Shown here piece by piece: positions 1 through 64,000 of a stretch of DNA of 64,000 nucleotides. This stretch comes from Tistrella mobilis (GTDB lineage Bacteria; Pseudomonadota; Alphaproteobacteria; Tistrellales; Tistrellaceae), in assembly GCF_039634785.1 (NCBI RefSeq), contig NZ_JBBIAB010000011.1, positions 124,001-188,000 of the forward strand. Direction: 5' to 3'. A model generated the notes under the pieces. The model ran no database searches and had not been told where the DNA came from. It saw nothing but the letters and a program-made list of their open reading frames with translations. A program made the position numbers and the translations under genes. Position 1 is the first letter of the stretch. The number at the start of each line of letters is the position of its first letter.

Positions 1-14
1 CAGGTTCTGAGCCG

Positions 15-1472
15 GTGCCGCCGATCGACCGCCCCGCCGGCCGTGCCCGCACCGGCCTCTTCAGCCGCAAGGGTCTGTTCCGGATCCATGCCTGGATCGG
101 GCTGGTCCTCGGCTATCTGCTCTATGTGATCTGCCTCTCGGGCACGATGGCGGTCTTCGGCCATGAACTCGCCTGGCTGGGCGATCCGGCGAAGCGGGTC
201 GCGGCCCCGGCGGCCGGCACGCCGCGGATGTCGTGGCAGGGGCTGTACGACCGGGTCGCCGCCGCCCATCCGGATCTCAGCATCCTGGGGCTCGCCATGG
301 ATCCGGACGCTCTGCGCCGGCCGGCCTGGGCGCTGGTGGCGGGGCGGGACGGCGATCTCCGCCGGGTGCCGGTCGATCCCTGGACGGGGGAGCCCGGCCC
401 CCAGAAGGCCGGGCTGGACCTGCATCTCTGGCTCAGGGTTTTCCACAAGCAGCTCTATGTCGTGCCCGGCGTGACCGGGGTGCACGGGGCGCTGATCGTG
501 GGGGCGCTGGCCCTGCCGCTGCTGGTGGCACTGGTCACGGGGGTCATCACCACCCGCCGCTGGTGGCAGGCGGCGGTGACCCTGCGCCCCGGCCGCAGCG
601 CCCGGCTGTTCTGGTCGGATCTCCATCGTTTCGCGGGCGTGTGGTCGATGCTGATCGGCATCCTGATCTGTCTGACCGGGCTCTGGTATCTGGTCGAGAC
701 GGCGGCCGATACCGCCGGCACGGGCTTTACCGAAGGCCCGGCCCTCCCCAGGATCGCGGGGGCACAGGCGCAGGCGGCTCCGCCGGTCGATCTCGATCTG
801 GCCGTGGCGCGTGCCGCAGAGACTTTTCCGGCGCTGGTGGTAACGACCATCCTTCCGCCCCGCCGGCCGGGCCATCCGCTGGTGCTGGCGGGAAGCGGGG
901 ATGGCGTGCTGCTGCGCGACGGTACCGAGGGCGTCGCCCTGGACCCCACGACCGGCGCCGTGCTCCAGATCCGCGATGCGGCGGGGCTGACCCTGCTTCA
1001 GCGCTGGGTGAACACCGCCGATCCGCTGCATTTCGGCACCTTCGGCGGCGTGGCGACCCGCATTCTGTGGCTGGTGGCGGGGCTGCTGGTCAGCGCCGGC
1101 ATCCTGGCCGGGCTGATCGGGGCCTGGCTGCGGCTGGACCGCCGGCAGGCCGGAGGCCCCCCGGGCCGGGTGCGGATCGGCCGGGTGCGGATGGGCGCTC
1201 TTGCCACCATCCTGCCCTGTCTGGGGCTGCTTCTGGCCGCCATCCATGGCAGCTGGGTCTATGGCGTGGTGGCGGCCCGGCCGAAGCTGCTGCCGGGCGA
1301 GGTCGCCTCAATCGGGCTGGCCCCGGGAGAGATGGCCATCCTGGTCGTGATCCTGGCGGCGCTGGTGGCGCCGCTGCCGCTCTGGATCAGGCTGACCATC
1401 CGGCGGCAGGCGTCCGTCAAAAGTCCGGCAGGTGGGGCGGCGACGAAAATTGCATCACATCTTCACCATTAA
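15..1472 (+). CDS. PepSY-associated TM helix protein (iron-regulated membrane protein family)
   Basis: Inner-membrane protein of the PepSY_TM family, often encoded beside TonB-dependent siderophore receptors and thought to take part in reductive iron handling. The protein (485 aa from the GTG at 15) has a first membrane helix at about residues 24-47, a PepSY-like soluble segment, further helices near 155-180 and 205-228, a second PepSY-like segment, and three C-terminal helices. The reading frame stays open to the window edge, so the true start may lie upstream. A TGA in another frame at 8-10 could end an upstream gene that overlaps or abuts this one. Family assignment is solid; substrate is unknown. 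Confidence 0.8.
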   Translation: MPPIDRPAGRARTGLFSRKGLFRIHAWIGLVLGYLLYVICLSGTMAVFGHELAWLGDPAKRVAAPAAGTPRMSWQGLYDRVAAAHPDLSILGLAMDPDALRRPAWALVAGRDGDLRRVPVDPWTGEPGPQKAGLDLHLWLRVFHKQLYVVPGVTGVHGALIVGALALPLLVALVTGVITTRRWWQAAVTLRPGRSARLFWSDLHRFAGVWSMLIGILICLTGLWYLVETAADTAGTGFTEGPALPRIAGAQAQAAPPVDLDLAVARAAETFPALVVTTILPPRRPGHPLVLAGSGDGVLLRDGTEGVALDPTTGAVLQIRDAAGLTLLQRWVNTADPLHFGTFGGVATRILWLVAGLLVSAGILAGLIGAWLRLDRRQAGGPPGRVRIGRVRMGALATILPCLGLLLAAIHGSWVYGVVAARPKLLPGEVASIGLAPGEMAILVVILAALVAPLPLWIRLTIRRQASVKSPAGGAATKIASHLHH

Positions 1473-1533
1473 CTGTTCTTGGAAATTGTCCTGCGTATAG
1501 TCCCGGCCGTCTGGACAGTGAAGGCGGCGATCG

Positions 1534-3306
1534 ATGCGCATCTCGTTGAGCTCAAAAATCATTCTCGCCAACGCCCTGATCCTTGGCGTCCTGGCGGTGG
1601 CGACGACGGTCATGATGCTGGGGGCGCGCGAACAACGCCGTCAGATGGAGGTCGCCACAGCCGCCGCCGGGCTGGCGGCGGGCGATGCGCATGATCTGGT
1701 CGCCACCGTCCAGCGGGTGAACATCGATATCGTTCAGATCCAGCAGTGGCTGACCGATGTCTCGGCCACCCGCGCCCAGGACGGCCTGGATGACGGTTTC
1801 ACCGAGGCCGCGGATGCGCGGGCGCGGGCGACAAAGGGGCTGGCCGAAGCGCGACGGATCGCCACCCGCATCGGCGCGCGCGAGGTGGTCGCCGATATGG
1901 ATCGGGTCGCTGCCGCCCTGCCGGGATTTTACGAGCTGGGCGTCGCGATGGCGCAGGCCTATGTCCGGGACGGGCCCGCCGCCGGCAACCGGATGATGGT
2001 TCATCTCGACAGCCAGACCGAAGAACTGTCCGCCGCCCTGACCGCGGTCGTCGACGGTGTGGAGGCGATCGCCAGCGATGCCCGCAGCCGGATGGAGACG
2101 GAGCTTGCCGCCGCCGGCGGCATCGCCGATCGCTCGGCCCGGACCGCGGTGATCCTGTTGATTGCCGGTGTCGCGATCGCCCTGCTGGTGATGGCGGTGC
2201 TTCACCGTCACATTTCGGTGCCGCTGGCCCGCATGACCGGGGTGCTGGGCCGGATCGGCGAGGGCGATCTGTCGGTCACCGTGCCCGCCGCCGGCCGCCG
2301 CAGCGACGAGATCGCCGATATGGCGCGGAACCTGGCCCTGCTGCACGAGCGCACGGCCGAGAACCAGCGCCTGCGCGACCAGCAGGCCGAAACCCGGCGG
2401 CGGGCCGACGAGGCGCGCCGGGCGGCGATGGCCCGGATGGCCGAGACGGTGGAACGGGAATCGCGCGTGGCCGTCGATCGGGTCGCCGGGGATGCCCGCA
2501 CCATGGACGAGGCCGCACGGGCGATGGCGCTGTCGGCGCAGGGTGTCGGCAGCGATGCCGGCAATGTGGCGGCGGCGGCCGGCCAGGCGCTTGCCAATGC
2601 CCAGGCGGTGGCCAGCGCCACCGAGGAACTCAGCCTGTCGATCCGCGAGATCGCCGGTCAGGTCGACCACGCCATGTCGGTCAGCCGCGACGCGGTTCGC
2701 CATGGCGAGCATACCCGCCAGACCATCGACAGCCTGAGTGCGGCGGTCGGCCAGATCAGCGAGGTGGCGGGGCTGATCCGCGACATCGCCGAGCAGACCA
2801 ATCTTCTGGCGCTGAATGCGACGATCGAGGCCGCCCGTGCCGGCGAGGCCGGCAAGGGGTTCGCGGTGGTGGCGAGCGAGGTGAAGGGGCTGGCCAGCCA
2901 GACCAGCCGGTCGACCGAGGTGATCACCGCCAAGATCGCCGAGATCCAGGCGGTGACCGGCACGGCGGTGGAGGCGGTGGCCGCGATCGCCCGGGCCATC
3001 GGCGAGATGGACCATGTCTCGGCGACGATTGCAGCCGCGGTCGAGCAGCAGACGGCGGCGACCGAGGAAATCGCCCGCAATGTCGACCAGACGGCGACCG
3101 CCAATCGCGAGGTCGCCCGGCGCATCACCACCGTCTCGTCCGAGGCGGAGGCATCGGGCCGCAAGGCCCTGACGGTGCAGGAGGTGTCGGCAGAGGTCGC
3201 CCGCGGCGTGCGCGATCTGCGCGAAGCCCTGGTGCGGGCGGTACGCACCGCCACCGACGAGGCCGAGGGTGGTGCATCCCCGGAAAGCAGCTCCGGCCGG
3301 GGCTGA
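1534..3306 (+). CDS. methyl-accepting chemotaxis protein
   Basis: Transmembrane chemoreceptor of 590 aa that signals to CheA/CheW. TM1 spans about residues 8-30, an all-helical periplasmic sensor domain follows, TM2 lies at about 204-226, then a HAMP domain (about 224-275) and a long cytoplasmic coiled-coil signalling domain. The conserved hairpin tip with [19 protein letters not shown] is present at about residues 420-440. There is no CheR-binding pentapeptide at the C terminus. No che genes lie nearby, so it is an orphan receptor. The ligand cannot be told from sequence. An AAGG-type ribosome site precedes the ATG. Confidence 0.93.
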
Positions 3307-3336
3307 CCCGGTCTGCCCAGATCAGTCGGGCCAGGA

Positions 3337-4188
3337 TCAGTCGCCGTCGACCTCGTCCGGATCGTTGCCCGCCGCTTCGGCGTCCACGGGGCGGGCGCGG
3401 CGGCGGCTCGCCATCTCGGCCCAAAGCTCCGGCGGCGGATAGGCGACCAGGTCCAGGCACAGCCCCTGGGGCGGTGCGGTCTGGCCGGCGGCGGCGCGTT
3501 TGCGGGCCTGAAGCGCCCTTGTGACGTCGTCGGGCGTCCAGCGGCCCCGGCCGACCATGGCGAGCGTGCCGACCATGATCCGCACCTGGTTGTGCAGGAA
3601 GGCCTGGGCGCGGGTGCGGATCAGCACCTCGTCGCCCGCGCGCCGGATGGTCAGCTCGTCGAGCGTGCGCATCGGCGATTTCGCCTGGCAGTCGGTAGAT
3701 CGGAAGCTGGAGAAATCGTGATGGCCCAGCAGCCGGGCGGCGGCGGCGGTCATCGCCTCCAGATCCAGCGGCCAGGGCACATGCCACAGCCGGTTGCGGT
3801 CCAGTGCCGGCTGTGCCCGGCGGTTCAGGATCCGATAGGTATAGCCACGGCCGATGGCGGTGAAACGGGCGTCGAAACTGTCCGGCACCGCTTCGGCATC
3901 CACCACCGCCACCGCTTCCGGCTTCAGAAAGTGGTTGATCGCCGACATGGTGGTGAAGGGGCTGTCGGCGCGGGGCAGATCCACATGCACCACCTGGGCC
4001 GAGGCATGGACGCCGGCATCGGTGCGCCCCGCCGCGCGGAGCGTGCAGGGGCTGCCGGTATAGGCTTCGATCGCCTCTTCCAGCACCTGCTGGACCGAGG
4101 GCAGCCCGTCCTGGCGCTGCCAGCCGACATAGCCGGTGCCGTCATATTCGACGGTGAACTTCCAGCGCTGCATCCGCGGCGGCTGCAT
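3337..4188 (-). CDS. truA: tRNA pseudouridine(38-40) synthase TruA
   Basis: Converts uridines 38-40 of the tRNA anticodon arm to pseudouridine in the cytoplasm. The protein is 283 aa and carries the catalytic aspartate in GRTDAGVHA and the N-terminal EYDGTGYVGWQRQ motif. It is the last gene of the def-fmt-truA operon: its ATG overlaps the fmt stop by one base (TGATG), which suggests translational coupling. An internal ATG five codons in (MQRWKF) is an alternative start. It has a charged C-terminal tail of about 25 residues. It is convergent with the chemoreceptor gene, which ends 30 bases away. Confidence 0.95.
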   Translation of the reverse strand: MQPPRMQRWKFTVEYDGTGYVGWQRQDGLPSVQQVLEEAIEAYTGSPCTLRAAGRTDAGVHASAQVVHVDLPRADSPFTTMSAINHFLKPEAVAVVDAEAVPDSFDARFTAIGRGYTYRILNRRAQPALDRNRLWHVPWPLDLEAMTAAAARLLGHHDFSSFRSTDCQAKSPMRTLDELTIRRAGDEVLIRTRAQAFLHNQVRIMVGTLAMVGRGRWTPDDVTRALQARKRAAAGQTAPPQGLCLDLVAYPPPELWAEMASRRRARPVDAEAAGNDPDEVDGD

Positions 4189-5156
4189 CAGCCGAGCCGG
4201 GCGCCGGGGGCAAGCGCCGGAAAGCCGCGGGCCAGATCATCCAGGGTCATGGGCTTGCGGCCGGCGCGCTGGGCCCGGATCAGCCTCAGCGCCCGACCGT
4301 CGCCGCAGGCGACCGACCGGCCGTCGGCCAGCAGCGTGCCGGCCATCGTGCCGGCCGGCACCGCGGTGGCAGAGGGGGCCGCCTCGATCAGCCGCAGGCT
4401 TTCGCCCTCCAGCTCGAAGAAGGCGCCGGGCCAGGGGGTGAAGGCGCGCACCAGCCGGTCGATCCGTGCGGCATCGGCCGTCCAGTCGATCCGGCCTTCG
4501 GCCTTTTCCAGCTTTTTCGCATAGGTCACGCCGGTTTCCGGCTGCGGTTCAGCGGTGATGCTGCCGTCCAGAACCCCCGGCAGGGTGCGGGCCAGCAGGG
4601 CCGCGCCGTCGGCCGCCAGCCGGTCGTGCAGCTCCTGCGCCGTCATCCGCGGGCCGATCGGCACCCGGCAGGTGGCGAGCATCGGCCCGGTATCCAGCCC
4701 GGCTTCCATCTGCATGATGGTGACGCCGGTTTCCGCATCGCCTTCCAGCAGCGCGCGGTGAATGGGCGCGGCACCGCGCCAGCGCGGCAGCAGAGAGGCA
4801 TGGACGTTGATGCAGCCATGGGCCGGCGCATCCAGCACCGGCCGGGGCAGGATCAGCCCATAGGCTGCGACCACTGCGACATCGGCGTCAAGATCGGCGA
4901 AAGCCGCGCGGTCGGCCGGATCGCGCAGCGTCGCCGGCGTGCGCACGGGGATGCCCAGCGCTTCCGCCCGGGCCGCCACGGGGGTGGGCTGCAGCTTCTG
5001 GCCGCGCCCGGCCGGCCGGGCCGGCTGGGTATAGACGCAGATCACCTCATGCCCGGCGGCAACCAGGGCATCGAGCGAGGGGACGGCGAAATCGGGCGTG
5101 CCCATGAAAACGACGCGCGCCCGGTGCGGGGCGCGGGCGGGGGTGTCGGTGCTCAT
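4188..5156 (-). CDS. fmt: methionyl-tRNA formyltransferase
   Basis: Formylates initiator Met-tRNA with 10-formyl-THF. The protein (322 aa) has the N-terminal [12 protein letters not shown] motif and the catalytic [16 protein letters not shown] segment (Asn-His pair) followed by the conserved Asp in GLDTGPML; the C-terminal OB-like tRNA-binding domain follows from about residue 210. Length is standard. It lies between def (42 bases upstream) and truA (1-base overlap downstream), the usual def-fmt pairing, because formylation and deformylation are coupled functions. Confidence 0.97.
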
Positions 5157-5198
5157 CGGGCGCGCGGATCCGGTTCGGTTCTGTGGAAGAGGGGACGT

Positions 5199-5753
5199 TC
5201 AGACTGCGGCGGTGATCGGCGCCTTCTCGGGCTTGTCGTTGCCCAGGCGGCGGGCCTTGACCAGCTTGCGCAGGATCATGTTGCGCTTGATCGACGACAG
5301 ATGGTCGACGAACAGCACCCCGTCCAGATGGTCGATCTCGTGCTGGACGCAGACCGCCAGCAGGCCGTCATCCTCGATTTCCTGCACGGCGCCGTCGCGG
5401 TCCAGATAGCGCACCCGCACGGCGGCCGGCCGCACCACATCGGCGTAATGGCTGGGCAGCGACAGGCAGCCCTCTTCATAGGTCTTGTCCTCGTCCGAGA
5501 CCCAGACGATTTCAGGATTGGCCATGAAGAGCGGCGTCGGCTCCTTGCCTTCGCGGCCCCAGCAGACGTCGATCACGATCACCCGCTGCAGCACGCCCAC
5601 CTGCGGCGCCGCGAGCCCGATCCCCTCGGCGGCATACATGGTCTCGAGCATGTCGTCCATCAGCCGGCGCACGTCGTCGTCGACGCGCGCGACCGGGGTC
5701 GCGGTCTTGGTCAGGCGCGGATCGGGCGCGGTGAGGATGGGCATGATGGCCAT
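5199..5753 (-). CDS. def: peptide deformylase
   Basis: Iron/zinc metalloenzyme that removes the N-formyl group from nascent proteins. All three signature motifs are present: GIGLAAPQ (motif I), EGCLSLP with the metal-binding Cys (motif II) and QHEIDHLDG (motif III, HExxH). The protein is 184 aa, a normal class I length. Two start codons are possible, at 5753 and three codons in at 5744 (MPILTAPD, which matches the family N terminus better). First gene of def-fmt-truA; a sigma70-like promoter is visible at 5786-5814. Confidence 0.96.
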
Positions 5754-5785
5754 GAGAGGTCACGACTCCAATTCTGTTCAAGGGT

Positions 5786-5814
5786 TAGGTATTACGGCGA
5801 CATCGCGGGGTCAA
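5786..5814 (-). promoter_or_regulatory. candidate promoter of def-fmt-truA
   Basis: On the minus strand TTGACC (5814-5809) is followed after exactly 17 bases by TACCTA (5791-5786), a reasonable sigma70-like -35/-10 pair. It lies about 33 bases upstream of the first def start codon in a locally less GC-rich stretch. Assigned by pattern only. Confidence 0.4.
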
Positions 5815-5951
5815 GATCGCCCGGCGCCGGCCAGCCCTGCATCGGGGTGCGCGCGGGGGCCCGGCCCGCTTGTACCGGGGCCCGTGCCGGCGCATGATCC
5901 CGCCCCCGGCGACCCGTCCGGGCCCTGTTTCATCCGGGAGACGACCCGCAG

Positions 5952-7109
5952 ATGCCTGATTTCGCCAGCCTCGACCCCGTTCCGCTCGCCATCGCAGCCC
6001 TGTTGCTGGTGGTGCTGGTCGCCGGCGGCTGGGTTGCGGCGGCGGCCGCCCGCCGGGCCCGTGCGGCCGAGGATGCCGCCCTCGACCAGGCGGAGATCCT
6101 GGAACGGCTGGCGGGGGATCTGGCCCGTGCCCAGGCCCAGCAGGCGGGGCGGATGGAGCAGGTGGTGGCGGCCCTTGCCGCCCAGCAGGCGCAGGTGGAT
6201 GCCCGGCTTCAGACCCAGGAGCGGATGATCGCCGAGACGGTGGATGCCCGCCTGACCACGCTTTCGGCCCGGCTGGAGCATCGCTTCGATCTGGAAGGCA
6301 CCCGTGCCGCCCAGGCGACGGCGGATCTGCGCGCCCGGCTGGCGGTGATCGATCAGGCCCAGCGCAACATTGCCGATCTGGGGCAGAAGGTGGTCGGGCT
6401 GCAGGACATCCTGGCCAACAAACAGGCCCGCGGCGCCTTCGGCGAGGTCCAGCTTGCCGATCTGGTCGGCCAGATGCTGCCGCCCGGCGCCTATGCGATG
6501 CAGGCGACACTGTCAAACGGCCGCCGCGCCGACTGCCTGATCCATCTGCCGCATCCGCCGGGGCCGATCGTCGTCGATGCCAAATTTCCGCTGGAAAGCT
6601 TCCATCTGCTCCGCCAGGCCGACAGCGATGCCCGGCGGACCGAGGCGGCGCGCGCCTTCCGCACGGCGGTCATGGCCCATGTGAAGGCGATTTCGGACCG
6701 CTATCTGATCCCGGGCGAAACCGCCGACGGCGCGGTGATGTTCCTGCCGTCGGAAGCGGTTTATGCCGAACTGCACGGCAATTTTCAGGACGTGGTGGAA
6801 AAGGCCTTCCGCGCCCGGGTCTGGATCGTTTCTCCCACCACGCTGATGGCGACGCTGACCACCATCCGGGCGGTGCTCAAGGATGTGCGGGTGCGCGAGC
6901 AGGCGGCCGAGATCCGTGCCCAGGTCACCGCCCTGCTCGACGATCTCGCCCGGCTCGACGACCGGGCGGCGAAGCTGGTCCGCCATTTCGAACAGGCGGC
7001 AGAGGATCTGCGCGGCGTCCGCCTGTCGGCCGACCGGGCCGCCCGCCGGGCGGAGCGCATCGACGCCCTGCAGCTGGGCGACCGGGGCACGGAGGACGAG
7101 GTCGGCTGA
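5952..7109 (+). CDS. rmuC: DNA recombination protein RmuC
   Basis: RmuC-family protein of 385 aa. Family members limit inversions and are predicted endonuclease-like. It has one N-terminal membrane anchor (about residues 10-28), a long coiled coil (about 30-150) and the RmuC domain with IVVDAKFPLESF and the conserved GAVMFLPSEAVYAEL segment. The start is the ATG after GGGAGACGACC. It is divergent from the def operon across a 198-base intergenic region. The gene ends 10 bases before a 26-bp perfect palindrome. Confidence 0.93.
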   Translation: MPDFASLDPVPLAIAALLLVVLVAGGWVAAAAARRARAAEDAALDQAEILERLAGDLARAQAQQAGRMEQVVAALAAQQAQVDARLQTQERMIAETVDARLTTLSARLEHRFDLEGTRAAQATADLRARLAVIDQAQRNIADLGQKVVGLQDILANKQARGAFGEVQLADLVGQMLPPGAYAMQATLSNGRRADCLIHLPHPPGPIVVDAKFPLESFHLLRQADSDARRTEAARAFRTAVMAHVKAISDRYLIPGETADGAVMFLPSEAVYAELHGNFQDVVEKAFRARVWIVSPTTLMATLTTIRAVLKDVRVREQAAEIRAQVTALLDDLARLDDRAAKLVRHFEQAAEDLRGVRLSADRAARRAERIDALQLGDRGTEDEVG

Positions 7110-7119
7110 GGGTGCGCCG

Positions 7120-7145
7120 TTCTGTTGCAACATGTTGCAACAGAA
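7120..7145. promoter_or_regulatory. 26-bp perfect palindrome, candidate operator
   Basis: Two head-to-tail copies of the self-complementary decamer TGTTGCAACA are flanked by TTC on the left and GAA on the right, so all 26 bases form one perfect palindrome with no spacer. It lies 10 bases after the rmuC stop and about 90 bases before the beta-helix gene start. There is no T-run after it, so a protein-binding operator for the downstream gene is more likely than a terminator. The binding protein is not identifiable from the site. Confidence 0.6.
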
Positions 7146-7234
7146 GACGAATCGGGAAGACGGACGCCGCTTGCCATGCTGGGCGATGCCGAAGGTGCCG
7201 ACGGGGCGCCTTCCATCCCAGGAGCAAGAGGCCG

Positions 7235-8992
7235 ATGGCCATCTTCACCTATCAGACCGTCGCCGCGATGCAGCAGCCGCCTGTGGGGGCCCTGCCGAGC
7301 CCGGGCGACGTGGCGATCGTCGCCGGCTACCACATCTACGACGATGATGGCGGCGGCACCTTCCGTCTTGAAGTCCCGACCGGCCCGTATGCCGACAGGA
7401 TCGACGAGGGCATGGTCTTCGACTGCGTCAACTCCGACACCGATACCCGGATCGGGGTCTGGCGCCGGATCGATCAGGGGCCGGTGCGGACGGCCTGGTA
7501 CGGCATCGGCAATGTCAGGGCGAATGGCGCCACGACGGTGACGGTTTCCCAAACGGCGGCGCAGATCGAGCGGGCGATCAATGCCGCGGGATTCGGTGGT
7601 GTCGTCGTCTTCAGCGGAACGATCACGCTGGACCGTACCGTCCACATCCCGACAACCACTCAGCTGAAGGGGGAAGGCGAGGGCTGGGACCGGCCGCTGA
7701 TCAAGGCGGGGGAGAATCTCAAGGTCATGTTCACCCGCGCGTCATCCACGCGCATCTGGGTCACGGGCATCAGTTTCGAAGGCTGGATCGACGGCAACGC
7801 AGCCCTGCCGGCGGGAATCTCGACATCGGTGAACGGCTATGGGGCGCGGACCATCGGCTTCGTGCTCTGCAACACCACCAACCGGGCCGACCTGGACAGT
7901 GAGTTCGCCTTCTGTCGCTTCTACAACATGCGCATGGGCATTGTCGGCTTCGGCCGCAACTTCCTTGTGACCCGGACCCATTTCAGTTCGTGCCGCTATG
8001 GGATCGTGATCCATCCAGCGGCGGTGTCGACGACCACCGATGTCACGATCCGTGGGTTCAATTTCATCGCCAACCGTTTCCACGGATGTGGCGGTCCCCG
8101 GCAGCAGGCTGACGTGGTGCTGACATCCTCCGTGACCGCCCAGGACACGGGGCTCGGCCCGTTCGAGGTTGGTGACATCGTGGTCTATCGGGCAGGAACT
8201 GCTCCGACCGGCCTCAAGGACAACGTGCTCTATGTTGTCGGTGCGGACGGTGTTCTCTATGACCGGGCGTCGCCAAACATGTACATCATACAAGAAGAGA
8301 GCGAGGAGAACGAGGAAGAGAGCGATGAAACGCCGGAGCCGATTGATCCGCAGGCGATTACTCCTGAAGCCTGGGGCGCAGTTGCTCAGACGTTTCAGAC
8401 GGTGAGTGGTGGCGGCCTCTTCGACCGTTCGTCGACCTGCATCATGGTTGCAGGGCTGTCCGACGCCCTGAAGGGCGGGCTGATCGCCGACTGCTATGCC
8501 GATGATTGCCGCCGCTTCTATCACGGCCCGATGGGCGATATGCGGATCACCGGCGTGACAGGTTATCGGGGCTATGAAACGCTGGTCGAAACGGTGCCCG
8601 AAGGTACACCCACGGCGAGCAAGGCGATCAATGGTGCGATCACCAACTGCCAGTGGACCTGTGATCTGGCCAGCCCGACCACCTATCGGCATGGTCCCGC
8701 CATTCTGATCCATGGTTCGGGCGTCCAGGTCTCGAACAACCTCATCGCCAACTCTGTGGAGCATGGGCTTTATGTCCGGGCGGACGACTGCCAGGTGACT
8801 GGCAATATCGTGCGGCGTTCGGGAACTGCTGCGGCTCCCTTCCCCGGCATCCGGGTGACAGGCACCGGCTGTCTGATCGATGGCAATCTCATTGATGGCT
8901 ATGAAGGGGCCCCGGGGCTCGACCTGCCGTCGCCGACGACCAGCATGGTGGGCACGAACCGGATTGCCGCCTATCCAGCGGGCACTACCTGA
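7235..8992 (+). CDS. right-handed parallel beta-helix repeat protein
   Basis: Protein of 585 aa (start ATG 7235 chosen for the GGAG at 7221-7224, within the usual range upstream, and because upstream codons give an arginine/cysteine-rich stretch unlike a real N terminus). The short N-terminal module (FTYQTV to FRLEVPTG) resembles the head-binding/entry segment of tail-spike-like proteins. The remainder has pectate-lyase/NosD-like rungs rich in G, N and short beta repeats (for example NNLIANSVEHGLYVRADDCQ). No signal peptide is seen. An acidic, low-complexity insertion around residues 350-370 (EESEENEEESDETPEP) interrupts the helix. It may be a polysaccharide-binding or degrading protein; no catalytic residues could be assigned. 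Confidence 0.7.
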   Translation: MAIFTYQTVAAMQQPPVGALPSPGDVAIVAGYHIYDDDGGGTFRLEVPTGPYADRIDEGMVFDCVNSDTDTRIGVWRRIDQGPVRTAWYGIGNVRANGATTVTVSQTAAQIERAINAAGFGGVVVFSGTITLDRTVHIPTTTQLKGEGEGWDRPLIKAGENLKVMFTRASSTRIWVTGISFEGWIDGNAALPAGISTSVNGYGARTIGFVLCNTTNRADLDSEFAFCRFYNMRMGIVGFGRNFLVTRTHFSSCRYGIVIHPAAVSTTTDVTIRGFNFIANRFHGCGGPRQQADVVLTSSVTAQDTGLGPFEVGDIVVYRAGTAPTGLKDNVLYVVGADGVLYDRASPNMYIIQEESEENEEESDETPEPIDPQAITPEAWGAVAQTFQTVSGGGLFDRSSTCIMVAGLSDALKGGLIADCYADDCRRFYHGPMGDMRITGVTGYRGYETLVETVPEGTPTASKAINGAITNCQWTCDLASPTTYRHGPAILIHGSGVQVSNNLIANSVEHGLYVRADDCQVTGNIVRRSGTAAAPFPGIRVTGTGCLIDGNLIDGYEGAPGLDLPSPTTSMVGTNRIAAYPAGTT

Positions 8993-9027
8993 ACCCATCC
9001 GACCGATCGATGACATTCCCATTACGG

Positions 9028-9056
9028 TTGCACATGATAATTATGATTCTTTTATG
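9028..9056 (+). promoter_or_regulatory. possible promoter in an AT-rich leader
   Basis: The stretch at about 9015-9065 is clearly more AT-rich than its surroundings. TTGCAC (9028-9033) is spaced 17 bases from TTTATG (9051-9056), a weak sigma70-like pair upstream of the 16-codon ORF. Weak matches; the base-composition shift is the better evidence. Confidence 0.25.
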
Positions 9057-9141
9057 AGTTGAATGAGTCCGTCTCCCATGAAACCATGAAGTCGACCGGA
9101 TGGATGGGGTCCTCCGGTCTCTCAACCAAGGGAGACGTGTC

Positions 9142-9192
9142 ATGCAGAACCGTAAGAAGAACGCCGACTATCTCGGCAGCCTGCTGGGCTGA
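9142..9192 (+). CDS. 16-residue small ORF (leader peptide or peptide precursor candidate)
   Basis: A 16-codon ORF encodes MQNRKKNADYLGSLLG. It has a strong Shine-Dalgarno sequence (GGGAG at 9130-9134) seven bases before the ATG, which is unusual for a chance ORF. A basic N-terminal half (NRKKN) is followed by a hydrophobic end. A 13-bp perfect hairpin starts 38 bases after its stop, and the M29-like gene begins 122 bases after it. It could be a leader peptide controlling the downstream gene or a very short precursor peptide acted on by that gene's product. No homologue is recognised. Confidence 0.4.
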   Translation: MQNRKKNADYLGSLLG

Positions 9193-9230
9193 TCCAGCGG
9201 CCTTCTCATCCGTTGATTGACGGATGCGGG

Positions 9231-9270
9231 GTGGCGTGGTGCGCGCACGCAGCGTGTCGCACCACGCCAC
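9231..9270. other. 13-bp perfect inverted repeat (hairpin) before the M29-like gene
   Basis: GTGGCGTGGTGCG (9231-9243) and its exact complement CGCACCACGCCAC (9258-9270) enclose a 14-base loop that can itself pair (CACG/CGTG). There is no T-run after the second arm, so it is not a standard intrinsic terminator. It sits between the small ORF and the M29-like gene, 44 bases before the latter's start codon, as an attenuator or mRNA-processing structure would. Confidence 0.6.
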
Positions 9271-9314
9271 TTGATGAAGACTTGCATGTCATGTGATCAG
9301 GCAAGAGGTGGGCA

Positions 9315-10445
9315 ATGGACCGGATCATCATCGACCCGACCGCGATGCGGCAGTTCGGCGACCCGGAGGGCGCCACCTTCGTTTTCGTCACCAACCGGTC
9401 GGCAGCCGATCGTTTCGAGGTCCGGCTGGGGCGGGGTGGCGGTGGCTATGCCGGTGACATGACGCTGTTCTACGAGAAGGGGCAGTCCTTCTCCGAGCTT
9501 CTGGACCAGATGCCCGAGACGGCGCATATCCTGGTCATCTCTCCCGACGTCTATTACAAGTCGCCGCCGGCCGGCACGATCGGTGCCCGGCGCAAGCTTC
9601 TGGCGCTGGCCTGCAATTCGACGCCGACCGACATGGACAAGCTGGCCCACGGCATCCGGATGATCGAGGCGACCGACCCGGCCGCCCAGCAGGAGCTGGT
9701 CGATCGGTTCTTCGCGACGGCCGAGCAGTCGGCCTTCATGGAGATCGTCGATCCGCGCTACGGCACCCGCGCCCGCTTCGACCACATGTCGGACAAGTAT
9801 GTCTGGAACGAACAGGCCGGCTTCCTCGGCTGGGGAGAGCAGCAGCTGGCGCCGTCGGGCGAAGTCAGCGCCCTGCCGCTCGACGTCTATGATTACAGCG
9901 CCGATCTCTCGCTCGGCATCGACGGGCAGATGGTGATCGAGGGCTATCCGATCCTGCACAACGGCGCCCCCAGCTATCATCCGGCCGATCAGGCGCGGAT
10001 CCACAGCCGGCTGGCGGCCATGCAGCGCGGGCCGATGCTCGCCACCATCGAACGCGGCCATATCGTCCGGCTCGAAGCCCTGGCGCCCGAAGCGACGCCG
10101 GCGGTGGAGATGCTGGAGCGGATGTTCGATGTCGACAGCCGCTACCGGATCATGTGGGAGTTCGGCTTCGCGGTGAACTGCACGCTGGAACTGTATGACG
10201 CCAACACCGCGATCAACGAACTCTATGGCGGTCAGACCGGCACCATTCATATCGGCCTGGGGCTGACACCGCACACCCAGTATCATCTGGACATCGTCTG
10301 CCCGGCGACCACGATTCTGGGCGATCGCGGCCAGCATATCTTCGGGCCGCGTGCGGAAGAGATCATCGCAGGCACCGCCGCCACCGGCCGCGCGGGGTCT
10401 CTGGTCCGCATCCGCAGCGCCGCCTGCGGCTGCGTCGCCGCCTGA
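9315..10445 (+). CDS. M29 aminopeptidase / NicX-like putative metalloenzyme
   Basis: Protein of 376 aa with AGAGGTGGG just before its ATG. The C-terminal half carries a pattern like that of M29 aminopeptidases and the related ring-opening dioxygenase NicX: an LEA glutamate (about residue 257), a glutamate in WEFGFAVN (about 285), a histidine in GTIHIGLG (about 315) and an HLD pair in YHLDIV (about 328-330). Established family ligands are Glu, Glu, His and an HxD pair. The E-to-H distance of 30 fits, but the H-to-HxD gap of only 13 residues is much shorter than in M29 enzymes. The N-terminal half is not recognised. The C terminus ends in a Cys-Gly-Cys motif (AACGCVAA). Function is inferred only. 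Confidence 0.5.
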   Translation: MDRIIIDPTAMRQFGDPEGATFVFVTNRSAADRFEVRLGRGGGGYAGDMTLFYEKGQSFSELLDQMPETAHILVISPDVYYKSPPAGTIGARRKLLALACNSTPTDMDKLAHGIRMIEATDPAAQQELVDRFFATAEQSAFMEIVDPRYGTRARFDHMSDKYVWNEQAGFLGWGEQQLAPSGEVSALPLDVYDYSADLSLGIDGQMVIEGYPILHNGAPSYHPADQARIHSRLAAMQRGPMLATIERGHIVRLEALAPEATPAVEMLERMFDVDSRYRIMWEFGFAVNCTLELYDANTAINELYGGQTGTIHIGLGLTPHTQYHLDIVCPATTILGDRGQHIFGPRAEEIIAGTAATGRAGSLVRIRSAACGCVAA

Positions 10446-10463
10446 CCGGCGACGCCTGCGGCG

Positions 10464-11756
10464 TCACCTGCCGCGGAGCATGTCTTCTATCGCCAGCATG
10501 GCCGCATGCGCGCCGTCTTCGGCGCGCAGCCTGCGGCCGATCCGGCGGGCGGTGTCGGTCAGCGGGCCGTGGCGGAGCGCGCGGCGGATCGTGCGGCCAA
10601 GCCGGTCGCCGGTGCCCAGCCCCCCCGCCGCCAGCTGGCGCAGCCCGGGCCCGCGCAGGCCATAGCCGCCGTCCACGGCCCGGGCCGCCCAGAAGGGCTG
10701 ATCGGCGCCCCAGGGGCAGATCACCGCGGCGCGGCCGGCCATCAGCCCGCTCGCCAGCGTGCCCACCCCGCCGTGATGAACCACCAGATCGACATGCGGG
10801 AAGACCCGGGCATGGGGCATGCGGTCCAGCACCAGCACCCGGTCGCCGGCCAGGCGGTCCAGCGCCCGGCCGTCGATCCCGCCCCAGCCGGTGGTGACCA
10901 GCGCCGCCACGTCGGCGCGCTCGATCGCGCGGGCCAGAGAGCGTGCGACGCCGTTGCCGTCCACCCCGCTCATGCTGCCGAACCCGATATGGATCAGCGG
11001 CCGCCTGCGGGCGGTTGCGCGGGTGGCGAAGGCCGCCGCCTCGATCGGCAGGCCGGTATCGGCCGCCGCATCGTTTTCCGCACGCCAGAAGCCGGTGGTT
11101 GCGACCTCGGGCCCCCAGTCGTCGATGCGCGGCAGCAGGGCCGCGGAAAAGGCGTTGAGCACCAGCCGGGCCGCGGGCGGCGGTGCCTTGCGCCTGGGGG
11201 GCAGGCCCAGGCTTTCCGCCCGCCAGCGATCGGTGCGGCCGGCCAGCGGCCGGGCGAGCAGGGGGGTGAGGCAATAGCTGGCCCGGTTCGCCCAGGGGCC
11301 CATGTCGCGGGCGAACAGGGCGGCATTGGGCACCACGGCGGTGGGGGCGATGCAGGGCAGCAGCGCCACCTGCGCCCAGGGCACTTGCAGCGTCTGGGCC
11401 AGATCGGCGGCGCCGGTATATTTCGGATGGGCGATGATCGCGTCGGGCCGGAAGCTACGTCCGCGGGCGGTGGTCTCGAACAGCGCGTCGACAACGCGGG
11501 TCAGCGTGCCCGCCCGGGTCAGCCGGTCGATCAGCCCGGGCAGGCCGGCGGCATGGGCTTGCCCCTGCCGGGCCATGTCGCGGAAATCGATGGCGAGTTT
11601 CAGATGCTGCGCGCCGCTTTCGGCGACCATCTCCGCATCGCCTGCGGGGGCGGCCAGCCCCACCTCGTGACCGCGTGCCACCAGCCGCGCCGCCAGATTG
11701 ACGAAGGGGCGGACATCCCCCTCGGTTCCGGCGGTGAGCAGCAGCAGGCGGGCCAT
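10464..11756 (-). CDS. UDP-glycosyltransferase, GT1/MGT family
   Basis: Glycosyltransferase of 430 aa (GT-B fold, YjiC/macrolide glycosyltransferase type). The ATG at 11756 is chosen because it begins the family N terminus MARLLLLTAGTEGDVRPF; an upstream in-frame start would give an Arg-rich extension overlapping recR. The nucleotide-sugar binding signature is present near the C terminus (VVHHGGVGTLASGLMAGR, then WGADQPFWAARA). Such enzymes glycosylate lipids, carotenoids or polyketides; the acceptor is unknown. It starts 16 bases after the recR stop, so it is probably cotranscribed, although the two have no obvious shared function. Confidence 0.85.
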   Translation of the reverse strand: MARLLLLTAGTEGDVRPFVNLAARLVARGHEVGLAAPAGDAEMVAESGAQHLKLAIDFRDMARQGQAHAAGLPGLIDRLTRAGTLTRVVDALFETTARGRSFRPDAIIAHPKYTGAADLAQTLQVPWAQVALLPCIAPTAVVPNAALFARDMGPWANRASYCLTPLLARPLAGRTDRWRAESLGLPPRRKAPPPAARLVLNAFSAALLPRIDDWGPEVATTGFWRAENDAAADTGLPIEAAAFATRATARRRPLIHIGFGSMSGVDGNGVARSLARAIERADVAALVTTGWGGIDGRALDRLAGDRVLVLDRMPHARVFPHVDLVVHHGGVGTLASGLMAGRAAVICPWGADQPFWAARAVDGGYGLRGPGLRQLAAGGLGTGDRLGRTIRRALRHGPLTDTARRIGRRLRAEDGAHAAMLAIEDMLRGR

Positions 11757-11772
11757 CGGCGCGGGCGTTCCC

Positions 11773-12372
11773 TCAGACCGGCCGGCGCGCCTTGAGCGCC
11801 GCCTGAATGGTGCCGTCATCCATATAGTCGAGCGCGCCGCCCACCGGCATGCCATGGGCCAGGCGGGTGATGTTGGCCTCGGGCGCCGCCTCCGCCAGCC
11901 GGTCGGCGATGTAATGGGCGGTGGTCTGGCCGTCGACGGTGGCGGGCAGGGCCATCACCACCTCGGTGATGCCGCCCTCCGCCACCCGGGCGGCCAGCCT
12001 TGGGATGCCCAGCTCGTCCGGGCCGATGCCGTCGAGGGCCGAGAGCGTGCCGCCCAGCACGTGATACCGGCCCCGGAAGGCGCCGGCCCGCTCCATCGCC
12101 CACAGATCCGCCACCTGTTCCACCACGCAGAGCTGGGCCGGGTCGCGCCGCTCGTCCGCGCAGACCCCGCAGGGGTCGCGGGCATCCAGATTGCCGCAGA
12201 TCGTGCAGCTTTTGACCTCGGCCGCCGCCTTGGCCAGCGCATCGGCCAGCGGCATCATCAGCGCCTCGCGCCGCCTCAACAGGGTCAGTGCCGCGCGCCT
12301 GGCCGAGCGCGGGCCCAGCCCCGGCAGGCGGGCGAGCAGGGTCACGAGCTTCTCGATCTCGGGTGCGGCCAT
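11773..12372 (-). CDS. recR: recombination protein RecR
   Basis: RecFOR pathway protein of 199 aa. It shows the N-terminal helix-hairpin-helix ([15 protein letters not shown]), the four-cysteine zinc finger ([16 protein letters not shown]) and the Toprim domain ([13 protein letters not shown]). It usually follows dnaX-ybaB directly; here dnaX-ybaB lies about 4 kb upstream on the same strand with other genes between. Confidence 0.97.
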
Positions 12373-12528
12373 GGGGTCTCGTGGGTCCGGAGCGGGGCGT
12401 ATCGGGGTGGGGCGGGTCGCGTCGGGGCGGGCGGATGCCGACTATAGGTCAGTCTTCCGCCGCTTCCTAGGCCCGCGGCCGTGCGGCGGCACTGGACGCC
12501 CGGGGCGGAGGATTGCAGGATCGGGGCC

Positions 12529-13062
12529 ATGACCCGTCGACCGCCCTATCAGGAAGCCCTGCGCCGGATCGGCTATCCCGGCCGTCTGGCGGGTTTCGAT
12601 CCGCATCCGGCCGGCACGCCGCCGCTTGGCCTCGACCGGGCGGAGAGCGATATCGACCTGCTGTGCCATGCCCCCGATCCCGAAGCGCTGGCGGCGGTGG
12701 CCTGGGCCGATTTCCGCCACCTGCCCGGCTTTTCGGTGCATCGCTGGTGTGGCGACGGCCGGCCGGTGGTGGTGCGCTTCGTCTCGGCCGGCTGGCCGGT
12801 CGAAATCTTCGGCAGCCCGCTGCCGGTGGCGGAACAGCCGGGCTGGCGCCATTTCGAGGCGGAGCGCCGGCTGCTCGCCCTCGGCGGGCCGGGTTTGCGG
12901 CGGCAGGTGATCGGCGCGCGCGACCGCGGCCTCAAGACCGAGCCCGCCTTCGCGGCGGTGCTCGGTCTGGATGGCGACCCTTATGCGGCGATGCTGGCTG
13001 TGGCGGATCTGGACGATGACGGGCTCCGCCGCCTGCTCCGGCGGGCGAAGGTCAGCGTCTGA
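12529..13062 (+). CDS. DUF4269 nucleotidyltransferase-like protein
   Basis: Protein of 177 aa from the ATG at 12529; a GTG at 12481 would add 16 residues. The segment LGLDRAESDIDLLCHA matches the S-D-I-D core of nucleotidyltransferase-fold proteins, and the whole length fits the DUF4269 family. Biochemical role unknown. It lies on the plus strand, divergent from recR, and its 3' end is 7 bases from the convergent dps gene. G-rich, low-complexity intergenic DNA lies upstream. Confidence 0.75.
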   Translation: MTRRPPYQEALRRIGYPGRLAGFDPHPAGTPPLGLDRAESDIDLLCHAPDPEALAAVAWADFRHLPGFSVHRWCGDGRPVVVRFVSAGWPVEIFGSPLPVAEQPGWRHFEAERRLLALGGPGLRRQVIGARDRGLKTEPAFAAVLGLDGDPYAAMLAVADLDDDGLRRLLRRAKVSV

Positions 13063-13069
13063 GCCGGGC

Positions 13070-13573
13070 TCAGCCCTCGCGCGCGGCCTCGAACAGGAAC
13101 CAGGCGCGCTGCTCGGCAAGATCGGTCCACTCGTCCAGGATGCCGGAGGTGGCGTTGTCCTTCGCCTCCTCGACGATCTCCTTGGCCTCGCGCAGCTGCT
13201 TCACCAGGGCCAGATTGTCCTCGCGCAGCTCCGCCAGCATGTCGCGGGCCGACACGAACTCGGCGTCGTTGTCCTTGATCGACTGCAACTTCGAGATGTG
13301 GCCGATCGAGCGCAGCGTGGTATGGCCGATCTTGCGGACCCGTTCGGCGATCTGGTCGGTGGTGCCCAGGATCTGGGTCGCCTGCTCGTCGAGCAGCAGG
13401 TGATAGTCCCGGAAATGCGGGCCCGACACGTGCCAGTGGAAATTCTTGGTCTTGAGGTAGAGCGCGAAGCTGTCGGCCAGAATGGCGTTCAGCACCTCGG
13501 CCACTCCGCGGGCATTCTTGCCGCCGAGATCGGACGGGGTGGCGAGGTCGGCGGCGGGCGTTTTCTTCGGCAT
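13070..13573 (-). CDS. dps: Dps-family DNA starvation/ferritin-like protein
   Basis: Protein of 167 aa that forms dodecamers, oxidises and stores iron and protects DNA from hydrogen peroxide. The ferroxidase motif region KTKNFHWHVSGPHFRDYHLLL is followed by the partner residues DEQATQI. The start at 13573 (MPKKTP) has a GGAG upstream; a 36-residue in-frame extension looks like non-coding sequence. No clear OxyR site was seen. The 290-base region to azlC contains an AT-rich stretch. Confidence 0.93.
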   Translation of the reverse strand: MPKKTPAADLATPSDLGGKNARGVAEVLNAILADSFALYLKTKNFHWHVSGPHFRDYHLLLDEQATQILGTTDQIAERVRKIGHTTLRSIGHISKLQSIKDNDAEFVSARDMLAELREDNLALVKQLREAKEIVEEAKDNATSGILDEWTDLAEQRAWFLFEAAREG

Positions 13574-13769
13574 GATGCTCGGGCTCCGTGTTCCGGGTCT
13601 GGAGGGGAAATCCGCCGGGACATGGGCCGGTTCCGGCCTGTCCCGCCCCTGACATGTCGGGCGGCCACGGCTGCCGTACAAGCCCGGAGGATGGATGGCT
13701 GGGCGGCATGAATGTCATGACACCCGGCCGGGCACCCGTGCTGGGCGTGACCATCGCATGACGCGAATG

Positions 13770-13782
13770 CATAATATTTATG
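13770..13782. promoter_or_regulatory. small AT-rich inverted repeat between dps and azlC
   Basis: CATAATATTTATG has perfect 5-base arms (CATAA/TTATG) around TAT, inside an AT-rich island at about 13760-13810 in otherwise GC-rich DNA. It is about 80 bases upstream of azlC. azlCD operons are often controlled by Lrp/AsnC-type regulators with AT-rich sites, so it is a candidate operator or promoter element. Confidence 0.3.
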
Positions 13783-13863
13783 TTTTGATTCGAGATTGAA
13801 GTTTGAACGCGCAGGTCTGATCCTGCTCCTCCCCGAGGGGGCTCTGACGGAGGAGGCAGGCCT

Positions 13864-14637
13864 GTGACTTCAGATCGCGTCGCTGACCGCGTCGTTCCGG
13901 CCGGACAAGGGGGGCGCCGTCATGTTCTGGCCCGGACATGGCCCGTGGGGCTTGCCCTCATGCCGGTGGGGCTGCTGTTCGGGGTTCTGGCCGGTGCACA
14001 GGGCTGGGCTGCGTCGGAGATCCTGGCGGTGAGCCTGATCGGGTTTACGGGGAGCGGACAGTTCATCTGGCTGCGGATCGCCGGCGAGGGCGGCGGGCCG
14101 GTTGCGGCCTTTGCCGTCATCCTGCTGATCAATCTGCGGTATCTGCCGATGATCCTGACGGTGTCGGCGCCGTTTCGCGGTCAGGGGCCGCTCAAGGGCC
14201 TGGCGGCGCATATGGTCTCGGACGAATCCTATGCCGTGGAAGGGCCCGGCGACGACCGCCCGGCGCGGTGGGCGATCCGGGCCGGCATTTTCCTGACCTG
14301 GGCAGCCTCGACCACCGCAGGCGGGTTGCTGCTGCCGGTGATCGCCGGCAGCCGGGCGGCCGAAACCCTGGCTCTGCTCGCCTTCTTTCCGGCCAGCCTG
14401 CTGCTGTTCACCCTGTCGGTTCTGCGCCTTGAAGCGGCCGCACGCACGGCCACCGGCCGGCTGGCGACCCGCATGGTGACGACGATCGCGGCCGCGGCGG
14501 CGCTGGTGCTCGTGCTCTATCTGGTGCTCGGCCCGCAATGGTTCTGGCTGCCGGGCATTCTGGCCGCCGCGGTTCTGGTCGACCGGTTCGCCTTTCCAAC
14601 GACGGCCAGTCCGAACGACGGATCGGGAGGCGCGTGA
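13864..14637 (+). CDS. azlC: AzlC family branched-chain amino acid exporter, large subunit
   Basis: Membrane protein of 257 aa that together with AzlD exports branched-chain amino acids or analogues (BrnFE type). The N-terminal GLALMPVGLLFGVLAGAQGW and the motif around GQFIWLRIAG match the family; at least five membrane helices are visible. The start is the GTG at 13864, preceded by GGAGGAGGC. Its TGA overlaps the azlD ATG by one base. Confidence 0.9.
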   Translation: MTSDRVADRVVPAGQGGRRHVLARTWPVGLALMPVGLLFGVLAGAQGWAASEILAVSLIGFTGSGQFIWLRIAGEGGGPVAAFAVILLINLRYLPMILTVSAPFRGQGPLKGLAAHMVSDESYAVEGPGDDRPARWAIRAGIFLTWAASTTAGGLLLPVIAGSRAAETLALLAFFPASLLLFTLSVLRLEAAARTATGRLATRMVTTIAAAAALVLVLYLVLGPQWFWLPGILAAAVLVDRFAFPTTASPNDGSGGA

Positions 14638-14981
14638 TGACCGACGGATCAGAGCTTGTGCAGATGTGGGGGGTGCCGCTTACCGGCATGATCCTGCTTG
14701 GCCTGGTGTCGGTGCTGGTGCGGGTGCTGCCTGCCTATCTGCCGTTGCCGACATCGCCGGCGACGCGGCGGCGGATCGAGGTGGTGCTGCCGGTCGCCGT
14801 TTTCGTGAACCTTGCCGTCTATTGTGCAGCCGGAGAGATCGGCACGGCGGCATGGCCGGCGATTGCCGGTTTTGCCGCCCTGGCCGCGCTGTTTCCGCTG
14901 CGTCGGCGCCTTCCCTTTATCGTGCTGGTTCTGATTCCGAGCGGGGTTTATGTGGTGGTGCTGCGCCTGGCGGAGGGGTGA
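14637..14981 (+). CDS. azlD: AzlD domain protein, small subunit of branched-chain amino acid exporter
   Basis: Membrane protein of 114 aa with four hydrophobic segments, the small partner of AzlC. The ATG at 14637 overlaps the azlC stop (TGATG), a translationally coupled junction that fixes the start. The conserved RVLPAYLP segment is present at about residues 26-33. It ends 6 bases before the convergent VOC gene. Confidence 0.9.
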   Translation: MTDGSELVQMWGVPLTGMILLGLVSVLVRVLPAYLPLPTSPATRRRIEVVLPVAVFVNLAVYCAAGEIGTAAWPAIAGFAALAALFPLRRRLPFIVLVLIPSGVYVVVLRLAEG

Positions 14982-14987
14982 CCGGCC

Positions 14988-15389
14988 CTATCCGCCCACC
15001 GGGCCGCAGACCTCGATCAGCAGGCCGTCGGGGTCGTGGAGGAAGGCGACCAGCTGGCCCCAGGGCTGGCGGACGGGGGCGACGGCGAGTGTGGCGCCGG
15101 ACGAGACGGCGCGGGCGACGGTGGCCTCTACCTCGGCATCGGGGACCACGAAGGCCAGTTCGGTGCCGAAGGGCGGGGTCTGGCCCGCGGTGCCGGGGTC
15201 GACGCCCAGCTCGCGGATCAGGCCGGGGGTCGCGAAGGCGAGGGTGGTGGTGCCGGTGTCGAGTTCGATATAGCTGCCGCTTTCATGGATCAGCCGGGCC
15301 GTGAGGCCGAAGACGGCTTGGTAGAAGCGGGCGCTGCGGGCGACGTCGGGGACATGGCGGATGACATAGCCGAGCGTGGCGGGGGTCAT
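14988..15389 (-). CDS. VOC (glyoxalase/bleomycin-resistance-like) family protein
   Basis: Protein of 133 aa with the two beta-alpha-beta-beta-beta repeats of the vicinal oxygen chelate fold. The start (TLGYVIRHVPDVARSARFYQ) and the end (GQLVAFLHDPDGLLIEV) match single-domain glyoxalase-like proteins, including the C-terminal metal-site glutamate. It lies just downstream of an AraC-type regulator on the same strand (27-base gap), so it may be its target. Substrate unknown. Confidence 0.85.
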   Translation of the reverse strand: MTPATLGYVIRHVPDVARSARFYQAVFGLTARLIHESGSYIELDTGTTTLAFATPGLIRELGVDPGTAGQTPPFGTELAFVVPDAEVEATVARAVSSGATLAVAPVRQPWGQLVAFLHDPDGLLIEVCGPVGG

Positions 15390-15416
15390 GGTCTCTCTCC
15401 GGGGTTGGATACCGGA

Positions 15417-16223
15417 TCAGTCTGCCCCCCGGGTGGGGTCGGCGTCTTGAAGCTTTCGGACACCCAGCTCTGCCAGCAGCCGGCCGGTGGAGAGGCCGGT
15501 GAGGGCGCGGGTTTCGCGGGTCATGTGCGGCTGGTCGGCGAAATTAGCCGAAACGGCTAATTCGGCGAGAGAAATAGTCGGATCGGCCATTGCGGCGGCG
15601 AGCAGCCGCTGCAGGCGGAAGATCCGGGCGAGGTGGCGGGGGGAGAGGCCGGTGGCGCGGCGGATGGCGCGGTCGAAGCGGCGCTGTCCGAAGCCGTGGG
15701 CGGCGGCCGTGGGGCCGACCAGCGCCGGGGCGTCGAGGGCTGCGAGTGCGGCCGCAAGTGCCGGGCCGGGCAGGTGGCGGCGGCGGGTTTCGGCCAGGCC
15801 CGCGAGTGCTGCGGCAAGTGCCTGGCGGGACCGGGCATCCCGGGGGCGGTCGAGCAGGTGCCGGGCGGCGTCGCGCAGGGGCTGCGGCAGCAATGGGGCC
15901 GCATCGGGCGACTGGCCGAGAAGATCGCGGGGGGTACAGTCGATCAGGGCGCCGAGACAGCCGGGGCGGAAGCGCAGGCCCAGGCGCTGCCGGCCGGGCC
16001 GGTGGTCCACCATCCGGGCGACGGGATCGGTGCCGGCCAGGATGAGTTCGGGATCGGCACCACCACCCCAGGCCAGGATCAGATCCATGCAGCCATCAGG
16101 CAGAACCCGGAACGGGGCCGCGGGCCCGGCGGCGGCCCGCGACGACCACACCGCCCGAACCAGCCCGCCAAGGGCCGGGGGCGGCGGGGTCTCGACATAG
16201 GCGGCCCCGCCGGTATCGGTCAT
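15417..16223 (-). CDS. AraC family transcriptional regulator
   Basis: Protein of 268 aa with an N-terminal beta-rich effector domain (VLPDGCMDLILAWGG, DUF6597-like) and a C-terminal double helix-turn-helix (residues about 165-255: GFGQRRFDRAIRRATGLSPRHLARIFRLQR). It probably controls the VOC gene that follows it. It starts 16 bases after the end of ybaB on the same strand and may be read from the dnaX-ybaB transcript. Confidence 0.88.
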   Translation of the reverse strand: MTDTGGAAYVETPPPPALGGLVRAVWSSRAAAGPAAPFRVLPDGCMDLILAWGGGADPELILAGTDPVARMVDHRPGRQRLGLRFRPGCLGALIDCTPRDLLGQSPDAAPLLPQPLRDAARHLLDRPRDARSRQALAAALAGLAETRRRHLPGPALAAALAALDAPALVGPTAAAHGFGQRRFDRAIRRATGLSPRHLARIFRLQRLLAAAMADPTISLAELAVSANFADQPHMTRETRALTGLSTGRLLAELGVRKLQDADPTRGAD

Positions 16224-16239
16224 GGGTCTGCCGACGGGA

Positions 16240-16566
16240 TCAGAAGGGCAGGTTGCCCATGCCGGGGATGTTCAGCCCGCCGGTCATCTTCTGCATCTCG
16301 TCGTTCACATAGGTCTCGACCTTCTTCTTCGCGTCGTTCACCGCCGCGACGATCAGGTCTTCCAGCATCTCGACCTCTTCCGGATCGACCAGCTTGGGAT
16401 CGATCTTCAGGCTGCGCAGCTCGGACTTGCCGGTCATCACCGCGGTGACCATGCCGCCGCCCGACTGGCCGGAGATCTCGACCTTGGCGAGCTGCTCCTG
16501 CATCTCGGCCATCTTCGACTGCATCTTCTGGGCCTGCTTCATCAACTGGCCGATGTTGCGCATCAC
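16240..16566 (-). CDS. ybaB: YbaB/EbfC family nucleoid-associated protein
   Basis: Small DNA-binding protein (108 aa) of the YbaB/EbfC family. The N terminus MRNIGQLMKQAQKMQSKMAE and the GGGMVTAVMTGK and LEDLIVAAVNDA segments are diagnostic. It follows dnaX (95-base gap), the usual arrangement. recR, the common third gene of this operon, is displaced. Confidence 0.95.
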   Translation of the reverse strand: MMRNIGQLMKQAQKMQSKMAEMQEQLAKVEISGQSGGGMVTAVMTGKSELRSLKIDPKLVDPEEVEMLEDLIVAAVNDAKKKVETYVNDEMQKMTGGLNIPGMGNLPF

Positions 16567-16661
16567 AAGGGCTCCTCGGGTCGGGATCGGATGTTGGCTG
16601 CTATATAAAGGCGGGGGGCGGCCGGCGCCAGCCCCGCGCGGCCCCCTTGGGCGATGCGCGG

Positions 16662-18773
16662 TCAGAAATCGGCAAACCGGGCGTCGTAATCGGCCCCGGC
16701 GGCATCCTCGTCGCCGGCCCCATAGGCCTCTTCGTCGAAGACGCCGTCGAACATCTCGGCATCCAGCCGTTCGATCTCGGTCTGACCGCCGCCCTCGTCG
16801 GCGGCGGCGCCGGCGGCGAAGATCGGGGTGACGGCTTCGAGCGTCGCACCGGGGAAGGCCGCGAACACCGCCTCGACCATCGGATGGCGGCGGGCCAGCG
16901 CCAGCATGCGCCGGTTGCGCATCTCGTCGTATTGCACCAGCGTCGGCGTCGCCCGCGCGGCGGCGGTGAGCGCCGGATCGTTGAGGGCGCCGGCCGCCAG
17001 CACCTGCCAGGGGGCATCGTCGATCCGGCTCAACAGATCCTGCAGTTTCGTGGCGAGCCCGCCATCGGTCCCCGGCTCGAAGGCCAGCACCAGCCGGCGC
17101 TCGGCCGCGGTGACGGTGATCTCGGCGACATGGGCGGCGGCCCGCAGCTCGGGCACGATCCGGATCTCGCGATGCCGGCGCAGCAGATCGATGATCTCGC
17201 GCCAGCGATCGAGCCGGGTGCGGATCTCGTCGGGCAGCAGCTGTTCGGGTTCGGCGGCCGGTTCGGGCCTGGGCGCGGGCACCCTGGCCGCAGGAGCCCC
17301 GGCCGCAGGAGCCGGCGCGGGTTTCGCTGCCTCGACCGGGCGCGGTGTCTCGACCGGACGGGGCGGCGGAGCCGGGCGTGGCGGCGGGGGAGCCGCGCGG
17401 GGCGGTTCGGAGGGGCGCCGGTCTGGCGCCGCCGGGGTCGGCGCTTGAGACGCCCCGGCGGCCGGGCTAGGGCGGGGCGGGGGCCCCCCGGGGCCACCAA
17501 CCGCGGGGCCACCACCCGCGGGGCCAGCCGTCCCGGCATCCTTCAGCATCCGGGCAAGCTCGGCCGGGTCGGGCAGGTCGGCGGCATGGGCCAGACGGAT
17601 CACCACCATCTCGGCCGCAGCCTGGGGCACGGGGGCGAGGCGCACCTCTCCCAGACCCTTGAGCAGCATCTGCCAGGCGCGGCCCAGATGGGCCATGCCC
17701 AGACGCTGGGCGATGCGGTGGGCGGCATCCCGCTCGGCAGCGGTCAGCACCGGGCCCTTGCCGTCGACGCCGGCCAGCTTGACGCGGGTCATCAGATGCA
17801 CCAGCGCCAGCATGTCTTCCACGATCACCGCCGGATCGGCACCGGCACGGGCCTGATCGTCCATGATCGCGAGCGCACCGGCGACATCGCCCGACAATGT
17901 GCGGTCCAGGAGGTCGACCACGATCGCCCGATCGGCCAGGCCCAGCATGTCGCGGACCTGATGTTCGGTGACGCGGCCCGCCCCATGGGCGATGGCCTGG
18001 TCGAGCAGAGAGAGGCCGTCACGCACCGAACCGTCGGCGGCCCGCGCGATCAGCGCCATGGCCGCATCGTCGATCTCCGCCCCCTCGATCCCGGCAATGC
18101 GGGAGAAATGGGCGGAAAGCACCTCGGGCTCGACCCGCTTCAGATCGAAGCGCTGGCAGCGCGACAGCACCGTCACCGGCACCTTGCGCAATTCAGTGGT
18201 GGCGAAGATGAATTTCACATGCGCCGGCGGTTCCTCAAGCGTCTTGAGCAGCGCGTTGAACGCGCTGGTCGAGAGCATGTGGACCTCGTCGATGATGTAG
18301 ATCTTGAACCGCGCGCCCACCGGGCGGTAGCGCACGCCCTCGATGATCTCGCGGATGTCGTTGACGCCGGTGCGGCTGGCCGCGTCCATCTCCAGCACGT
18401 CGACATGGCGGTCTTCGACGATCATCCGGCAGTTCTCGCACACCCCGCAGGGCGCGGGCGTCGGCCCGCCGGTGCCGTCGGGGCCGGTGCAGTTCAGCGC
18501 CCGGGCGATGATCCGCGCGGTCGAGGTCTTGCCCACGCCGCGCACGCCGGTCAGCAGGAAGGCATGGGCCAGGCGGCCGGTCTCGATCGCATTGGTCAGC
18601 GTGCGGACCAGGGCGTCCTGGCCGATCAGCTCAGCGAATGTGCGGGGGCGGTATTTGCGGGCGAGAACGCGGTATTCGACGGGTGTCCCCGTTGCAGCCG
18701 ATCCCGTCGCCGTGGCGCCGCCGGCCGCATCTGCGGTCGGGGCTGGCTCTGCGGCGATGTCGGATGCGGTCAT
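16662..18773 (-). CDS. dnaX: DNA polymerase III subunits tau/gamma
   Basis: Clamp-loader ATPase of 703 aa. It carries Walker A (GVRGVGKTS), a four-cysteine zinc module (ALNC plus PCGVCENC), a DEVHMLS-type Walker B and sensor 1 (FIFATTE), then domain III, a Pro/Ala-rich linker (about residues 430-520) and the tau C-terminal domain. No A-rich slippery heptamer was seen in the linker, so a gamma form by E. coli-style frameshifting is not indicated. The SRP RNA gene lies immediately upstream on the same strand. Confidence 0.96.
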   Translation of the reverse strand: MTASDIAAEPAPTADAAGGATATGSAATGTPVEYRVLARKYRPRTFAELIGQDALVRTLTNAIETGRLAHAFLLTGVRGVGKTSTARIIARALNCTGPDGTGGPTPAPCGVCENCRMIVEDRHVDVLEMDAASRTGVNDIREIIEGVRYRPVGARFKIYIIDEVHMLSTSAFNALLKTLEEPPAHVKFIFATTELRKVPVTVLSRCQRFDLKRVEPEVLSAHFSRIAGIEGAEIDDAAMALIARAADGSVRDGLSLLDQAIAHGAGRVTEHQVRDMLGLADRAIVVDLLDRTLSGDVAGALAIMDDQARAGADPAVIVEDMLALVHLMTRVKLAGVDGKGPVLTAAERDAAHRIAQRLGMAHLGRAWQMLLKGLGEVRLAPVPQAAAEMVVIRLAHAADLPDPAELARMLKDAGTAGPAGGGPAVGGPGGPPPRPSPAAGASQAPTPAAPDRRPSEPPRAAPPPPRPAPPPRPVETPRPVEAAKPAPAPAAGAPAARVPAPRPEPAAEPEQLLPDEIRTRLDRWREIIDLLRRHREIRIVPELRAAAHVAEITVTAAERRLVLAFEPGTDGGLATKLQDLLSRIDDAPWQVLAAGALNDPALTAAARATPTLVQYDEMRNRRMLALARRHPMVEAVFAAFPGATLEAVTPIFAAGAAADEGGGQTEIERLDAEMFDGVFDEEAYGAGDEDAAGADYDARFADF

Positions 18774-18869
18774 GCCGGGTTCCGGTCGGGATCTCTGGGA
18801 AGAGGGCGGCGCGGCCCGGAAGAGGGATCGAAGCAGGCAGGCGAAGGTGAATGAGGTGGAAGGCTGGAC

Positions 18870-18963
18870 AGCGACCCGGATCGCGACTCGTTACGGCTGC
18901 TGCCTTCCGGCCCTGACCGGGTTGGCGAGGCTCTCCGTCCGCGCCAGCCTTCCGCGGGTCACT
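18870..18963 (-). ncRNA. ffs: small signal recognition particle RNA (4.5S type)
   Basis: The minus strand carries the conserved SRP domain IV core GGTCAGGGCCGGAAGGCAGC followed by AGCCG, which forms the GGAA-type tetraloop and Ffh-binding asymmetric loop. The ends AGTGACCCG (18963-18955) and CGGGTCGCT (18878-18870) pair over 9 bases with one G-U, which defines a hairpin RNA of about 94 nt. Exact ends may differ by a few bases. It partners Ffh in membrane protein targeting. A position just upstream of dnaX is common in alphaproteobacteria. Confidence 0.92.
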
Positions 18964-19132
18964 ATGGGGATGAGGCCCCTGGTTTGCAAGCCCGCTGTGC
19001 AGCATCGCGGGACCCGGGGCCAGCGGATGCGGCGGCGTGCCGGCGGCGGGACAGCCCCGGACGATGGTGCTATCGTTCCCGCCATCGCCGTGAAGAGCCG
19101 CAACGTTCCGCCAAAGTCCGAGGACGACCCCG

Positions 19133-20098
19133 ATGTACGACCCGCATGATCCCGACCGCCCCAATGTGCTCGCCGGCCTGCGCATCGATCGCGCCGGACG
19201 CCACCGTCGGGATCCGGACTGGATCGCCGCCCGCGCCGCCGCCCCGGAAGCGCGCAGCGTGCTGATCTGGCGCGACCAGACGATCGTGGCGCCCACGACC
19301 GGCGGCATGACCATGGCGCTGCTGGCCGAACTGGGCCGGCTGGTCGATGCGGCCGGCGACCTGCTGGAAGACCCGCCGGTCTTTCTGGGCGACATGGACG
19401 GCCGGCCGGTCTTTGCGGTGGACGTGACCCGGGTGGAGGATCTGCCCGGGCTGATCGGCCGTCTGCCCATGGACGACCCGGCGATGGAGGCGGCGGCCGC
19501 GATCCCGATCGATCTGCGCCAGGCGGCCGCGACGCTGGATCCGCAGCAGGCGGCCCTGGTCGCCTATGGCAGGGCGATGGCCTATTGGCACAGCCGCCAC
19601 CGGTTCTGCGGCGTCTGCGGCGCGCCGACCCGGTCGGAGCAGGGGGGACATGTCCGCCACTGCACCGGCTGCGGCGCCGACCATTTCCCGCGCACCGACC
19701 CGGCGGTGATCATGCTGGCGCACAAGGACGACTGGTGCGTGCTGGGCCGCCAGCCGCGCTTTCCGGCCGGGATGTATTCCACCCTGGCGGGGTTCGTCGA
19801 ACCGGGCGAGAGCCTGGAGGAATGCGTCCGGCGCGAGATCGCCGAAGAGGTGGGCCTGAAGATCGGGAAAGTGACCTATCGCCACAGCCAGCCCTGGCCG
19901 TTCCCGGCCTCGCTGATGGTCGGCTTCCGGGCCGAGATTCTGGAAGGCGGGCCGCTGGACGTCGATCGCCACGAGCTGGAAGACGCGATCTGGGTGCAGC
20001 GCGACGAGCTGAAGGACCCGGAACTGTCGCCGGTCAGCCTGCCCAACCGGATTTCGATCGCCCGCCGGCTGATCGACGAATGGCTGGCCGAAGGCTGA
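19133..20098 (+). CDS. nudC: NADH pyrophosphatase / NAD-RNA decapping Nudix hydrolase
   Basis: Nudix enzyme of 321 aa. It has a zinc ribbon (FCGVCGAPT ... HCTGCG), the Nudix box (GFVEPGESLEECVRREIAEEVG) and the NADH-specific SQPWPFPASLM motif right after it. Established substrates are NADH and NAD-capped RNA. It starts with MYDPHDPDRPN, about 170 bases downstream of the divergent ffs gene, and is followed 48 bases later by a two-component pair. Confidence 0.95.
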   Translation: MYDPHDPDRPNVLAGLRIDRAGRHRRDPDWIAARAAAPEARSVLIWRDQTIVAPTTGGMTMALLAELGRLVDAAGDLLEDPPVFLGDMDGRPVFAVDVTRVEDLPGLIGRLPMDDPAMEAAAAIPIDLRQAAATLDPQQAALVAYGRAMAYWHSRHRFCGVCGAPTRSEQGGHVRHCTGCGADHFPRTDPAVIMLAHKDDWCVLGRQPRFPAGMYSTLAGFVEPGESLEECVRREIAEEVGLKIGKVTYRHSQPWPFPASLMVGFRAEILEGGPLDVDRHELEDAIWVQRDELKDPELSPVSLPNRISIARRLIDEWLAEG

Positions 20099-20146
20099 CG
20101 GTCGGCCGCGGACGGCGGCGGAAACGGGGAGAGGACGGGAACCGCC

Positions 20147-20839
20147 ATGCGGGTGCTGCTGGTCGAAGACGATGACCGCCTGTCGGAAGGCGTGGTGATG
20201 GGGCTGACCGGGGCCGGCTTTGCGGTCGACCGGGTGGAGGATGGCGAGGGCGCCGAGGCCGCGCTGGCCGTGACCAGTTTCGACGTGGTGGTGCTGGATC
20301 TGGGCCTGCCCGATGTCGACGGGCTGGAACTGGTGCGCCGCTGGCGGGGGCGGAGCATCGCCGTGCCGGTGCTGATCCTGACCGCGCGCGACGGCGTTCA
20401 GGACCGGGTGGCGGGGCTGGATGGCGGGGCGGACGACTATCTGCCCAAGCCGTTCGCCATGCCCGAACTGGTGGCGCGGGTCCGGGCGCTGATGCGCCGG
20501 CCGGGCGGGGCGCTGGGCCTGGCGATCACCTGCGGCGACCTTACCTTCGACACGGTCGGGCGCGAGACCCGGGTCGGCGGCCGGCTGGTGGCGCTGGGCC
20601 GGCGCGAAACCGCGCTGCTGGAGGTGCTGCTGCGCCGGCAGGGCCGGGTGGTGCCCAAGGATTCGGCCGAAGCCGCGGTCTATGGCTTCGACGATGCGGC
20701 AAGCGCCAACACGCTGGAGGTGCTGGTCCACCGGCTGCGCAAGCGGCTGGAGGGCGCCGGATCGGCCGTGCGCATCCATACGCTGCGCGGTCTGGGCTAT
20801 CTGCTGGATGGCGGAGAGGGCGTCGATGGCGGGGCCTGA
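20147..20839 (+). CDS. OmpR/PhoB family response regulator
   Basis: Response regulator of 230 aa with a receiver domain (acidic pair EDDD near the N terminus, phospho-acceptor Asp in VVVLDLGLPDVDG, Lys in PKPFAM) and a winged-helix DNA-binding domain with the VLVHRLRKRLEG recognition region. It overlaps the following histidine kinase gene by 14 bases. The pair and its downstream envelope-glycan genes resemble PmrA/PmrB (BasRS) architecture. Confidence 0.93.
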   Translation: MRVLLVEDDDRLSEGVVMGLTGAGFAVDRVEDGEGAEAALAVTSFDVVVLDLGLPDVDGLELVRRWRGRSIAVPVLILTARDGVQDRVAGLDGGADDYLPKPFAMPELVARVRALMRRPGGALGLAITCGDLTFDTVGRETRVGGRLVALGRRETALLEVLLRRQGRVVPKDSAEAAVYGFDDAASANTLEVLVHRLRKRLEGAGSAVRIHTLRGLGYLLDGGEGVDGGA

Positions 20840-22379
20840 CGCGTATGATCGGGGGCGGCATGATCGGGCGCCAGATGATCGCGCACCGGGAGAGCACGAC
20901 CGGGATCGCGGCTGGTCGCTGAGCCAGCGGGTCGCGGTGCGTGCGGTGCTGGCGGCGCTGGTGGTGCTGGCGGCGATGCTGGCGGCGCTGGTGCTGGAGC
21001 TGGAGGATGTCCGCGGCGATCTGGACGACCAGTCGCTGCAGACCCAGGCCCGCCAGGTGCTGCGGCATCTGACCATCGGGGCCGGAGGCGATCCGGTCTT
21101 CGATCCGCCGGCCGCGATCGCAGCACTTTATGCCGATCCGGCGGGCAACGAGGCCTTTGCGCTGCTGGATGAGGCCGGCACCTTTCTGCTGGGATCGGCC
21201 GGCGTCAGGGCGCCGCTGAGCGAGCTGCTGCCGGACCAGGATACCCGCACCTCGGCCGATGCCGATCCGCACGGGCTGGGCGATCTGGGGCGCCCCTTCC
21301 GCGGCCATGCCGCCGGGCGGCCGGTTACCGGCACCGGCTTTCGGGTGCAGGTCGACGGCCGGCCGCTGATCCTGCAGGTGGGCCAGGGCAACGACCATCC
21401 GGACGTGCTGGCCGACAGCCTGATCGAGGAATTTCTGGAAAACGCCGCCTGGTGGGTGATCGGGTCGTTCACCGTGCTGATCGGGGTGACCTTGTGGACG
21501 ATCCGATCGGGCCTGGCACCCTTGCGCCGGCTTTCGGCCCGGGCCGCCCGCATCGGGCCGACCACCAGCGGTGTCCGCCTGGGCCGGAAGGCCGGCGGCG
21601 ACGGCATGGGCGGCGACGATCTGCCGCAGGAGGTGCGGCCGCTGGTCGCCGCGATCGACGGCGCGCTGGACCGGCTGGATGGGGCGCTGGAAAAGCAGCG
21701 GGCGTTCATTGCCGACGCCGCCCACGAATTGCGCACGCCCATCGCCGCCCTGCGCGCCCGGATGGAGGCGACCCTGCCGCCGGATCAGGCGGCCCGGCTT
21801 GCCCCCGATTTCGACCGTCTGTCGCGCCTGGCCGGCCAGCTTCTGCGCCTGGCCGAAGTCGATACACTTGGGGTTGCGGCCGAGGAGCGGGCGGATCTGG
21901 CAGCGATCGCCCGCGACGTTCTGGCCGAAATGGCGCCGCTTGCCGTTCAGAACCACCGGAGCCTGGCCCTGGATGGTGCTGATCGGGTGATAACAGTGCG
22001 CGGAAAACGAGAATTGCTCTCGCGTCTTCTGCGAAATCTGGTTGAAAATGCGCTTGCTCACGTTCCCGCCGATGGTAATGTGACCGTCAAGGTGGTGCCC
22101 GGGTCTTCACTTCTCTCGGGAAGCGAGGATGGGCCCGAGCTGATCGTCGATGACGACGGGCCGGGGGTACCACCAGAGCGGCGCGCCCAGATCTTCGAAC
22201 GGTTCTGGCGTGCCGATCGCCGCCGCGGCGACGGCGCCGGGCTGGGGCTCGCGATCGTGCAACGGATTGCGGATGCCCATGGGGCCGGTGTCAGCGTCGA
22301 GGAGTCCCCCGAAGGTGGGGCCCGATTCCGACTACGCTTTCCGCCGGTCAGAGACAGCGGCGGATACAGGGGCAGCTGA
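20826..22379 (+). CDS. sensor histidine kinase (PmrB/QseC-like)
   Basis: Membrane sensor kinase of 517 aa. The start at 20826 (MAGPDAYDRG) overlaps the response regulator's 3' end. The N-terminal 30 residues are a hydrophilic, repeat-like Asp/Arg stretch. TM1 is at about 37-57, a periplasmic sensor of about 145 residues follows, then TM2, the H-box (ADAAHELRTPIAALRA) and the HATPase domain with N, G1 (VDDDGPGVPPE) and G2 (GAGLGLAIVQRI) boxes. A regulatory role over the downstream envelope genes is inferred from position. Confidence 0.92.
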   Translation: MAGPDAYDRGRHDRAPDDRAPGEHDRDRGWSLSQRVAVRAVLAALVVLAAMLAALVLELEDVRGDLDDQSLQTQARQVLRHLTIGAGGDPVFDPPAAIAALYADPAGNEAFALLDEAGTFLLGSAGVRAPLSELLPDQDTRTSADADPHGLGDLGRPFRGHAAGRPVTGTGFRVQVDGRPLILQVGQGNDHPDVLADSLIEEFLENAAWWVIGSFTVLIGVTLWTIRSGLAPLRRLSARAARIGPTTSGVRLGRKAGGDGMGGDDLPQEVRPLVAAIDGALDRLDGALEKQRAFIADAAHELRTPIAALRARMEATLPPDQAARLAPDFDRLSRLAGQLLRLAEVDTLGVAAEERADLAAIARDVLAEMAPLAVQNHRSLALDGADRVITVRGKRELLSRLLRNLVENALAHVPADGNVTVKVVPGSSLLSGSEDGPELIVDDDGPGVPPERRAQIFERFWRADRRRGDGAGLGLAIVQRIADAHGAGVSVEESPEGGARFRLRFPPVRDSGGYRGS

Positions 22380-22422
22380 CCCGGTTGCGTTGCCGATGTG
22401 GTGACAGGCCAGAGAGCTTGAT

Positions 22423-22497
22423 GCCAGGGAGCGTAAGGCCAGGGAGCGTAAGGCCAGGGAGCGTAAGGCCAGGGAGCGTAAGGCCAGGGAGCGTAAG
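22423..22497. repeat. five perfect tandem copies of a 15-bp repeat
   Basis: GCCAGGGAGCGTAAG is repeated five times without a mismatch or spacer (22423, 22438, 22453, 22468, 22483), followed by a degenerate half copy. It lies in the 207-base gap between the histidine kinase stop and the GT2 start, 90 bases before the latter. A period of 15 is not that of OmpR-family direct repeats (about 11). It may be a slippage-prone promoter array or a regulator binding array. Confidence 0.95.
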
Positions 22498-22586
22498 GGC
22501 GGAGTAAGGGCTTCCACCATATGGTGCACGGAACACGATGTCCGTCCCGGGCGTTGTTCCGATCCCCCAGCGAGCGAGGCCCTGCC

Positions 22587-23501
22587 ATGCTCCCCACCGC
22601 CGCGCCGGCCGTTCCGGCCCCGGTTTCCCTGCCCCTGATCAGCGTGGTGCTGCCGGTCCGCGACGAGGCGGCCGCCATCCTGCCCCTGATCGCCGAGATT
22701 CACCGGGCCTTCGCGACGCCGGACATCCTGGCCGGCGGCTACGAGATCATCGCCGTCGACGACGGCAGCAGCGACGGGTCCGACCGTCTGCTGGCCGCGG
22801 CCGCCTCTGCCGATCCGCGGCTGGTGGCGATCGCCCATGATCGCGGCCGCGGCCAGAGTGCGGCGATGACCACCGGGTTTCGTGCGGCGCGCGGGCGGGT
22901 GATCGCCACGCTGGATGCCGACGGCCAGAACGACCCGGCCGATCTTGCCCGGCTGATCCGGCGCTGGATGATCGAGGCGGGCGGGCCCGCGCGCGGCGTG
23001 ATGGTGGCCGGCCACCGCAAGGGCCGGGCCGACGGCGCCTGGCGCAAGCTGGTGTCGCGGGTCGCCAACGGCATCCGCAGCCGCGTGCTGCAGGACGGCA
23101 CCCCCGACAGCGGCTGCGGGCTGCGGGTGATTGCGCGCGACGACCTGCTGTCGCTGCCGCTGTTCGACCATGCCCATCGTTTCATGCCGAGCCTGGTGAC
23201 CGCCGCCGGCGGCCGGGTCGTGTCGGTAGAGGTGACGGATCGCCGCCGCCGGGGCGGGCGGTCCAAATACCGCACCCTGACCCGCGCCCTGCAGGGCATC
23301 GTGGATCTGGCCGGGGTCGCCTGGCTGCAGCACCGGCTGCGGCCGCTGGACCCGATCGGCCGCGCGCTGGCCATGCCCGCCCCCTCTGCCATGCCAGCCC
23401 TGTCTGCCGGGCCGGCCGGGTTTGCCCTTCAGAAGCCGTCTGCGGCCGCCGAACCGGCGGCATCCCGGGCGGCGATCAGCAGCGGAGAAGCCGCAGCATG
23501 A
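22587..23501 (+). CDS. GT2 family polyprenyl-phosphate glycosyltransferase (ArnC/DPM1-like)
   Basis: Glycosyltransferase of 304 aa that probably transfers a sugar to undecaprenyl phosphate on the cytoplasmic face. The start at 22587 begins MLPTAAPAVP and is followed by the GT-A core ISVVLPVRDEAAAI, the metal-binding DXD-type LDADGQND and the DSGCGLRVI segment. It lacks the C-terminal membrane helices of ArnC and instead has an Ala/Pro-rich tail. It overlaps the next gene by 4 bases (ATGA). Confidence 0.88.
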   Translation: MLPTAAPAVPAPVSLPLISVVLPVRDEAAAILPLIAEIHRAFATPDILAGGYEIIAVDDGSSDGSDRLLAAAASADPRLVAIAHDRGRGQSAAMTTGFRAARGRVIATLDADGQNDPADLARLIRRWMIEAGGPARGVMVAGHRKGRADGAWRKLVSRVANGIRSRVLQDGTPDSGCGLRVIARDDLLSLPLFDHAHRFMPSLVTAAGGRVVSVEVTDRRRRGGRSKYRTLTRALQGIVDLAGVAWLQHRLRPLDPIGRALAMPAPSAMPALSAGPAGFALQKPSAAAEPAASRAAISSGEAAA

Positions 23502-23842
23502 CCCTGTTTGGCGCAATCCTTGATGCCATCACCCCTTCGGATGACTGGTTCGACCTGTGGCTGATTGTGGGCTTCGCCGGACAGGCGCTGTTTTCCGCCC
23601 GGTTCATCGTGCAGTGGGTGGCGAGTGAACGGCGCCGGCGCAGCTATATCCCGGTGCTGTTCTGGTATTTCAGCCTGGGCGGCGGGGCGCTGCTGTTCGT
23701 TTATGCGGTGAAGCGGGGCGACCCGGTGTTCATCGCCGGCCAGGGCATGGGGCTGCTTGTCTATCTGCGCAATCTGGTGCTGATCCGCAAGGAAGCGGCG
23801 GCGTCGCGCCAGCCGGCCGACATCGCGGTATCGGCCGGATGA
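23498..23842 (+). CDS. lipid-A-disaccharide synthase N-terminal-like (LAB_N) membrane protein
   Basis: Membrane protein of 114 aa made of the LAB_N domain: ARFIVQWVASERRRRSYIP, then FWYFSLGGGALLF, then DPVFIAGQGMGLLVYLRNL. Three helices are visible. Free-standing LAB_N proteins are usually found between an ArnC-like and an ArnT-like gene, as here, and probably act with them in lipid A or glycolipid modification. Both ends overlap neighbours by 4 bases, so the three genes form one tightly coupled operon. Confidence 0.9.
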   Translation: MTLFGAILDAITPSDDWFDLWLIVGFAGQALFSARFIVQWVASERRRRSYIPVLFWYFSLGGGALLFVYAVKRGDPVFIAGQGMGLLVYLRNLVLIRKEAAASRQPADIAVSAG

Positions 23843-25494
23843 CCACCACCACGACGGAACGTGCCGCCCGCCCGGGCCTGGCCCGGACGGCTGCGGCCGA
23901 TCTTGTGCTTGCGGCAGCCATGCTGCTGGTGCTGGGCATGACCGCCATTCTGTTCCGCCCGCCGCTGCCGGTGGACGAGACCCGCTATCTGACGGTTGCC
24001 TGGGACATGACCCGGGCCGGCAACCTGCTGGTGCCGCATCTGGACGGCCAGGGCTATACCCACAAGCCGCCGCTGCTGTTCTGGGCGATCCGCCTGGTCT
24101 GGGCTGTGTTTGGTGTTTCGGAGACCGCCGCACGGCTGGTGCCGGTGGGGTTTGCCGCCGGTCTGCTGTGGGCGACCCATGCGCTGGGCCGCCGGCTGTG
24201 GCCCGAACGGCCGGGGGTGGCACCGCTTGCCCTGCCGCTGCTGGTGGGCATGGGGCCGGTCACGCTGTTCGCCACCATGGTGATGTTCGACGTGCCGGTG
24301 GCGCTGGGGGTGACGATCGCCCTGATCGGCCTGCATGATCTGGCCCATCATGGCCGGCCGCGGGACATGGTGGTGACCGGTCTGGGGCTGGGCATCGGCC
24401 TGCTGGCCAAGGGGCCGGTGGCGGCGGTGTTCGTGCTGCCGGCGCTGATCGCGGCCCCGCTCTGGGCGGGCCGGGTGCCGCCCGGCGGATGGAGGCGCTT
24501 CGCCCTTAAGGGGCTGGGGGCCCTGGCGATCGGCATCGCCATGATCCTGGGCTGGGCCCTGCCGGCGGCGCTGGCGGGCGGGCCCGAATTCGCCCGCATG
24601 CTGCTGTGGGGCCAGACCGCCGGCCGGGTGGTGCAGGCTTTCGACCATGCCCGGCCCTGGTGGTTCTATCCGGCGATCCTGCCCGCGATGCTGCTGCCCT
24701 TCCTGGTGGTGCCGGCCTTCTGGCGCCGGCTGCGCGCCAGCCTGGGCCGGCCCGATGCCGGCAGCCGTCTGTGCCTGGTCGTGGCCGCCGGCGCCTTTCT
24801 GGTGATGAGCTTCGTCAGCGCCAAGCAGATCCATTATCTGCTGCCGGCGCTGGGCCCGGTGGCGCTGCTGCTGGCCCGCATGGCCGACGGCGCGCCGATG
24901 CGGCCGCTGAACCGCTGGCTGCGCCGGACCTGGCTGCTGCCGGCGGCCCTGGTCGCGGTGGCGGGCATCATTGCCGCCCTGCCGCCTGTCGTCGGGCGGC
25001 TGGCCGGCATGTCCGGGACCGTCATCGCCTGGGGGCCGCTGGCGGTGGCGCTGGTGGCGGGGCTGGCGGTGGTGGCGGCGGCGATCCATGCCTCGCCCGA
25101 TCTCGCCCCGGCCGCGGCGCTGAAGCGGGCGGCGCTCGCCTGGGTGGGCGTGCTGGTGATGCTGACCGTCTATGGCGGGCTCGGCCCCTTCCGGGCCTTC
25201 GACATCCGGCCGGCAGCGCAGGAGGTTGCCCGGCTGGTGGCGGCGGATGGCGGGCCGGTGGTGTTCGTCGGCGGCAGCCATGACGGCATGCTCGATTTCC
25301 AGGGCCGGCTGACGGCGCCGGTGACCGAATTCCCCGCCGATGGCGACATTACCCGCTGGGCGTCGGACAACCCCGGCGGCATCATCGCCGGACGCATCGA
25401 TGCCCGGGGCGCACCCGGCTGGACCCCCGTCTATGTCCAGCCCTTCCGCAGCCGCCGGATGGCGGTCTGGCGGGCGGCCGACCGGCCGCAGTGA
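23839..25494 (+). CDS. ArnT-like GT39/GT83 family glycosyltransferase
   Basis: Integral membrane glycosyltransferase of 551 aa with about 12 helices. The first periplasmic loop has the catalytic-type acidic motif (LPVDETRYLTVAWDM) and the THKPPLLFWAI motif typical of ArnT/PMT enzymes that take sugar from a polyprenyl carrier. It probably adds the sugar made available by the upstream GT2 to lipid A or another periplasmic acceptor. The C terminus ends with a short soluble domain. It converges with the radical SAM gene (6-base gap). Confidence 0.88.
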   Translation: MTTTTTERAARPGLARTAAADLVLAAAMLLVLGMTAILFRPPLPVDETRYLTVAWDMTRAGNLLVPHLDGQGYTHKPPLLFWAIRLVWAVFGVSETAARLVPVGFAAGLLWATHALGRRLWPERPGVAPLALPLLVGMGPVTLFATMVMFDVPVALGVTIALIGLHDLAHHGRPRDMVVTGLGLGIGLLAKGPVAAVFVLPALIAAPLWAGRVPPGGWRRFALKGLGALAIGIAMILGWALPAALAGGPEFARMLLWGQTAGRVVQAFDHARPWWFYPAILPAMLLPFLVVPAFWRRLRASLGRPDAGSRLCLVVAAGAFLVMSFVSAKQIHYLLPALGPVALLLARMADGAPMRPLNRWLRRTWLLPAALVAVAGIIAALPPVVGRLAGMSGTVIAWGPLAVALVAGLAVVAAAIHASPDLAPAAALKRAALAWVGVLVMLTVYGGLGPFRAFDIRPAAQEVARLVAADGGPVVFVGGSHDGMLDFQGRLTAPVTEFPADGDITRWASDNPGGIIAGRIDARGAPGWTPVYVQPFRSRRMAVWRAADRPQ

Positions 25495-25500
25495 CGCGCC

Positions 25501-26709
25501 TCAACCCCGCCCGAACAGATCCATCTGGCCGGCCCGCTCCGCTTTTGTGGGGCGGGCCGGCGGCGTGAAGAGGGCGGTGGTGAGCTTGTAGGAGCGTTGG
25601 TTGAGGCCGAGCTTGCGGCAGGCGAGGCGGAAGCGGTCGGCGATCAGCTTCGCCTCGATGCCGGTGCCGGTCATCCGCCGGCCGAAGCCGCTGTCATAGA
25701 GCGCGCCGCCGCGGGTGGCGCGCACGGCTGCCAGAACCCGTTCGGCCCGGGCCGGGCGTTCCAGGCGCAGCCATTCCTCGAACAGGCCGGCGATTTCCCG
25801 CGGCAGGCGCAGCATGATCCAGCCGGCGCGCACCGCGCCCGCCTCTGCCGCGGCGGCGAGAATGCCCTCCAGTTCGTGATCGGTGAGGCCGGGGACCAGC
25901 GGTGCCGCCATCACGGTCACCGGCACGCCGGCCGCGGCCAGGCCGCGGATCGCATCGATCCGGCGGCCGGGGGTGGCGGCGCGGGGTTCCATGGCGCGGG
26001 CGAGGCCGGCATCCAGCGTGGTGACCGAGACGGCCACCTGGGCGAGCCCCGCGGCGGCGGCCGGCGCGATCAGGTCCAGATCGCGCAGCACCAGCGCCGA
26101 TTTGGTGATGATGGTGAAGGGGTGGCGGTGGCGGGTCAGCACCTCGATCGCCGCCCTGGTCAGCCCCTCGGTCTTTTCGGCCGGCTGATAGGGATCGGTA
26201 TTGCCGCCGATGGTGATGGTGGAGGGAACATAGCCGGGCTTCGCCAGGTCGCGGATCAGCGCCTCGGCCAGGCCGCGCTTCACCTCGATCACCGTTTCGA
26301 AATCGAGCCCCGGCGACAGGCCCAGATAGGCATGGCTCGGCCGGGCATAGCAGTAGATGCAACCGTGCTCGCAGCCCCGATAGGGGTTGATCGAGGCATC
26401 GAAGGGGATGTCGGGGCTGTCGTTGCGGGCAAGGGCCGTGCGCGCGACCACGCCGCGCAGTTCGGTCTTGCGGCGCGTGCCGGCCGTCGCCCCGGAGGCT
26501 TCCCTCGTACCGGAGGCTTCGTCCGCCTCGGGACGGCCCCAGCCGTCATCGGCGGCCTGGTGGCTGAAACGTTCGAAGCGGCCGTCGCGATTGCTGACGG
26601 CACCCCGCCCGCGATGCGGGTCGAGACCGAGCCGTGCCGCGGCGGCCGCACGATCGGCCTCGGCCTGGCGCTGGCCGGGCCGTCGGGTCAGGGGTTTGAA
26701 GGGATCCAT
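25501..26709 (-). CDS. PA0069-family radical SAM protein
   Basis: Radical SAM protein of 402 aa. The cluster motif CEHGCIYCYA (CxxxCxxC) lies in INPYRGCEHGCIYCYARP, which is typical of the SplB-like/PA0069 group. The start at 26709 (MDPFKPLTRRPGQRQ) was preferred over an in-frame ATG 11 codons upstream because it matches the family N terminus. The substrate of this family is not established. No neighbours give a hint. Confidence 0.88.
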   Translation of the reverse strand: MDPFKPLTRRPGQRQAEADRAAAAARLGLDPHRGRGAVSNRDGRFERFSHQAADDGWGRPEADEASGTREASGATAGTRRKTELRGVVARTALARNDSPDIPFDASINPYRGCEHGCIYCYARPSHAYLGLSPGLDFETVIEVKRGLAEALIRDLAKPGYVPSTITIGGNTDPYQPAEKTEGLTRAAIEVLTRHRHPFTIITKSALVLRDLDLIAPAAAAGLAQVAVSVTTLDAGLARAMEPRAATPGRRIDAIRGLAAAGVPVTVMAAPLVPGLTDHELEGILAAAAEAGAVRAGWIMLRLPREIAGLFEEWLRLERPARAERVLAAVRATRGGALYDSGFGRRMTGTGIEAKLIADRFRLACRKLGLNQRSYKLTTALFTPPARPTKAERAGQMDLFGRG

Positions 26710-26785
26710 GGGCGATTTCCCCCGCGAACATAACGGGAACATCGCCGCACTATACGGGGTTGCGCCCCGGCTGTGAAGCCCGGGA

Positions 26786-27325
26786 TCAGGCTTCGTGTTC
26801 GCGCAGCCGCGGCATCAGCTCGACGAAATTGCACGGGCGGTGGCGGTTGTCGAGCTGCAGGACCAGGATCTCGTCCCAGGCATCGCGGCAGGCCGAGGTG
26901 GAGCCGGGCACGGCGAAGAAATAGGTGCCCTTCGCCACGCCGGCGAGGGCGCGGGACTGGACCGTCGAGGTGCCGATCTTGGCGAAGGACAGCCAGCGGA
27001 ACAGCTCGCCGAAGCCCTCGATCGGCTTCTCGATCACCCGGCGCAGGGCTTCCGGGGTGACGTCGCGGCCGGTGACGCCGGTGCCGCCGGTCGAGATCAC
27101 GACGTCGATTTCGGGATCTGCGGCCCAGGCGGCGAATTGCGCGGCCAGCCGGTCTTCGTCATCGGGCAGGATCAGCCGGGCGGCCAGGGTGTGGCCGGCC
27201 TCTGCGATGCGGCCGGCGAGCAGGTCACCGGAGGTGTCGGTCTCGGGCGTGCGGCTGTCGGAGACCGTCAGCAGGGCGATGTTGACGGCCAGAAACGGGC
27301 GGCTCTCGTCGATGCGGCCGGGCAT
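26786..27325 (-). CDS. moaB: molybdenum cofactor biosynthesis protein B
   Basis: MoaB/Mog-fold protein of 179 aa that adenylylates molybdopterin or is structural in Moco synthesis. The TVSDSRTPETDTSGD, STGGTGVTGRDVTPEAL and VPGSTSACRDAWDEIL motifs are conserved. It is monocistronic. A molybdoenzyme of the BisC family is encoded at 58.6-61.0 kb, a possible user of the cofactor, but the distance means no operon link. Confidence 0.93.
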   Translation of the reverse strand: MPGRIDESRPFLAVNIALLTVSDSRTPETDTSGDLLAGRIAEAGHTLAARLILPDDEDRLAAQFAAWAADPEIDVVISTGGTGVTGRDVTPEALRRVIEKPIEGFGELFRWLSFAKIGTSTVQSRALAGVAKGTYFFAVPGSTSACRDAWDEILVLQLDNRHRPCNFVELMPRLREHEA

Positions 27326-27439
27326 GGGGGTCGGTCCTCCGCCGGTGGTCGGGTGGGCCGTGAAGGCTAGCCCGACCGGGGGCGGAGGTCCAGGACGGCG
27401 AGGGCGTAGCCGCCCCTCAGCGCAGCGGGAAGACGAGTC

Positions 27440-28275
27440 TCAGCGCAGCGAGAAGATGACGGGGACCACAAAGGTGAGTTCCGTCGACGGGATGTCGTCG
27501 GGCGGCGGCGGCAGCGGATCGGCGCGCTTCATCATCGCCAGGGTCTCGCGGTCGAAGAGCGCATTGCCCGAGGGACGCTCGATGGATGAGGCGAGCACAT
27601 GGCCTTCACGGTCGATGCTGAAGCGCAGCGTCACCTGGCCCTGCTGGTTGCGCAGCTGGGCCTGGCGCGGATAGCGGCGATGGCGTTCCAGATGGGCGAA
27701 CATCTCCGCCTGCCAGCTGCGCGCGGCATCGGTGGTCATATAGGACGAGGGGGCCGCAGGGGCGGGCGGCCCGGCCGGTGCGTTCGACTGCGTCGGCGCC
27801 GCCGGGGCACCGGATGCCTGGGCGGTCGCGTTCTCGGGCACGGTTTCGGGCGGCTGCTCCACCGGCTTCTGCACCTTGGGCGGCACCGGCTTGGGCGGGG
27901 TCTGGACCCGGGGCTTGGGCGGTGCCGGCGGCTTGGGCCTGGGCTTCGGCGCGACCTGCAGGGGTTCCGGGTCCGGCACCGGCACGGGCGGTGGCGGCGG
28001 CAGATCGGGCAGGTCGGGCTCCACCACCTCGGGTTCGGGGGCCGGCGCCGGATCGGGGGCGGCCTCCTGCGGCGGGGTGGGGGCGGGCGATGGCGGTGCG
28101 GCCGGCAGCGGGGCGAGATCGATCATCACCGCCGCTTCCGGCAGCGGCGGCGGCGGGGTCATCTCCCAGGGGGCGGCTGCGACCAGCAGGGCGCCGCCGT
28201 GCAGCGCCAGGATCACCAGCCCGGCGGCCCCCCAGCGCACCGCGCCGGGGCCGTGCAGCATGTCGGCGCCGGCGC

Positions 28276-28279
<4 letters not shown>
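27440..28279 (-). CDS. tonB: energy transducer TonB
   Basis: Periplasm-spanning TonB of 279 aa. It has a single N-terminal membrane helix (about residues 15-37), a long Pro-rich spacer with PKPRPKPPAPP-type runs (about 55-180), and a C-terminal domain with RYPRQAQLRNQQGQVTLRFS. It couples the ExbB-ExbD proton channel to outer-membrane receptors. It overlaps exbD by 4 bases. The last codons and stop are repeated imperfectly 23 bases downstream (27417-27442). Confidence 0.93.
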
Positions 28280-28734
<455 letters not shown>

Positions 28735-28738
28735 GGGG

Positions 28739-29710
<972 letters not shown>

Positions 29711-29784
29711 CGGGTGGGCACTGCCTCGAGCCGGGGGACCGGCACACATTCAGGCATGTGACACCGGCCGCTTGTTGTTTGCAA

Positions 29785-29801
29785 TTGCGAGTCGTTTGCA
29801 A
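29785..29801. promoter_or_regulatory. candidate Fur box upstream of exbB-exbD-tonB
   Basis: TTGCGAGTCGTTTGCAA is an imperfect inverted repeat close to the TTGCGAAT-C-ATTCGCAA form of Gram-negative Fur sites, and overlaps a further TTTGCAATTGC half-site on its left. It lies 75-91 bases upstream of exbB in a less GC-rich stretch. Iron control of a TonB system is the expected biology; the site itself is a pattern match. Confidence 0.5.
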
Positions 29802-29877
29802 ACTACGCCCGGGTCGGCTGCGAAGGCAAGTGCGATGCCTGCAAGGCGGTGCTTCGCAAATTGCGGCCCAGCCAATG

Positions 29878-29910
29878 AAAAACCGGCGCCGTCCATCCGA
29901 ACGACACCGG
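29878..29910 (-). terminator. rho-independent terminator of the lytic transglycosylase gene
   Basis: On the minus strand CCGGTGTCG (29910-29902) pairs with CGGCGCCGG (29891-29883) over 9 bases with two G-U pairs, with a 10-base loop, followed directly by TTTTT. It lies 32 bases after the stop of the transglycosylase gene. Confidence 0.8.
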
Positions 29911-29941
29911 CTCGATGCCCGGCCCCCGCAGCTGTTGTGGA

Positions 29942-31885
29942 TCAGCGGCGCGAGGCGATGGCGGCGTTGTCGCTGCCGACATTGCCGTCGATGGTCTCGT
30001 AAGACGGCCAGTCGCCCTCCGCCAGGGCCGCCAGCGACGGCGAGGTCTGGCCCAGACGGTTGCGATAGATCCAGAGATTGGTCAGCACCTGTTCCAGGAA
30101 GTCGCGGGTTTCGGCGACCGGGATGGTCTCGACGAAGAACAGCGGATCATCGTCGGCAGAGATGCCGCGGCCGTCCTGCCAGCGGCGCAGATTGCCCGGG
30201 CCGGCATTATAGGCGACCAGCACATTGACCAGATTGTTGCCGATATAGGACTCGTCCATCAGCCGGCGGAGATAGGCCTGGCCCAGCTGCAGGTTCACGT
30301 CCGGCCGGCTGAGCGACAGCCCGCCGCCCAGCCCCAGGCTGTTGGCCACCAGCTGCGCCGTGCCCGGCATCAGCTGCATCAGGCCGCGGGCGCCGGCGGG
30401 GCTGACGGCATGCGGGTTGAAATTGCTCTCCTTGCGGGCGAGCGCATAAAGCAGCGCCCGGTCGACCGAGAAGCCGCCGCGGGGCGTGTAGTCCGGCACC
30501 GGAAAGATCGAGGCGACATCGGGCATGCCCGAGGCGGCGGCGACCTTGCGGCCGATCACGGTGGCGGCCTCGGGCGCGTTCACCTGCTCGGCCAGTTCGA
30601 CCACGGCCGGCGCCTCTTCGGGGGCGGCCGCGGCCGCGACCAGCTCCACCTCGCCCGCAGCCCGGTCGTATTCGCCGATCTGGGCCAGGGCCAGCGCCCG
30701 GCGGGCACCTTCGTTCTGCAGCAGCGCCCGGCGCAGGCCCGGCGTCACGCCGCCGGCGAGCGAGGGCTGCCAGACATCGCCGGTGGGCGCGCCCAGCATG
30801 GCCCGCGCGATCTGGCCATAGAAGGTCAGCGGCTGACGGGCCGCCCGGTCGAGCCAGGTCTGTGCGGTGTCGAAATCGCCCAGCGCCATATTGGTCCGCG
30901 CCGCCCAGAAGGCGCCGGCGGCCTCGTTCCAGGCCGACAGGCCGGCGGTGCGGGCGAAGAGTTCGAAATGCCGCCGCGCGGTTTCGACCCGGCCGAGCTT
31001 CCAGGCCGCGAGACCCGCGGTCCAGTGGCCATAGGGCACGATCGCGGCCGAGCGGTCGGCTGCGGGGCCGGCCAGTTCATAGGCGCGGGCGATCTGCCCC
31101 TGCACCAGATGCAAAGAGGCGACGCGGATGCGCGCCTGATCGAGCGCCGGACGGTCGAAAAGCTTCTGAACCTCGGCCGAGCCGATCAGCTTCTCGGCCG
31201 CCTCGGCCTCGCCCTTGCGGACACGGGCGGCGATCTGGGCTTCGAGCGCACGCGCACGCTTTGCCTGCGCCCCCTTCAGCCGGTCGGCGGCGGAATAGCT
31301 GTCGAGCTGGTCGATGGTGCTGGGCTGGCGGCTGGCCACCGGCATCACGGTCTCTTCCGGACGCTCCGGCTCGCGCGGGCGAGCCTCGCCACCCGGGCGG
31401 CGCTTCATCGCCAGCGCATAGATCCGTTCGGCATCGGGGTGGTCGCCATAGAACGCCATCCAGTCCCGCAGCTCGTCGTAGCTCGCGGTATAGGCCGTCG
31501 GATGCATCAGTCGCTGTTCGGTCACATGGCCCATCAGCAGCCGGTCGCCAAGCCGCGCGATCAGCCTGTCCGCCTCGTCGAAGCGGCCGTCGGACTGCAG
31601 TGCAAAAATCCGGGCATAACGCTCGGCATCCGCATCAGAGAGGACCTGGGGCCACTCTTCGAACGAATCGACCAGACCGAATCCAGCCATTCCGAAGTCG
31701 GCGTCATCCGCCGTCTCCAGGCCGGTCGGCAGGGAGGTCTCTGCATGCGCGCGCGTGATGAACACACCCGAAGCCACAGGACCGCCGAGCAAGAGGGCCA
31801 GCGCCACCGCAGGCGCCACGATCGCACGCGCGAAGCTACGTGCAGACCGCGGTTGGTGACGCGCGTCGTTGCTTTCCGAAGCCAT
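29942..31885 (-). CDS. soluble lytic murein transglycosylase (Slt family)
   Basis: Periplasmic enzyme of 647 aa that cleaves peptidoglycan with 1,6-anhydro bond formation. The ATG at 31885 begins an N-terminal region with a hydrophobic segment (AIVAPAVALALLLGGPVASG) ending at AHAET, a likely signal peptide. A helical superstructure with TPR-like repeats spans about residues 60-450, and the C-terminal SLT domain holds the catalytic Glu in LARKESNFNPHAVSPAGARG and the LMQLMPGTA and AYNAGPGNLRRW motifs. It ends at a clear terminator. The UDG gene lies 65 bases upstream on the same strand. Confidence 0.93.
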   Translation of the reverse strand: MASESNDARHQPRSARSFARAIVAPAVALALLLGGPVASGVFITRAHAETSLPTGLETADDADFGMAGFGLVDSFEEWPQVLSDADAERYARIFALQSDGRFDEADRLIARLGDRLLMGHVTEQRLMHPTAYTASYDELRDWMAFYGDHPDAERIYALAMKRRPGGEARPREPERPEETVMPVASRQPSTIDQLDSYSAADRLKGAQAKRARALEAQIAARVRKGEAEAAEKLIGSAEVQKLFDRPALDQARIRVASLHLVQGQIARAYELAGPAADRSAAIVPYGHWTAGLAAWKLGRVETARRHFELFARTAGLSAWNEAAGAFWAARTNMALGDFDTAQTWLDRAARQPLTFYGQIARAMLGAPTGDVWQPSLAGGVTPGLRRALLQNEGARRALALAQIGEYDRAAGEVELVAAAAAPEEAPAVVELAEQVNAPEAATVIGRKVAAASGMPDVASIFPVPDYTPRGGFSVDRALLYALARKESNFNPHAVSPAGARGLMQLMPGTAQLVANSLGLGGGLSLSRPDVNLQLGQAYLRRLMDESYIGNNLVNVLVAYNAGPGNLRRWQDGRGISADDDPLFFVETIPVAETRDFLEQVLTNLWIYRNRLGQTSPSLAALAEGDWPSYETIDGNVGSDNAAIASRR

Positions 31886-31950
31886 GATGGCAACGTTTAT
31901 AGGGGAGGATGTGGTGTCCCGGCAAGCCCCCGCTTCGCGACACGACATTG

Positions 31951-32859
31951 TCACGGAACCGGGGATGATTGCTTTTCAAGGATTTCCGCGATTCTGAGCC
32001 AGTCGCCCCAGGCCAGACGCTTCTGCGCCGGCTGGCGCAGCAGGTAGGCGGGGTGGAAGGTCGCGAAGACCGGCAGAGGCCCCGCCAGCCCCGGAAGATC
32101 GAGGGTTGCCGAGCGTCCGCGCAGCCGGGTGATGCCCTCGGGCCGGTCGAGCAGCGCCTTGGCCGAGACCCCGCCCACCGCCACGACCAGCTTCGGGCGG
32201 ACCAGGGCGATATGTCGCAGGGCAAAGGGCAGGCAGGCGGCGATTTCGGCCGGGGTGGGGGTGCGGTTGCCCGGCGGGCGCCAGGGCAGCACGTTGGTGA
32301 TATAGACGCTGCTGCGGTCGCGGCCGATCGCCTTCAGCATCCGGTCGAGCAGCCGGCCCGACTGGCCGACGAAGGGCAGGCCGCGCCGGTCCTCTTCCGC
32401 ACCCGGCGCCTCGCCCACCAGCATGAGATCGGCTTCGGGGTTGCCGTCGGCGAAAACGGTGTTCGAGGCGGTGGCCTTGAGCGCACAGCCTTCGAAGGCG
32501 CGGATCGCCTGTTCCAGCTCCGCCAGGCTTTGGGCGGCCCCCGCATGGCTGCGGGCAAGCGCGGCCGCCCCTTCGGGCGAGAGCGGGTCGACGGCCGCCG
32601 GGTCGGCCCGCGGCACGGCGGGCGCCGGCGCCCTGCCGTCACGCAGGGCGGCGCCGCGCACGGGTGCCGGCCCGCCACGGGAGGCCGGGGCGTCCCCGGC
32701 CGCCCTGGGCCGGTCGCGCAGCAGCCTTTCCCGGGCGGCCGCGGCGGCGGCATACCAGTCGGCCGGGGTATCGGTGGTGGCGGTCTCTACCCCCCACTCC
32801 ATATACCACGTGGCGAGTGCGGAGATGGCCGCTGCCGGTGTCGGATCGATCGTCGTCAT
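31951..32859 (-). CDS. uracil-DNA glycosylase, family-4-like without Fe-S cysteines
   Basis: Protein of 302 aa that removes uracil from DNA. The catalytic motif [17 protein letters not shown], the [12 protein letters not shown] segment and the [13 protein letters not shown] motif place it next to family 4. Only two cysteines (GCALKATA and AACLPF) are present where family 4 enzymes have four cluster ligands, so a 4Fe-4S cluster is unlikely. The first 110 residues are an Ala/Arg/Pro-rich extension. A much longer in-frame reading upstream was rejected because it is antisense to ETF-QO. Confidence 0.88.
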
Positions 32860-32907
32860 GGCCTGGACTGTAGCAATTTCACGGCGGCGCTGATAGATAA
32901 CCTTACT

Positions 32908-32919
32908 GAATCGCGATTC
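32908..32919. promoter_or_regulatory. 12-bp perfect palindrome in the UDG/ETF-QO divergent region
   Basis: GAATCGCGATTC is self-complementary and lies 49 bases upstream of the UDG start in the 219-base divergent intergenic region. It could be an operator for either gene; no regulator is identified. Confidence 0.3.
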
Positions 32920-33078
32920 GCGTCTCGTATCAGGCGACCCCTGTAACGGGCACGGATCGGGTCCATATCCGAGGAGCGAGGGCCGAACGTAGCGAGGGGG
33001 ACGCGAGCGGCGCCGCGTGACGAGCGAGAACGAGATCACCCGGCCGCACTGCAGGACGAGGCGGCTTGAGGAGGGGTC

Positions 33079-34707
33079 ATGGAACGGGAAGTGATGGAAT
33101 TTGACGTGGTCATCGTTGGCGCCGGCCCTGCCGGCCTGTCGGCGGCGATCCGTCTGAAACAGCTCGCCGCCGAGAACGACCACGACGTCTCCGTCTGCGT
33201 CATCGAAAAAGGGTCGGAGGTCGGCGCGCATATCCTGGCCGGCGCCTGCTTCGAGCCGCGGGCGCTCAACGAACTGATCCCCGACTGGAAGGAGAAGGGC
33301 GCGCCCCTGAACCAGCCGGCCGACGAGGATCGGTTCCTGCTGCTGACGGAGTCCAACCACATCCGGCTGCCGACGCCGCCGCAGATGAACAATCACGGCA
33401 ACTACGTCATCAGCCTGGGCAATCTGGCCCGCTGGCTGGCGGAGCAGGCCGAGGCGCTGGAGGTCGAGGTCTATCCCGGCTTCGCGGCGGCCGAGGTGCT
33501 GTATGACGAACAGGGCCGGGTGAAGGGCGTCGCCACCGGCGATCTGGGCATCGGCCGCGATGGCGAGCAGAAGTCGGGCTATACCCCCGGCGTGGAGCTG
33601 CACGCGAAATACACCCTGTTTGCCGAAGGCGCCCGCGGCTCGCTGACCCGCATGCTGACCGACAAATTCGGCCTGCGCGACAACTGCGACCCGCAGACCT
33701 ATGGCATCGGCATCAAGGAGCTGTGGGAGATCGATCCGGCGAAGCACAAGCCGGGCCTGGTCATCCACACCATCGGCTGGCCGCTGGACACCAAAACCTA
33801 TTCGGGGTCGTTCCTCTATCACATGGAGAACAACCAGGTCGCCGTGGGCCTGGTGATCGGCCTCGACTATCAGAACCCGCATATCTCGCCCTTCGACGAG
33901 TTCCAGCGGCTGAAGCAGCATCCGGCGCTGCGCGACTATTTCGAAGGCGCCAAGCGCATCGCCTATGGCGCCCGCGCACTGACCGAGGGCGGCTTCCAGT
34001 CGGTCCCGCAGCTGGCCTTCCCGGGCGGCGTGCTGATCGGCTGCACGGCCGGCTTCATGAACGTGCCCAAGGTCAAGGGCAGCCACACGGCGATGAAGAC
34101 CGGCATGCTGGCCGCCGAAGCCGCCTTCGAGGCGCTGAAGGACGGCCGGGCGAACGACGTTCTCGACGCCTATCCGGCGCTCTATGAACAGAGCTGGGTG
34201 CATCAGGAACTGAAGAAGGTGCGGAACATCCGCCCCTCCTTCAACAAGGGCCTGCTGGCCGGCCTCGCCTATTCGGCGCTGGACACCTATCTGTTCCGCG
34301 GCAATGCGCCCTGGACCTTCCACCACCACGAAGACCACAAGTCGCTGAAGCCGGCCTCGGCCTGCAAGAAGATCGTCTATCCCAAGCCCGACGGAAAGAT
34401 CAGCTTCGACAAGCTGTCCTCGGTGTTCCTGTCGAACACCAATCACGAGGAGGATCAGCCGATCCATCTGCGGCTGAAGGATCCGTCGGTCCCGGTGACG
34501 GTGAACCTGCCCACATATGACGCCCCCGAGCAGCGCTATTGCCCGGCCGGCGTGTACGAGATCGTGCAGGAAGACGCCGGCCCGCGGCTGCAGATCAACG
34601 CGCAGAACTGCGTGCACTGCAAGACCTGCGACATCAAGGACCCGACCCAGAACATCGTCTGGACGGTGCCCGAGGGCGCGGGCGGCCCCAACTATCCCAA
34701 TATGTGA
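33079..34707 (+). CDS. electron transfer flavoprotein-ubiquinone oxidoreductase
   Basis: Membrane-associated FAD/4Fe-4S enzyme of 542 aa (ETFDH type) that passes electrons from ETF to ubiquinone during fatty-acid and amino-acid oxidation. It has the N-terminal dinucleotide motif [17 protein letters not shown], a quinone-binding central domain and the C-terminal cluster motif [17 protein letters not shown]. The start has GAGGAGG eight bases upstream. Two hairpins, the second a classic terminator, follow the stop. Confidence 0.97.
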
Positions 34708-34717
34708 CGACGGCAGC

Positions 34718-34740
34718 GCCCGCCCCGATCAGGGGCGGGC
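34718..34740 (+). terminator. hairpin after ETF-QO
   Basis: GCCCGCCCC (34718-34726) and GGGGCGGGC (34732-34740) form a perfect 9-bp stem with a 5-base loop 11 bases after the ETF-QO stop. No T-run follows, but a second, better terminator lies just downstream. Confidence 0.6.
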
Positions 34741-34754
34741 GGCCTGACGACCGG

Positions 34755-34788
34755 AAGGCGGCATCTCGGAGAGGGGGTGCCGCCTTTT
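34755..34788 (+). terminator. rho-independent terminator after ETF-QO
   Basis: AAGGCGGCA (34755-34763) pairs with TGCCGCCTT (34778-34786) around a 14-base loop, and the stem runs into a T-tract. It is the main terminator of the ETF-QO transcript and insulates the HipBA-type pair. Confidence 0.8.
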
Positions 34789-34822
34789 GCGTGTCTGCGG
34801 CCCGCCGGCTACCGGCGGTGGA

Positions 34823-34864
34823 TTGACATCCGGGTACCCCGGCACGACATGACCGTTTTAACGG
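34823..34864 (+). promoter_or_regulatory. promoter/operator region of the HipBA-type pair
   Basis: A perfect -35 hexamer TTGACA (34823-34828) is followed by the palindrome GGGTACCC and, at 34853-34864, by CCGTTTTAACGG (perfect 5-base arms). A GGGC/GCCC inverted repeat comes next. A -10 with good consensus at 17 bases is missing; TATACA at 34888-34893 is an alternative. HipB-type antitoxins repress their own promoters through such inverted repeats, so this is the likely autoregulatory region. Confidence 0.4.
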
Positions 34865-34914
34865 GCGTGAAAGCCCTTTGCGACCGGTATACACGCCAAA
34901 ATCGGGAGGACGAC

Positions 34915-35250
34915 ATGGCGGCGCATCTGCGTACCTATTCGCGGGCGACCCGGGATGCGCTCACCCTGATGGGCGGACAGATCCGGCTTGCCCGCAAGCA
35001 GCGCCGACTGTCGGAAGCAGAGCTTGCCGCCCGCATCGGCATCGCGCGCAGCACCCTGCAGCTGATCGAGAAGGGCCATCCGAAAGCCGAAATCGGCCTG
35101 GTCTTCGAAGCCGCCCATCTGGTCGGCATTCCGCTGTTCGTGGCCGCCCCGTCGGACCTGCCCGACCGCATCGCCCGCGTCGAGGACAAGCTCGCCCTGC
35201 TGCCGCGGTCGATCCGGCAGCGGCGGACGGAGGTGGTCGATGACTTCTGA
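34915..35250 (+). CDS. XRE family regulator, HipB-like antitoxin
   Basis: Helix-turn-helix protein of 111 aa. The XRE domain spans about residues 25-85 (IRLARKQRRLSEAELAARIG, then IARSTLQLIEKGHPKAEIG). The ATG at 34915 has GGGAGGACGAC before it; an upstream in-frame reading is rejected. It overlaps the HipA-like kinase gene by 11 bases. By analogy with HipB it would bind and neutralise the kinase and repress the operon. Confidence 0.85.
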   Translation: MAAHLRTYSRATRDALTLMGGQIRLARKQRRLSEAELAARIGIARSTLQLIEKGHPKAEIGLVFEAAHLVGIPLFVAAPSDLPDRIARVEDKLALLPRSIRQRRTEVVDDF

Positions 35251-36529
35251 TCCCGGAGAGGCTGCGCCCGGCATGCCGATGGAGGCCTATGTCTGGATCT
35301 GGCTTCCCGGACGCACGGAGCCCGTTGTCGCCGGCCGCCTGGCCCGTGACGGCAGCGGTCATGTCTTCAACTATGGCCGATCCTATCTCGATCGGCCGGA
35401 TGCCATCCCGATCTATCTGCCGGAACTGCCGCTGAGGCGGGGCGCGATCCGCCCTGATCCCCCACTGGAGATGGCGGGAGCCCTGCGTGACGGTGCGCCC
35501 GATGCCTGGGGGCGTCGGGTCATCATCAATCGTCTGACCGGCCTTAAAGGGATGGCGGCCGGTGCGGTGGATTTCGACGACCTCACCTTCATGCTGAATG
35601 CCGGCTCTGACCGGATCGGCGCGCTCGACTTTCAGGCGGCCCCTGACCGGTATCGGCCCCGCGAGGCGGATCAGACGGTGACGATCGAGGATCTGCACGC
35701 CGCTGCCGGACATGTGGAACGTGGGGAGCCTGTGCCGCCGGCCCTGGACAAGGCGCTCTTCCATGGCAGTTCCATCGGCGGCGCCCGCCCGAAGGCCCTG
35801 ATCGACGACGGCCGGACGAAGCTGATCGCCAAGTTTTCAGCCACGAACGATACCTATGCGGTGGTGAAGGCGGAGTATGTCGCGATGCGACTTGCCCGGG
35901 ATGCGGCCGGTCTTGATGTTGCGCCGGTCCGGCTCGCCAGAGCGAATGGCAAGGATGTGCTTCTGGTCGAGCGTTTTGATCGGGTGTGGACGGAGCGCGG
36001 CTGGACACGGCGTGCCATGGTGTCCGCACTGACCATGCTTGGCCTGCACGAAATGGAGGCGCGCTATGCTAGTTACCGGGATCTTGCCGACCTCGTTAGG
36101 GCGCGCTTCACCCGGCCGCGGGAGACATTGAGGGAACTGTTCGGACGGGTGGTCTTCAACGTCCTGTCAGGCAACACCGACGATCACGCCCGCAATCATG
36201 CCGCCTTCTGGGACGGCGCCTCGCTGACCCTGACGCCCGCCTATGACATCTGCCCGCAGCTTCGCAGCGGCCGGGACGCCAATCAGGCGATGCTGATCGG
36301 GGAGACCGACCGCCGCAGCCGTCTTGAAACCTGCCGCATGGCCGCCCAGGCCTTTCTGCTCGGCGATGCGGAGGCGCGTGCCATCATCGCGGCGCAGATC
36401 GCAGGCATTCGCGCGCACTGGGCACGCATATGCGATGAGGCGGAGCTGAGCGCGACCGACCGCGCCCTGCTGTGGCGGCGCCAGTTTCTGAACGACTATG
36501 CCTTCGAGGATTTTGACGACAGAGACTGA
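35240..36529 (+). CDS. HipA-type serine/threonine kinase toxin
   Basis: HipA-family kinase of 429 aa. It has the N-terminal subdomain, the Gly-rich ATP loop with SIGGARPKALI, the catalytic core NVLSGNTDDHARNHAAF (Asp and Asn of the HipA active site) and the metal-site DICP in TPAYDICPQ. All kinase residues look intact, so the toxin is probably active. HipA of E. coli phosphorylates GltX; the target of this shorter-antitoxin branch is unknown. The stop is 8 bases from the convergent HxlR gene. Confidence 0.9.
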   Translation: MTSDPGEAAPGMPMEAYVWIWLPGRTEPVVAGRLARDGSGHVFNYGRSYLDRPDAIPIYLPELPLRRGAIRPDPPLEMAGALRDGAPDAWGRRVIINRLTGLKGMAAGAVDFDDLTFMLNAGSDRIGALDFQAAPDRYRPREADQTVTIEDLHAAAGHVERGEPVPPALDKALFHGSSIGGARPKALIDDGRTKLIAKFSATNDTYAVVKAEYVAMRLARDAAGLDVAPVRLARANGKDVLLVERFDRVWTERGWTRRAMVSALTMLGLHEMEARYASYRDLADLVRARFTRPRETLRELFGRVVFNVLSGNTDDHARNHAAFWDGASLTLTPAYDICPQLRSGRDANQAMLIGETDRRSRLETCRMAAQAFLLGDAEARAIIAAQIAGIRAHWARICDEAELSATDRALLWRRQFLNDYAFEDFDDRD

Positions 36530-36537
36530 ATGAACGG

Positions 36538-36906
36538 CTACTCGGGATTCACCCGAGCATCGTATTGAAGACGATTATCCTGGATGATCTTTTGATGCGC
36601 AGTCGCCCATTCGGCCAGCTGCTTCACACTGTGCGCCAACGAGTGCCCCAACGGCGTCAATGCATATTCGACTCGAGGTGGCGTGTCGGGATGCACCGTC
36701 CTCTCGACCATTCCGTCGCGTTCCAGGGCCTTGAGCGTCCTGGTCAGCATCTGCTGGGAAATGCCGTGCACGTGCCTCTTGATCGCATTGAAACGCTGGG
36801 GAGCGTGCCGGAGCGCTACGATTACCTGAATCGTCCACTTGTCACCGATCCGACCGAGAACCTCACTGACGCCCTGGCAACTGTCACCCGCGGCAGTCCT
36901 ATCCAT
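36538..36906 (-). CDS. HxlR family transcriptional regulator
   Basis: Winged-helix regulator of 122 aa with the family core (IGDKWTIQVIVALRHAPQRFNAIKR, then ISQQMLTRTLKALERDGMVERTV). An N-terminal Cys (DSCQGV) sits where redox- or aldehyde-sensing HxlR proteins such as YodB and HypR keep theirs. It is divergent from a GST gene with a near-perfect 24-bp palindrome between them, so it probably represses itself and the GST. Base composition is lower in GC than its surroundings. Confidence 0.9.
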   Translation of the reverse strand: MDRTAAGDSCQGVSEVLGRIGDKWTIQVIVALRHAPQRFNAIKRHVHGISQQMLTRTLKALERDGMVERTVHPDTPPRVEYALTPLGHSLAHSVKQLAEWATAHQKIIQDNRLQYDARVNPE

Positions 36907-36929
36907 ATGACCTGCTCCCCAAAATATGC

Positions 36930-36953
36930 TTTTGACGGTCGATCGTCGGTCAA
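36930..36953. promoter_or_regulatory. 24-bp near-perfect palindrome, candidate HxlR operator
   Basis: TTTGACGGTCGA is followed directly by TCGTCGGTCAAA; the two halves are inverted complements except at two positions. It lies 23 bases from the HxlR start and 78 bases from the GST start. Position and symmetry fit a dimeric winged-helix repressor site controlling both genes. Confidence 0.5.
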
Positions 36954-37031
36954 ATAACTAGATCTGGTCAACATTTCAAACTTACTCGTCGAAAGGCCCC
37001 TCGTCGAGAAGGTGTAACTGTGGAGACTGAG

Positions 37032-37628
37032 ATGATCTTGTTCTATTACCCCGGCGCCTGCAGCATCGCCAACCATATCGCCCTGATCGAAGTTGGGATG
37101 CCCCATAAGCTGATCAGCATAAACCATGAGAAAAAGACGGAAGATGGTCGCGATTTCCTCGCGATCAATCCCAAGGGATACATCCCAGCCCTTGAGACTG
37201 ATGAGGGCGCAGTTCTGACAGAGAATGCGGTGATTCTGCATTATATCGCAGAGAAGAGCGGCCGGCTTCTTCCTCAGGGTGGCATCTCAAAGTGGCGCGC
37301 TCTCGAGGCACTTGCCTTTATGAATTCTGAAATACATGGAAGCTACGCGCCATTTTTCAGGAATTTTCCCGAAACAGAAAAAGCCCGCGCTCGCGAGAAA
37401 TTGGCGAAGGCGTTCTCGATACTTTCCGATCAGATGGGCAGCAAGACATTCCTCATCAGCGACGAACTGACAATCGCTGACTGCTATCTTTTCTGGGTTC
37501 TCATGGTCTCTGGCAGAAGTGGTGTGGATTTGCCGGAAAACCTCAAGAGCGGTTATGAACGGCTCAGGGGACTCCCGTCGGTAAGCCGCGCGCTCTCAGA
37601 GGAGGGATTGTTCAGGGACAATTCTTGA
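37032..37628 (+). CDS. glutathione S-transferase family protein
   Basis: GST-fold protein of 198 aa. The N-terminal thioredoxin-like domain starts MILFYYPGACSIANHIALIE with the catalytic-type Ser/Tyr region and has the GYIPAL cis-Pro and TENAVILHYIAE (SNAIL-like) motifs; the helical domain has the DELTIADCYLFW capping motif. The ATG at 37032 has GGAG eight bases upstream; a GTG four codons earlier is possible. GC content is clearly below the window average and codon use differs, which suggests transfer together with the HxlR regulator. Confidence 0.88.
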   Translation: MILFYYPGACSIANHIALIEVGMPHKLISINHEKKTEDGRDFLAINPKGYIPALETDEGAVLTENAVILHYIAEKSGRLLPQGGISKWRALEALAFMNSEIHGSYAPFFRNFPETEKARAREKLAKAFSILSDQMGSKTFLISDELTIADCYLFWVLMVSGRSGVDLPENLKSGYERLRGLPSVSRALSEEGLFRDNS

Positions 37629-37685
37629 ATGTGCTATGATGATGAAGGAATTTAATCTGATTAGTTGGCGTGCAATATTTGAGAG

Positions 37686-37724
37686 AAGGAGATGAGTATG
37701 TCCGGTGCAAGAGAGAGGTTCTAA
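37686..37724 (+). other. orphan ribosome-binding site with an 8-codon ORF
   Basis: AAGGAG (37686-37691) is followed after six bases by ATG and the short frame MSGARERF, which ends in TAA at 37722-37724. The strength of the site and its place 29 bases before the rearranged tetR copy suggest the 5' end of a gene whose body was lost at the junction. It could also be a real tiny peptide. Confidence 0.25.
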
Positions 37725-37752
37725 CCGGAATAATCGTGCCGTCGATTTGGCC

Positions 37753-37915
37753 TCACCCCTCATCCACCGGCAGCGCCGGCCGCAGCAGGCAGCCCTGGCC
37801 GCCATTGAGGCTGGGGTCGTAGCGGCTGCCGAGGGTGTGCCCCAGGGTGCCGGCGGCGTCGAGGTAGAGGGCGCGGCCGCTGGCGGCGGCCCGGGCCATG
37901 ATCTGGCGCATCAAC
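37753..37915. repeat. partial duplication of the tetR 3' end (copy A)
   Basis: Bases 37753-37880 match 38793-38924 with a handful of differences. After a deletion of about 100-140 bases, 37881-37915 matches about 39027-39066. Copy B is the intact tetR gene. The two direct copies flank the antitoxin gene and bracket about 0.9 kb of sequence. The pattern points to duplication followed by internal loss, or recombination during insertion of the TA module. Confidence 0.85.
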
Positions 37916-38001
37916 ATCGTGTCGGCGACGCCCCGGCCGGCGCCGGCCTCCCCGAAGAGAGCTGCGCGATCGCGAGCGGGGAGACGGGCAACATCATCCA
38001 T
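37753..38001 (-). pseudogene. AbiEii-type toxin remnant fused to a rearranged copy of the tetR 3' end
   Basis: The frame starts MDDVARLPARDRAALFGEAG, the N terminus of AbiEii/AbiGii nucleotidyltransferase toxins, and its ATG overlaps the antitoxin gene by 8 bases. After about 29 codons the toxin sequence stops and the frame continues into sequence nearly identical to the tetR gene at 38793-39070 (RQIMARAAA ... GQGCLLRPALPVDEG), with about 140 bases missing inside the copy. No nucleotidyltransferase motif survives, so the toxin is dead. The fused 82-codon frame is open but probably not functional. Confidence 0.75.
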
Positions 38002-38623
38002 CGTTATCGGCCGTGGCTGCGTTGGCGATCGAAACGAGGGTGGGCCGCATCCAGGCGGGCGCGTGACGCGCGGTTGACGCCAGCCTTTTCTTGTCGTTGG
38101 CCGAAAGCTGGCGCGCCGCGATCTGCGCGACGTCAGCCGCCCGAACGGGGCCGACATGGCGAAGGGCCTGAAACACCGTTCCGGCGGGGCTGCCCGGCGC
38201 GATCAGATGTTTGGGCGAGGCGTGACGAAGATCCACGACGCGCTTTCCCAGCACGACGCGCCGCGAGGGACCATCGGTGAGATAGGTGCTTTGCGCCGGG
38301 ACCTGCGTCGAAAGGCCGAGCGCGTTCGCTGCCCGTGCGCCGGCGATCTGCACCCGCGAGCCGGTCTCCCGGGCCAGCGCCTGAGCGACTTCGTCGGGAG
38401 CGGGCGACAGCGCCCCGAGTTTCGGGTGCAGCTTGGGAAAGTCGTAGAGCCCGCGTGCCAGCCGACGAAGCTGCCCGCTTTTCACCAGCCGGGAGAGGGC
38501 CTGATCGACAGACGGGCGAGCGGCAACCGTGAGGAAGTCGCTGGGCGTAAAGACGCTGCCGCGTCCGCGGGCGCGGACGCGCTTCATGATCCGGTCGGGA
38601 ACAGAGGCGGCAATCGTCGTCAT
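37994..38623 (-). CDS. AbiEi-type (DUF6088) antitoxin of a type IV toxin-antitoxin system
   Basis: Protein of 209 aa. The N-terminal winged helix (RIMKRVRARGRGSVFTPSDF, then ALSRLVKSGQLRRLARGLYDFP) and the C-terminal domain are those of AbiEi-like antitoxins, which repress their own promoter and counter the toxin. Its ATG is 7 bases after a good -10 element and lacks a Shine-Dalgarno sequence, which implies a leaderless mRNA. A perfect 10-base inverted repeat overlaps the promoter. The partner toxin is truncated, so this is an orphan antitoxin. Confidence 0.85.
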   Translation of the reverse strand: MTTIAASVPDRIMKRVRARGRGSVFTPSDFLTVAARPSVDQALSRLVKSGQLRRLARGLYDFPKLHPKLGALSPAPDEVAQALARETGSRVQIAGARAANALGLSTQVPAQSTYLTDGPSRRVVLGKRVVDLRHASPKHLIAPGSPAGTVFQALRHVGPVRAADVAQIAARQLSANDKKRLASTARHAPAWMRPTLVSIANAATADNDG

Positions 38624-38624
38624 G

Positions 38625-38659
38625 CGTCAGAAAATAGGCCATCTTTTTCTGACGTTCAA
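38625..38659 (-). promoter_or_regulatory. AbiEi promoter with overlapping inverted-repeat operator
   Basis: On the minus strand TTGAAC (38659-38654) and TATTTT (38636-38631) are spaced 17 bases apart, and the start codon begins 7 bases after the -10. The inverted repeat CGTCAGAAAA (38625-38634) / TTTTCTGACG (38645-38654) has perfect 10-base arms and a 10-base spacer and covers the -10 and spacer. This is the layout expected for AbiEi autorepression. Confidence 0.7.
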
Positions 38660-38792
38660 GGGCGGCTTCCCGGTGGGCGGCCGGTGGGTCACGTCCCACC
38701 CCATGGTGTGGCGGCGGCAGTTGCCGGGTCAGGTCATTCCAGCCGGCGACGCCCGGTGTCAGACGGGCAACGCGCCCCTCAGCGGCTGGGGA

Positions 38793-39488
38793 TCACCCCT
38801 CATCCACCGGCAGCGCCGGCCGCAGCAGGCAGCCCTGGCCGCCGTTGAGGCTGGGGTCGTAGCGGCTGCCGAGGGTGTGCATCAGGGTGTCGGCGGCTTC
38901 GAGGTAGAGGGCGAGTTCGCCGGCGAGCTGGGATTCGTCGAGCACCAGCATGTCCGACACCGCGCCGTGGAACATGGCATGGGCGACCCGCATGGCGGTC
39001 TCGGGCGTCCAGCCGGGGGCGAGGTCGCCGGCGGCGGCGGCCCGGGCCATGATCTGGCGTATCAGCGTCATGAAATGCACCCGGTCGGCCTGCTGGCGTT
39101 CATGCAGCGGCGAGTGGTCGTGGCCCTGGTCGATGCGGGTGAAGATGATCCGGAAGACCAGGCGCCGGCGCTCGTCGTTCACGATCATGCTGAGGGCGTC
39201 GCGGCTCGATTCATGGAAGAGGTCGAGCGGGCGCCGGTCGGTGATCCGGCCGGCGGCCAGATCCTGCATCACCTGTTCCTGCGGCAGGCGCACCCGTTCG
39301 AGCATGGCGTCGAGCAGGTCGGACTTGTTCTTGAAATGCCAGTAGATCGCCCCGCGGGTGACGCCGGCCAGACGCGCCACATGTTCCAGGGCGCAGGCGG
39401 CCACACCTTCGGCATCGAAGGCGGCAGCCGCAGCATCCAGGATCTGCTGGCGGGTCTTTTCGGCATCTTCCTTGGTGCGTCTGGCCAC
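38793..39488 (-). CDS. TetR family repressor of RND efflux (AcrR/TtgR type)
   Basis: Regulator of 231 aa. The start is the GTG at 39488 (VARRTKEDAEKTRQQ), which matches the AcrR/TtgR N terminus; the HTH is ALEHVARLAGVTRGAIYWHF. The C-terminal ligand-binding domain has the LPQEQVMQDLAAGRI region seen in the family. It is divergent from the RND operon and almost certainly controls it. Its last 40 or so codons are duplicated at 37.75-37.9 kb. Confidence 0.93.
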   Translation of the reverse strand: MARRTKEDAEKTRQQILDAAAAAFDAEGVAACALEHVARLAGVTRGAIYWHFKNKSDLLDAMLERVRLPQEQVMQDLAAGRITDRRPLDLFHESSRDALSMIVNDERRRLVFRIIFTRIDQGHDHSPLHERQQADRVHFMTLIRQIMARAAAAGDLAPGWTPETAMRVAHAMFHGAVSDMLVLDESQLAGELALYLEAADTLMHTLGSRYDPSLNGGQGCLLRPALPVDEG

Positions 39489-39527
39489 GATCGGTCTCGG
39501 CTTCCTCAGGCAGGGGGGATCAGGGGC

Positions 39528-39576
39528 GCCCCGGCGTGCACGCCCCCCGGCATGCGCGCCCCCCGACGTGCACGCC
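39528..39576. repeat. imperfect 16-bp tandem repeat upstream of tetR
   Basis: Three copies of a GCCCCCCGRCRTGCRC-like unit (39528-39541 shortened by two bases, 39542-39557, 39558-39573) stand in tandem 40-90 bases upstream of the tetR start. It could be simple slippage or part of the regulatory region. Confidence 0.7.
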
Positions 39577-39663
39577 TTCCGGGCGGTTCGCGCCCGGGGC
39601 GCATATAGCACGTTTCCGCAAAAATAACGGATCCGGTGGCGAATGCCGTGATGGACGTCACTT

Positions 39664-39688
39664 TACATACATTCATGCACGTATATTA
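39664..39688. promoter_or_regulatory. AcrR/TtgR-like operator between tetR and the efflux operon
   Basis: TACATACATTCATGCACGTA followed by TATTA is an imperfect inverted repeat that closely resembles the 24-bp AcrR operator of enterobacteria (TACATACATT arms around a central TGTG). It lies in a distinctly AT-richer stretch of the 333-base divergent region and overlaps TATATT at 39682-39687, a likely -10 for the operon. The remaining intergenic DNA toward the adaptor gene is GC-rich with no other element seen. Confidence 0.6.
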
Positions 39689-39821
39689 CTTGTGCAGTGC
39701 ACTCGCCTCCACCCCCTTCGTGCCACACCCTTTGTGAGGGCGGAAGATCCAGGCCGCGGCGGCAGCCCGCCCCCCGGGGGAGCGGCAGGCGGCGGGTCTC
39801 GACAGGAATTGAGGAAGATCC

Positions 39822-41018
39822 ATGGTCCGGTACCGTTTCGGGCGGCGCGACAGACGCGCCGGCCCCGCTGTCGTTCTGTCGACGATCGCCGCCCTTGCCC
39901 TTGCTGCGTGTGATGGGGCGGAATCCAATACGCCGGCGCAGCAGCAGGGCGGGCAGATGCCGCCGGCACAGGTGAGCGTCGTCGAGGCGACGCCGCGCAA
40001 TCTGCCATTGTCCTATGAATATGCCGGCCGGGTGGCCGGTTCGAAGTCGGTCGAGGTTCGCGCGCGCGTCCAGGGCATTCTGCTGGAGCGGACCTATGTC
40101 GAGGGTGCGCGGGTGGAGGCGGGCGACCTGCTGTTCCGCATCGACCCCGATACCTACAAGGCGGCGGTCGCCGAAGCCGAAGCCTCGGTCGCCGAGGCCC
40201 GCGCCAATCTGGCCAAGGCCGACCGCGACTGGGCGCGCGGATCGAAGCTGTTCCAGCAGAACGCGATCAGCGCCTCGGAACGCGACCAGCTGCTGTCGGC
40301 CCGCGATCTGGCCCGCGCCTCTCTGGCCTCGGCCGAGGCCCGGCTCGACACCGCCAAGATCAATCTGGGCTATACCGAGGTGCGGGCGCCGATCGACGGC
40401 GTGACCAGCATCGAGGAAGTGTCGGAAGGCAGCCTGGTCGGCACCGGTTCGACCGACAGCCTGCTGACCACGATCACCCGGCTCGACCCGGTCTATATCA
40501 ACTTCTCGGTCCCCGACAGCGAACGTCAGCGCCAGCTGCGGCTGATGGCCTCGACGCCCGCGACCGAGCAGAAGCTGGACGTGGCGGTGAAGGTCGAGGG
40601 GCGCGACGAGGTGGTGCGCGGCGAGGTGAACTTCGCCGACAGCACCATCGACCCGGCCACCGGCACCGTCCGGCTGCGCGCCGAGGTGGCGAACCCCGAC
40701 GAGACCCTGATGCCCGGCCAGTTCGTGCGGGTGTCGCTGCAGGGCCTGACCCTGCCCAATGCCATCGCCGTGCCGCAGGAAGCCGTGCAGCAGGGCCCGA
40801 ACGGCACCTTCGTCTATGTCGTGGAAGAGGGCGGCAAGGCCGGCGTGCGGCCGGTGGTGCTGGGCCCGACCGTCGGCAAGGAGTGGGTGGTGGAGCAGGG
40901 CCTGGCCGCGGGTGACGACGTCATCGTCGGCGGCACGATCAAGGTCCGGCCGGGCGCCCCGGTGCAGGTCGCCAAGGGCGGCGATGCCGCCCCGGCACGC
41001 CCGGAGGGTGGTGCATGA
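39822..41018 (+). CDS. RND efflux periplasmic adaptor (AcrA/TtgA type)
   Basis: Membrane fusion protein of 398 aa linking the RND pump to the outer-membrane channel. The N terminus is a lipoprotein signal with lipobox LALAAC. The biotinyl-lipoyl motif ([19 protein letters not shown]), a helical hairpin (about residues 100-165) and the barrel domain ([18 protein letters not shown]) follow. It overlaps the pump gene by 4 bases. Confidence 0.95.
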
Positions 41019-44000
41019 TCTCGCGCTTCTTCATCGACCGGCCGGTCTTTGCGGCGGTCATCTCGATCGTGATCGTGCTGGCCGGTTTCATGGCCATGCG
41101 CGCTTTGCCGATCGAGCAGTATCCCGAAATCGTGCCGCCCCAGGTGGTGGTGAGCGCGAGCTATCCGGGTGCGAGCCCGGAGGTGCTGGCGGAATCGGTG
41201 GCATCGCCCATCGAGCAGGAGATCAACGGCGTCGAGGGCATGCTCTACATGACCTCCAACGCCTCGGCCTCGGGCTCTCTGGAGATCACCGTCACCTTCG
41301 AGATCGGCACCGATCCCGACCAGGCGACCATCAACATCAACAACCGCGTGCAGGCGGCCGAGCCGCTGCTGCCCGAGACGGTGCGCCAGCAGGGCGTCCG
41401 GGTGGACAAACGATCCTCCTCGATCCTGCAGGTTGTAACGATGTCGGCCCCGGTCGACCGCTACGACCCGATCTATGTCAGCAATTACGCCCTGCTGAAC
41501 GTGATCGACGAGCTGAAGCGCGTGCCGGGCGTGGGTGATGCCTCGCTGTTCGGCGCCAAGGACTATTCGATGCGCATCTGGCTGAAGCCGGACGAGCTGG
41601 CCCGCTACGACATGACGCCGTCGGACGTGGCCAGCGCCATCGAAGAGCAGAACGACAATTTCGCGGCCGGCAAGTTCGGCCAGGAGCCGGATGCCGGCGG
41701 CCAGGCCTTCACCTATACCGTCCAGACCCCCGGCCGGCTGCCGGATGCCGAAGCCTTCGGCAACATCATCCTGCGCTCTGATTCCAACGGTGCCGTGCTG
41801 AGGCTGCGCGACGTGGCGCGGGTGGAGCTGGGGGCGAAGGACTATGCCTTCCAGTCCTATTACAACGGCCAGCCCTCGGTCGCGATCGGCATCTATCTGC
41901 AGCCGGGCGCCAATGCGCTGTCGACCGCCCAGGCGATCAGCACGCGGATGAGCGAGCTTTCGCAGCGCTTCCCCGAAGGCATCTCTTACGCGCTCCCCTA
42001 TGACACGACCAAATTCGTCCAGGTGTCGATCGAGGAGGTGATCAAGACCTTCGCCGAGGCGATCGCGCTGGTGATCGTGGTGGTGTTCCTGTTCCTGCAG
42101 AGCTTCCGCGCGACGCTGATCCCGATCATCGCGGTGCCGGTGTCGCTGATCGGCACGTTCGCCGGCATGTATCTGCTGGGCTTCTCGATCAACCTGCTCA
42201 CACTTTTCGGCATGGTGCTGGCCATCGGCATCGTCGTCGACGACGCCATCGTCGTGCTGGAGAATGTGGAGCGCGTGATGCGCGAAAAGGGCCTGCACCC
42301 GCGCGAAGCCGCCATCCAGGCGATGCAGGAAGTGTCGGGCGCGGTTATCGCGATCGTGCTGGTGCTGTGCGCGGTGTTCGTGCCCGTGGGCTTCCTGGGC
42401 GGCCTGACCGGCCAGATGTACAAGCAGTTCGCCATCACCATCGCGATGTCGGTGTTCATTTCCGGCATCGTGGCGCTGACCCTGTCGCCGGCGCTGTGCG
42501 CCCTGCTGCTGAAAGAGGGCGAGCACAAGCCCTGGGCCTTCTTCCGCTGGTTCAACCGCAATTTCGATCGCCTGACCCGCGGCTATGTCTATGGCGTGTC
42601 GGTGATCGTGAAGCGCGCCTTCCTGGCCATTCTGGTTCTGGCGGCGGTGGGCTTCGCGTCCTGGACGCTGTTCCAGCGCATCCCGGGCTCTCTGCTGCCG
42701 AACGAAGACCAGGGCTATATCATCGCCCAGACCTATCTGCCGCCGGCCGCCTCGCTGTCGCGGACCGAGGACAGTGCGCTGGGCCTGACCGAGAAGTTCA
42801 TGCACCATCCGGCCGTGAACGAGGTGGTGACGCTGTCGGGCTTCGACCTTCTGTCCTCGGCCCAGAAGACCAACGCCGCCGCCTATTTCCTGCCGCTGAA
42901 GGACTGGAGCGAGCGTAACGACCCGTCGCTGGATGCCCGCAACCTGCCCGGCCCGATGATGGGTATCGGCATGAGCGACCCCAACTCGTTCACGCTGGCC
43001 TTCAACCCGCCGCCCATTCAGGGCATCAGCATGACCGGCGGCTTCGAGGCCTATGTCCAGGACCGCACCGGCGGCACCGTCGCCGACCTTCAGGCTGCCG
43101 TGCAGAGCCTGATCCAGGCGGCATCGCAGCGGCCGGAGCTGACCGGCCTGTCGACCACCTTCTCGGCCGCGGTGCCGCAGTACGACGTGGCCGTCGACCG
43201 CGAGAAGGCCAAGGCGCTGGGCGTGCCCATCGCCGATGTCTACACCACCATGCAGGCGACCTTCGGGTCGCTCTACGTCAACGACTTCACCCTGTTCGGC
43301 CGGACCTTCCAGGTGAATGTGCAGTCGGAAGGCGACTTCCGCCGCACGCCGGACGATATGCGCTATGTCTTCGTGCGGTCCAATTCGGGCGAGATGATCC
43401 CGCTCGACGTGCTGGTGACGGCGAAGCGCATCGTCGGCCCCGACATGCTGGAACGCTTCAACCTGTTCACCGGCGCCAAGATCATGGGCCAGCCCGCCCC
43501 GGGCTTCAGCTCGGGCCAGGCGCTCTCGATCATGGAGCAGGTGGCGGCGGAAACCCTGCCCGAGGGCTATACGCTGAGCTGGACCGGATCCGCCTATCAG
43601 GAAAAGGCGGCCGCCGGGTCGAGCATGCTGGCCTTCGGCTTCGGCATCGTGATGGTGGTGCTGATCCTGGCCGCCCAGTATGAACGCTGGACGATGCCGC
43701 TGGCGGTGGTGGCCGCCGTGCCCTTCGCGGTTCTGGGCGCGCTGCTCGCCATCTGGCTGCGCGGCATCGAGAACGACGTGTATTTCCAGATCGGTCTGGT
43801 TACCCTGATCGGCCTGTCGGCGAAGAACGCCATCCTGATCGTGGAGTTCGCCATGCAGCAGCGCCGGGCGGGGCGGAGCATCATCGATGCGGCGGACGAG
43901 GCGGCACGCCTGCGCTTCCGGCCGATCGTGATGACCTCTCTCGCCTTCATCCTGGGCGTCGTGCCGCTGGCGATCAGCTCCGGTGCCGGCTCTGCCAGCC

Positions 44001-44167
44001 GTCACTCGATCGGCACCGGCGTGATCGGCGGCATGCTGGCGGCCACCTTCATCGCGATGTTCTTCGTGCCGGCCTTCTATACACTGGCGGCGAAGCTGTC
44101 GCGGAAAGACCGCCACCAGGCCTCAGCCCCGACCGAAACTCCGGAGAGCGCCCATGTCCGTAGCTGA
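41015..44167 (+). CDS. RND multidrug efflux permease (AcrB/MexB/TtgB, HAE1 family)
   Basis: Inner-membrane proton/drug antiporter of 1050 aa, the standard HAE1 length. It begins [20 protein letters not shown]; the proton-relay Asp pair is in [18 protein letters not shown] and the partner Lys lies in the [14 protein letters not shown] helix. Twelve helices and two large periplasmic loops are visible. Expected substrates are hydrophobic drugs, solvents and bile-type compounds. It overlaps the adaptor gene and the outer-membrane gene (14 bases). Confidence 0.97.
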
Positions 44168-45695
44168 CCCGAGCCTCGCGGCACCCGTGATCCGGGGCGA
44201 TCTGCCCCGCCGCGCGGCCCGGCCCCTTGTCGCAGTGCTGGCTGCAGCCCTGATGTCCGCCTGTGCACTGGCCCCGGCCGGGGATCCCCCGGCCATCCAG
44301 ACCGGCGCCAGCTGGGGCGAGCGCGGCCAGGCCGCTGCCGAGGCGCGCGCCGCGGAACTGCCTGCCGCCCGTGTCGACGGCACCTGGTGGCGCAATTTCG
44401 GCGATCCCGCCCTGACCCGCCTGGTGGAAGAGGCGCTGGTCGCCAATGACGACCTGCTGCTGGCGGTGGAGCGGGTGAACGAGGCCCGGGCCCTGGCCCG
44501 TGGTACCTCGGCCGACCGGCTGCCGTCGCTGGATGCCAATGGCAGTGCCCAGCGCAACCAGACGTCGAGTTTCGGCGGGTCGGGCGGTCAGCTGGCCAAT
44601 ACCTTCTCGGCCTCGGCGGCGCTGTCTTATGAGCTGGACCTCTGGGGCCGGCTCAGCAATGCCGACCGGGCTGAGCGTGCCCAGCTGCTGCAGACGGTGG
44701 CCAATCGCGATGCGGTGCGCCTGACCGTCGCGGCCGACACCGCCAACGCCTATCTGCAGCTTCGGGCGCTGGACCTGCAGCTTGAAATCGCCCGCCGCAC
44801 GCTGTCGGCGCGCGAACAGACCCTGGAGCTGCAGCAGGCCCAGTACGAGGCCGGCACGATCGATGCGCTCGACCTGGCCCAGGCGCGGTCGGAGCGGGAA
44901 TCGACCCGCGCCCGGATCCCGCAGCTGGAAGGCTCTCGCGATCAGGCGGCGAATGCGCTTGGCGTGCTGCTGGGTCGCACCCCGGCGGAACTGATCGGCA
45001 AGGATGTCGAGCGCGGCGTGGCGCTGGACGTTCTGCCGGATGCGCCGGTGCCGCCGCTGGGCCTGCCGTCGGAACTGCTGCTGCGCCGCCCCGACGTGGC
45101 GGTGGCCGAACAGCAGATCGCGGCCGCGGCCGCCAATGTCGGCGTCGCGCGGGCGGGCTATTTCCCGCAGATCAGCCTGACCGCCTCCGCCGGCCGGCAG
45201 AGTTCGGAACTGGCCGACTTCCTGTCGAATGGCGCCGGCATCTGGGGCCTGGCCCTGGCGCTGACCGGGCCGATCTTCGATTTCGGGCGCACCGATGCCC
45301 AGGTCGAGGCGGCGAAGTCGCGCTATGAGCAGACCGCGATCAGCTATCGCCAGACGGTGCGCACCGCCTTCCAGGACGTTCTGGATGCGCTGGCATCGCG
45401 CACGGCGGCCATGGGCCAGCTGGAGGCGCAGGACGCCCAGGTGGCCGAGCTGCAGAGGACGGTGGAACTGGCGCGGCTGCGCTATGACGCCGGCTATGCC
45501 GCCTATCTGGACGTGCTGGATGCCGAGCGCACCCTGCTCGACGTCGAGCTGTCGCGGGTGACCACCCGCCAGAACCTCTATGTCGCCTCGGTGAACCTGT
45601 ACAAGGCGCTGGGCGGCGGCTGGGAAGGCCTGCCCCAGGGGGCGGCGGATCCCGGCCCGGTGCTGGCCGACCCCTATGGCGGGCTGAAGGACTGA
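44154..45695 (+). CDS. outer-membrane efflux lipoprotein, NodT/OprM family
   Basis: TolC-like outer-membrane channel of 513 aa. After an unusually long basic N terminus the lipobox is LMSAC at about residues 32-36, so the mature protein is a lipoprotein like OprM. Family motifs include [20 protein letters not shown] and [13 protein letters not shown], plus two OEP repeats. It completes the tripartite pump. A perfect hairpin lies 33 bases after the stop. Confidence 0.95.
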
Positions 45696-45728
45696 TCCGA
45701 CGGACCGGTCATACCCTGACGCGTCCCC

Positions 45729-45758
45729 GACGGCCCGCATCGTAAGCTGCGGGCCGTC
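45729..45758 (+). terminator. terminator after the RND operon
   Basis: GACGGCCCGCA (45729-45739) and TGCGGGCCGTC (45748-45758) form a perfect 11-bp stem with an 8-base loop, followed by GGTCGTTT. Position after the last efflux gene supports a terminator role. Confidence 0.7.
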
Positions 45759-45846
45759 GGTCGTTTCCGGATGCGTCGACCCTTTCCGGAGGCGCCGCCA
45801 GATCTAGCTTGCCTGTCCGGAAGACGAGGTCTGCTGGAGCGGTTCG

Positions 45847-46602
45847 ATGACGGATATCCTGGAAGGGGATGAGGCCCCGGTGCTGATCTATGGCGCCACG
45901 GGCGGTGTGGGATCGGCCCTGGCCCGCCTGCTGGCCGCCGAAGGGCGGGCGCTGATCCTGTCGGGTCGCGATGCCGACCGCCTGGCCCGGCTGGGCCGCG
46001 AGCTGGGGGCCCGGACGGTGCCGGCCGATGTGACCGAAGCCGGTGCGGCGGCCGGGGCGGCGAAGGCGGCGGCGGAGCTGGCCGGCGGCCGGCTGGGCGG
46101 GCTTGCCTATTGCGTGGGCTCGATTGCGCTGAAGCCCGTGCACCGGGCGAGCGCCGGCGATTTCATCGAGGCCTTCCAGCTGAATGTCGTGGGCGCCGCC
46201 GAGGCGGTGTCGGGCGCCCTGCCGGCACTGAAGGCCGCCGGCGGGTCGGTGGTGCTGGTGTCGACGGTGGCGGTGGCGCACGGCTTTCCCAATCATGCGG
46301 TGATCGCGGCCGCCAAGGGCGGCGTGGAAGGGCTGACCCGCTCTCTTGCGGCCGAGCTGGCGCCGAAGGTGCGGGTGAATGCCGTGGCGCCGAGCCTGAT
46401 CCTGAGCCGCATGTCCGAGGCGATCACCCGCAACGAGACCATGGCCGAGGCGCTGGCCGGCCTGCACCCCATGCGCCGGCTGGGCGAGCCCGAAGATGTG
46501 GCGGCGATGATGGCCCTGCTGCTGTCGGCCCGCGCCGGCTGGATCACCGGCCAGGTGATCGCGGTGGATGGCGGGCGCGGCGCCCTGCATGTGAAGAGCT
46601 GA
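45847..46602 (+). CDS. SDR family protein with an altered active site
   Basis: Short-chain dehydrogenase/reductase fold protein of 251 aa. It has a TGxxxGxG-like cofactor loop (YGATGGVGSALARLL), the NVVGAAEAVSGAL helix and the catalytic-type Ser (VVLVSTVAVA). The YxxxK motif reads IAAAK (in AVIAAAKGGVEGLTRSLAAE): the catalytic Tyr is replaced, although the Lys and flanking residues remain. It may be a non-catalytic binder or use another proton donor. It is the first gene of a run with the FeS photolyase (6-base gap) and an NTF2-like protein. Confidence 0.88.
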   Translation: MTDILEGDEAPVLIYGATGGVGSALARLLAAEGRALILSGRDADRLARLGRELGARTVPADVTEAGAAAGAAKAAAELAGGRLGGLAYCVGSIALKPVHRASAGDFIEAFQLNVVGAAEAVSGALPALKAAGGSVVLVSTVAVAHGFPNHAVIAAAKGGVEGLTRSLAAELAPKVRVNAVAPSLILSRMSEAITRNETMAEALAGLHPMRRLGEPEDVAAMMALLLSARAGWITGQVIAVDGGRGALHVKS

Positions 46603-46608
46603 CCGCGC

Positions 46609-48255
46609 ATGGCCCGGACGCTGCGCCTGGTGCTGGGTGACCAGCTGAGCCGGGGGCTGACCGCGCTCGACGGCGCGCAGCCCGGCGAGGCGGATGTGAT
46701 CCTGATGGCCGAGGTCGCCGAAGAGGCGACCCATGTGCCGTCCAGCCGGGTGCGGATCGCGCTCTTCCTGTCGGCCATGCGCCATTTCGCCGCTGATCTC
46801 GTGGCCGGTGGGCCAATGGGCGGTGGGCCAATGGGCGGTGGGCTGACGGTCGACTATGTGGCGCTGGATGATGCCGGCAATAGCGGCAGCCTGGCGGGGG
46901 AGCTGACACGCGCCATCGCCCGGCACGGCGCCCGGCGGGTGGTGATGACCGAAGCCGGCGACTGGCGGGTGGAACAGGCGCTGATCCGGGCGGCCGCGGC
47001 CGCGGGCGTGGATCTGGACATCCGCCCGGACACCCGTTTCCTGTGCAGCCGGAATGATTTCCGCGACTGGGCGCGCGGGCGCCGCCAGCTGCGGATGGAG
47101 CATTTCTACCGGATGATGCGCCGCCGGACCGGGCTGCTGATGGCCGATGACGGCGACAGCCCGGCGGGCGGGCGGTGGAATTTCGATGCCGAGAACCGCA
47201 AGCCCTTCGATGCGAAGGCGGCGGGCGGGCGGCCGCCGGCACCGGCGGGCTTTCCGCCCGATGAGGTCACCCGTGCGGTGATCCGGCTGGTCGATGCGCG
47301 GTTCGGGACCCATGTCGGCGACACCGCCGGTTTCGACTGGCCGGTGACCAGGGCCCAGGCGCTGACGGCGCTGGAAGATTTCATCACCCGGCGGCTGGAG
47401 CGGTTCGGCGACTATCAGGATGCGATGGCGGCGGGGGAGGAGGTGCTGTTTCATGCCCGGATCTCACCCGCGCTCAATCTGGGCCTGCTGGAACCGCTGG
47501 AGGTCTGCCGGCGGGCCGAGGCGGCATGGGCCGAGGGGCGGGCGCCGCTCGCCGCGGTCGAGGGCTTCATCCGCCAGATCCTGGGCTGGCGGGAATATGT
47601 CCGCGGGATCTATTGGCTGGAGATGCCGGGCTATGCCGCGACCAATGCGCTGGATGCCCGCCGCCCCTTGCCCTGGATGTACTGGTCGGGCGAGACCGAC
47701 ATGGCCTGCATGGCGGCGGCCCTGGGCCAGACGCTCCGCACCGGCTATGCCCATCACATCCAGCGGCTGATGGTGACGGGCAATTTCGCGCTGCTGACCG
47801 GCGCCCGGCCGGAGGAGGTCGCCGCCTGGTATCTGGCGGTCTATGCCGATGCGGTGGACTGGGTGGAACTGCCCAATGTGCAGGGCATGGCGCTTCATGC
47901 CGATGGCGGGCGGATGGCGAGCAAGCCCTATGCGGCCGGGGCCGGCTATATCTCGCGCATGTCGGATCATTGCCGCGGCTGCCGCTATGATCCCAAGCGG
48001 CCGACCGGCGATGGCGCCTGCCCGTTCAATGCGCTCTACTGGGATTTCCTGATCCGCAACCGCCGGCGGCTGGGCGGCAATCCGCGGCTGGCGCTGGCCT
48101 ATCGCTCCCTGGACCGGATGGCCCCGGCGCGGGTGGCGGCGCTGGGACGCCAGGCTGCGGATTTCCTGACCCATCTGGACCGGCACGGCAGCGACCGGGG
48201 CTTCGGCCGGCCGACGGACGGCCCGAGGGACGCCACGGGGGATCTTTTCGCATGA
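46609..48255 (+). CDS. FeS-type (6-4) photolyase / cryptochrome (PhrB-like, DPRP family)
   Basis: Protein of 548 aa of the FeS-BCP group, which repairs (6-4) photoproducts or senses blue light and binds FAD, a lumazine-type antenna and a 4Fe-4S cluster. The N terminus is RTLRLVLGDQLSRG. Four cluster cysteines are visible: one in DMACMAAALG and three in CRGCRYDPKRPTGDGAC, with the 3- and 13-residue spacing of Agrobacterium PhrB. A Gly-rich insertion encoded by a 15-bp tandem repeat lies at about residues 66-78. It overlaps the NTF2-like gene by 4 bases. Confidence 0.92.
   Translation: MARTLRLVLGDQLSRGLTALDGAQPGEADVILMAEVAEEATHVPSSRVRIALFLSAMRHFAADLVAGGPMGGGPMGGGLTVDYVALDDAGNSGSLAGELTRAIARHGARRVVMTEAGDWRVEQALIRAAAAAGVDLDIRPDTRFLCSRNDFRDWARGRRQLRMEHFYRMMRRRTGLLMADDGDSPAGGRWNFDAENRKPFDAKAAGGRPPAPAGFPPDEVTRAVIRLVDARFGTHVGDTAGFDWPVTRAQALTALEDFITRRLERFGDYQDAMAAGEEVLFHARISPALNLGLLEPLEVCRRAEAAWAEGRAPLAAVEGFIRQILGWREYVRGIYWLEMPGYAATNALDARRPLPWMYWSGETDMACMAAALGQTLRTGYAHHIQRLMVTGNFALLTGARPEEVAAWYLAVYADAVDWVELPNVQGMALHADGGRMASKPYAAGAGYISRMSDHCRGCRYDPKRPTGDGACPFNALYWDFLIRNRRRLGGNPRLALAYRSLDRMAPARVAALGRQAADFLTHLDRHGSDRGFGRPTDGPRDATGDLFA
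46807..46843. repeat. 15-bp tandem repeat inside the FeS photolyase gene
   Basis: GGTGGGCCAATGGGC occurs twice in perfect tandem plus a half copy, encoding GGPMGGGPMGGG. The period is a whole number of codons, so the frame is kept. It falls in the N-terminal domain, in what should be a surface loop. Confidence 0.9.
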
Positions 48256-48692
48256 CCGACCGGATGCATGCCGGGCTGGACGCCTGGTGCAGCTTTTTCG
48301 AGAGCCTGTCGCCCGAAAGCCTGGACCGGATCGGGGATCTGGCGGTGGCGGAGCTGCGCTTTGCCGACCCGTTCAACGACGTGACCGGGCGCGACCGGGT
48401 GAAGGCGCTGCTGGCCCATATGTTCGAGACGCTGGAGGCGCCGCGCTTCCGCGTGACGGCCCGCGCCTCAGACGGCGCCACGGGCCTTATCCGCTGGCGG
48501 TTCACCGCCCGGCGCAAGGGCCGAACCCAGCCCTTCACGCTGGAGGGCATGAGCGAGGTGACGCTGGCGGAAGACGGCCGGGTGCTGGCCCATATCGACC
48601 ATTGGGACCCGGCGGCACAGCTTTACGAGCGGGTGCCGGTACTGGGGGCGGTGCTGCGGATGATCCGGCGCCGGCTGGCGGCGCCGGTCTGA
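48252..48692 (+). CDS. nuclear transport factor 2-like (SnoaL-type) protein
   Basis: Protein of 146 aa with the NTF2 cone fold pattern (ELRFADPFNDVTGRDRVKALLAHMF, then EGMSEVTLAEDGRVLAHIDHWDPAAQLYE). Related proteins occur beside photolyase and CFA genes in several alphaproteobacteria; their reaction is unknown. It is translationally coupled to the FeS photolyase (ATGA overlap). It converges with the SDR gene of the opposite operon, 34 bases away. Confidence 0.85.
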   Translation: MTDRMHAGLDAWCSFFESLSPESLDRIGDLAVAELRFADPFNDVTGRDRVKALLAHMFETLEAPRFRVTARASDGATGLIRWRFTARRKGRTQPFTLEGMSEVTLAEDGRVLAHIDHWDPAAQLYERVPVLGAVLRMIRRRLAAPV

Positions 48693-48726
48693 GCGGCGCT
48701 TCGCCGGCCCATCATCCCTTCACCAG

Positions 48727-49527
48727 TCAACCCTTTACGAGGCCGGCCGAGAGCGCCAGCCACCAGCGGCTGGGCAGGATCCGGGCGGCCGCCAGCAGGC
48801 CGGTGAAGCGCTTCGGGAACCGGATGTGGAAACGGCGCGAGGCCAGCCCGTCGCGCATCGCCCGCGCGGCGGCCTCGGGCTCGATCATGTCCGGCATGCG
48901 GAAATCGTTCATGCTGGTCAGCCGGGTGCGGACGAAGCCGGGATTGACCACCCGGACATCGATGCCGCGCGGCGCCAGTTCCACCGCCAGGGTTTCGGCC
49001 AGATTGTAGAGCCCGGCCTTGGAGGCGCCATAGCCGATCGCCCGCGGCAGGCCGCGATAGGCCGAAGCGCTGGCGGTGAGGGCAAGCTGCGGTGCGTTGC
49101 CGCGTTCAAGCAGGGGCAGGGCCGCGGCGGTGACCCTGAGACCGCCGGTCAGGTTGACCTCGATCATCTTCGCGGCCTTTTCGACATCGAATGTGTCGAT
49201 GCCCATCGGCCAGTAGACGCCGGCGGTGTAGATCACATGGTCGACGGCGCCCCAGGCGGCCTCCAGACGGGCGGCGGCGGCGGTGAGGGCCGCCTGATCG
49301 GTGGCATCGACGGGGAGCGCCAGGGCTTCGGGGCCGAGATCGCGGGCCAGCGCGTCCAGCTCGTCGGCGCGGCGGGCGCTGACCGCAAGCCGGGCGCCGT
49401 CGGCGGCGAGCAGGCGGGCCAGTTCGCGGCCGATGCCGTCGCTGGCGCCGATCAGCCAGACCCTGCGGCCCCGCCAGCTTTCCAGCCGGCGGAGCAGGGG
49501 GGCGGTGCGTCGTCGGTCATCGGCCAT
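48727..49527 (-). CDS. SDR family NAD(P)-dependent oxidoreductase
   Basis: Classical SDR of 266 aa: cofactor motif IGASDGIGRELARLL, the NLTGGLRVTAAALPLL helix, Ser in LTASASAYRG and an intact YGASK catalytic motif. The start at 49527 (MADDRRRT) overlaps the CFA synthase 3' end by 11 bases. It is the last gene of the minus-strand photolyase-CFA operon. Substrate unknown; a role in handling modified fatty acids is inferred from context. Confidence 0.9.
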   Translation of the reverse strand: MADDRRRTAPLLRRLESWRGRRVWLIGASDGIGRELARLLAADGARLAVSARRADELDALARDLGPEALALPVDATDQAALTAAAARLEAAWGAVDHVIYTAGVYWPMGIDTFDVEKAAKMIEVNLTGGLRVTAAALPLLERGNAPQLALTASASAYRGLPRAIGYGASKAGLYNLAETLAVELAPRGIDVRVVNPGFVRTRLTSMNDFRMPDMIEPEAAARAMRDGLASRRFHIRFPKRFTGLLAAARILPSRWWLALSAGLVKG

Positions 49528-50767
49528 GGGCCATCTCCACCTGAACCACATCGATGCGGCCGGTTTCGAACCCGGCGGCGCAATAGGCGAGGTAGTACCG
49601 CCAGAGCCGGATGAACCGGGTGTCGAACCCGGCGGCGAGCACGCGGGCGCGGGCGGCGTCGAACCGGGCGAGCCAGGCGACCAGGGTGCGGGCATAGTCG
49701 CGCCCGAAGGCGAATTCATCGGTGACGGTCAGCCCGACCGCGGCGGCCTGGGCGCGGATGACCGTGCGGGTCGGCAGCATGCCGCCGGGGAAGACGTAGC
49801 GCTGGATGAAATCCGCACCGCGCCGGTAGCGCTGGTAGTGCCGCTCGTCGATGGTGATCGCCTGGACCAGGGCCCGGCCGCCCGGCGCCAGGCGGTCGGC
49901 GAGGGTGCGGAAATAGGTCGGCCACCAGCGCTCGCCCACCGCCTCGATCATCTCGATCGACACGATATGGTCGTAGCGGCCCTGAAGGTCGCGATAGTCG
50001 CGGAATTCCAGATGCGCCCGATCGGCCCAGCCGCCGTCGCGGGCACGGGCGCGGGCATGGTCCAGCTGGGCGCGGCTGATGGTGATGCCGTGGACGTGGT
50101 GGCCGCGGGCGGTGGCGCGTTCGGCAAAGCCGCCCCAGCCGCAGCCGATCTCCAGCACCCGGCCCGGCGCGCCGCGCGGCCCGTCCGCCAGGGCGATCCG
50201 GTCGAGCAGGCGGTCGTATTTGGCGGCCTGGGCGGCCGCCAGATCGCCGGTTCCGTCCGGTCCGTAGATGCCCGAGGAATAGGTCATGCTGTCGTCGAGC
50301 CAGAGGGCGTAGAAGCTGTTGCCCAGGTCGTAATGGGCGTGGATGTTGCGCTTCGACCCGCGCCGGCTGTTGCGGCGGAACAGGGCATGGGCCATCCAGC
50401 CCAGAAGACGCGCGGTGCGCCCGCCCGAAAAGCCGCGGGCGATCGCCTCTTCATTGCGGGCGAGCAGGGTGAGCAGGGCGACCAGATCGTCGGTATCGAC
50501 CGCGCCGTCCATATAGGCCTCGGCAAAGCCGACCGCGCCGCGCTTCAGGCAGCGGCGGACCACCGACCAGTCGGTGAGGCGCAGCACCGCATGTTCGCCC
50601 GGCGTGGCGCCCCGGGCGGTGACCTTGTGCCCGTCGGGCAGGATGACCGTCAGCTCGCCCACGGCCCAGCGCCCCAGGATGCCGCTGAAGAAGCCCGGCA
50701 GATCCAGGCCGGCAAGGCCGGCCGGGCCTGCGAAACCGCTTCCCGGGGACAGGCTGTCCGTGCTCAT
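49517..50767 (-). CDS. cyclopropane-fatty-acyl-phospholipid synthase family methyltransferase
   Basis: SAM-dependent methyltransferase of 416 aa acting on unsaturated phospholipid acyl chains. The SAM site VLEIGCGWGGFAERATARG and the downstream EMIEAVGERWWPTYF segment are conserved. It is followed and preceded by coupled genes (11- and 4-base overlaps). CFA homologues in comparable Rhodobacter clusters methylate acyl chains on the route to furan fatty acids instead of making cyclopropanes; which reaction applies here cannot be decided from sequence. Confidence 0.92.
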   Translation of the reverse strand: MSTDSLSPGSGFAGPAGLAGLDLPGFFSGILGRWAVGELTVILPDGHKVTARGATPGEHAVLRLTDWSVVRRCLKRGAVGFAEAYMDGAVDTDDLVALLTLLARNEEAIARGFSGGRTARLLGWMAHALFRRNSRRGSKRNIHAHYDLGNSFYALWLDDSMTYSSGIYGPDGTGDLAAAQAAKYDRLLDRIALADGPRGAPGRVLEIGCGWGGFAERATARGHHVHGITISRAQLDHARARARDGGWADRAHLEFRDYRDLQGRYDHIVSIEMIEAVGERWWPTYFRTLADRLAPGGRALVQAITIDERHYQRYRRGADFIQRYVFPGGMLPTRTVIRAQAAAVGLTVTDEFAFGRDYARTLVAWLARFDAARARVLAAGFDTRFIRLWRYYLAYCAAGFETGRIDVVQVEMAHGR

Positions 50768-51531
50768 CGGGTCGTCTCCTCCATCGGTGGGGCCGGGCGG
50801 CGGTGAAACCTAGTGCCGCGCAGCCAGAGCCTGAGCGCCTGCCAGTGGATCCGCGCCACCACCTGGAGCGTCATCACCGGCATCGACGCCAGCAGCCGGG
50901 CGGCATTGGCGAGATCCAGCGGTCGGCGCGTCAGGGTGACGGCGGTGAGCAGCAGCGGGCCGGCCGCGTCATGATAATCGATCGCCGCCGAGATCACCCC
51001 GTCTTCCACCCGGAAGCGGAAGAGGTAATGGCCGTCGACGGCACAGAACGGCGAGACGTGGAACACCTTGCGGGCCTGGATCCGGTCATGCGCCTGGATC
51101 GGCCGGCCGTCGTCATGGGCCACGAGGTAATTGTGCCGGTCGCCGAAGGTGTTGTTGACCTCGGCCAGCACCGCCCGTAAACGGCCGTCGTCATCGCGCA
51201 CGAACCAGAAGCTGACCGGGTTGAACACATGCCCGAAGACCCGGGGATGGGTCATCAGCAGCACGTTGCCGGTGCCCAGATCGCCAAGGCCGAAACGGTC
51301 CAGAATGTCCTGAAGCCAGGGCCGCCAGGGGCTGCCGTCGCGGGGGCCGTGATCGCGGGTGAGCAGGGCGAGCGGGCGCAGACGGTCCACCCCGAACAGG
51401 GCGTTGCCGGCCCGGTCGATCCGGTCCAGGGGCAGGGCGACGTAAAAGGCCGGATAGACGAAGGCATTCTCCCGCGGCCGCAGCCGCCGGTGCATCACCT
51501 TCGCAGATCCGAGCCCGCCTTCGATCCTCAT
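50764..51531 (-). CDS. DUF1365 domain-containing protein
   Basis: Protein of 255 aa in the DUF1365 family (HRRLRPRENAFVYPAFYVALPLD, then VFGHVFNPVSFWF). Members are nearly always next to a FAD oxidoreductase and a CFA-type synthase, as here, but have no proven activity. It overlaps the CFA gene by 4 bases. The 95-base gap to the FAD oxidoreductase gene upstream is the widest in this operon. Confidence 0.9.
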   Translation of the reverse strand: MRIEGGLGSAKVMHRRLRPRENAFVYPAFYVALPLDRIDRAGNALFGVDRLRPLALLTRDHGPRDGSPWRPWLQDILDRFGLGDLGTGNVLLMTHPRVFGHVFNPVSFWFVRDDDGRLRAVLAEVNNTFGDRHNYLVAHDDGRPIQAHDRIQARKVFHVSPFCAVDGHYLFRFRVEDGVISAAIDYHDAAGPLLLTAVTLTRRPLDLANAARLLASMPVMTLQVVARIHWQALRLWLRGTRFHRRPAPPMEETTR

Positions 51532-51626
51532 GCGGCCTCCGGTGGCTGCAGCGAATGAACCGTCACGGGTTCAGGATGGGGGCAATGCGCGGACAAATCC
51601 AGACGTGGCGTCGTCGGGAGTGCCGC

Positions 51627-53033
51627 CTATTCCGCAGCCAGGGCCCAGCTGCGGCTGCGGGCCTCGATCCGCGCGGGCAGGGCGGTCAGGGCCGGCAGGC
51701 GGCGCAGGGTCGCCTCGCCCAGCAGCTCCCGCCAGGGCAGATCGGCGCCGGCCATCACCGCCGCCGCCAGGCCGCTGGCGCAGGCATCCTCGTGGAAGCC
51801 GAAGCCGAAATGCGCCCCGGCGAACCAGACACCGCCAGCACCCTGAAGACCTGCCAGGGCCGGCTGGGCGGCGATGGCGGCGGCATCGAAGACCGGATGG
51901 GCATAGGTGATGTCGGCGATGATGTCGTGCGGCTCAACCGGCGGGTTGAGCGTGACGAAGATGTCGGTGTCGGTCGCAAGCGGCTGCAACCGGTTCATCC
52001 AGTAGCTGACCGCCAGCTGTTCGGCGCCGCTGCCGTCGGTATGGCCCAGATAGTTCCAGGACGCCCAGGCCCGCCGGCGGCGGGGCATCAGCCGGGGGTC
52101 GCGGTGCAGCACCGCCCGGTTGGGCTGGTAGCCGAAGGCCCCCAGAACCCGACGCTCGGCGGCATCGGGCCGGTCGAGCAGGGCCAGTGCCTCGTCGGCA
52201 TGGGTGGCGAGGATGACGGCCGAGAAGGTCTCGGCCATGCGGCCGCGGCATTTCACCATCGGCCCGGCCGGGCTGCGGATCACCGCCTCCACCCCCGCCG
52301 AGGTTTCGAGCGTGATCAGCGGATGGGCCAGGACCCGATCGGCATAGCTGCGCGTGCCGCCGGCCACCGTGCGCCAGACCGGCCGGCCGCGATAGTCGAG
52401 CAGGGCATGGTTGCGGAAGAAGCGCACGAAGCTTTCGGCGGGAAAGTCCAGCAGGGTCGCGATCGGCGCCGACCAGATCGCCGCCCCCATCGGCAGCAGA
52501 TAGCGGCGGGCGAAATCGGTCGAGAAGCCGTTGCGGTCGAGGAACCGCCCCAGGCTTTCGGTGCCGTCGACGGCGAGCGCCGGGGCCTGGCGGTTGAAGC
52601 GGTGCATGTCGCGCAGCATCCGCCAATGGCCCATGTCGATCAGGTTGCGGCGGGCGGCGAACAGCCCGCCGGCACTGCCGCGATATTCATAGGCGCCCCC
52701 CGCCAGGCTGACCGAAAACGACATGTCGCTGGCGGCGGTTTCGGTGTCGAGCGCCCCGAACAGCCGGACCAGATTGGGGTAGTTGCGCTCGTTATAGACG
52801 ATGAAGCCGGTATCGACCGGCACCGGATGCGGGCTGCCCAGCGCCGGGCCGGCATCGATGGTGTTGATGTGGCCGCCGGCACGGGGCTCGCGCTCCATCA
52901 GCGTCACCGGCCGGCCGGACCGGGCCAGTGCCCAGGCGGCGGCCAGCCCGGCCCCGCCGGCGCCGATCACCGCCACCGGCCGAAGGCGTTCGGCGGTCCC
53001 GCCCGCCTGCTCGATCTCGTTCAGACCGTACAT
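51627..53033 (-). CDS. FAD-dependent oxidoreductase (amine-oxidase/desaturase-like)
   Basis: Flavoprotein of 468 aa with the dinucleotide-binding motif VAVIGAGGAGLAAAWALARSGRPV and the GGHINTIDAG motif near the N terminus. The family includes phytoene desaturase-like enzymes, and in Rhodobacter a related protein desaturates methylated acyl chains. The start at 53033 (MYGLNEIEQ) is 5 bases after the photolyase stop; a longer reading would overlap that gene. It probably acts on the product of the CFA-type enzyme. Confidence 0.88.
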   Translation of the reverse strand: MYGLNEIEQAGGTAERLRPVAVIGAGGAGLAAAWALARSGRPVTLMEREPRAGGHINTIDAGPALGSPHPVPVDTGFIVYNERNYPNLVRLFGALDTETAASDMSFSVSLAGGAYEYRGSAGGLFAARRNLIDMGHWRMLRDMHRFNRQAPALAVDGTESLGRFLDRNGFSTDFARRYLLPMGAAIWSAPIATLLDFPAESFVRFFRNHALLDYRGRPVWRTVAGGTRSYADRVLAHPLITLETSAGVEAVIRSPAGPMVKCRGRMAETFSAVILATHADEALALLDRPDAAERRVLGAFGYQPNRAVLHRDPRLMPRRRRAWASWNYLGHTDGSGAEQLAVSYWMNRLQPLATDTDIFVTLNPPVEPHDIIADITYAHPVFDAAAIAAQPALAGLQGAGGVWFAGAHFGFGFHEDACASGLAAAVMAGADLPWRELLGEATLRRLPALTALPARIEARSRSWALAAE

Positions 53034-53038
53034 CCGGC

Positions 53039-54508
53039 TCACTCCTTGCGGGTCCGCGCATATCCCGCAAGCGCACGCTCGCGGGCCTGATCGTGATCGA
53101 CGATCGGGGCGGGATAGGTCTGGCCGGGCCTGATGCCGGCGGTGGCGAGGACGGAGGCGGGGGCCGTCCAGGGTTTGTGCAGATAGCGGTCGGGCAGTTT
53201 TGCAAGCTCGGGCACCCAGCGGCGGACATAGGCGCCGTCGCCGTCGAACCGCTCGCCCTGCAGCACCGGGTTGAAGATCCGGAAATAGGGGGCGGCATCG
53301 GCGCCGGTGCCGGCCGACCATTGCCAGCTGGCGGTGTTGCTGGCCGGATCGGCATCGACCAGCGTGTCCCAGAACCAGGCCTCGCCCGGCTTCCACCAGA
53401 TCATCAGATGCTTGACCAGGAAGGAGGCGACCACCATCCGCACCCGGTTGTGCATCCAGCCGGTGTGCCAGAGCTGGCGCATGCCGGCATCGACGATCGG
53501 ATAACCGGTCCGGCCGCGCTGCCAGGCATCGAGTGCCGCGGCATCCTCTCGCCAGGGAAAGCCGGTCAGCGTCTCTTTAAGGTCGCGTGCCGGCAGATGC
53601 GGGAAATGATGCAGCAGGTGATAGCTGAATTCGCGCCAGCCCAGCTCGGTGAGGAAGGTGTCGGCCGAGGCCCGCGCCGGCCCTTCCAGCCCCTGGGCTT
53701 CGATCGCATGGTGGACGGCATGCCAGACCGTGCGCGGGCCGATCTCGCCGAAGCGCAGATGCGGCGACAGCCGCGAGGTCGTCTCCCCCGCCGGCCGGTC
53801 GCGATCGGGCTTGTAGCCGGTGAGGGCGCGGTTCAGGAAGCCGGCCAGACGGTCGCGGGCGCCGGCGGATCCGGGCGTCCAGCTGGCGGCGATGCCGCCC
53901 GCCCAGTCGATCCGCGGCAGCAGGTTCAGAGAGACGAGCGGCACGCCTTCCGGCGCGTCTTCGACCAGGTCCAGCCGGTCGGGTGCGGCCAGCGGCGGCG
54001 GGATCTCCCCCTTGTCGCGGGCGGCGCGCCAGAACGGGGTGAAGACCTGATAGGGGCCGCCGGTTTTCGTCTCGATCGTCCAGGGCTCGTGGAGCAGCAG
54101 GGCGTTGTGGCCGGCCATGTGGATGCCGTCGGCCTTGAGGCGTTCGGCGATGGCCCGGTCGCGGGCGGCGCCTTCGGGATCATAGACCCGGTTGACCAGC
54201 ACGGCCCCGGCCCCGATCCGGCGGGCGAGCGCCGGGATCTCGCGCGCGGCCGGCCCCTTCAGCAGCAGCAGCCGGCCGCCGATCGCCCGCAGATCGTCGT
54301 CGAGCGCCAGGAGCGATTGATGCAGCCACCAGCGCGCCGCACCGCCGAGCGGCCGCGGCGCCGGCACGTCGTCATGGGCGGGATCGTCGTCTTCATGGAC
54401 ATAGACGCAGACCAGCCGGCTGCCGCTCCGGGATGCGCGATGAAGCGCCGGGTTGTCGGCGATGCGCAGATCCTGGCGGAACCAGACGATCAGGGGACGG
54501 TCGGTCAT
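53039..54508 (-). CDS. phrB: deoxyribodipyrimidine (CPD) photolyase, class I type
   Basis: Light-dependent DNA repair enzyme of 489 aa. The N-terminal antenna domain starts PLIVWFRQDLRIADNPAL. The FAD domain has GWREFSYHLLHHFPHLP and the TGYPIVDAGMRQLWHTGWMHNRVRM segment, then NTASWQWSAGTGADAAPYFRIFNP. The start at 54508 gives the family N terminus. It heads the minus-strand operon phr-FAD oxidoreductase-DUF1365-CFA-SDR. No ECF sigma gene is in the window. Confidence 0.95.
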   Translation of the reverse strand: MTDRPLIVWFRQDLRIADNPALHRASRSGSRLVCVYVHEDDDPAHDDVPAPRPLGGAARWWLHQSLLALDDDLRAIGGRLLLLKGPAAREIPALARRIGAGAVLVNRVYDPEGAARDRAIAERLKADGIHMAGHNALLLHEPWTIETKTGGPYQVFTPFWRAARDKGEIPPPLAAPDRLDLVEDAPEGVPLVSLNLLPRIDWAGGIAASWTPGSAGARDRLAGFLNRALTGYKPDRDRPAGETTSRLSPHLRFGEIGPRTVWHAVHHAIEAQGLEGPARASADTFLTELGWREFSYHLLHHFPHLPARDLKETLTGFPWREDAAALDAWQRGRTGYPIVDAGMRQLWHTGWMHNRVRMVVASFLVKHLMIWWKPGEAWFWDTLVDADPASNTASWQWSAGTGADAAPYFRIFNPVLQGERFDGDGAYVRRWVPELAKLPDRYLHKPWTAPASVLATAGIRPGQTYPAPIVDHDQARERALAGYARTRKE

Positions 54509-54625
54509 CGGACCTCGGCGGGGCAGGGACGTGACGGGCATGCCGGCATGTCCGGCAGGGTTCACGTCACTATACGGCCCGGCTCCGGTGGCGGATCACC
54601 CATTCAGCGACAGGGTGCCCCCCGG

Positions 54626-55570
54626 TCAGCCGCGGGCGGCCCGGGGTGTCCTGGTGGTGAGCACCAGCCCGGCCAGGATGGCGATGCCGCCGACCAGATG
54701 ATGGGGCCCCAGCCTTTCGCCCAGGAACAGCATGCTCCAGACCGGCGTCAGGATCGGCATCAGATGCATGAACAGCCCGGCGCGATTGGGGCCGATCTTC
54801 GCCACCGCGCCGTTCCACAGGATATAGGCGATGATCGAGGGGAAGATCGCGACATAGGCGATCGCCGCCACCGTGGTCGCCGAGACCACCGGCAGGCGGC
54901 CGTCGAGCACTTCGGTCAGCGCCAGCGGGCTGAGCGCCAGCATGCCGATCAGCATATTGGCCCAGAGCAGCGAAAAGGGGTGCAGCCAGGCCGGCTTGAA
55001 GCGCAGCGCCACCGAATAGACGCCCCAGGACAGCGTGGCGCCCAGAATCCACAGATCGCCCGCGCCGATCTTCAGATGCAGCAGCGCCATGGGGTCGCCG
55101 CCGGCGACGATATAGGCGACGCCGCAGAAGGAGACGACGATCCCGGCCAGCTGGTTGCGGCCCAGCCGGTCGACGCCGGCCAGCGCCGCCATCACCGCGA
55201 TCGCGATCGGCATGGTGGCGTTCAGGATGACGGCGTTGATCGCGGTGGTCCGCTCCAGCGCCAGATAGACGAAAGTGTTGTAGCCGGCGACCGAGGTCAG
55301 CCCCATCAGCAGCAGCTTGGGCCAGGCCCGGATCAGGCCCGACCGGTCGCGCAGGACATGCGGCCAGGCGATCAGGCTGAACAGCAGGAAGGCGAAGAAC
55401 CAGCGCAGGAAAGACAGGGTCAGCGGCGGGATCTGCCCGGCGACCGCCCGGCCGACCACGAAGTTGAACGACCAGAAGGTGACGGTCAGCACCAGTGCCG
55501 CCATGGCGCGGCGGCGGGTCGTGCGATCGATCGTGGCGTCGGTTGCGGCGCGGGGGGTATCCGATGCCAC
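54626..55570 (-). CDS. DMT superfamily (EamA) transporter
   Basis: Ten-helix membrane transporter with two EamA repeats, about 314 aa from the GTG at 55570. That start has GGGAAGG eight bases upstream and is preferred; an ATG at 55624 is possible but falls inside a strong 14-bp hairpin. Typical motifs are TVTFWSFNFVVGRAV and FLRWFFAFLL in repeat 1. Substrate (amino acid, metabolite) unknown. Confidence 0.85.
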   Translation of the reverse strand: MASDTPRAATDATIDRTTRRRAMAALVLTVTFWSFNFVVGRAVAGQIPPLTLSFLRWFFAFLLFSLIAWPHVLRDRSGLIRAWPKLLLMGLTSVAGYNTFVYLALERTTAINAVILNATMPIAIAVMAALAGVDRLGRNQLAGIVVSFCGVAYIVAGGDPMALLHLKIGAGDLWILGATLSWGVYSVALRFKPAWLHPFSLLWANMLIGMLALSPLALTEVLDGRLPVVSATTVAAIAYVAIFPSIIAYILWNGAVAKIGPNRAGLFMHLMPILTPVWSMLFLGERLGPHHLVGGIAILAGLVLTTRTPRAARG

Positions 55571-55622
55571 TGTCTGACCTTCCCGAAACACTGTGGCACC
55601 CGGTATCCGGGCCCCGAACGAC

Positions 55623-55656
55623 ATGAGGCGCCGACCTTAACGGGTCGGCGCCTCAT
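55623..55656. terminator. 14-bp perfect hairpin between the EamA gene and the 58-residue gene
   Basis: ATGAGGCGCCGACC (55623-55636) and its exact complement (55643-55656) surround a 6-base loop. It lies about 110 bases after the stop of the 58-aa gene and 53 bases before the preferred EamA start, both on the minus strand. It probably ends the upstream transcript, although no T-run follows; an attenuator role before EamA is an alternative. Confidence 0.5.
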
Positions 55657-55767
55657 GGTCGAGACCGGGCTGTGGCAAGTCCCCGAACCGACGGCACGAC
55701 GTCCGGGATATGCTGCGCTGCAGCACGGATATGCGGGGGCGTGGGAACTGCCGGAAGGGAGATCCGG

Positions 55768-55944
55768 TCAGCGGGCGGCGAGGCCGCCATTGGTGCCCTG
55801 GTGACCGCCGAACAGGCGGCCGATGCGGGCGAAGAGGTTTTCGATCGACTGGGCGAAGGCGCGGGCGCGCATCTGGCGGGCTTCGCGGATCAGCGCGTCG
55901 ATTTCGTCCTGAGAGGGGACCTGGGCGATCTTGGTGGCGGCCAT
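55768..55944 (-). CDS. small conserved-looking protein (58 aa, RSP_7527-like)
   Basis: Protein of 58 aa starting MAATKIAQVPSQDEIDALIREA, with GGAG before the ATG. An amphipathic helix rich in Ala/Arg (QMRARAFAQSIENLFARIGRLF) follows, then a Gly-rich tail. It resembles short helical proteins common in alphaproteobacteria (RSP_7527-type); function unknown. It stands alone, with 196 bases of repeat-containing DNA upstream and a strong hairpin downstream. Confidence 0.65.
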   Translation of the reverse strand: MAATKIAQVPSQDEIDALIREARQMRARAFAQSIENLFARIGRLFGGHQGTNGGLAAR

Positions 55945-56082
55945 GGGGTGAGGCTCCGGTTTCAGTCGGCTCCGGGGCGTCCGTGACTGTCGGGCGCCGC
56001 GCCGGAGCGGTCGTGTTCGATGACTGAAAGTTAGGCCCGCAGGCGGCGTTTGCCCAATGCGCCTTTTGCAATGCAGCACATA

Positions 56083-56135
56083 CTTCCGGACGTATCCCGG
56101 CTTCGGGACATATCCGGCTTCCGGACGTCTCCCGG
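56083..56135. repeat. three tandem copies of a 17-18-bp repeat
   Basis: CTTCCGGACGTATCCCGG (56083-56100), a 17-base variant (56101-56117) and CTTCCGGACGTCTCCCGG (56118-56135) stand in tandem between the 58-aa gene and the membrane-protein gene. They form part of the upstream region of the 58-aa gene. The short AT-richer stretch TTTTGCAATGCAGC lies next to them. Confidence 0.85.
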
Positions 56136-56140
56136 TTGCC

Positions 56141-56728
56141 TCAGCGCTTCCTGCCGCCGGGCGGGATGCCCGCCGCGGCCAGCGCCGCCGGCACATGGCG
56201 CTGCATGATCATCGCGATGACCTTTTCGCGCCCGCCGGCAAAGATGTTGGGCAGGGCGATGTCGACCTCGACCCGGCCGTCGTCGAGCCGCCGGCCCCCG
56301 GGGCCGAACAGCCGGGCGGGGCCGGGGCGGCCGGTATGGATGGTGGGGTCGATCCTGACCGCGAGCACGATGCCCATGAACCAGGCGCCGAGTGCCGAGC
56401 GGCGCATCTGGACATCCGCCCAGGGGATCGGCCGGTCGCTGCCGAGGAAGGGCGCGATCAGCCCGTCCTTCGCCAGCACCATCACCGGCCCCGGGCGGCG
56501 GACGAGATCGATCACCGTCCAGACCAGCATCCCGGCGATGCCGGCGAGCAGGGCCGAGAACACCAGCAGCGCCGCCGGATCCTCGATCGCGCCGCTCAGC
56601 CCCTGGACCGCGAACCAGGCACAGGCGGCGATCCAGACCAGCCCGACCACCAGCAGGGTGGCGATGCGCATCGGACTTTTGGCCACGGCGACCTCGGGAA
56701 AAGACGCGGTCTTTGTGCGTCGGGTCAT
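56141..56728 (-). CDS. hypothetical two-helix membrane protein
   Basis: Protein of 195 aa from the ATG at 56728, which overlaps the ABC transporter stop (ATGA). Two adjacent helices (about residues 20-42 and 50-70) are followed by a soluble domain with a PIPWADVQMRR segment, a pattern of STM3941/PH-like bacterial membrane proteins. Function not recognised. Coupling to the Atm1-like gene suggests a related role. Confidence 0.7.
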   Translation of the reverse strand: MTRRTKTASFPEVAVAKSPMRIATLLVVGLVWIAACAWFAVQGLSGAIEDPAALLVFSALLAGIAGMLVWTVIDLVRRPGPVMVLAKDGLIAPFLGSDRPIPWADVQMRRSALGAWFMGIVLAVRIDPTIHTGRPGPARLFGPGGRRLDDGRVEVDIALPNIFAGGREKVIAMIMQRHVPAALAAAGIPPGGRKR

Positions 56729-58593
56729 GATGCCGCCTCTTCCGATGATCCACGCTCGACCGCCTCGGGCTCGGCACTCTGCTGCGCCCAAAGCCGGGCA
56801 TAGAGCCCGCCAGCGGCGACCAGCTCGTCATGGCGGCCCTGTTCGACCGCCCGGCCGTCTTCCATCACCACGATCAGATCGGCATCGACGATGGTCGACA
56901 GGCGATGGGCGATGACCAGCATGGTGCGGCCGCGCCCGGCCAGCGCCAGCCCGTCGCGGATCGCGGCCTCGGTACGGGTGTCGAGGGCCGATGTCGCCTC
57001 GTCGAAGATCAGGATCGGCGGATCTTTCAGCAGGGCGCGGGCGATCGCCACCCGCTGCTTCTCTCCGCCTGAAAGCTTCAGCCCGCGTTCGCCCACCCGG
57101 GTTTCCAGCCCGTCGGGCAGGCTGGCGAGCAGGGGCCCCAGCGCCGCGCGGTCGAGCACGGTGCGGATCTCGTCGGGCGTGGCATCGGGGCGGCCATAGG
57201 CGACGTTGTAGCCCAGCGTGTCGTTGAACAGCACGGGATCCTGCGGAACCATGCCGATCGCGGCCCGCAGGCTTTCCTGGGCGACCGCCCCGATCTCCTG
57301 GCCATCGATCAGGATCCGGCCGGAGCCGGGGTCGAAGAAGCGGAACATCAGCCGCGAGACCGTGGATTTGCCGGCGCCCGAAGGGCCGACGATGGCGACG
57401 GTGCTGCCGGCGCGGGCGGTGAAGCGCAACCCCTTCAGGATCGGCCGGCGCGGATCGTAGCCGAAGACGACGTCTTCGAACCGGATCTCGCCGCCGGTGA
57501 CCCGAAGCGGCGGGGCGTCCGGGCGATCGGCGACCTCTGGCGCCACCGCCGCCAGCGAGAACATGGTCTCCATATCGGTCAGCGACTGGCGCAGCTGCCG
57601 GTAGACGAAGCCCAGCACGTTGAGCGGCACATAAAGCTGGATCAGATAGGCGTTCACCGCGACGAAATCGCCGATGGTCATGCTGCCGTCGGCGATGCCG
57701 CTTGCCGCCAGCAGCATGATCGCGACCAGCCCCGAGGCGATGATCAGCCCCTGGCCGACATTGAGGCCGGACAGCGACAGCTGGGCGCGGACCGCTGCGG
57801 TTTCATAGGCGGCGAGCGCACGGTCATAGCGCTCCGCCTCGCGGGTTTCGGCCCCGAAATACTTCACCGTTTCATAGTTGAGCAGGCTGTCCATCGCCCG
57901 GCCGCCGGCTTCCTGGTCGCGTTCGTTCATCACCCGGCGATGAACGACGCGCAGCTCCGAGACCCGGATGGTGAAGGCGACATAGATGCCGACGGTGGCG
58001 AGCGTCACCGCCGCGAAGCGCCAGTCATAGAGCCGCCAGAGCACCACCGCGACCAGGCAGAGTTCGATCAGCGTCGGCACGATGCTGAACAGCACCGTCG
58101 ACAGCAGGAACTGGATGCCCTGGACGCCGCGCTCGATGGCGCGCGCCAGCGCCCCGGTGCGCCGCTCCAGATGGAAGCGCAGGCTTAGCCGATGCAGGTG
58201 GCGGAAGACGTCGAGGCCGGCGGCGCGGGTGGCGTTCTGGGCGACGCGGGCGAAGACTGCATCGCGGACATCGCCCAGCGCCTGGCCGGCCAGGCGCGCC
58301 ACGCCATAGGCCAGGATCAGCATCACCGGCACGGTGACCGCGGTCGCGGCCGTGCCGGCCCCGGTGCCCAGCGCATCGACCGCCTGCTTGTAGAACAGCG
58401 GCACGGTCAGCATCGCCGCCTTGGCACCGACCAGCGCCAGCAAAGCGAACACCACCCGCATCTTCATGTCGGTGCGGCCGCGGGGCCAGAGATAGGGCAG
58501 CAGGTCGCGGGCGGCGGCGAATTGCGGCCGCTCCACCGGTGCCGGCGGCAGATCGGCGGGCAGGCCCCCGCCGCGGCGCATGCCTCGGCTCAT
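56725..58593 (-). CDS. Atm1/HMT1-like ABC transporter (fused permease-ATPase)
   Basis: ABC exporter half-transporter of 622 aa. Six helices (about residues 45-330), then the ATPase with Walker A (VAIVGPSGAGKSTVSR), the LSGGEKQRVAIARAL signature and ILIFDEATSALD Walker B. The ATM1-type features (LNYETVKYFGAETREAERYD) place it with mitochondrial Atm1 and bacterial relatives that export glutathione-linked sulfur or metal complexes. It overlaps the BisC-like gene by 4 bases and the downstream membrane protein by 4. Confidence 0.92.
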   Translation of the reverse strand: MSRGMRRGGGLPADLPPAPVERPQFAAARDLLPYLWPRGRTDMKMRVVFALLALVGAKAAMLTVPLFYKQAVDALGTGAGTAATAVTVPVMLILAYGVARLAGQALGDVRDAVFARVAQNATRAAGLDVFRHLHRLSLRFHLERRTGALARAIERGVQGIQFLLSTVLFSIVPTLIELCLVAVVLWRLYDWRFAAVTLATVGIYVAFTIRVSELRVVHRRVMNERDQEAGGRAMDSLLNYETVKYFGAETREAERYDRALAAYETAAVRAQLSLSGLNVGQGLIIASGLVAIMLLAASGIADGSMTIGDFVAVNAYLIQLYVPLNVLGFVYRQLRQSLTDMETMFSLAAVAPEVADRPDAPPLRVTGGEIRFEDVVFGYDPRRPILKGLRFTARAGSTVAIVGPSGAGKSTVSRLMFRFFDPGSGRILIDGQEIGAVAQESLRAAIGMVPQDPVLFNDTLGYNVAYGRPDATPDEIRTVLDRAALGPLLASLPDGLETRVGERGLKLSGGEKQRVAIARALLKDPPILIFDEATSALDTRTEAAIRDGLALAGRGRTMLVIAHRLSTIVDADLIVVMEDGRAVEQGRHDELVAAGGLYARLWAQQSAEPEAVERGSSEEAAS

Positions 58594-61013
58594 GCGGCGG
58601 GTCCGGTGTCGGGGCTGACGGTCGTTACGGTGTCTCGATCTGCGAACATCGGGCCTTCATGGGGGCTGGGGCGTTCCGCGGCGGCGGTGGCCGGATCGAC
58701 GCGCCGGATGTCGACCAGACAGGTCTGGGCGGCCGGCGCCTGGGCGATCGGCGAAGAGCCGGCATCGCGGGTGAGCAGGTTGGGATTGCCGTGGCGGCAG
58801 ACCGGCCGGCCGGCGGCATCCTTCAGGGTGGGAGAGGGATCATACCAGGCGCCGGTCGGCAGGGCCGCCACGCCGGGCATGATGTCGGTGGAAAGGCGGG
58901 CCGCGGCAAGGCAGGCACCGCGATCATTCCAGATCATCACGCAGTCGCCATCGGCAATGCCGCGGGCGGCGGCATCATCGGGATGCAGCATCACCCGCTC
59001 GCGCCCGTCATGCTTGGCCGCAAGCGACGGGGCGGCATGGTCCAGCTGGCCGTGCAGCCGCGTCGCCGGCTGGGGCGACAGCAGATGCAGGGGGAAACGG
59101 GCGGTGAGGTCGCTGCCCGCCCATTCGGCCGGCGGCTGCCAGCAGGGATGGCCCGGAAGCCCCATGGCCGCGATCCTGTCCGACGCCAGTTCGATGCGCC
59201 CCGAGGGTGTCGGCAGCTTCCCGGCCTCCGGGTCGGCACGGAAGTGGACAAGCCTGCCGGCGCGCTGTCGGGCGGCATCGGGCAGGGGGGCGGGGTCGAT
59301 CCGCCCCAGGGCGCGCAGGCCGGCCAGATCGGGCAGGTCGGGCAGATCGGGCAGGTTGGGGGCGCCATTGCGGGCGCGATCCCAGAGCCGCGCGAGCCAG
59401 GCTTCGGCGTCGAGCCCGTCATCGAAGGCGGCCCGGCAGCCCAGCCGGTCGGCGATGGCCGCCAGGATGGCGTGATCGTCGCGGGCCTCCGCCACCGGCG
59501 GCACCAGCGCATCGGCGGCGATGATCGTGGGGCCCTGCAGGCCGCCCGCGATATCGGCGCGTTCCAGCGGCCCGGTGGCGGGCAGGACCAGATCGGCGCG
59601 GCGGGCGGCCTGGGTCCAGACCATGTCCTGCACGATGATCGTGCGCGGCACCGCCCAGGCGCGGATCAGCCGGTTCAGATCCTGATGATGGTGGAAGGGG
59701 TTGCCGCCTGCCCACCAGACCAGCCGGATATCGGGGGCGGTGATCCGGCGGCCGTCGTGATCGATGGTGGCGCCGGGGGCGAGCAGGATGTCGGCGAAGC
59801 GCGAGACCGGCACCTCCATGCCGTTGGGGTTGGGCAAGGCCCCGATCAGCCCCGGCCGGCGCCCGGTCTGGGGCAGGCCGAAGCCGCCGCCGGCGCCATA
59901 GCCGATGCCGACCCCGCCGCCGGGCAGGCCGATCTGGCCCAGCGCCGCCGCCAGGGCATGGGCGGCCCAGACCGCCATCTCGCCGTTCTGGTGGCGCTGC
60001 ACGCCCCAGGCCATGGCGATCACCGCCCGGCGGCCGGCGAGATTCCGGGCAAGGGCGGCGATGGCGGCATCCGCGATGCCGGTGATGCCGGCCGCCCAGG
60101 CCGGGGTCTTGGGCGGCGTGCCGTCGCGGCCCAGGATATGGGCTTCCAGCACCGGCCAGCCATGGGTGAGCCGGTCCAAGGCCGGCCGGTCGATCAGCCC
60201 TTCGCTGACCAGCACATGCAGCAGGGCCAGGATCAGCGCGACATCGGTGCCGGGGCGGATGCGGAGCCATCGGGCCCGGCCGGCCGCGGCCGCATCATCG
60301 GCCATCGGCGCCACGGTGACCATGTCGAGGCCGCGATCGAGCGCGCGGGCCAGCGCGGCGCCCACCCGGTGGTCGGGAATGCCGCCCCAGTCGAGCTGGG
60401 TGTTGCGCAGCGGGATGCCGCCGAAGCTCAACAGGATGTCGGTCGTGGTCGCGATCTCGTCCCAGTCGGGGGCGGCGGCGCCGGCGGCGGCGAAATCCAG
60501 CCCCAGAACATGCGGGATCATCCGCTCGGCCGCGCCGTGGGAATAGGTGCCGACCCCCATGGTGAAGCCGCCGGCGGCGGCCAGCAGCCGGTGCAGCTGG
60601 GCGCGGGCACGGTGGAACCAGCCGGCGGAGCCCCAGCCATAGCTGCCGCCATAGATGGCGGTGGGGCCGTGGTCGCGATGGATGCGGGCGAGTTCCGCGG
60701 CGGCCAGATCCAGCGCCTCGTCCCAGGGCAGTTCCACGAAGGGGGCCTCGCCGCGCCCATGCCCCTCCGGATCGCGGCCCGCTTCCACCGCCGCAAGCCA
60801 GGTGCGGCGGGCGGCGGGGCGGCGGATGCGCAGCCGGTGATCCACCTCCGCCAGCGCCAGACCAAGCGGCGTCGGCGCCGGATCCGCGGGATCGGGCGCA
60901 AGCTGCGGCCGGCCGGCCGCGTCCAGGCTGGCCTGATAGGGCCCGTAATGGGTCATCAGCCAGCGGGTCGGATGGGTACCGGTGGCGCCCGGTTCGATGG
61001 AACGATCACTCAT
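58590..61013 (-). CDS. molybdopterin oxidoreductase of the BisC/DMSO reductase family
   Basis: Cytoplasmic molybdoenzyme of 807 aa: there is no Tat signal, and the N terminus enters directly at THPTRWLMTHYGPYQASL. The molybdenum-ligand region IYGGSYGWGSAGWFHRA fits the Ser-ligated DMSO reductase/biotin sulfoxide reductase branch. The conserved CVMIWNDRG region and a C-terminal dinucleotide-binding domain follow. It probably reduces an S- or N-oxide such as biotin or methionine sulfoxide. A 9-bp tandem repeat encodes LPDLPDLPD near residue 555. It is coupled to an Atm1-like exporter. Confidence 0.9.
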   Translation of the reverse strand: MSDRSIEPGATGTHPTRWLMTHYGPYQASLDAAGRPQLAPDPADPAPTPLGLALAEVDHRLRIRRPAARRTWLAAVEAGRDPEGHGRGEAPFVELPWDEALDLAAAELARIHRDHGPTAIYGGSYGWGSAGWFHRARAQLHRLLAAAGGFTMGVGTYSHGAAERMIPHVLGLDFAAAGAAAPDWDEIATTTDILLSFGGIPLRNTQLDWGGIPDHRVGAALARALDRGLDMVTVAPMADDAAAAGRARWLRIRPGTDVALILALLHVLVSEGLIDRPALDRLTHGWPVLEAHILGRDGTPPKTPAWAAGITGIADAAIAALARNLAGRRAVIAMAWGVQRHQNGEMAVWAAHALAAALGQIGLPGGGVGIGYGAGGGFGLPQTGRRPGLIGALPNPNGMEVPVSRFADILLAPGATIDHDGRRITAPDIRLVWWAGGNPFHHHQDLNRLIRAWAVPRTIIVQDMVWTQAARRADLVLPATGPLERADIAGGLQGPTIIAADALVPPVAEARDDHAILAAIADRLGCRAAFDDGLDAEAWLARLWDRARNGAPNLPDLPDLPDLAGLRALGRIDPAPLPDAARQRAGRLVHFRADPEAGKLPTPSGRIELASDRIAAMGLPGHPCWQPPAEWAGSDLTARFPLHLLSPQPATRLHGQLDHAAPSLAAKHDGRERVMLHPDDAAARGIADGDCVMIWNDRGACLAAARLSTDIMPGVAALPTGAWYDPSPTLKDAAGRPVCRHGNPNLLTRDAGSSPIAQAPAAQTCLVDIRRVDPATAAAERPSPHEGPMFADRDTVTTVSPDTGPAA
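59326..59361. repeat. 9-bp tandem repeat in the BisC-like gene
   Basis: Four near-identical 9-base units (AGATCGGGC, AGGTCGGGC, AGATCGGGC, AGGTTGGGG) encode repeated Leu-Pro-Asp tripeptides in a linker of the molybdoenzyme. In-frame expansion; the frame is intact. Confidence 0.85.
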
Positions 61014-61102
61014 CCCCTCAGACTAGCTGCGCCTGCGGTCCGCTGGAAGCCTCCAGCTTTTCCCCCGTTCTGGTGGAGAAGTCTGTGGACAACGAGTCCA
61101 AA

Positions 61103-61131
61103 CCCCTGACTCCATCCGAGTCGTTCAGGGG
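61103..61131. other. two-step hairpin upstream of the BisC-like gene
   Basis: CCCCT (61103-61107)/AGGGG (61127-61131) and inside it GACTC/GAGTC form a bulged stem-loop in the 558-base region between the BisC-like gene and tRNA-Thr. Role unclear. Confidence 0.35.
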
Positions 61132-61250
61132 CTGCCTAAGAATCGGGCAGGTTGTGCCGGCTGTGGATCAGGCCGCCCGCCCGCAGTGCACAACGCGCTG
61201 TTGCACCGCGGTGAAGCGCGGGTGGGCCGCTCTGCTGCGCGGGCGGGGCC

Positions 61251-61299
61251 GGGGCAAAAAGAAAGCCCCGCAAGGCACGCGGACGCGCCGGGCGGGGCT
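61251..61299 (-). terminator. strong intrinsic terminator in the BisC/tRNA-Thr intergenic region
   Basis: On the minus strand AGCCCCGC (61299-61292) pairs with GCGGGGCT (61271-61264), and an inner GGCGCG/CGTGCC stem stacks on it; the tail reads TTCTTTTT. It ends whatever minus-strand transcript enters from above: read-through from the tRNA 270 bases upstream, or a separate small RNA. The rest of 61014-61571 shows no convincing ORF. Confidence 0.75.
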
Positions 61300-61408
61300 C
61301 AAGTCAAGCATCAGCACCAATCGGGTAGGGTCCATCCGGGCACGGGCGCCAGAATGGACGGGATGCCGGGGAGTGGGAGCTGCCGCCGGCATCACGGCTA
61401 CGCAAGTC

Positions 61409-61414
61409 ACTATA
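61409..61414 (-). promoter_or_regulatory. possible -10 element for a small RNA
   Basis: TATAGT on the minus strand stands in a locally AT-richer patch 110 bases upstream of the intrinsic terminator. No good -35 is seen at 17 bases (CTTCGC). If used, it would start a transcript of about 150 nt. Confidence 0.25.
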
Positions 61415-61568
61415 GGAAACGGCGGACGCACGCGAAGTGACGGACATCACAGGTTAAGTGACGTTCCCGAAAAGGCTGTGTAAAGCCGGTAACCGGAGCG
61501 GTGGCGGGTCGCGCTGGGGATGGCCGCGGCGTGTGCCAGCGGGGCATGGGGCCGGGGGCGGGCCGCGC

Positions 61569-61644
61569 TGGTGCCGGATGGGGGACTTGAACCCACAACC
61601 TTCCGCTTACAAGGCGGGTGCTCTACCAATTGAGCTAATCCGGC
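61569..61644 (-). tRNA. tRNA-Thr (anticodon UGU)
   Basis: The minus strand folds into a full cloverleaf: acceptor GCCGGAT/ATCCGGC, D-arm GCTC/GAGC, anticodon loop CTTGTAA with TGT at 61609-61611, T-loop TTCAAGT, and an encoded CCA. Two positions do not pair: C27-A43 in the anticodon stem and T50-C64 in the T stem. Otherwise a normal elongator tRNA-Thr. Confidence 0.93.
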
Positions 61645-61766
61645 AGCCGGCGCCGCATCGGGCCCGGGACGCTTCCCGGCCGGGGCCGGGTACAGCCTGT
61701 GCGCGACGGCACCCGCACTACATACCGCGTGACGGTGATCGGGACAAGGCTACGAAGGTCGGAAAG

Positions 61767-61782
61767 ATGAACGGGCGTTCAT
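61767..61782. promoter_or_regulatory. palindrome upstream of degP
   Basis: ATGAACG and CGTTCAT are perfect 7-base arms around GG, 141 bases before the degP start. The TGAACG/CGTTCA form is common in TetR-type operators. The intervening leader is GC-rich with no other clear element. Confidence 0.4.
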
Positions 61783-61923
61783 GTTCCTGACATCCGGCGG
61801 TGAGGGCTCGGCTGCTTGAATGATCCTCGACGACGCAGCCGGGGAGAGGTCTTCCCCCCCTCTCTGCTTCCCCAACGCTCCTCCCCGACGGGGACAGGCT
61901 GCACTGACCGAGGATCTGACGCC

Positions 61924-63480
61924 ATGACCGAACAGCTTCCCCAGCCGGCCGCGATCCGCACCCGCGATTTCGCCGCCCGCCGCCACGCCAACCGCCTGCG
62001 CCGCTATGGCGCCGGACTGATGGCCGGTGTGGCGCTTGCCCTGCCGCTGGCCGCCGTCGGCGGCACGGTGATCGCGCCGGTGCCCGCCAATGCCGCTTCG
62101 CTGCCCGAAAGCTTCGCGCCGCTGGCCGAGAAGGTGATGCCGGCGGTGGTGAACATCTCTACCACCCAGGAGGTGCAGCAGCCGAGCGGGCCCGAGCAGA
62201 TGCTGCCCTTCGACCTGCCCGAGAACTCCCCCTTCCGCCGCTTCTTCGAACCCTTCATGCAGGGCCAGCAGCCCACCCATCCCCAGGTGGTGAATGCGCT
62301 GGGATCGGGCTTCATCATCGATCCCTCGGGCTATGTCGTGACCAACAACCACGTCATCGACGGCGCCACCGAAATCAAGGTCACGCTGGAAGACAAGAGC
62401 CAGTACACCGCCAAGCTGGTGGGCCGCGACCCGCTGACCGACCTTGCGCTGCTGAAGATCGAGGCCGGCCACGACCTGCCGGCGGTTCAGTTCGGCGACA
62501 GCGACGCCGCCCGGGTGGGCGACTGGGTGCTGGCGGTCGGCAATCCCTTCGGCCTGGGCGGCACGGTGACCGCCGGCATCGTTTCGGCCCGCAACCGCGA
62601 CATCAATGCCGGCCCCTATGACGATTTCCTGCAGATCGATGCCGCGATCAACCGCGGCAACAGCGGCGGCCCGGTCTTCGACGAAAGCGGCAAGGTGATC
62701 GGCATCAACACCGCCATCTACAGCCCCAATGGCGGGTCGGTCGGCATCGGCTTTTCGATCCCCGCCAATATCGCGACCAAGGTGGTGGCGCAGCTGAAGG
62801 AAAGCGGCAGCATCTCCCGCGGCTGGCTGGGTGTGGAAATCCAGCCGCTGACGCCTGAAATCGCCGAGGCGCTGGGCATGGACAAGCCCGAAGGCGCGCT
62901 GGTCGCCCGGGTGTTGCCGGGCAGCCCGGCGGGCGATGCCGGGCTCGAACGCGGCGATGTGGTGGTGCAGATCGACGGCCAGCCGGTGAAGGATGCCCGC
63001 GACCTGACCCGCAAGGTGGGCGATCTGCAGCCGGGCGACCGGGTGGGCCTGACGGTCCGCCGCCAGGGCGACCAGAAGGATATCCGCATCCGCCTGGGCG
63101 AGCGTCCGCAGGATCTGGCGGCCAACCAGCAGGGCGATCATGCCGATCAGGGCGCCGGTGTGGCGGTGGATGCGCTGGGCGTGCGCCTGGCCCCGATCGA
63201 TGACGGGCTGCGCCAGCGGCTGGGCATCGACGACAGCGTCAAGGGCGTGGCCGTGGTCGACATGCTGCCGCCCAAAGGCGACGACAAGCGGCCCCATGCC
63301 GGCCCCGGCCCGGAGCTGCGCCCCGGCGACGTGATCGAACAGGTGGCCGGCACCGCGGTCGACCGCCCCTCGCAGGTGACGGCGCTGATCGACGAGGCCC
63401 GGGCCCGCAAGCGCGACCACATTCTGCTGCTGGTCGCCCGGGGCAATGAGAGCCGCTTCGTGGCAGTCGAGATCAAGTGA
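61924..63480 (+). CDS. degP: Do-family serine protease DegP/HtrA
   Basis: Periplasmic protease/chaperone of 518 aa. The start at 61924 (MTEQLPQ) leads after a basic region to a hydrophobic signal segment (LMAGVALALPLAAVGG, cut near NAAS). The catalytic triad is complete: His in VTNNHVIDG, Asp in PLTDLALLKI and Ser in NRGNSGGPVFDE. Two PDZ domains follow (about residues 295-390 and 415-510). It degrades or refolds envelope proteins. The next gene is an OmpR-type response regulator, a frequent neighbour of degP. Confidence 0.95.
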   Translation: MTEQLPQPAAIRTRDFAARRHANRLRRYGAGLMAGVALALPLAAVGGTVIAPVPANAASLPESFAPLAEKVMPAVVNISTTQEVQQPSGPEQMLPFDLPENSPFRRFFEPFMQGQQPTHPQVVNALGSGFIIDPSGYVVTNNHVIDGATEIKVTLEDKSQYTAKLVGRDPLTDLALLKIEAGHDLPAVQFGDSDAARVGDWVLAVGNPFGLGGTVTAGIVSARNRDINAGPYDDFLQIDAAINRGNSGGPVFDESGKVIGINTAIYSPNGGSVGIGFSIPANIATKVVAQLKESGSISRGWLGVEIQPLTPEIAEALGMDKPEGALVARVLPGSPAGDAGLERGDVVVQIDGQPVKDARDLTRKVGDLQPGDRVGLTVRRQGDQKDIRIRLGERPQDLAANQQGDHADQGAGVAVDALGVRLAPIDDGLRQRLGIDDSVKGVAVVDMLPPKGDDKRPHAGPGPELRPGDVIEQVAGTAVDRPSQVTALIDEARARKRDHILLLVARGNESRFVAVEIK

Positions 63481-63510
63481 CCGCCGGACGGGTTCATGGT
63501 TGACGTCGTC

Positions 63511-63529
63511 CGGGCCGCGCACCGGCCCG
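63511..63529 (+). terminator. hairpin after degP (first)
   Basis: CGGGCCG (63511-63517) and CGGCCCG (63523-63529) form a perfect 7-bp stem 30 bases after the degP stop. No T-run follows. Confidence 0.4.
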
Positions 63530-63539
63530 AATGACGCCG

Positions 63540-63576
63540 TCCGGAGCGGCTGACCCTCCCTCCTGGTCGCTCCGGA
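63540..63576 (+). terminator. hairpin after degP (second)
   Basis: TCCGGAGCG (63540-63548) and CGCTCCGGA (63568-63576) form a perfect 9-bp stem with a 19-base loop in the 253-base degP-response regulator gap. Confidence 0.4.
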
Positions 63577-63625
63577 TCCAGGACCCGCGGGCAGCGCAGG
63601 GCAGATGCGATGCTTGCGGGGGGAT

Positions 63626-63661
63626 GCGGGCGGGTGCCACCATTCGGGGGTGCCCGCCCGC
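63626..63661 (+). terminator. hairpin after degP (third)
   Basis: GCGGGCGGG (63626-63634) and CCCGCCCGC (63653-63661) form a perfect 9-bp GC stem followed by TCCGTCTTCT. The most terminator-like of the three; it would separate degP from the response regulator. Confidence 0.5.
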
Positions 63662-63733
63662 TCCGTCTTCTGACCGGGTCTTGCGACCCCCTCTCTGAAC
63701 CTTCCTGCCCAATGCTTCGGGACATGCCGGCCC

Positions 63734-64000
63734 ATGAAGATCCTGATCATCGAGGATGACGACCGCACCGCCCAGCAGGCGACGCGCGCGCTGACCGAGG
63801 CCGGCCATGTCGTCGACCGGGCACCCGACGGGCGCGAGGGGCTGTTTCTCGCCACCGGCGGCGGCTATGACGTGATCGTGCTCGACCGGATGCTGCCGGG
63901 GCTGGACGGGCTGGCGGTGCTGGGCGCGCTGCGCGGCGCCGGCCAGGGCGTGCCGGTGCTGATCCTGTCGGCGCTGGCCCATGTCGACGAGCGGGTGCGG
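63734..64000 (+). CDS. OmpR-type response regulator, 5' part (cut by window end)
   Basis: The first 89 codons of a response regulator: N-terminal LIIEDDD acidic cluster, phospho-acceptor Asp in VIVLDRMLPGLDG and the LILSA switch residue. The DNA-binding domain lies beyond the window, so the OmpR class is inferred from the receiver. ATG at 63734. A histidine kinase is likely to follow. Probably an envelope-stress two-component system given degP upstream. Confidence 0.85.
   Translation, partial: MKILIIEDDDRTAQQATRALTEAGHVVDRAPDGREGLFLATGGGYDVIVLDRMLPGLDGLAVLGALRGAGQGVPVLILSALAHVDERVR

Follow-up and report, generated by a model that had tools for sequence, protein, structure and literature searches.

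A 16-codon gene beside a CgnB/CgnE-like protein gene in Tistrella mobilis: a probable minimal RiPP-type locus with relatives in Proteobacteria and Cyanobacteria

CgnB and CgnE, from the crocagin system of Chondromyces crocatus described by Adam et al. in 2023, are M29-like proteins without a Pfam family that bind CgnA, the 21-residue precursor of the RiPP crocagin (PMC10070186). CgnB carries a dinuclear zinc site (E161, E252, E274, H280, H291 and D293) whose metal is proposed to drive an elimination at the hydroxylated core Tyr of CgnA, and no aminopeptidase activity was seen for either protein (PMC10070186). A range of 21-42% identity is reported for the family. Genomes with a single copy have intact ligands and, where copies are paired, the second one always has a damaged site (PMC10070186). 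Crocagin-like clusters, except crocagin's own, carry a glycosyltransferase (PMC10070186). In the same paper single-copy loci were mined with RiPPER, and all two-copy clusters had candidate precursors with a conserved Tyr-Trp end (PMC10070186). RiPPER looks for ORFs of 20-120 aa (PMC6511847). A literature search, with most subscription papers and preprints outside its coverage, found CgnB/CgnE treated in depth by PMC10070186 alone.

The locus described here lies in a 64,000-nucleotide stretch of Tistrella mobilis DNA (the window), in a region with the following features:

7226..8992, + strand: right-handed beta-helix protein (Pfam PF13229), in the rmuC-recR island, whose limits come from synteny
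9128..9134, + strand: Shine-Dalgarno AAGGGAG of the 16-codon ORF, read from the sequence
9142..9192, + strand: 16-codon ORF, precursor-like peptide gene, MQNRKKNADYLGSLLG (ATG at 9142, TGA at 9190-9192)
9231..9270, + strand: perfect hairpin with a 13-bp stem (arms 9231-9243 and 9258-9270, 14-nt loop), from sequence and folding
9304..9310, + strand: Shine-Dalgarno AGAGGTG of the 376-aa gene, read from the sequence
9315..10445, + strand: 376-aa CgnB/CgnE-like (M29/NicX fold) protein with a six-ligand dinuclear metal-site pattern and a C-terminal CxC tail, from the modelled fold and alignment
10464..11756, - strand: MGT/GT28-like glycosyltransferase, convergent, in the same island, from family search and synteny

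The elements listed in the first-pass annotation, namely the small ORF with its Shine-Dalgarno, the 13-bp stem that begins 38 nt past the stop and the second gene with its own ribosome site, are all present in the sequence. An in-frame ATG upstream would give a peptide of 30 aa. The 16-codon start is preferred because this length is common to all close relatives and a Shine-Dalgarno is present. T. mobilis KA081020-065 and a further Tistrella genome share this arrangement, with 98% protein identity. In related Alphaproteobacteria rmuC and recR directly adjoin each other; in Tistrella, synteny places between them an island of about 4.6 kb that carries the genes for the beta-helix protein, the 376-aa protein and the glycosyltransferase, together with the 16-codon ORF. 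The beta-helix protein may be part of the peptide/376-aa system, and the glycosyltransferase is a possible tailoring enzyme. The beta-helix protein shows 84% identity to its counterpart in a second Tistrella genome (G001), compared to mostly 95-99% for the neighbouring proteins, a faster divergence between Tistrella genomes.

We consider it probable that this is a minimal RiPP-type locus, in which a 16-aa precursor is served by a CgnB/CgnE-type binding or processing protein. The 376-aa protein has few homologues, more than 1,500 searched genomes having yielded a handful, and viral contigs contained no relative of either the protein or the peptide. A 16-codon ORF lies upstream of the homologue in Paraburkholderia largidicola (MKNRKKNAEYLGTLLG), in Sessilibacter corallicola (MKKRNRNGQYTGSLLG) and, with one and the same sequence (MKNRKKNGQYTGSLLG), in Nostoc linckia, Nostoc sp. 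ATCC 43529 and Mastigocoleus testarum. Another (MKKIRKNSRYLGTLLG) stands upstream of the homologue in L038, a GC-rich contig of a genome from the cyanobacterial set, and a diverged 16-mer (MIRRTNSRLYGETLGY) occupies the same place in L050, an alphaproteobacterium of another family. The L038 contig (G630:C147) looks proteobacterial, and contamination of a cyanobacterial assembly is possible. Linkage of the ORF to the gene is observed in five sequence variants, in alpha-, beta- and gammaproteobacteria and in Cyanobacteria. When eight genomes or records were searched with a degenerate 16-codon pattern, it matched 18 times, always at these loci, and its reversed control gave 0. In Nostoc, Sessilibacter, L038 and L050, too, the ORF has a GGAG-type ribosome site before it. 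The absence of the small frame or of the hairpin beside orthologues had been named at the outset as what would speak against the locus; conservation was found instead, and the idea of a very small peptide precursor beside a partner protein is supported.

Tyr10 is kept in every 16-mer, and the C-terminus reads YxG[ST]LLG. Codon changes fall mostly at third positions in most pairs of these ORFs (7 third-position differences and 3 at other positions between Tistrella and Paraburkholderia); the Tistrella-L038 pair has no third-position bias (5, 5, 5). The coding constraint is also visible in the tandem arrays of the Cyanobacteria. Nostoc linckia z4 carries seven head-to-tail copies with a unit of 124-125 bp, each ATG being preceded by AAAGGAGT, Nostoc sp. 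ATCC 43529 carries five copies and Mastigocoleus two. Each copy in the Nostoc arrays has its own ribosome site. The 14 array copies, from two Nostoc and one Mastigocoleus, comprise ten DNA sequences that encode one amino-acid sequence; each of their nine variable columns is a third position, and all the variation is synonymous (naive p of about 1e-6). The presence of the same 16-codon ORF by the gene, the exclusively synonymous change within arrays and the ribosome site of each Nostoc array copy argue for the RiPP-type reading. The 16-mer would then be a ribosomal precursor, translated from its own gene, in which the basic N-terminal half QNRKKN may serve for recognition and the C-terminal YLGSLLG is probably the modified part.

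The gene neighbourhoods vary. The Nostoc homologues have thioesterase, A-PCP, PhyH and class V aminotransferase genes as neighbours, Sessilibacter has class V aminotransferase and MFS genes, and L038 has genes for a haem-oxygenase-like protein, a methyltransferase and an MFS protein. Genes of iron-oxygenase families, possible counterparts of the 2-oxoglutarate dioxygenase CgnC, occur nearby in Nostoc (PhyH), L051 (Cupin_8) and Streptomyces (TauD). Downstream of the array in L003, the thioesterase, A-PCP, PhyH and class V aminotransferase genes span 7154-12154, which suggests a mixed ribosomal/nonribosomal pathway. In Paraburkholderia, AzlC directly follows the homologue of the 376-aa gene and is itself followed by an AzlD-like gene. 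AzlCD of the window (13864-14981) was for this reason weighed as an exporter for the Tistrella locus and then dropped, since the genes were not found at the matching place of KA081020-065 or G001. The copies of Tistrella, Paraburkholderia and L050 have neither a recognised oxygenase gene nor a recognised protease gene beside them, and this counts against the RiPP-type reading.

These neighbourhoods are relevant to the strongest competing explanation, in which the peptide is no substrate. It would instead assist the M29-like enzyme as a small partner subunit or as its activator, or serve as a carrier scaffold that is used repeatedly, and the product would have another source. That the sequence is nearly invariant across phyla suits a binding partner, the amino-acid metabolism genes at several loci (class V aminotransferase, A-PCP, thioesterase, PhyH) could be the source of a small molecule, and the position of AzlC in Paraburkholderia also agrees with this. 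We nevertheless judge it unlikely. Up to seven gene copies point to stoichiometric consumption of the peptide, and the small peptide of the nearest studied system is a precursor (PMC10070186). A carrier peptide is known from the tmo cluster of Tistrella mobilis, where PEARL/pearlin (PMC9303977) resembles the present case in the use of a ribosomal peptide in small-molecule making and in the genus concerned; however, the annotated neighbours at the loci studied here include no recognisable PEARL or radical-SAM gene.

The RiPP-type reading assigns the 376-aa protein to the kind of CgnB and CgnE. It belongs to no Pfam or NCBIfam family, eight homologues (set A1) gave nothing credible in either collection, and a PDB sequence search (phmmer with single proteins, and profiles) returned no match, CgnB/CgnE included. 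AlphaFold models, with pLDDT 66 for the window protein and 79 for a Nostoc copy, were compared by Foldseek and VIA. The window protein reaches VIA Z 15.7 to CgnB and 15.4 to CgnE; the Nostoc copy reaches 20.7 to CgnB (287 residues, 3.5 A) and 20.6 to CgnE. NicX (7cn3/7cup) gives Z 13.5 with the window protein and 18.9 with the Nostoc copy, within about 2 Z units of CgnB/CgnE, and the M29 aminopeptidases AmpS, AmpT and PepS give Z 10-14. CgnB/CgnE come first or among the first by both Foldseek and VIA; for the Nostoc model NicX is top by Foldseek E-value. Identity to CgnB/CgnE in the VIA structural alignments is 13-17%. The protein is best read, from its modelled fold, as a CgnB/CgnE relative rather than as an aminopeptidase or NicX, which corrects the identity first given to it. 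That the link is one of fold only, with NicX near in Z and at the top by Foldseek E-value for Nostoc, counts against the RiPP-type reading.

The peptidase-like metal-site pattern reported in the first-pass annotation holds: it is of M29 type and consists of E183, E282, E302, H312, H324 and D326. These positions were equated with those of CgnB by order, similar spacing and aligned ends, not by coordinates. All six are kept in 13/14 homologues, including every single-copy homologue aligned, and the intact pattern suggests that the dinuclear site is occupied by metal. Only the tailed copy of L038 departs from the pattern (H324A and D326I), and it resembles the situation of CgnE. Some clusters carry a pair of homologues, as with CgnB/CgnE. 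A tree of the homologues gave no clear history for the paired copies; it groups the Tistrella and Paraburkholderia proteins with moderate support (91/96). In each of the eight clusters that form the main group, one copy and no other bears a C-terminal CxC tail (CPC or CGC); second copies lack it, as do the distant Streptomyces and G1555 proteins. In Tistrella it is coded at about 10415-10442, and further homologues that carry it are those of L003, L004, L005, L008, L038, L050 and L051.

The CgnB/CgnE fold, the retained ligand positions, the homologue pairs and a basic, Tyr-bearing precursor like CgnA all argue for the RiPP-type reading. The 376-aa protein would hold the peptide and probably act on or around the conserved Tyr10. 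A true M29 aminopeptidase or NicX-like dioxygenase acting on a peptide signal or inhibitor shares the fold superfamily, and the six dinuclear-site positions are kept, but this explanation is decidedly improbable. CgnB/CgnE score at least as high in Z, and CgnB and CgnE themselves have this fold without aminopeptidase activity. Moreover, one would expect divergence in an exported signal, whereas the peptide is almost invariant. Beyond the shared fold, NicX (2,5-dihydroxypyridine dioxygenase) acts on a small ring compound, whereas the protein studied here retains all six dinuclear ligand positions and has a linked peptide gene. The M29 aminopeptidases have the fold and the metal-site pattern in common with the 376-aa protein; it is shorter, gives lower Z with them and has a linked peptide gene.

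A hairpin follows the precursor ORF in 6/6 folded single-precursor loci, which also favours the RiPP-type reading. The perfect stems measure 13 bp in Tistrella, 8 in Paraburkholderia, 10 in Sessilibacter, 11 in L038, 10 in L050 and 12 in Streptomyces. At each of the six loci the observed stem is matched by at most 1% of shuffles, and 0/500 mononucleotide shuffles of the 122-nt Tistrella spacer reach a stem of at least 13 bp. The hairpin is kept in position, without sequence relation between loci. In Sessilibacter a T run follows it, with shorter ones in L050 and Paraburkholderia, which is the layout of an intrinsic terminator; no T run stands behind the Tistrella hairpin. No stem of at least 6 perfect pairs was found in Nostoc between two array copies or from array to gene. 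The 16-bp stem present in Mastigocoleus lies a long way downstream of the last precursor copy. An Rfam scan of the window and five related loci assigned neither the hairpin nor the cyanobacterial arrays to an RNA family. In the simplest reading the hairpin is probably a partial terminator or an mRNA stabiliser that raises the precursor:enzyme ratio: most transcripts would end after the precursor, or the message would be stabilised. The Cyanobacteria may reach the same excess through their 2-7 tandem precursor genes. The earlier alternative of a leader peptide with an attenuator hairpin controlling the 376-aa gene, despite the small ORF, the hairpin, the gene order and the T runs in Sessilibacter and L050, is essentially excluded by amino-acid-level conservation with free synonymous change, the same peptide in different phyla, the lack of a run of regulatory codons, and arrays of 5-7 tandem ORFs (no comparable stem between them) with their own ribosome sites.

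Compared to crocagin, the RiPP-type loci described here share an M29-like protein without Pfam family and with the E-E-E-H-H-D pattern, a very small basic precursor with a key Tyr (CgnA 21 aa, 16 aa here), single or paired protein copies, and oxygenase, methyltransferase or MFS genes near several loci. However, the 16-mer ends in YxG[ST]LLG without Trp, so that the Tyr-Trp end of crocagin-like precursors is missing, and a C-terminus wholly unlike that of crocagin counts against the RiPP-type reading. The pairs of Nostoc, Mastigocoleus and Sessilibacter retain all six ligands in each copy, unlike the known pairs with their damaged second copy. Tandem precursor arrays and nearby class V aminotransferase and NRPS A-PCP genes are further differences, and no CgnD-like protease was identified at the present loci. 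The statement that no known RiPP family is recognised needs qualification: CgnB/CgnE is a recognised RiPP protein family, and the branch itself appears undescribed. It is a new branch of CgnB/CgnE-type systems because its loci fit neither the RiPPER set of at least 20 aa nor the Tyr-Trp two-copy set, as these are described in PMC10070186. The Nostoc peptide sequence occurs in no text of the searched literature, most subscription papers and preprint servers lying outside its coverage.

The 20-residue floor of RiPPER (PMC6511847) makes loci with 16-aa precursors invisible. In the literature found, the CgnB/CgnE family has one worked-out pathway, and the loci described here represent a second precursor lineage of different composition. 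A near-invariant peptide across phyla suggests a conserved product, not a fast-diverging toxin or signal. It is conceivable, though we hold it with somewhat less than even confidence, that the loci form a widespread undescribed RiPP class with precursors among the shortest (16 aa), in which one CgnB-fold metalloprotein turns a near-invariant peptide into a conserved small molecule; on this reading the gene dosage given by the tandem arrays suggests a large demand for the molecule, as with a cofactor, metallophore or signal. The minimal two-gene loci are easily rebuilt in E. coli, and the role of a lone metal-bearing CgnB-like protein is thus directly testable.

Longer precursor-like ORFs lie just upstream of the distant homologues, with 40 aa in Streptomyces (...KYGKYDRLEG) and 55 aa in the cyanobacterial G1555 (...RYTQYDNLQG). 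Both have a related YxxLxG end. These ends, together with the iron-oxygenase-family and haem-oxygenase-like genes near relatives, argue for the RiPP-type reading. At L051 (6085-8649), a distant homologue lies beside a Cupin_8/JmjC protein, and the 51-aa ORF between them, ending in HSWCDTIA, is possibly another precursor type.
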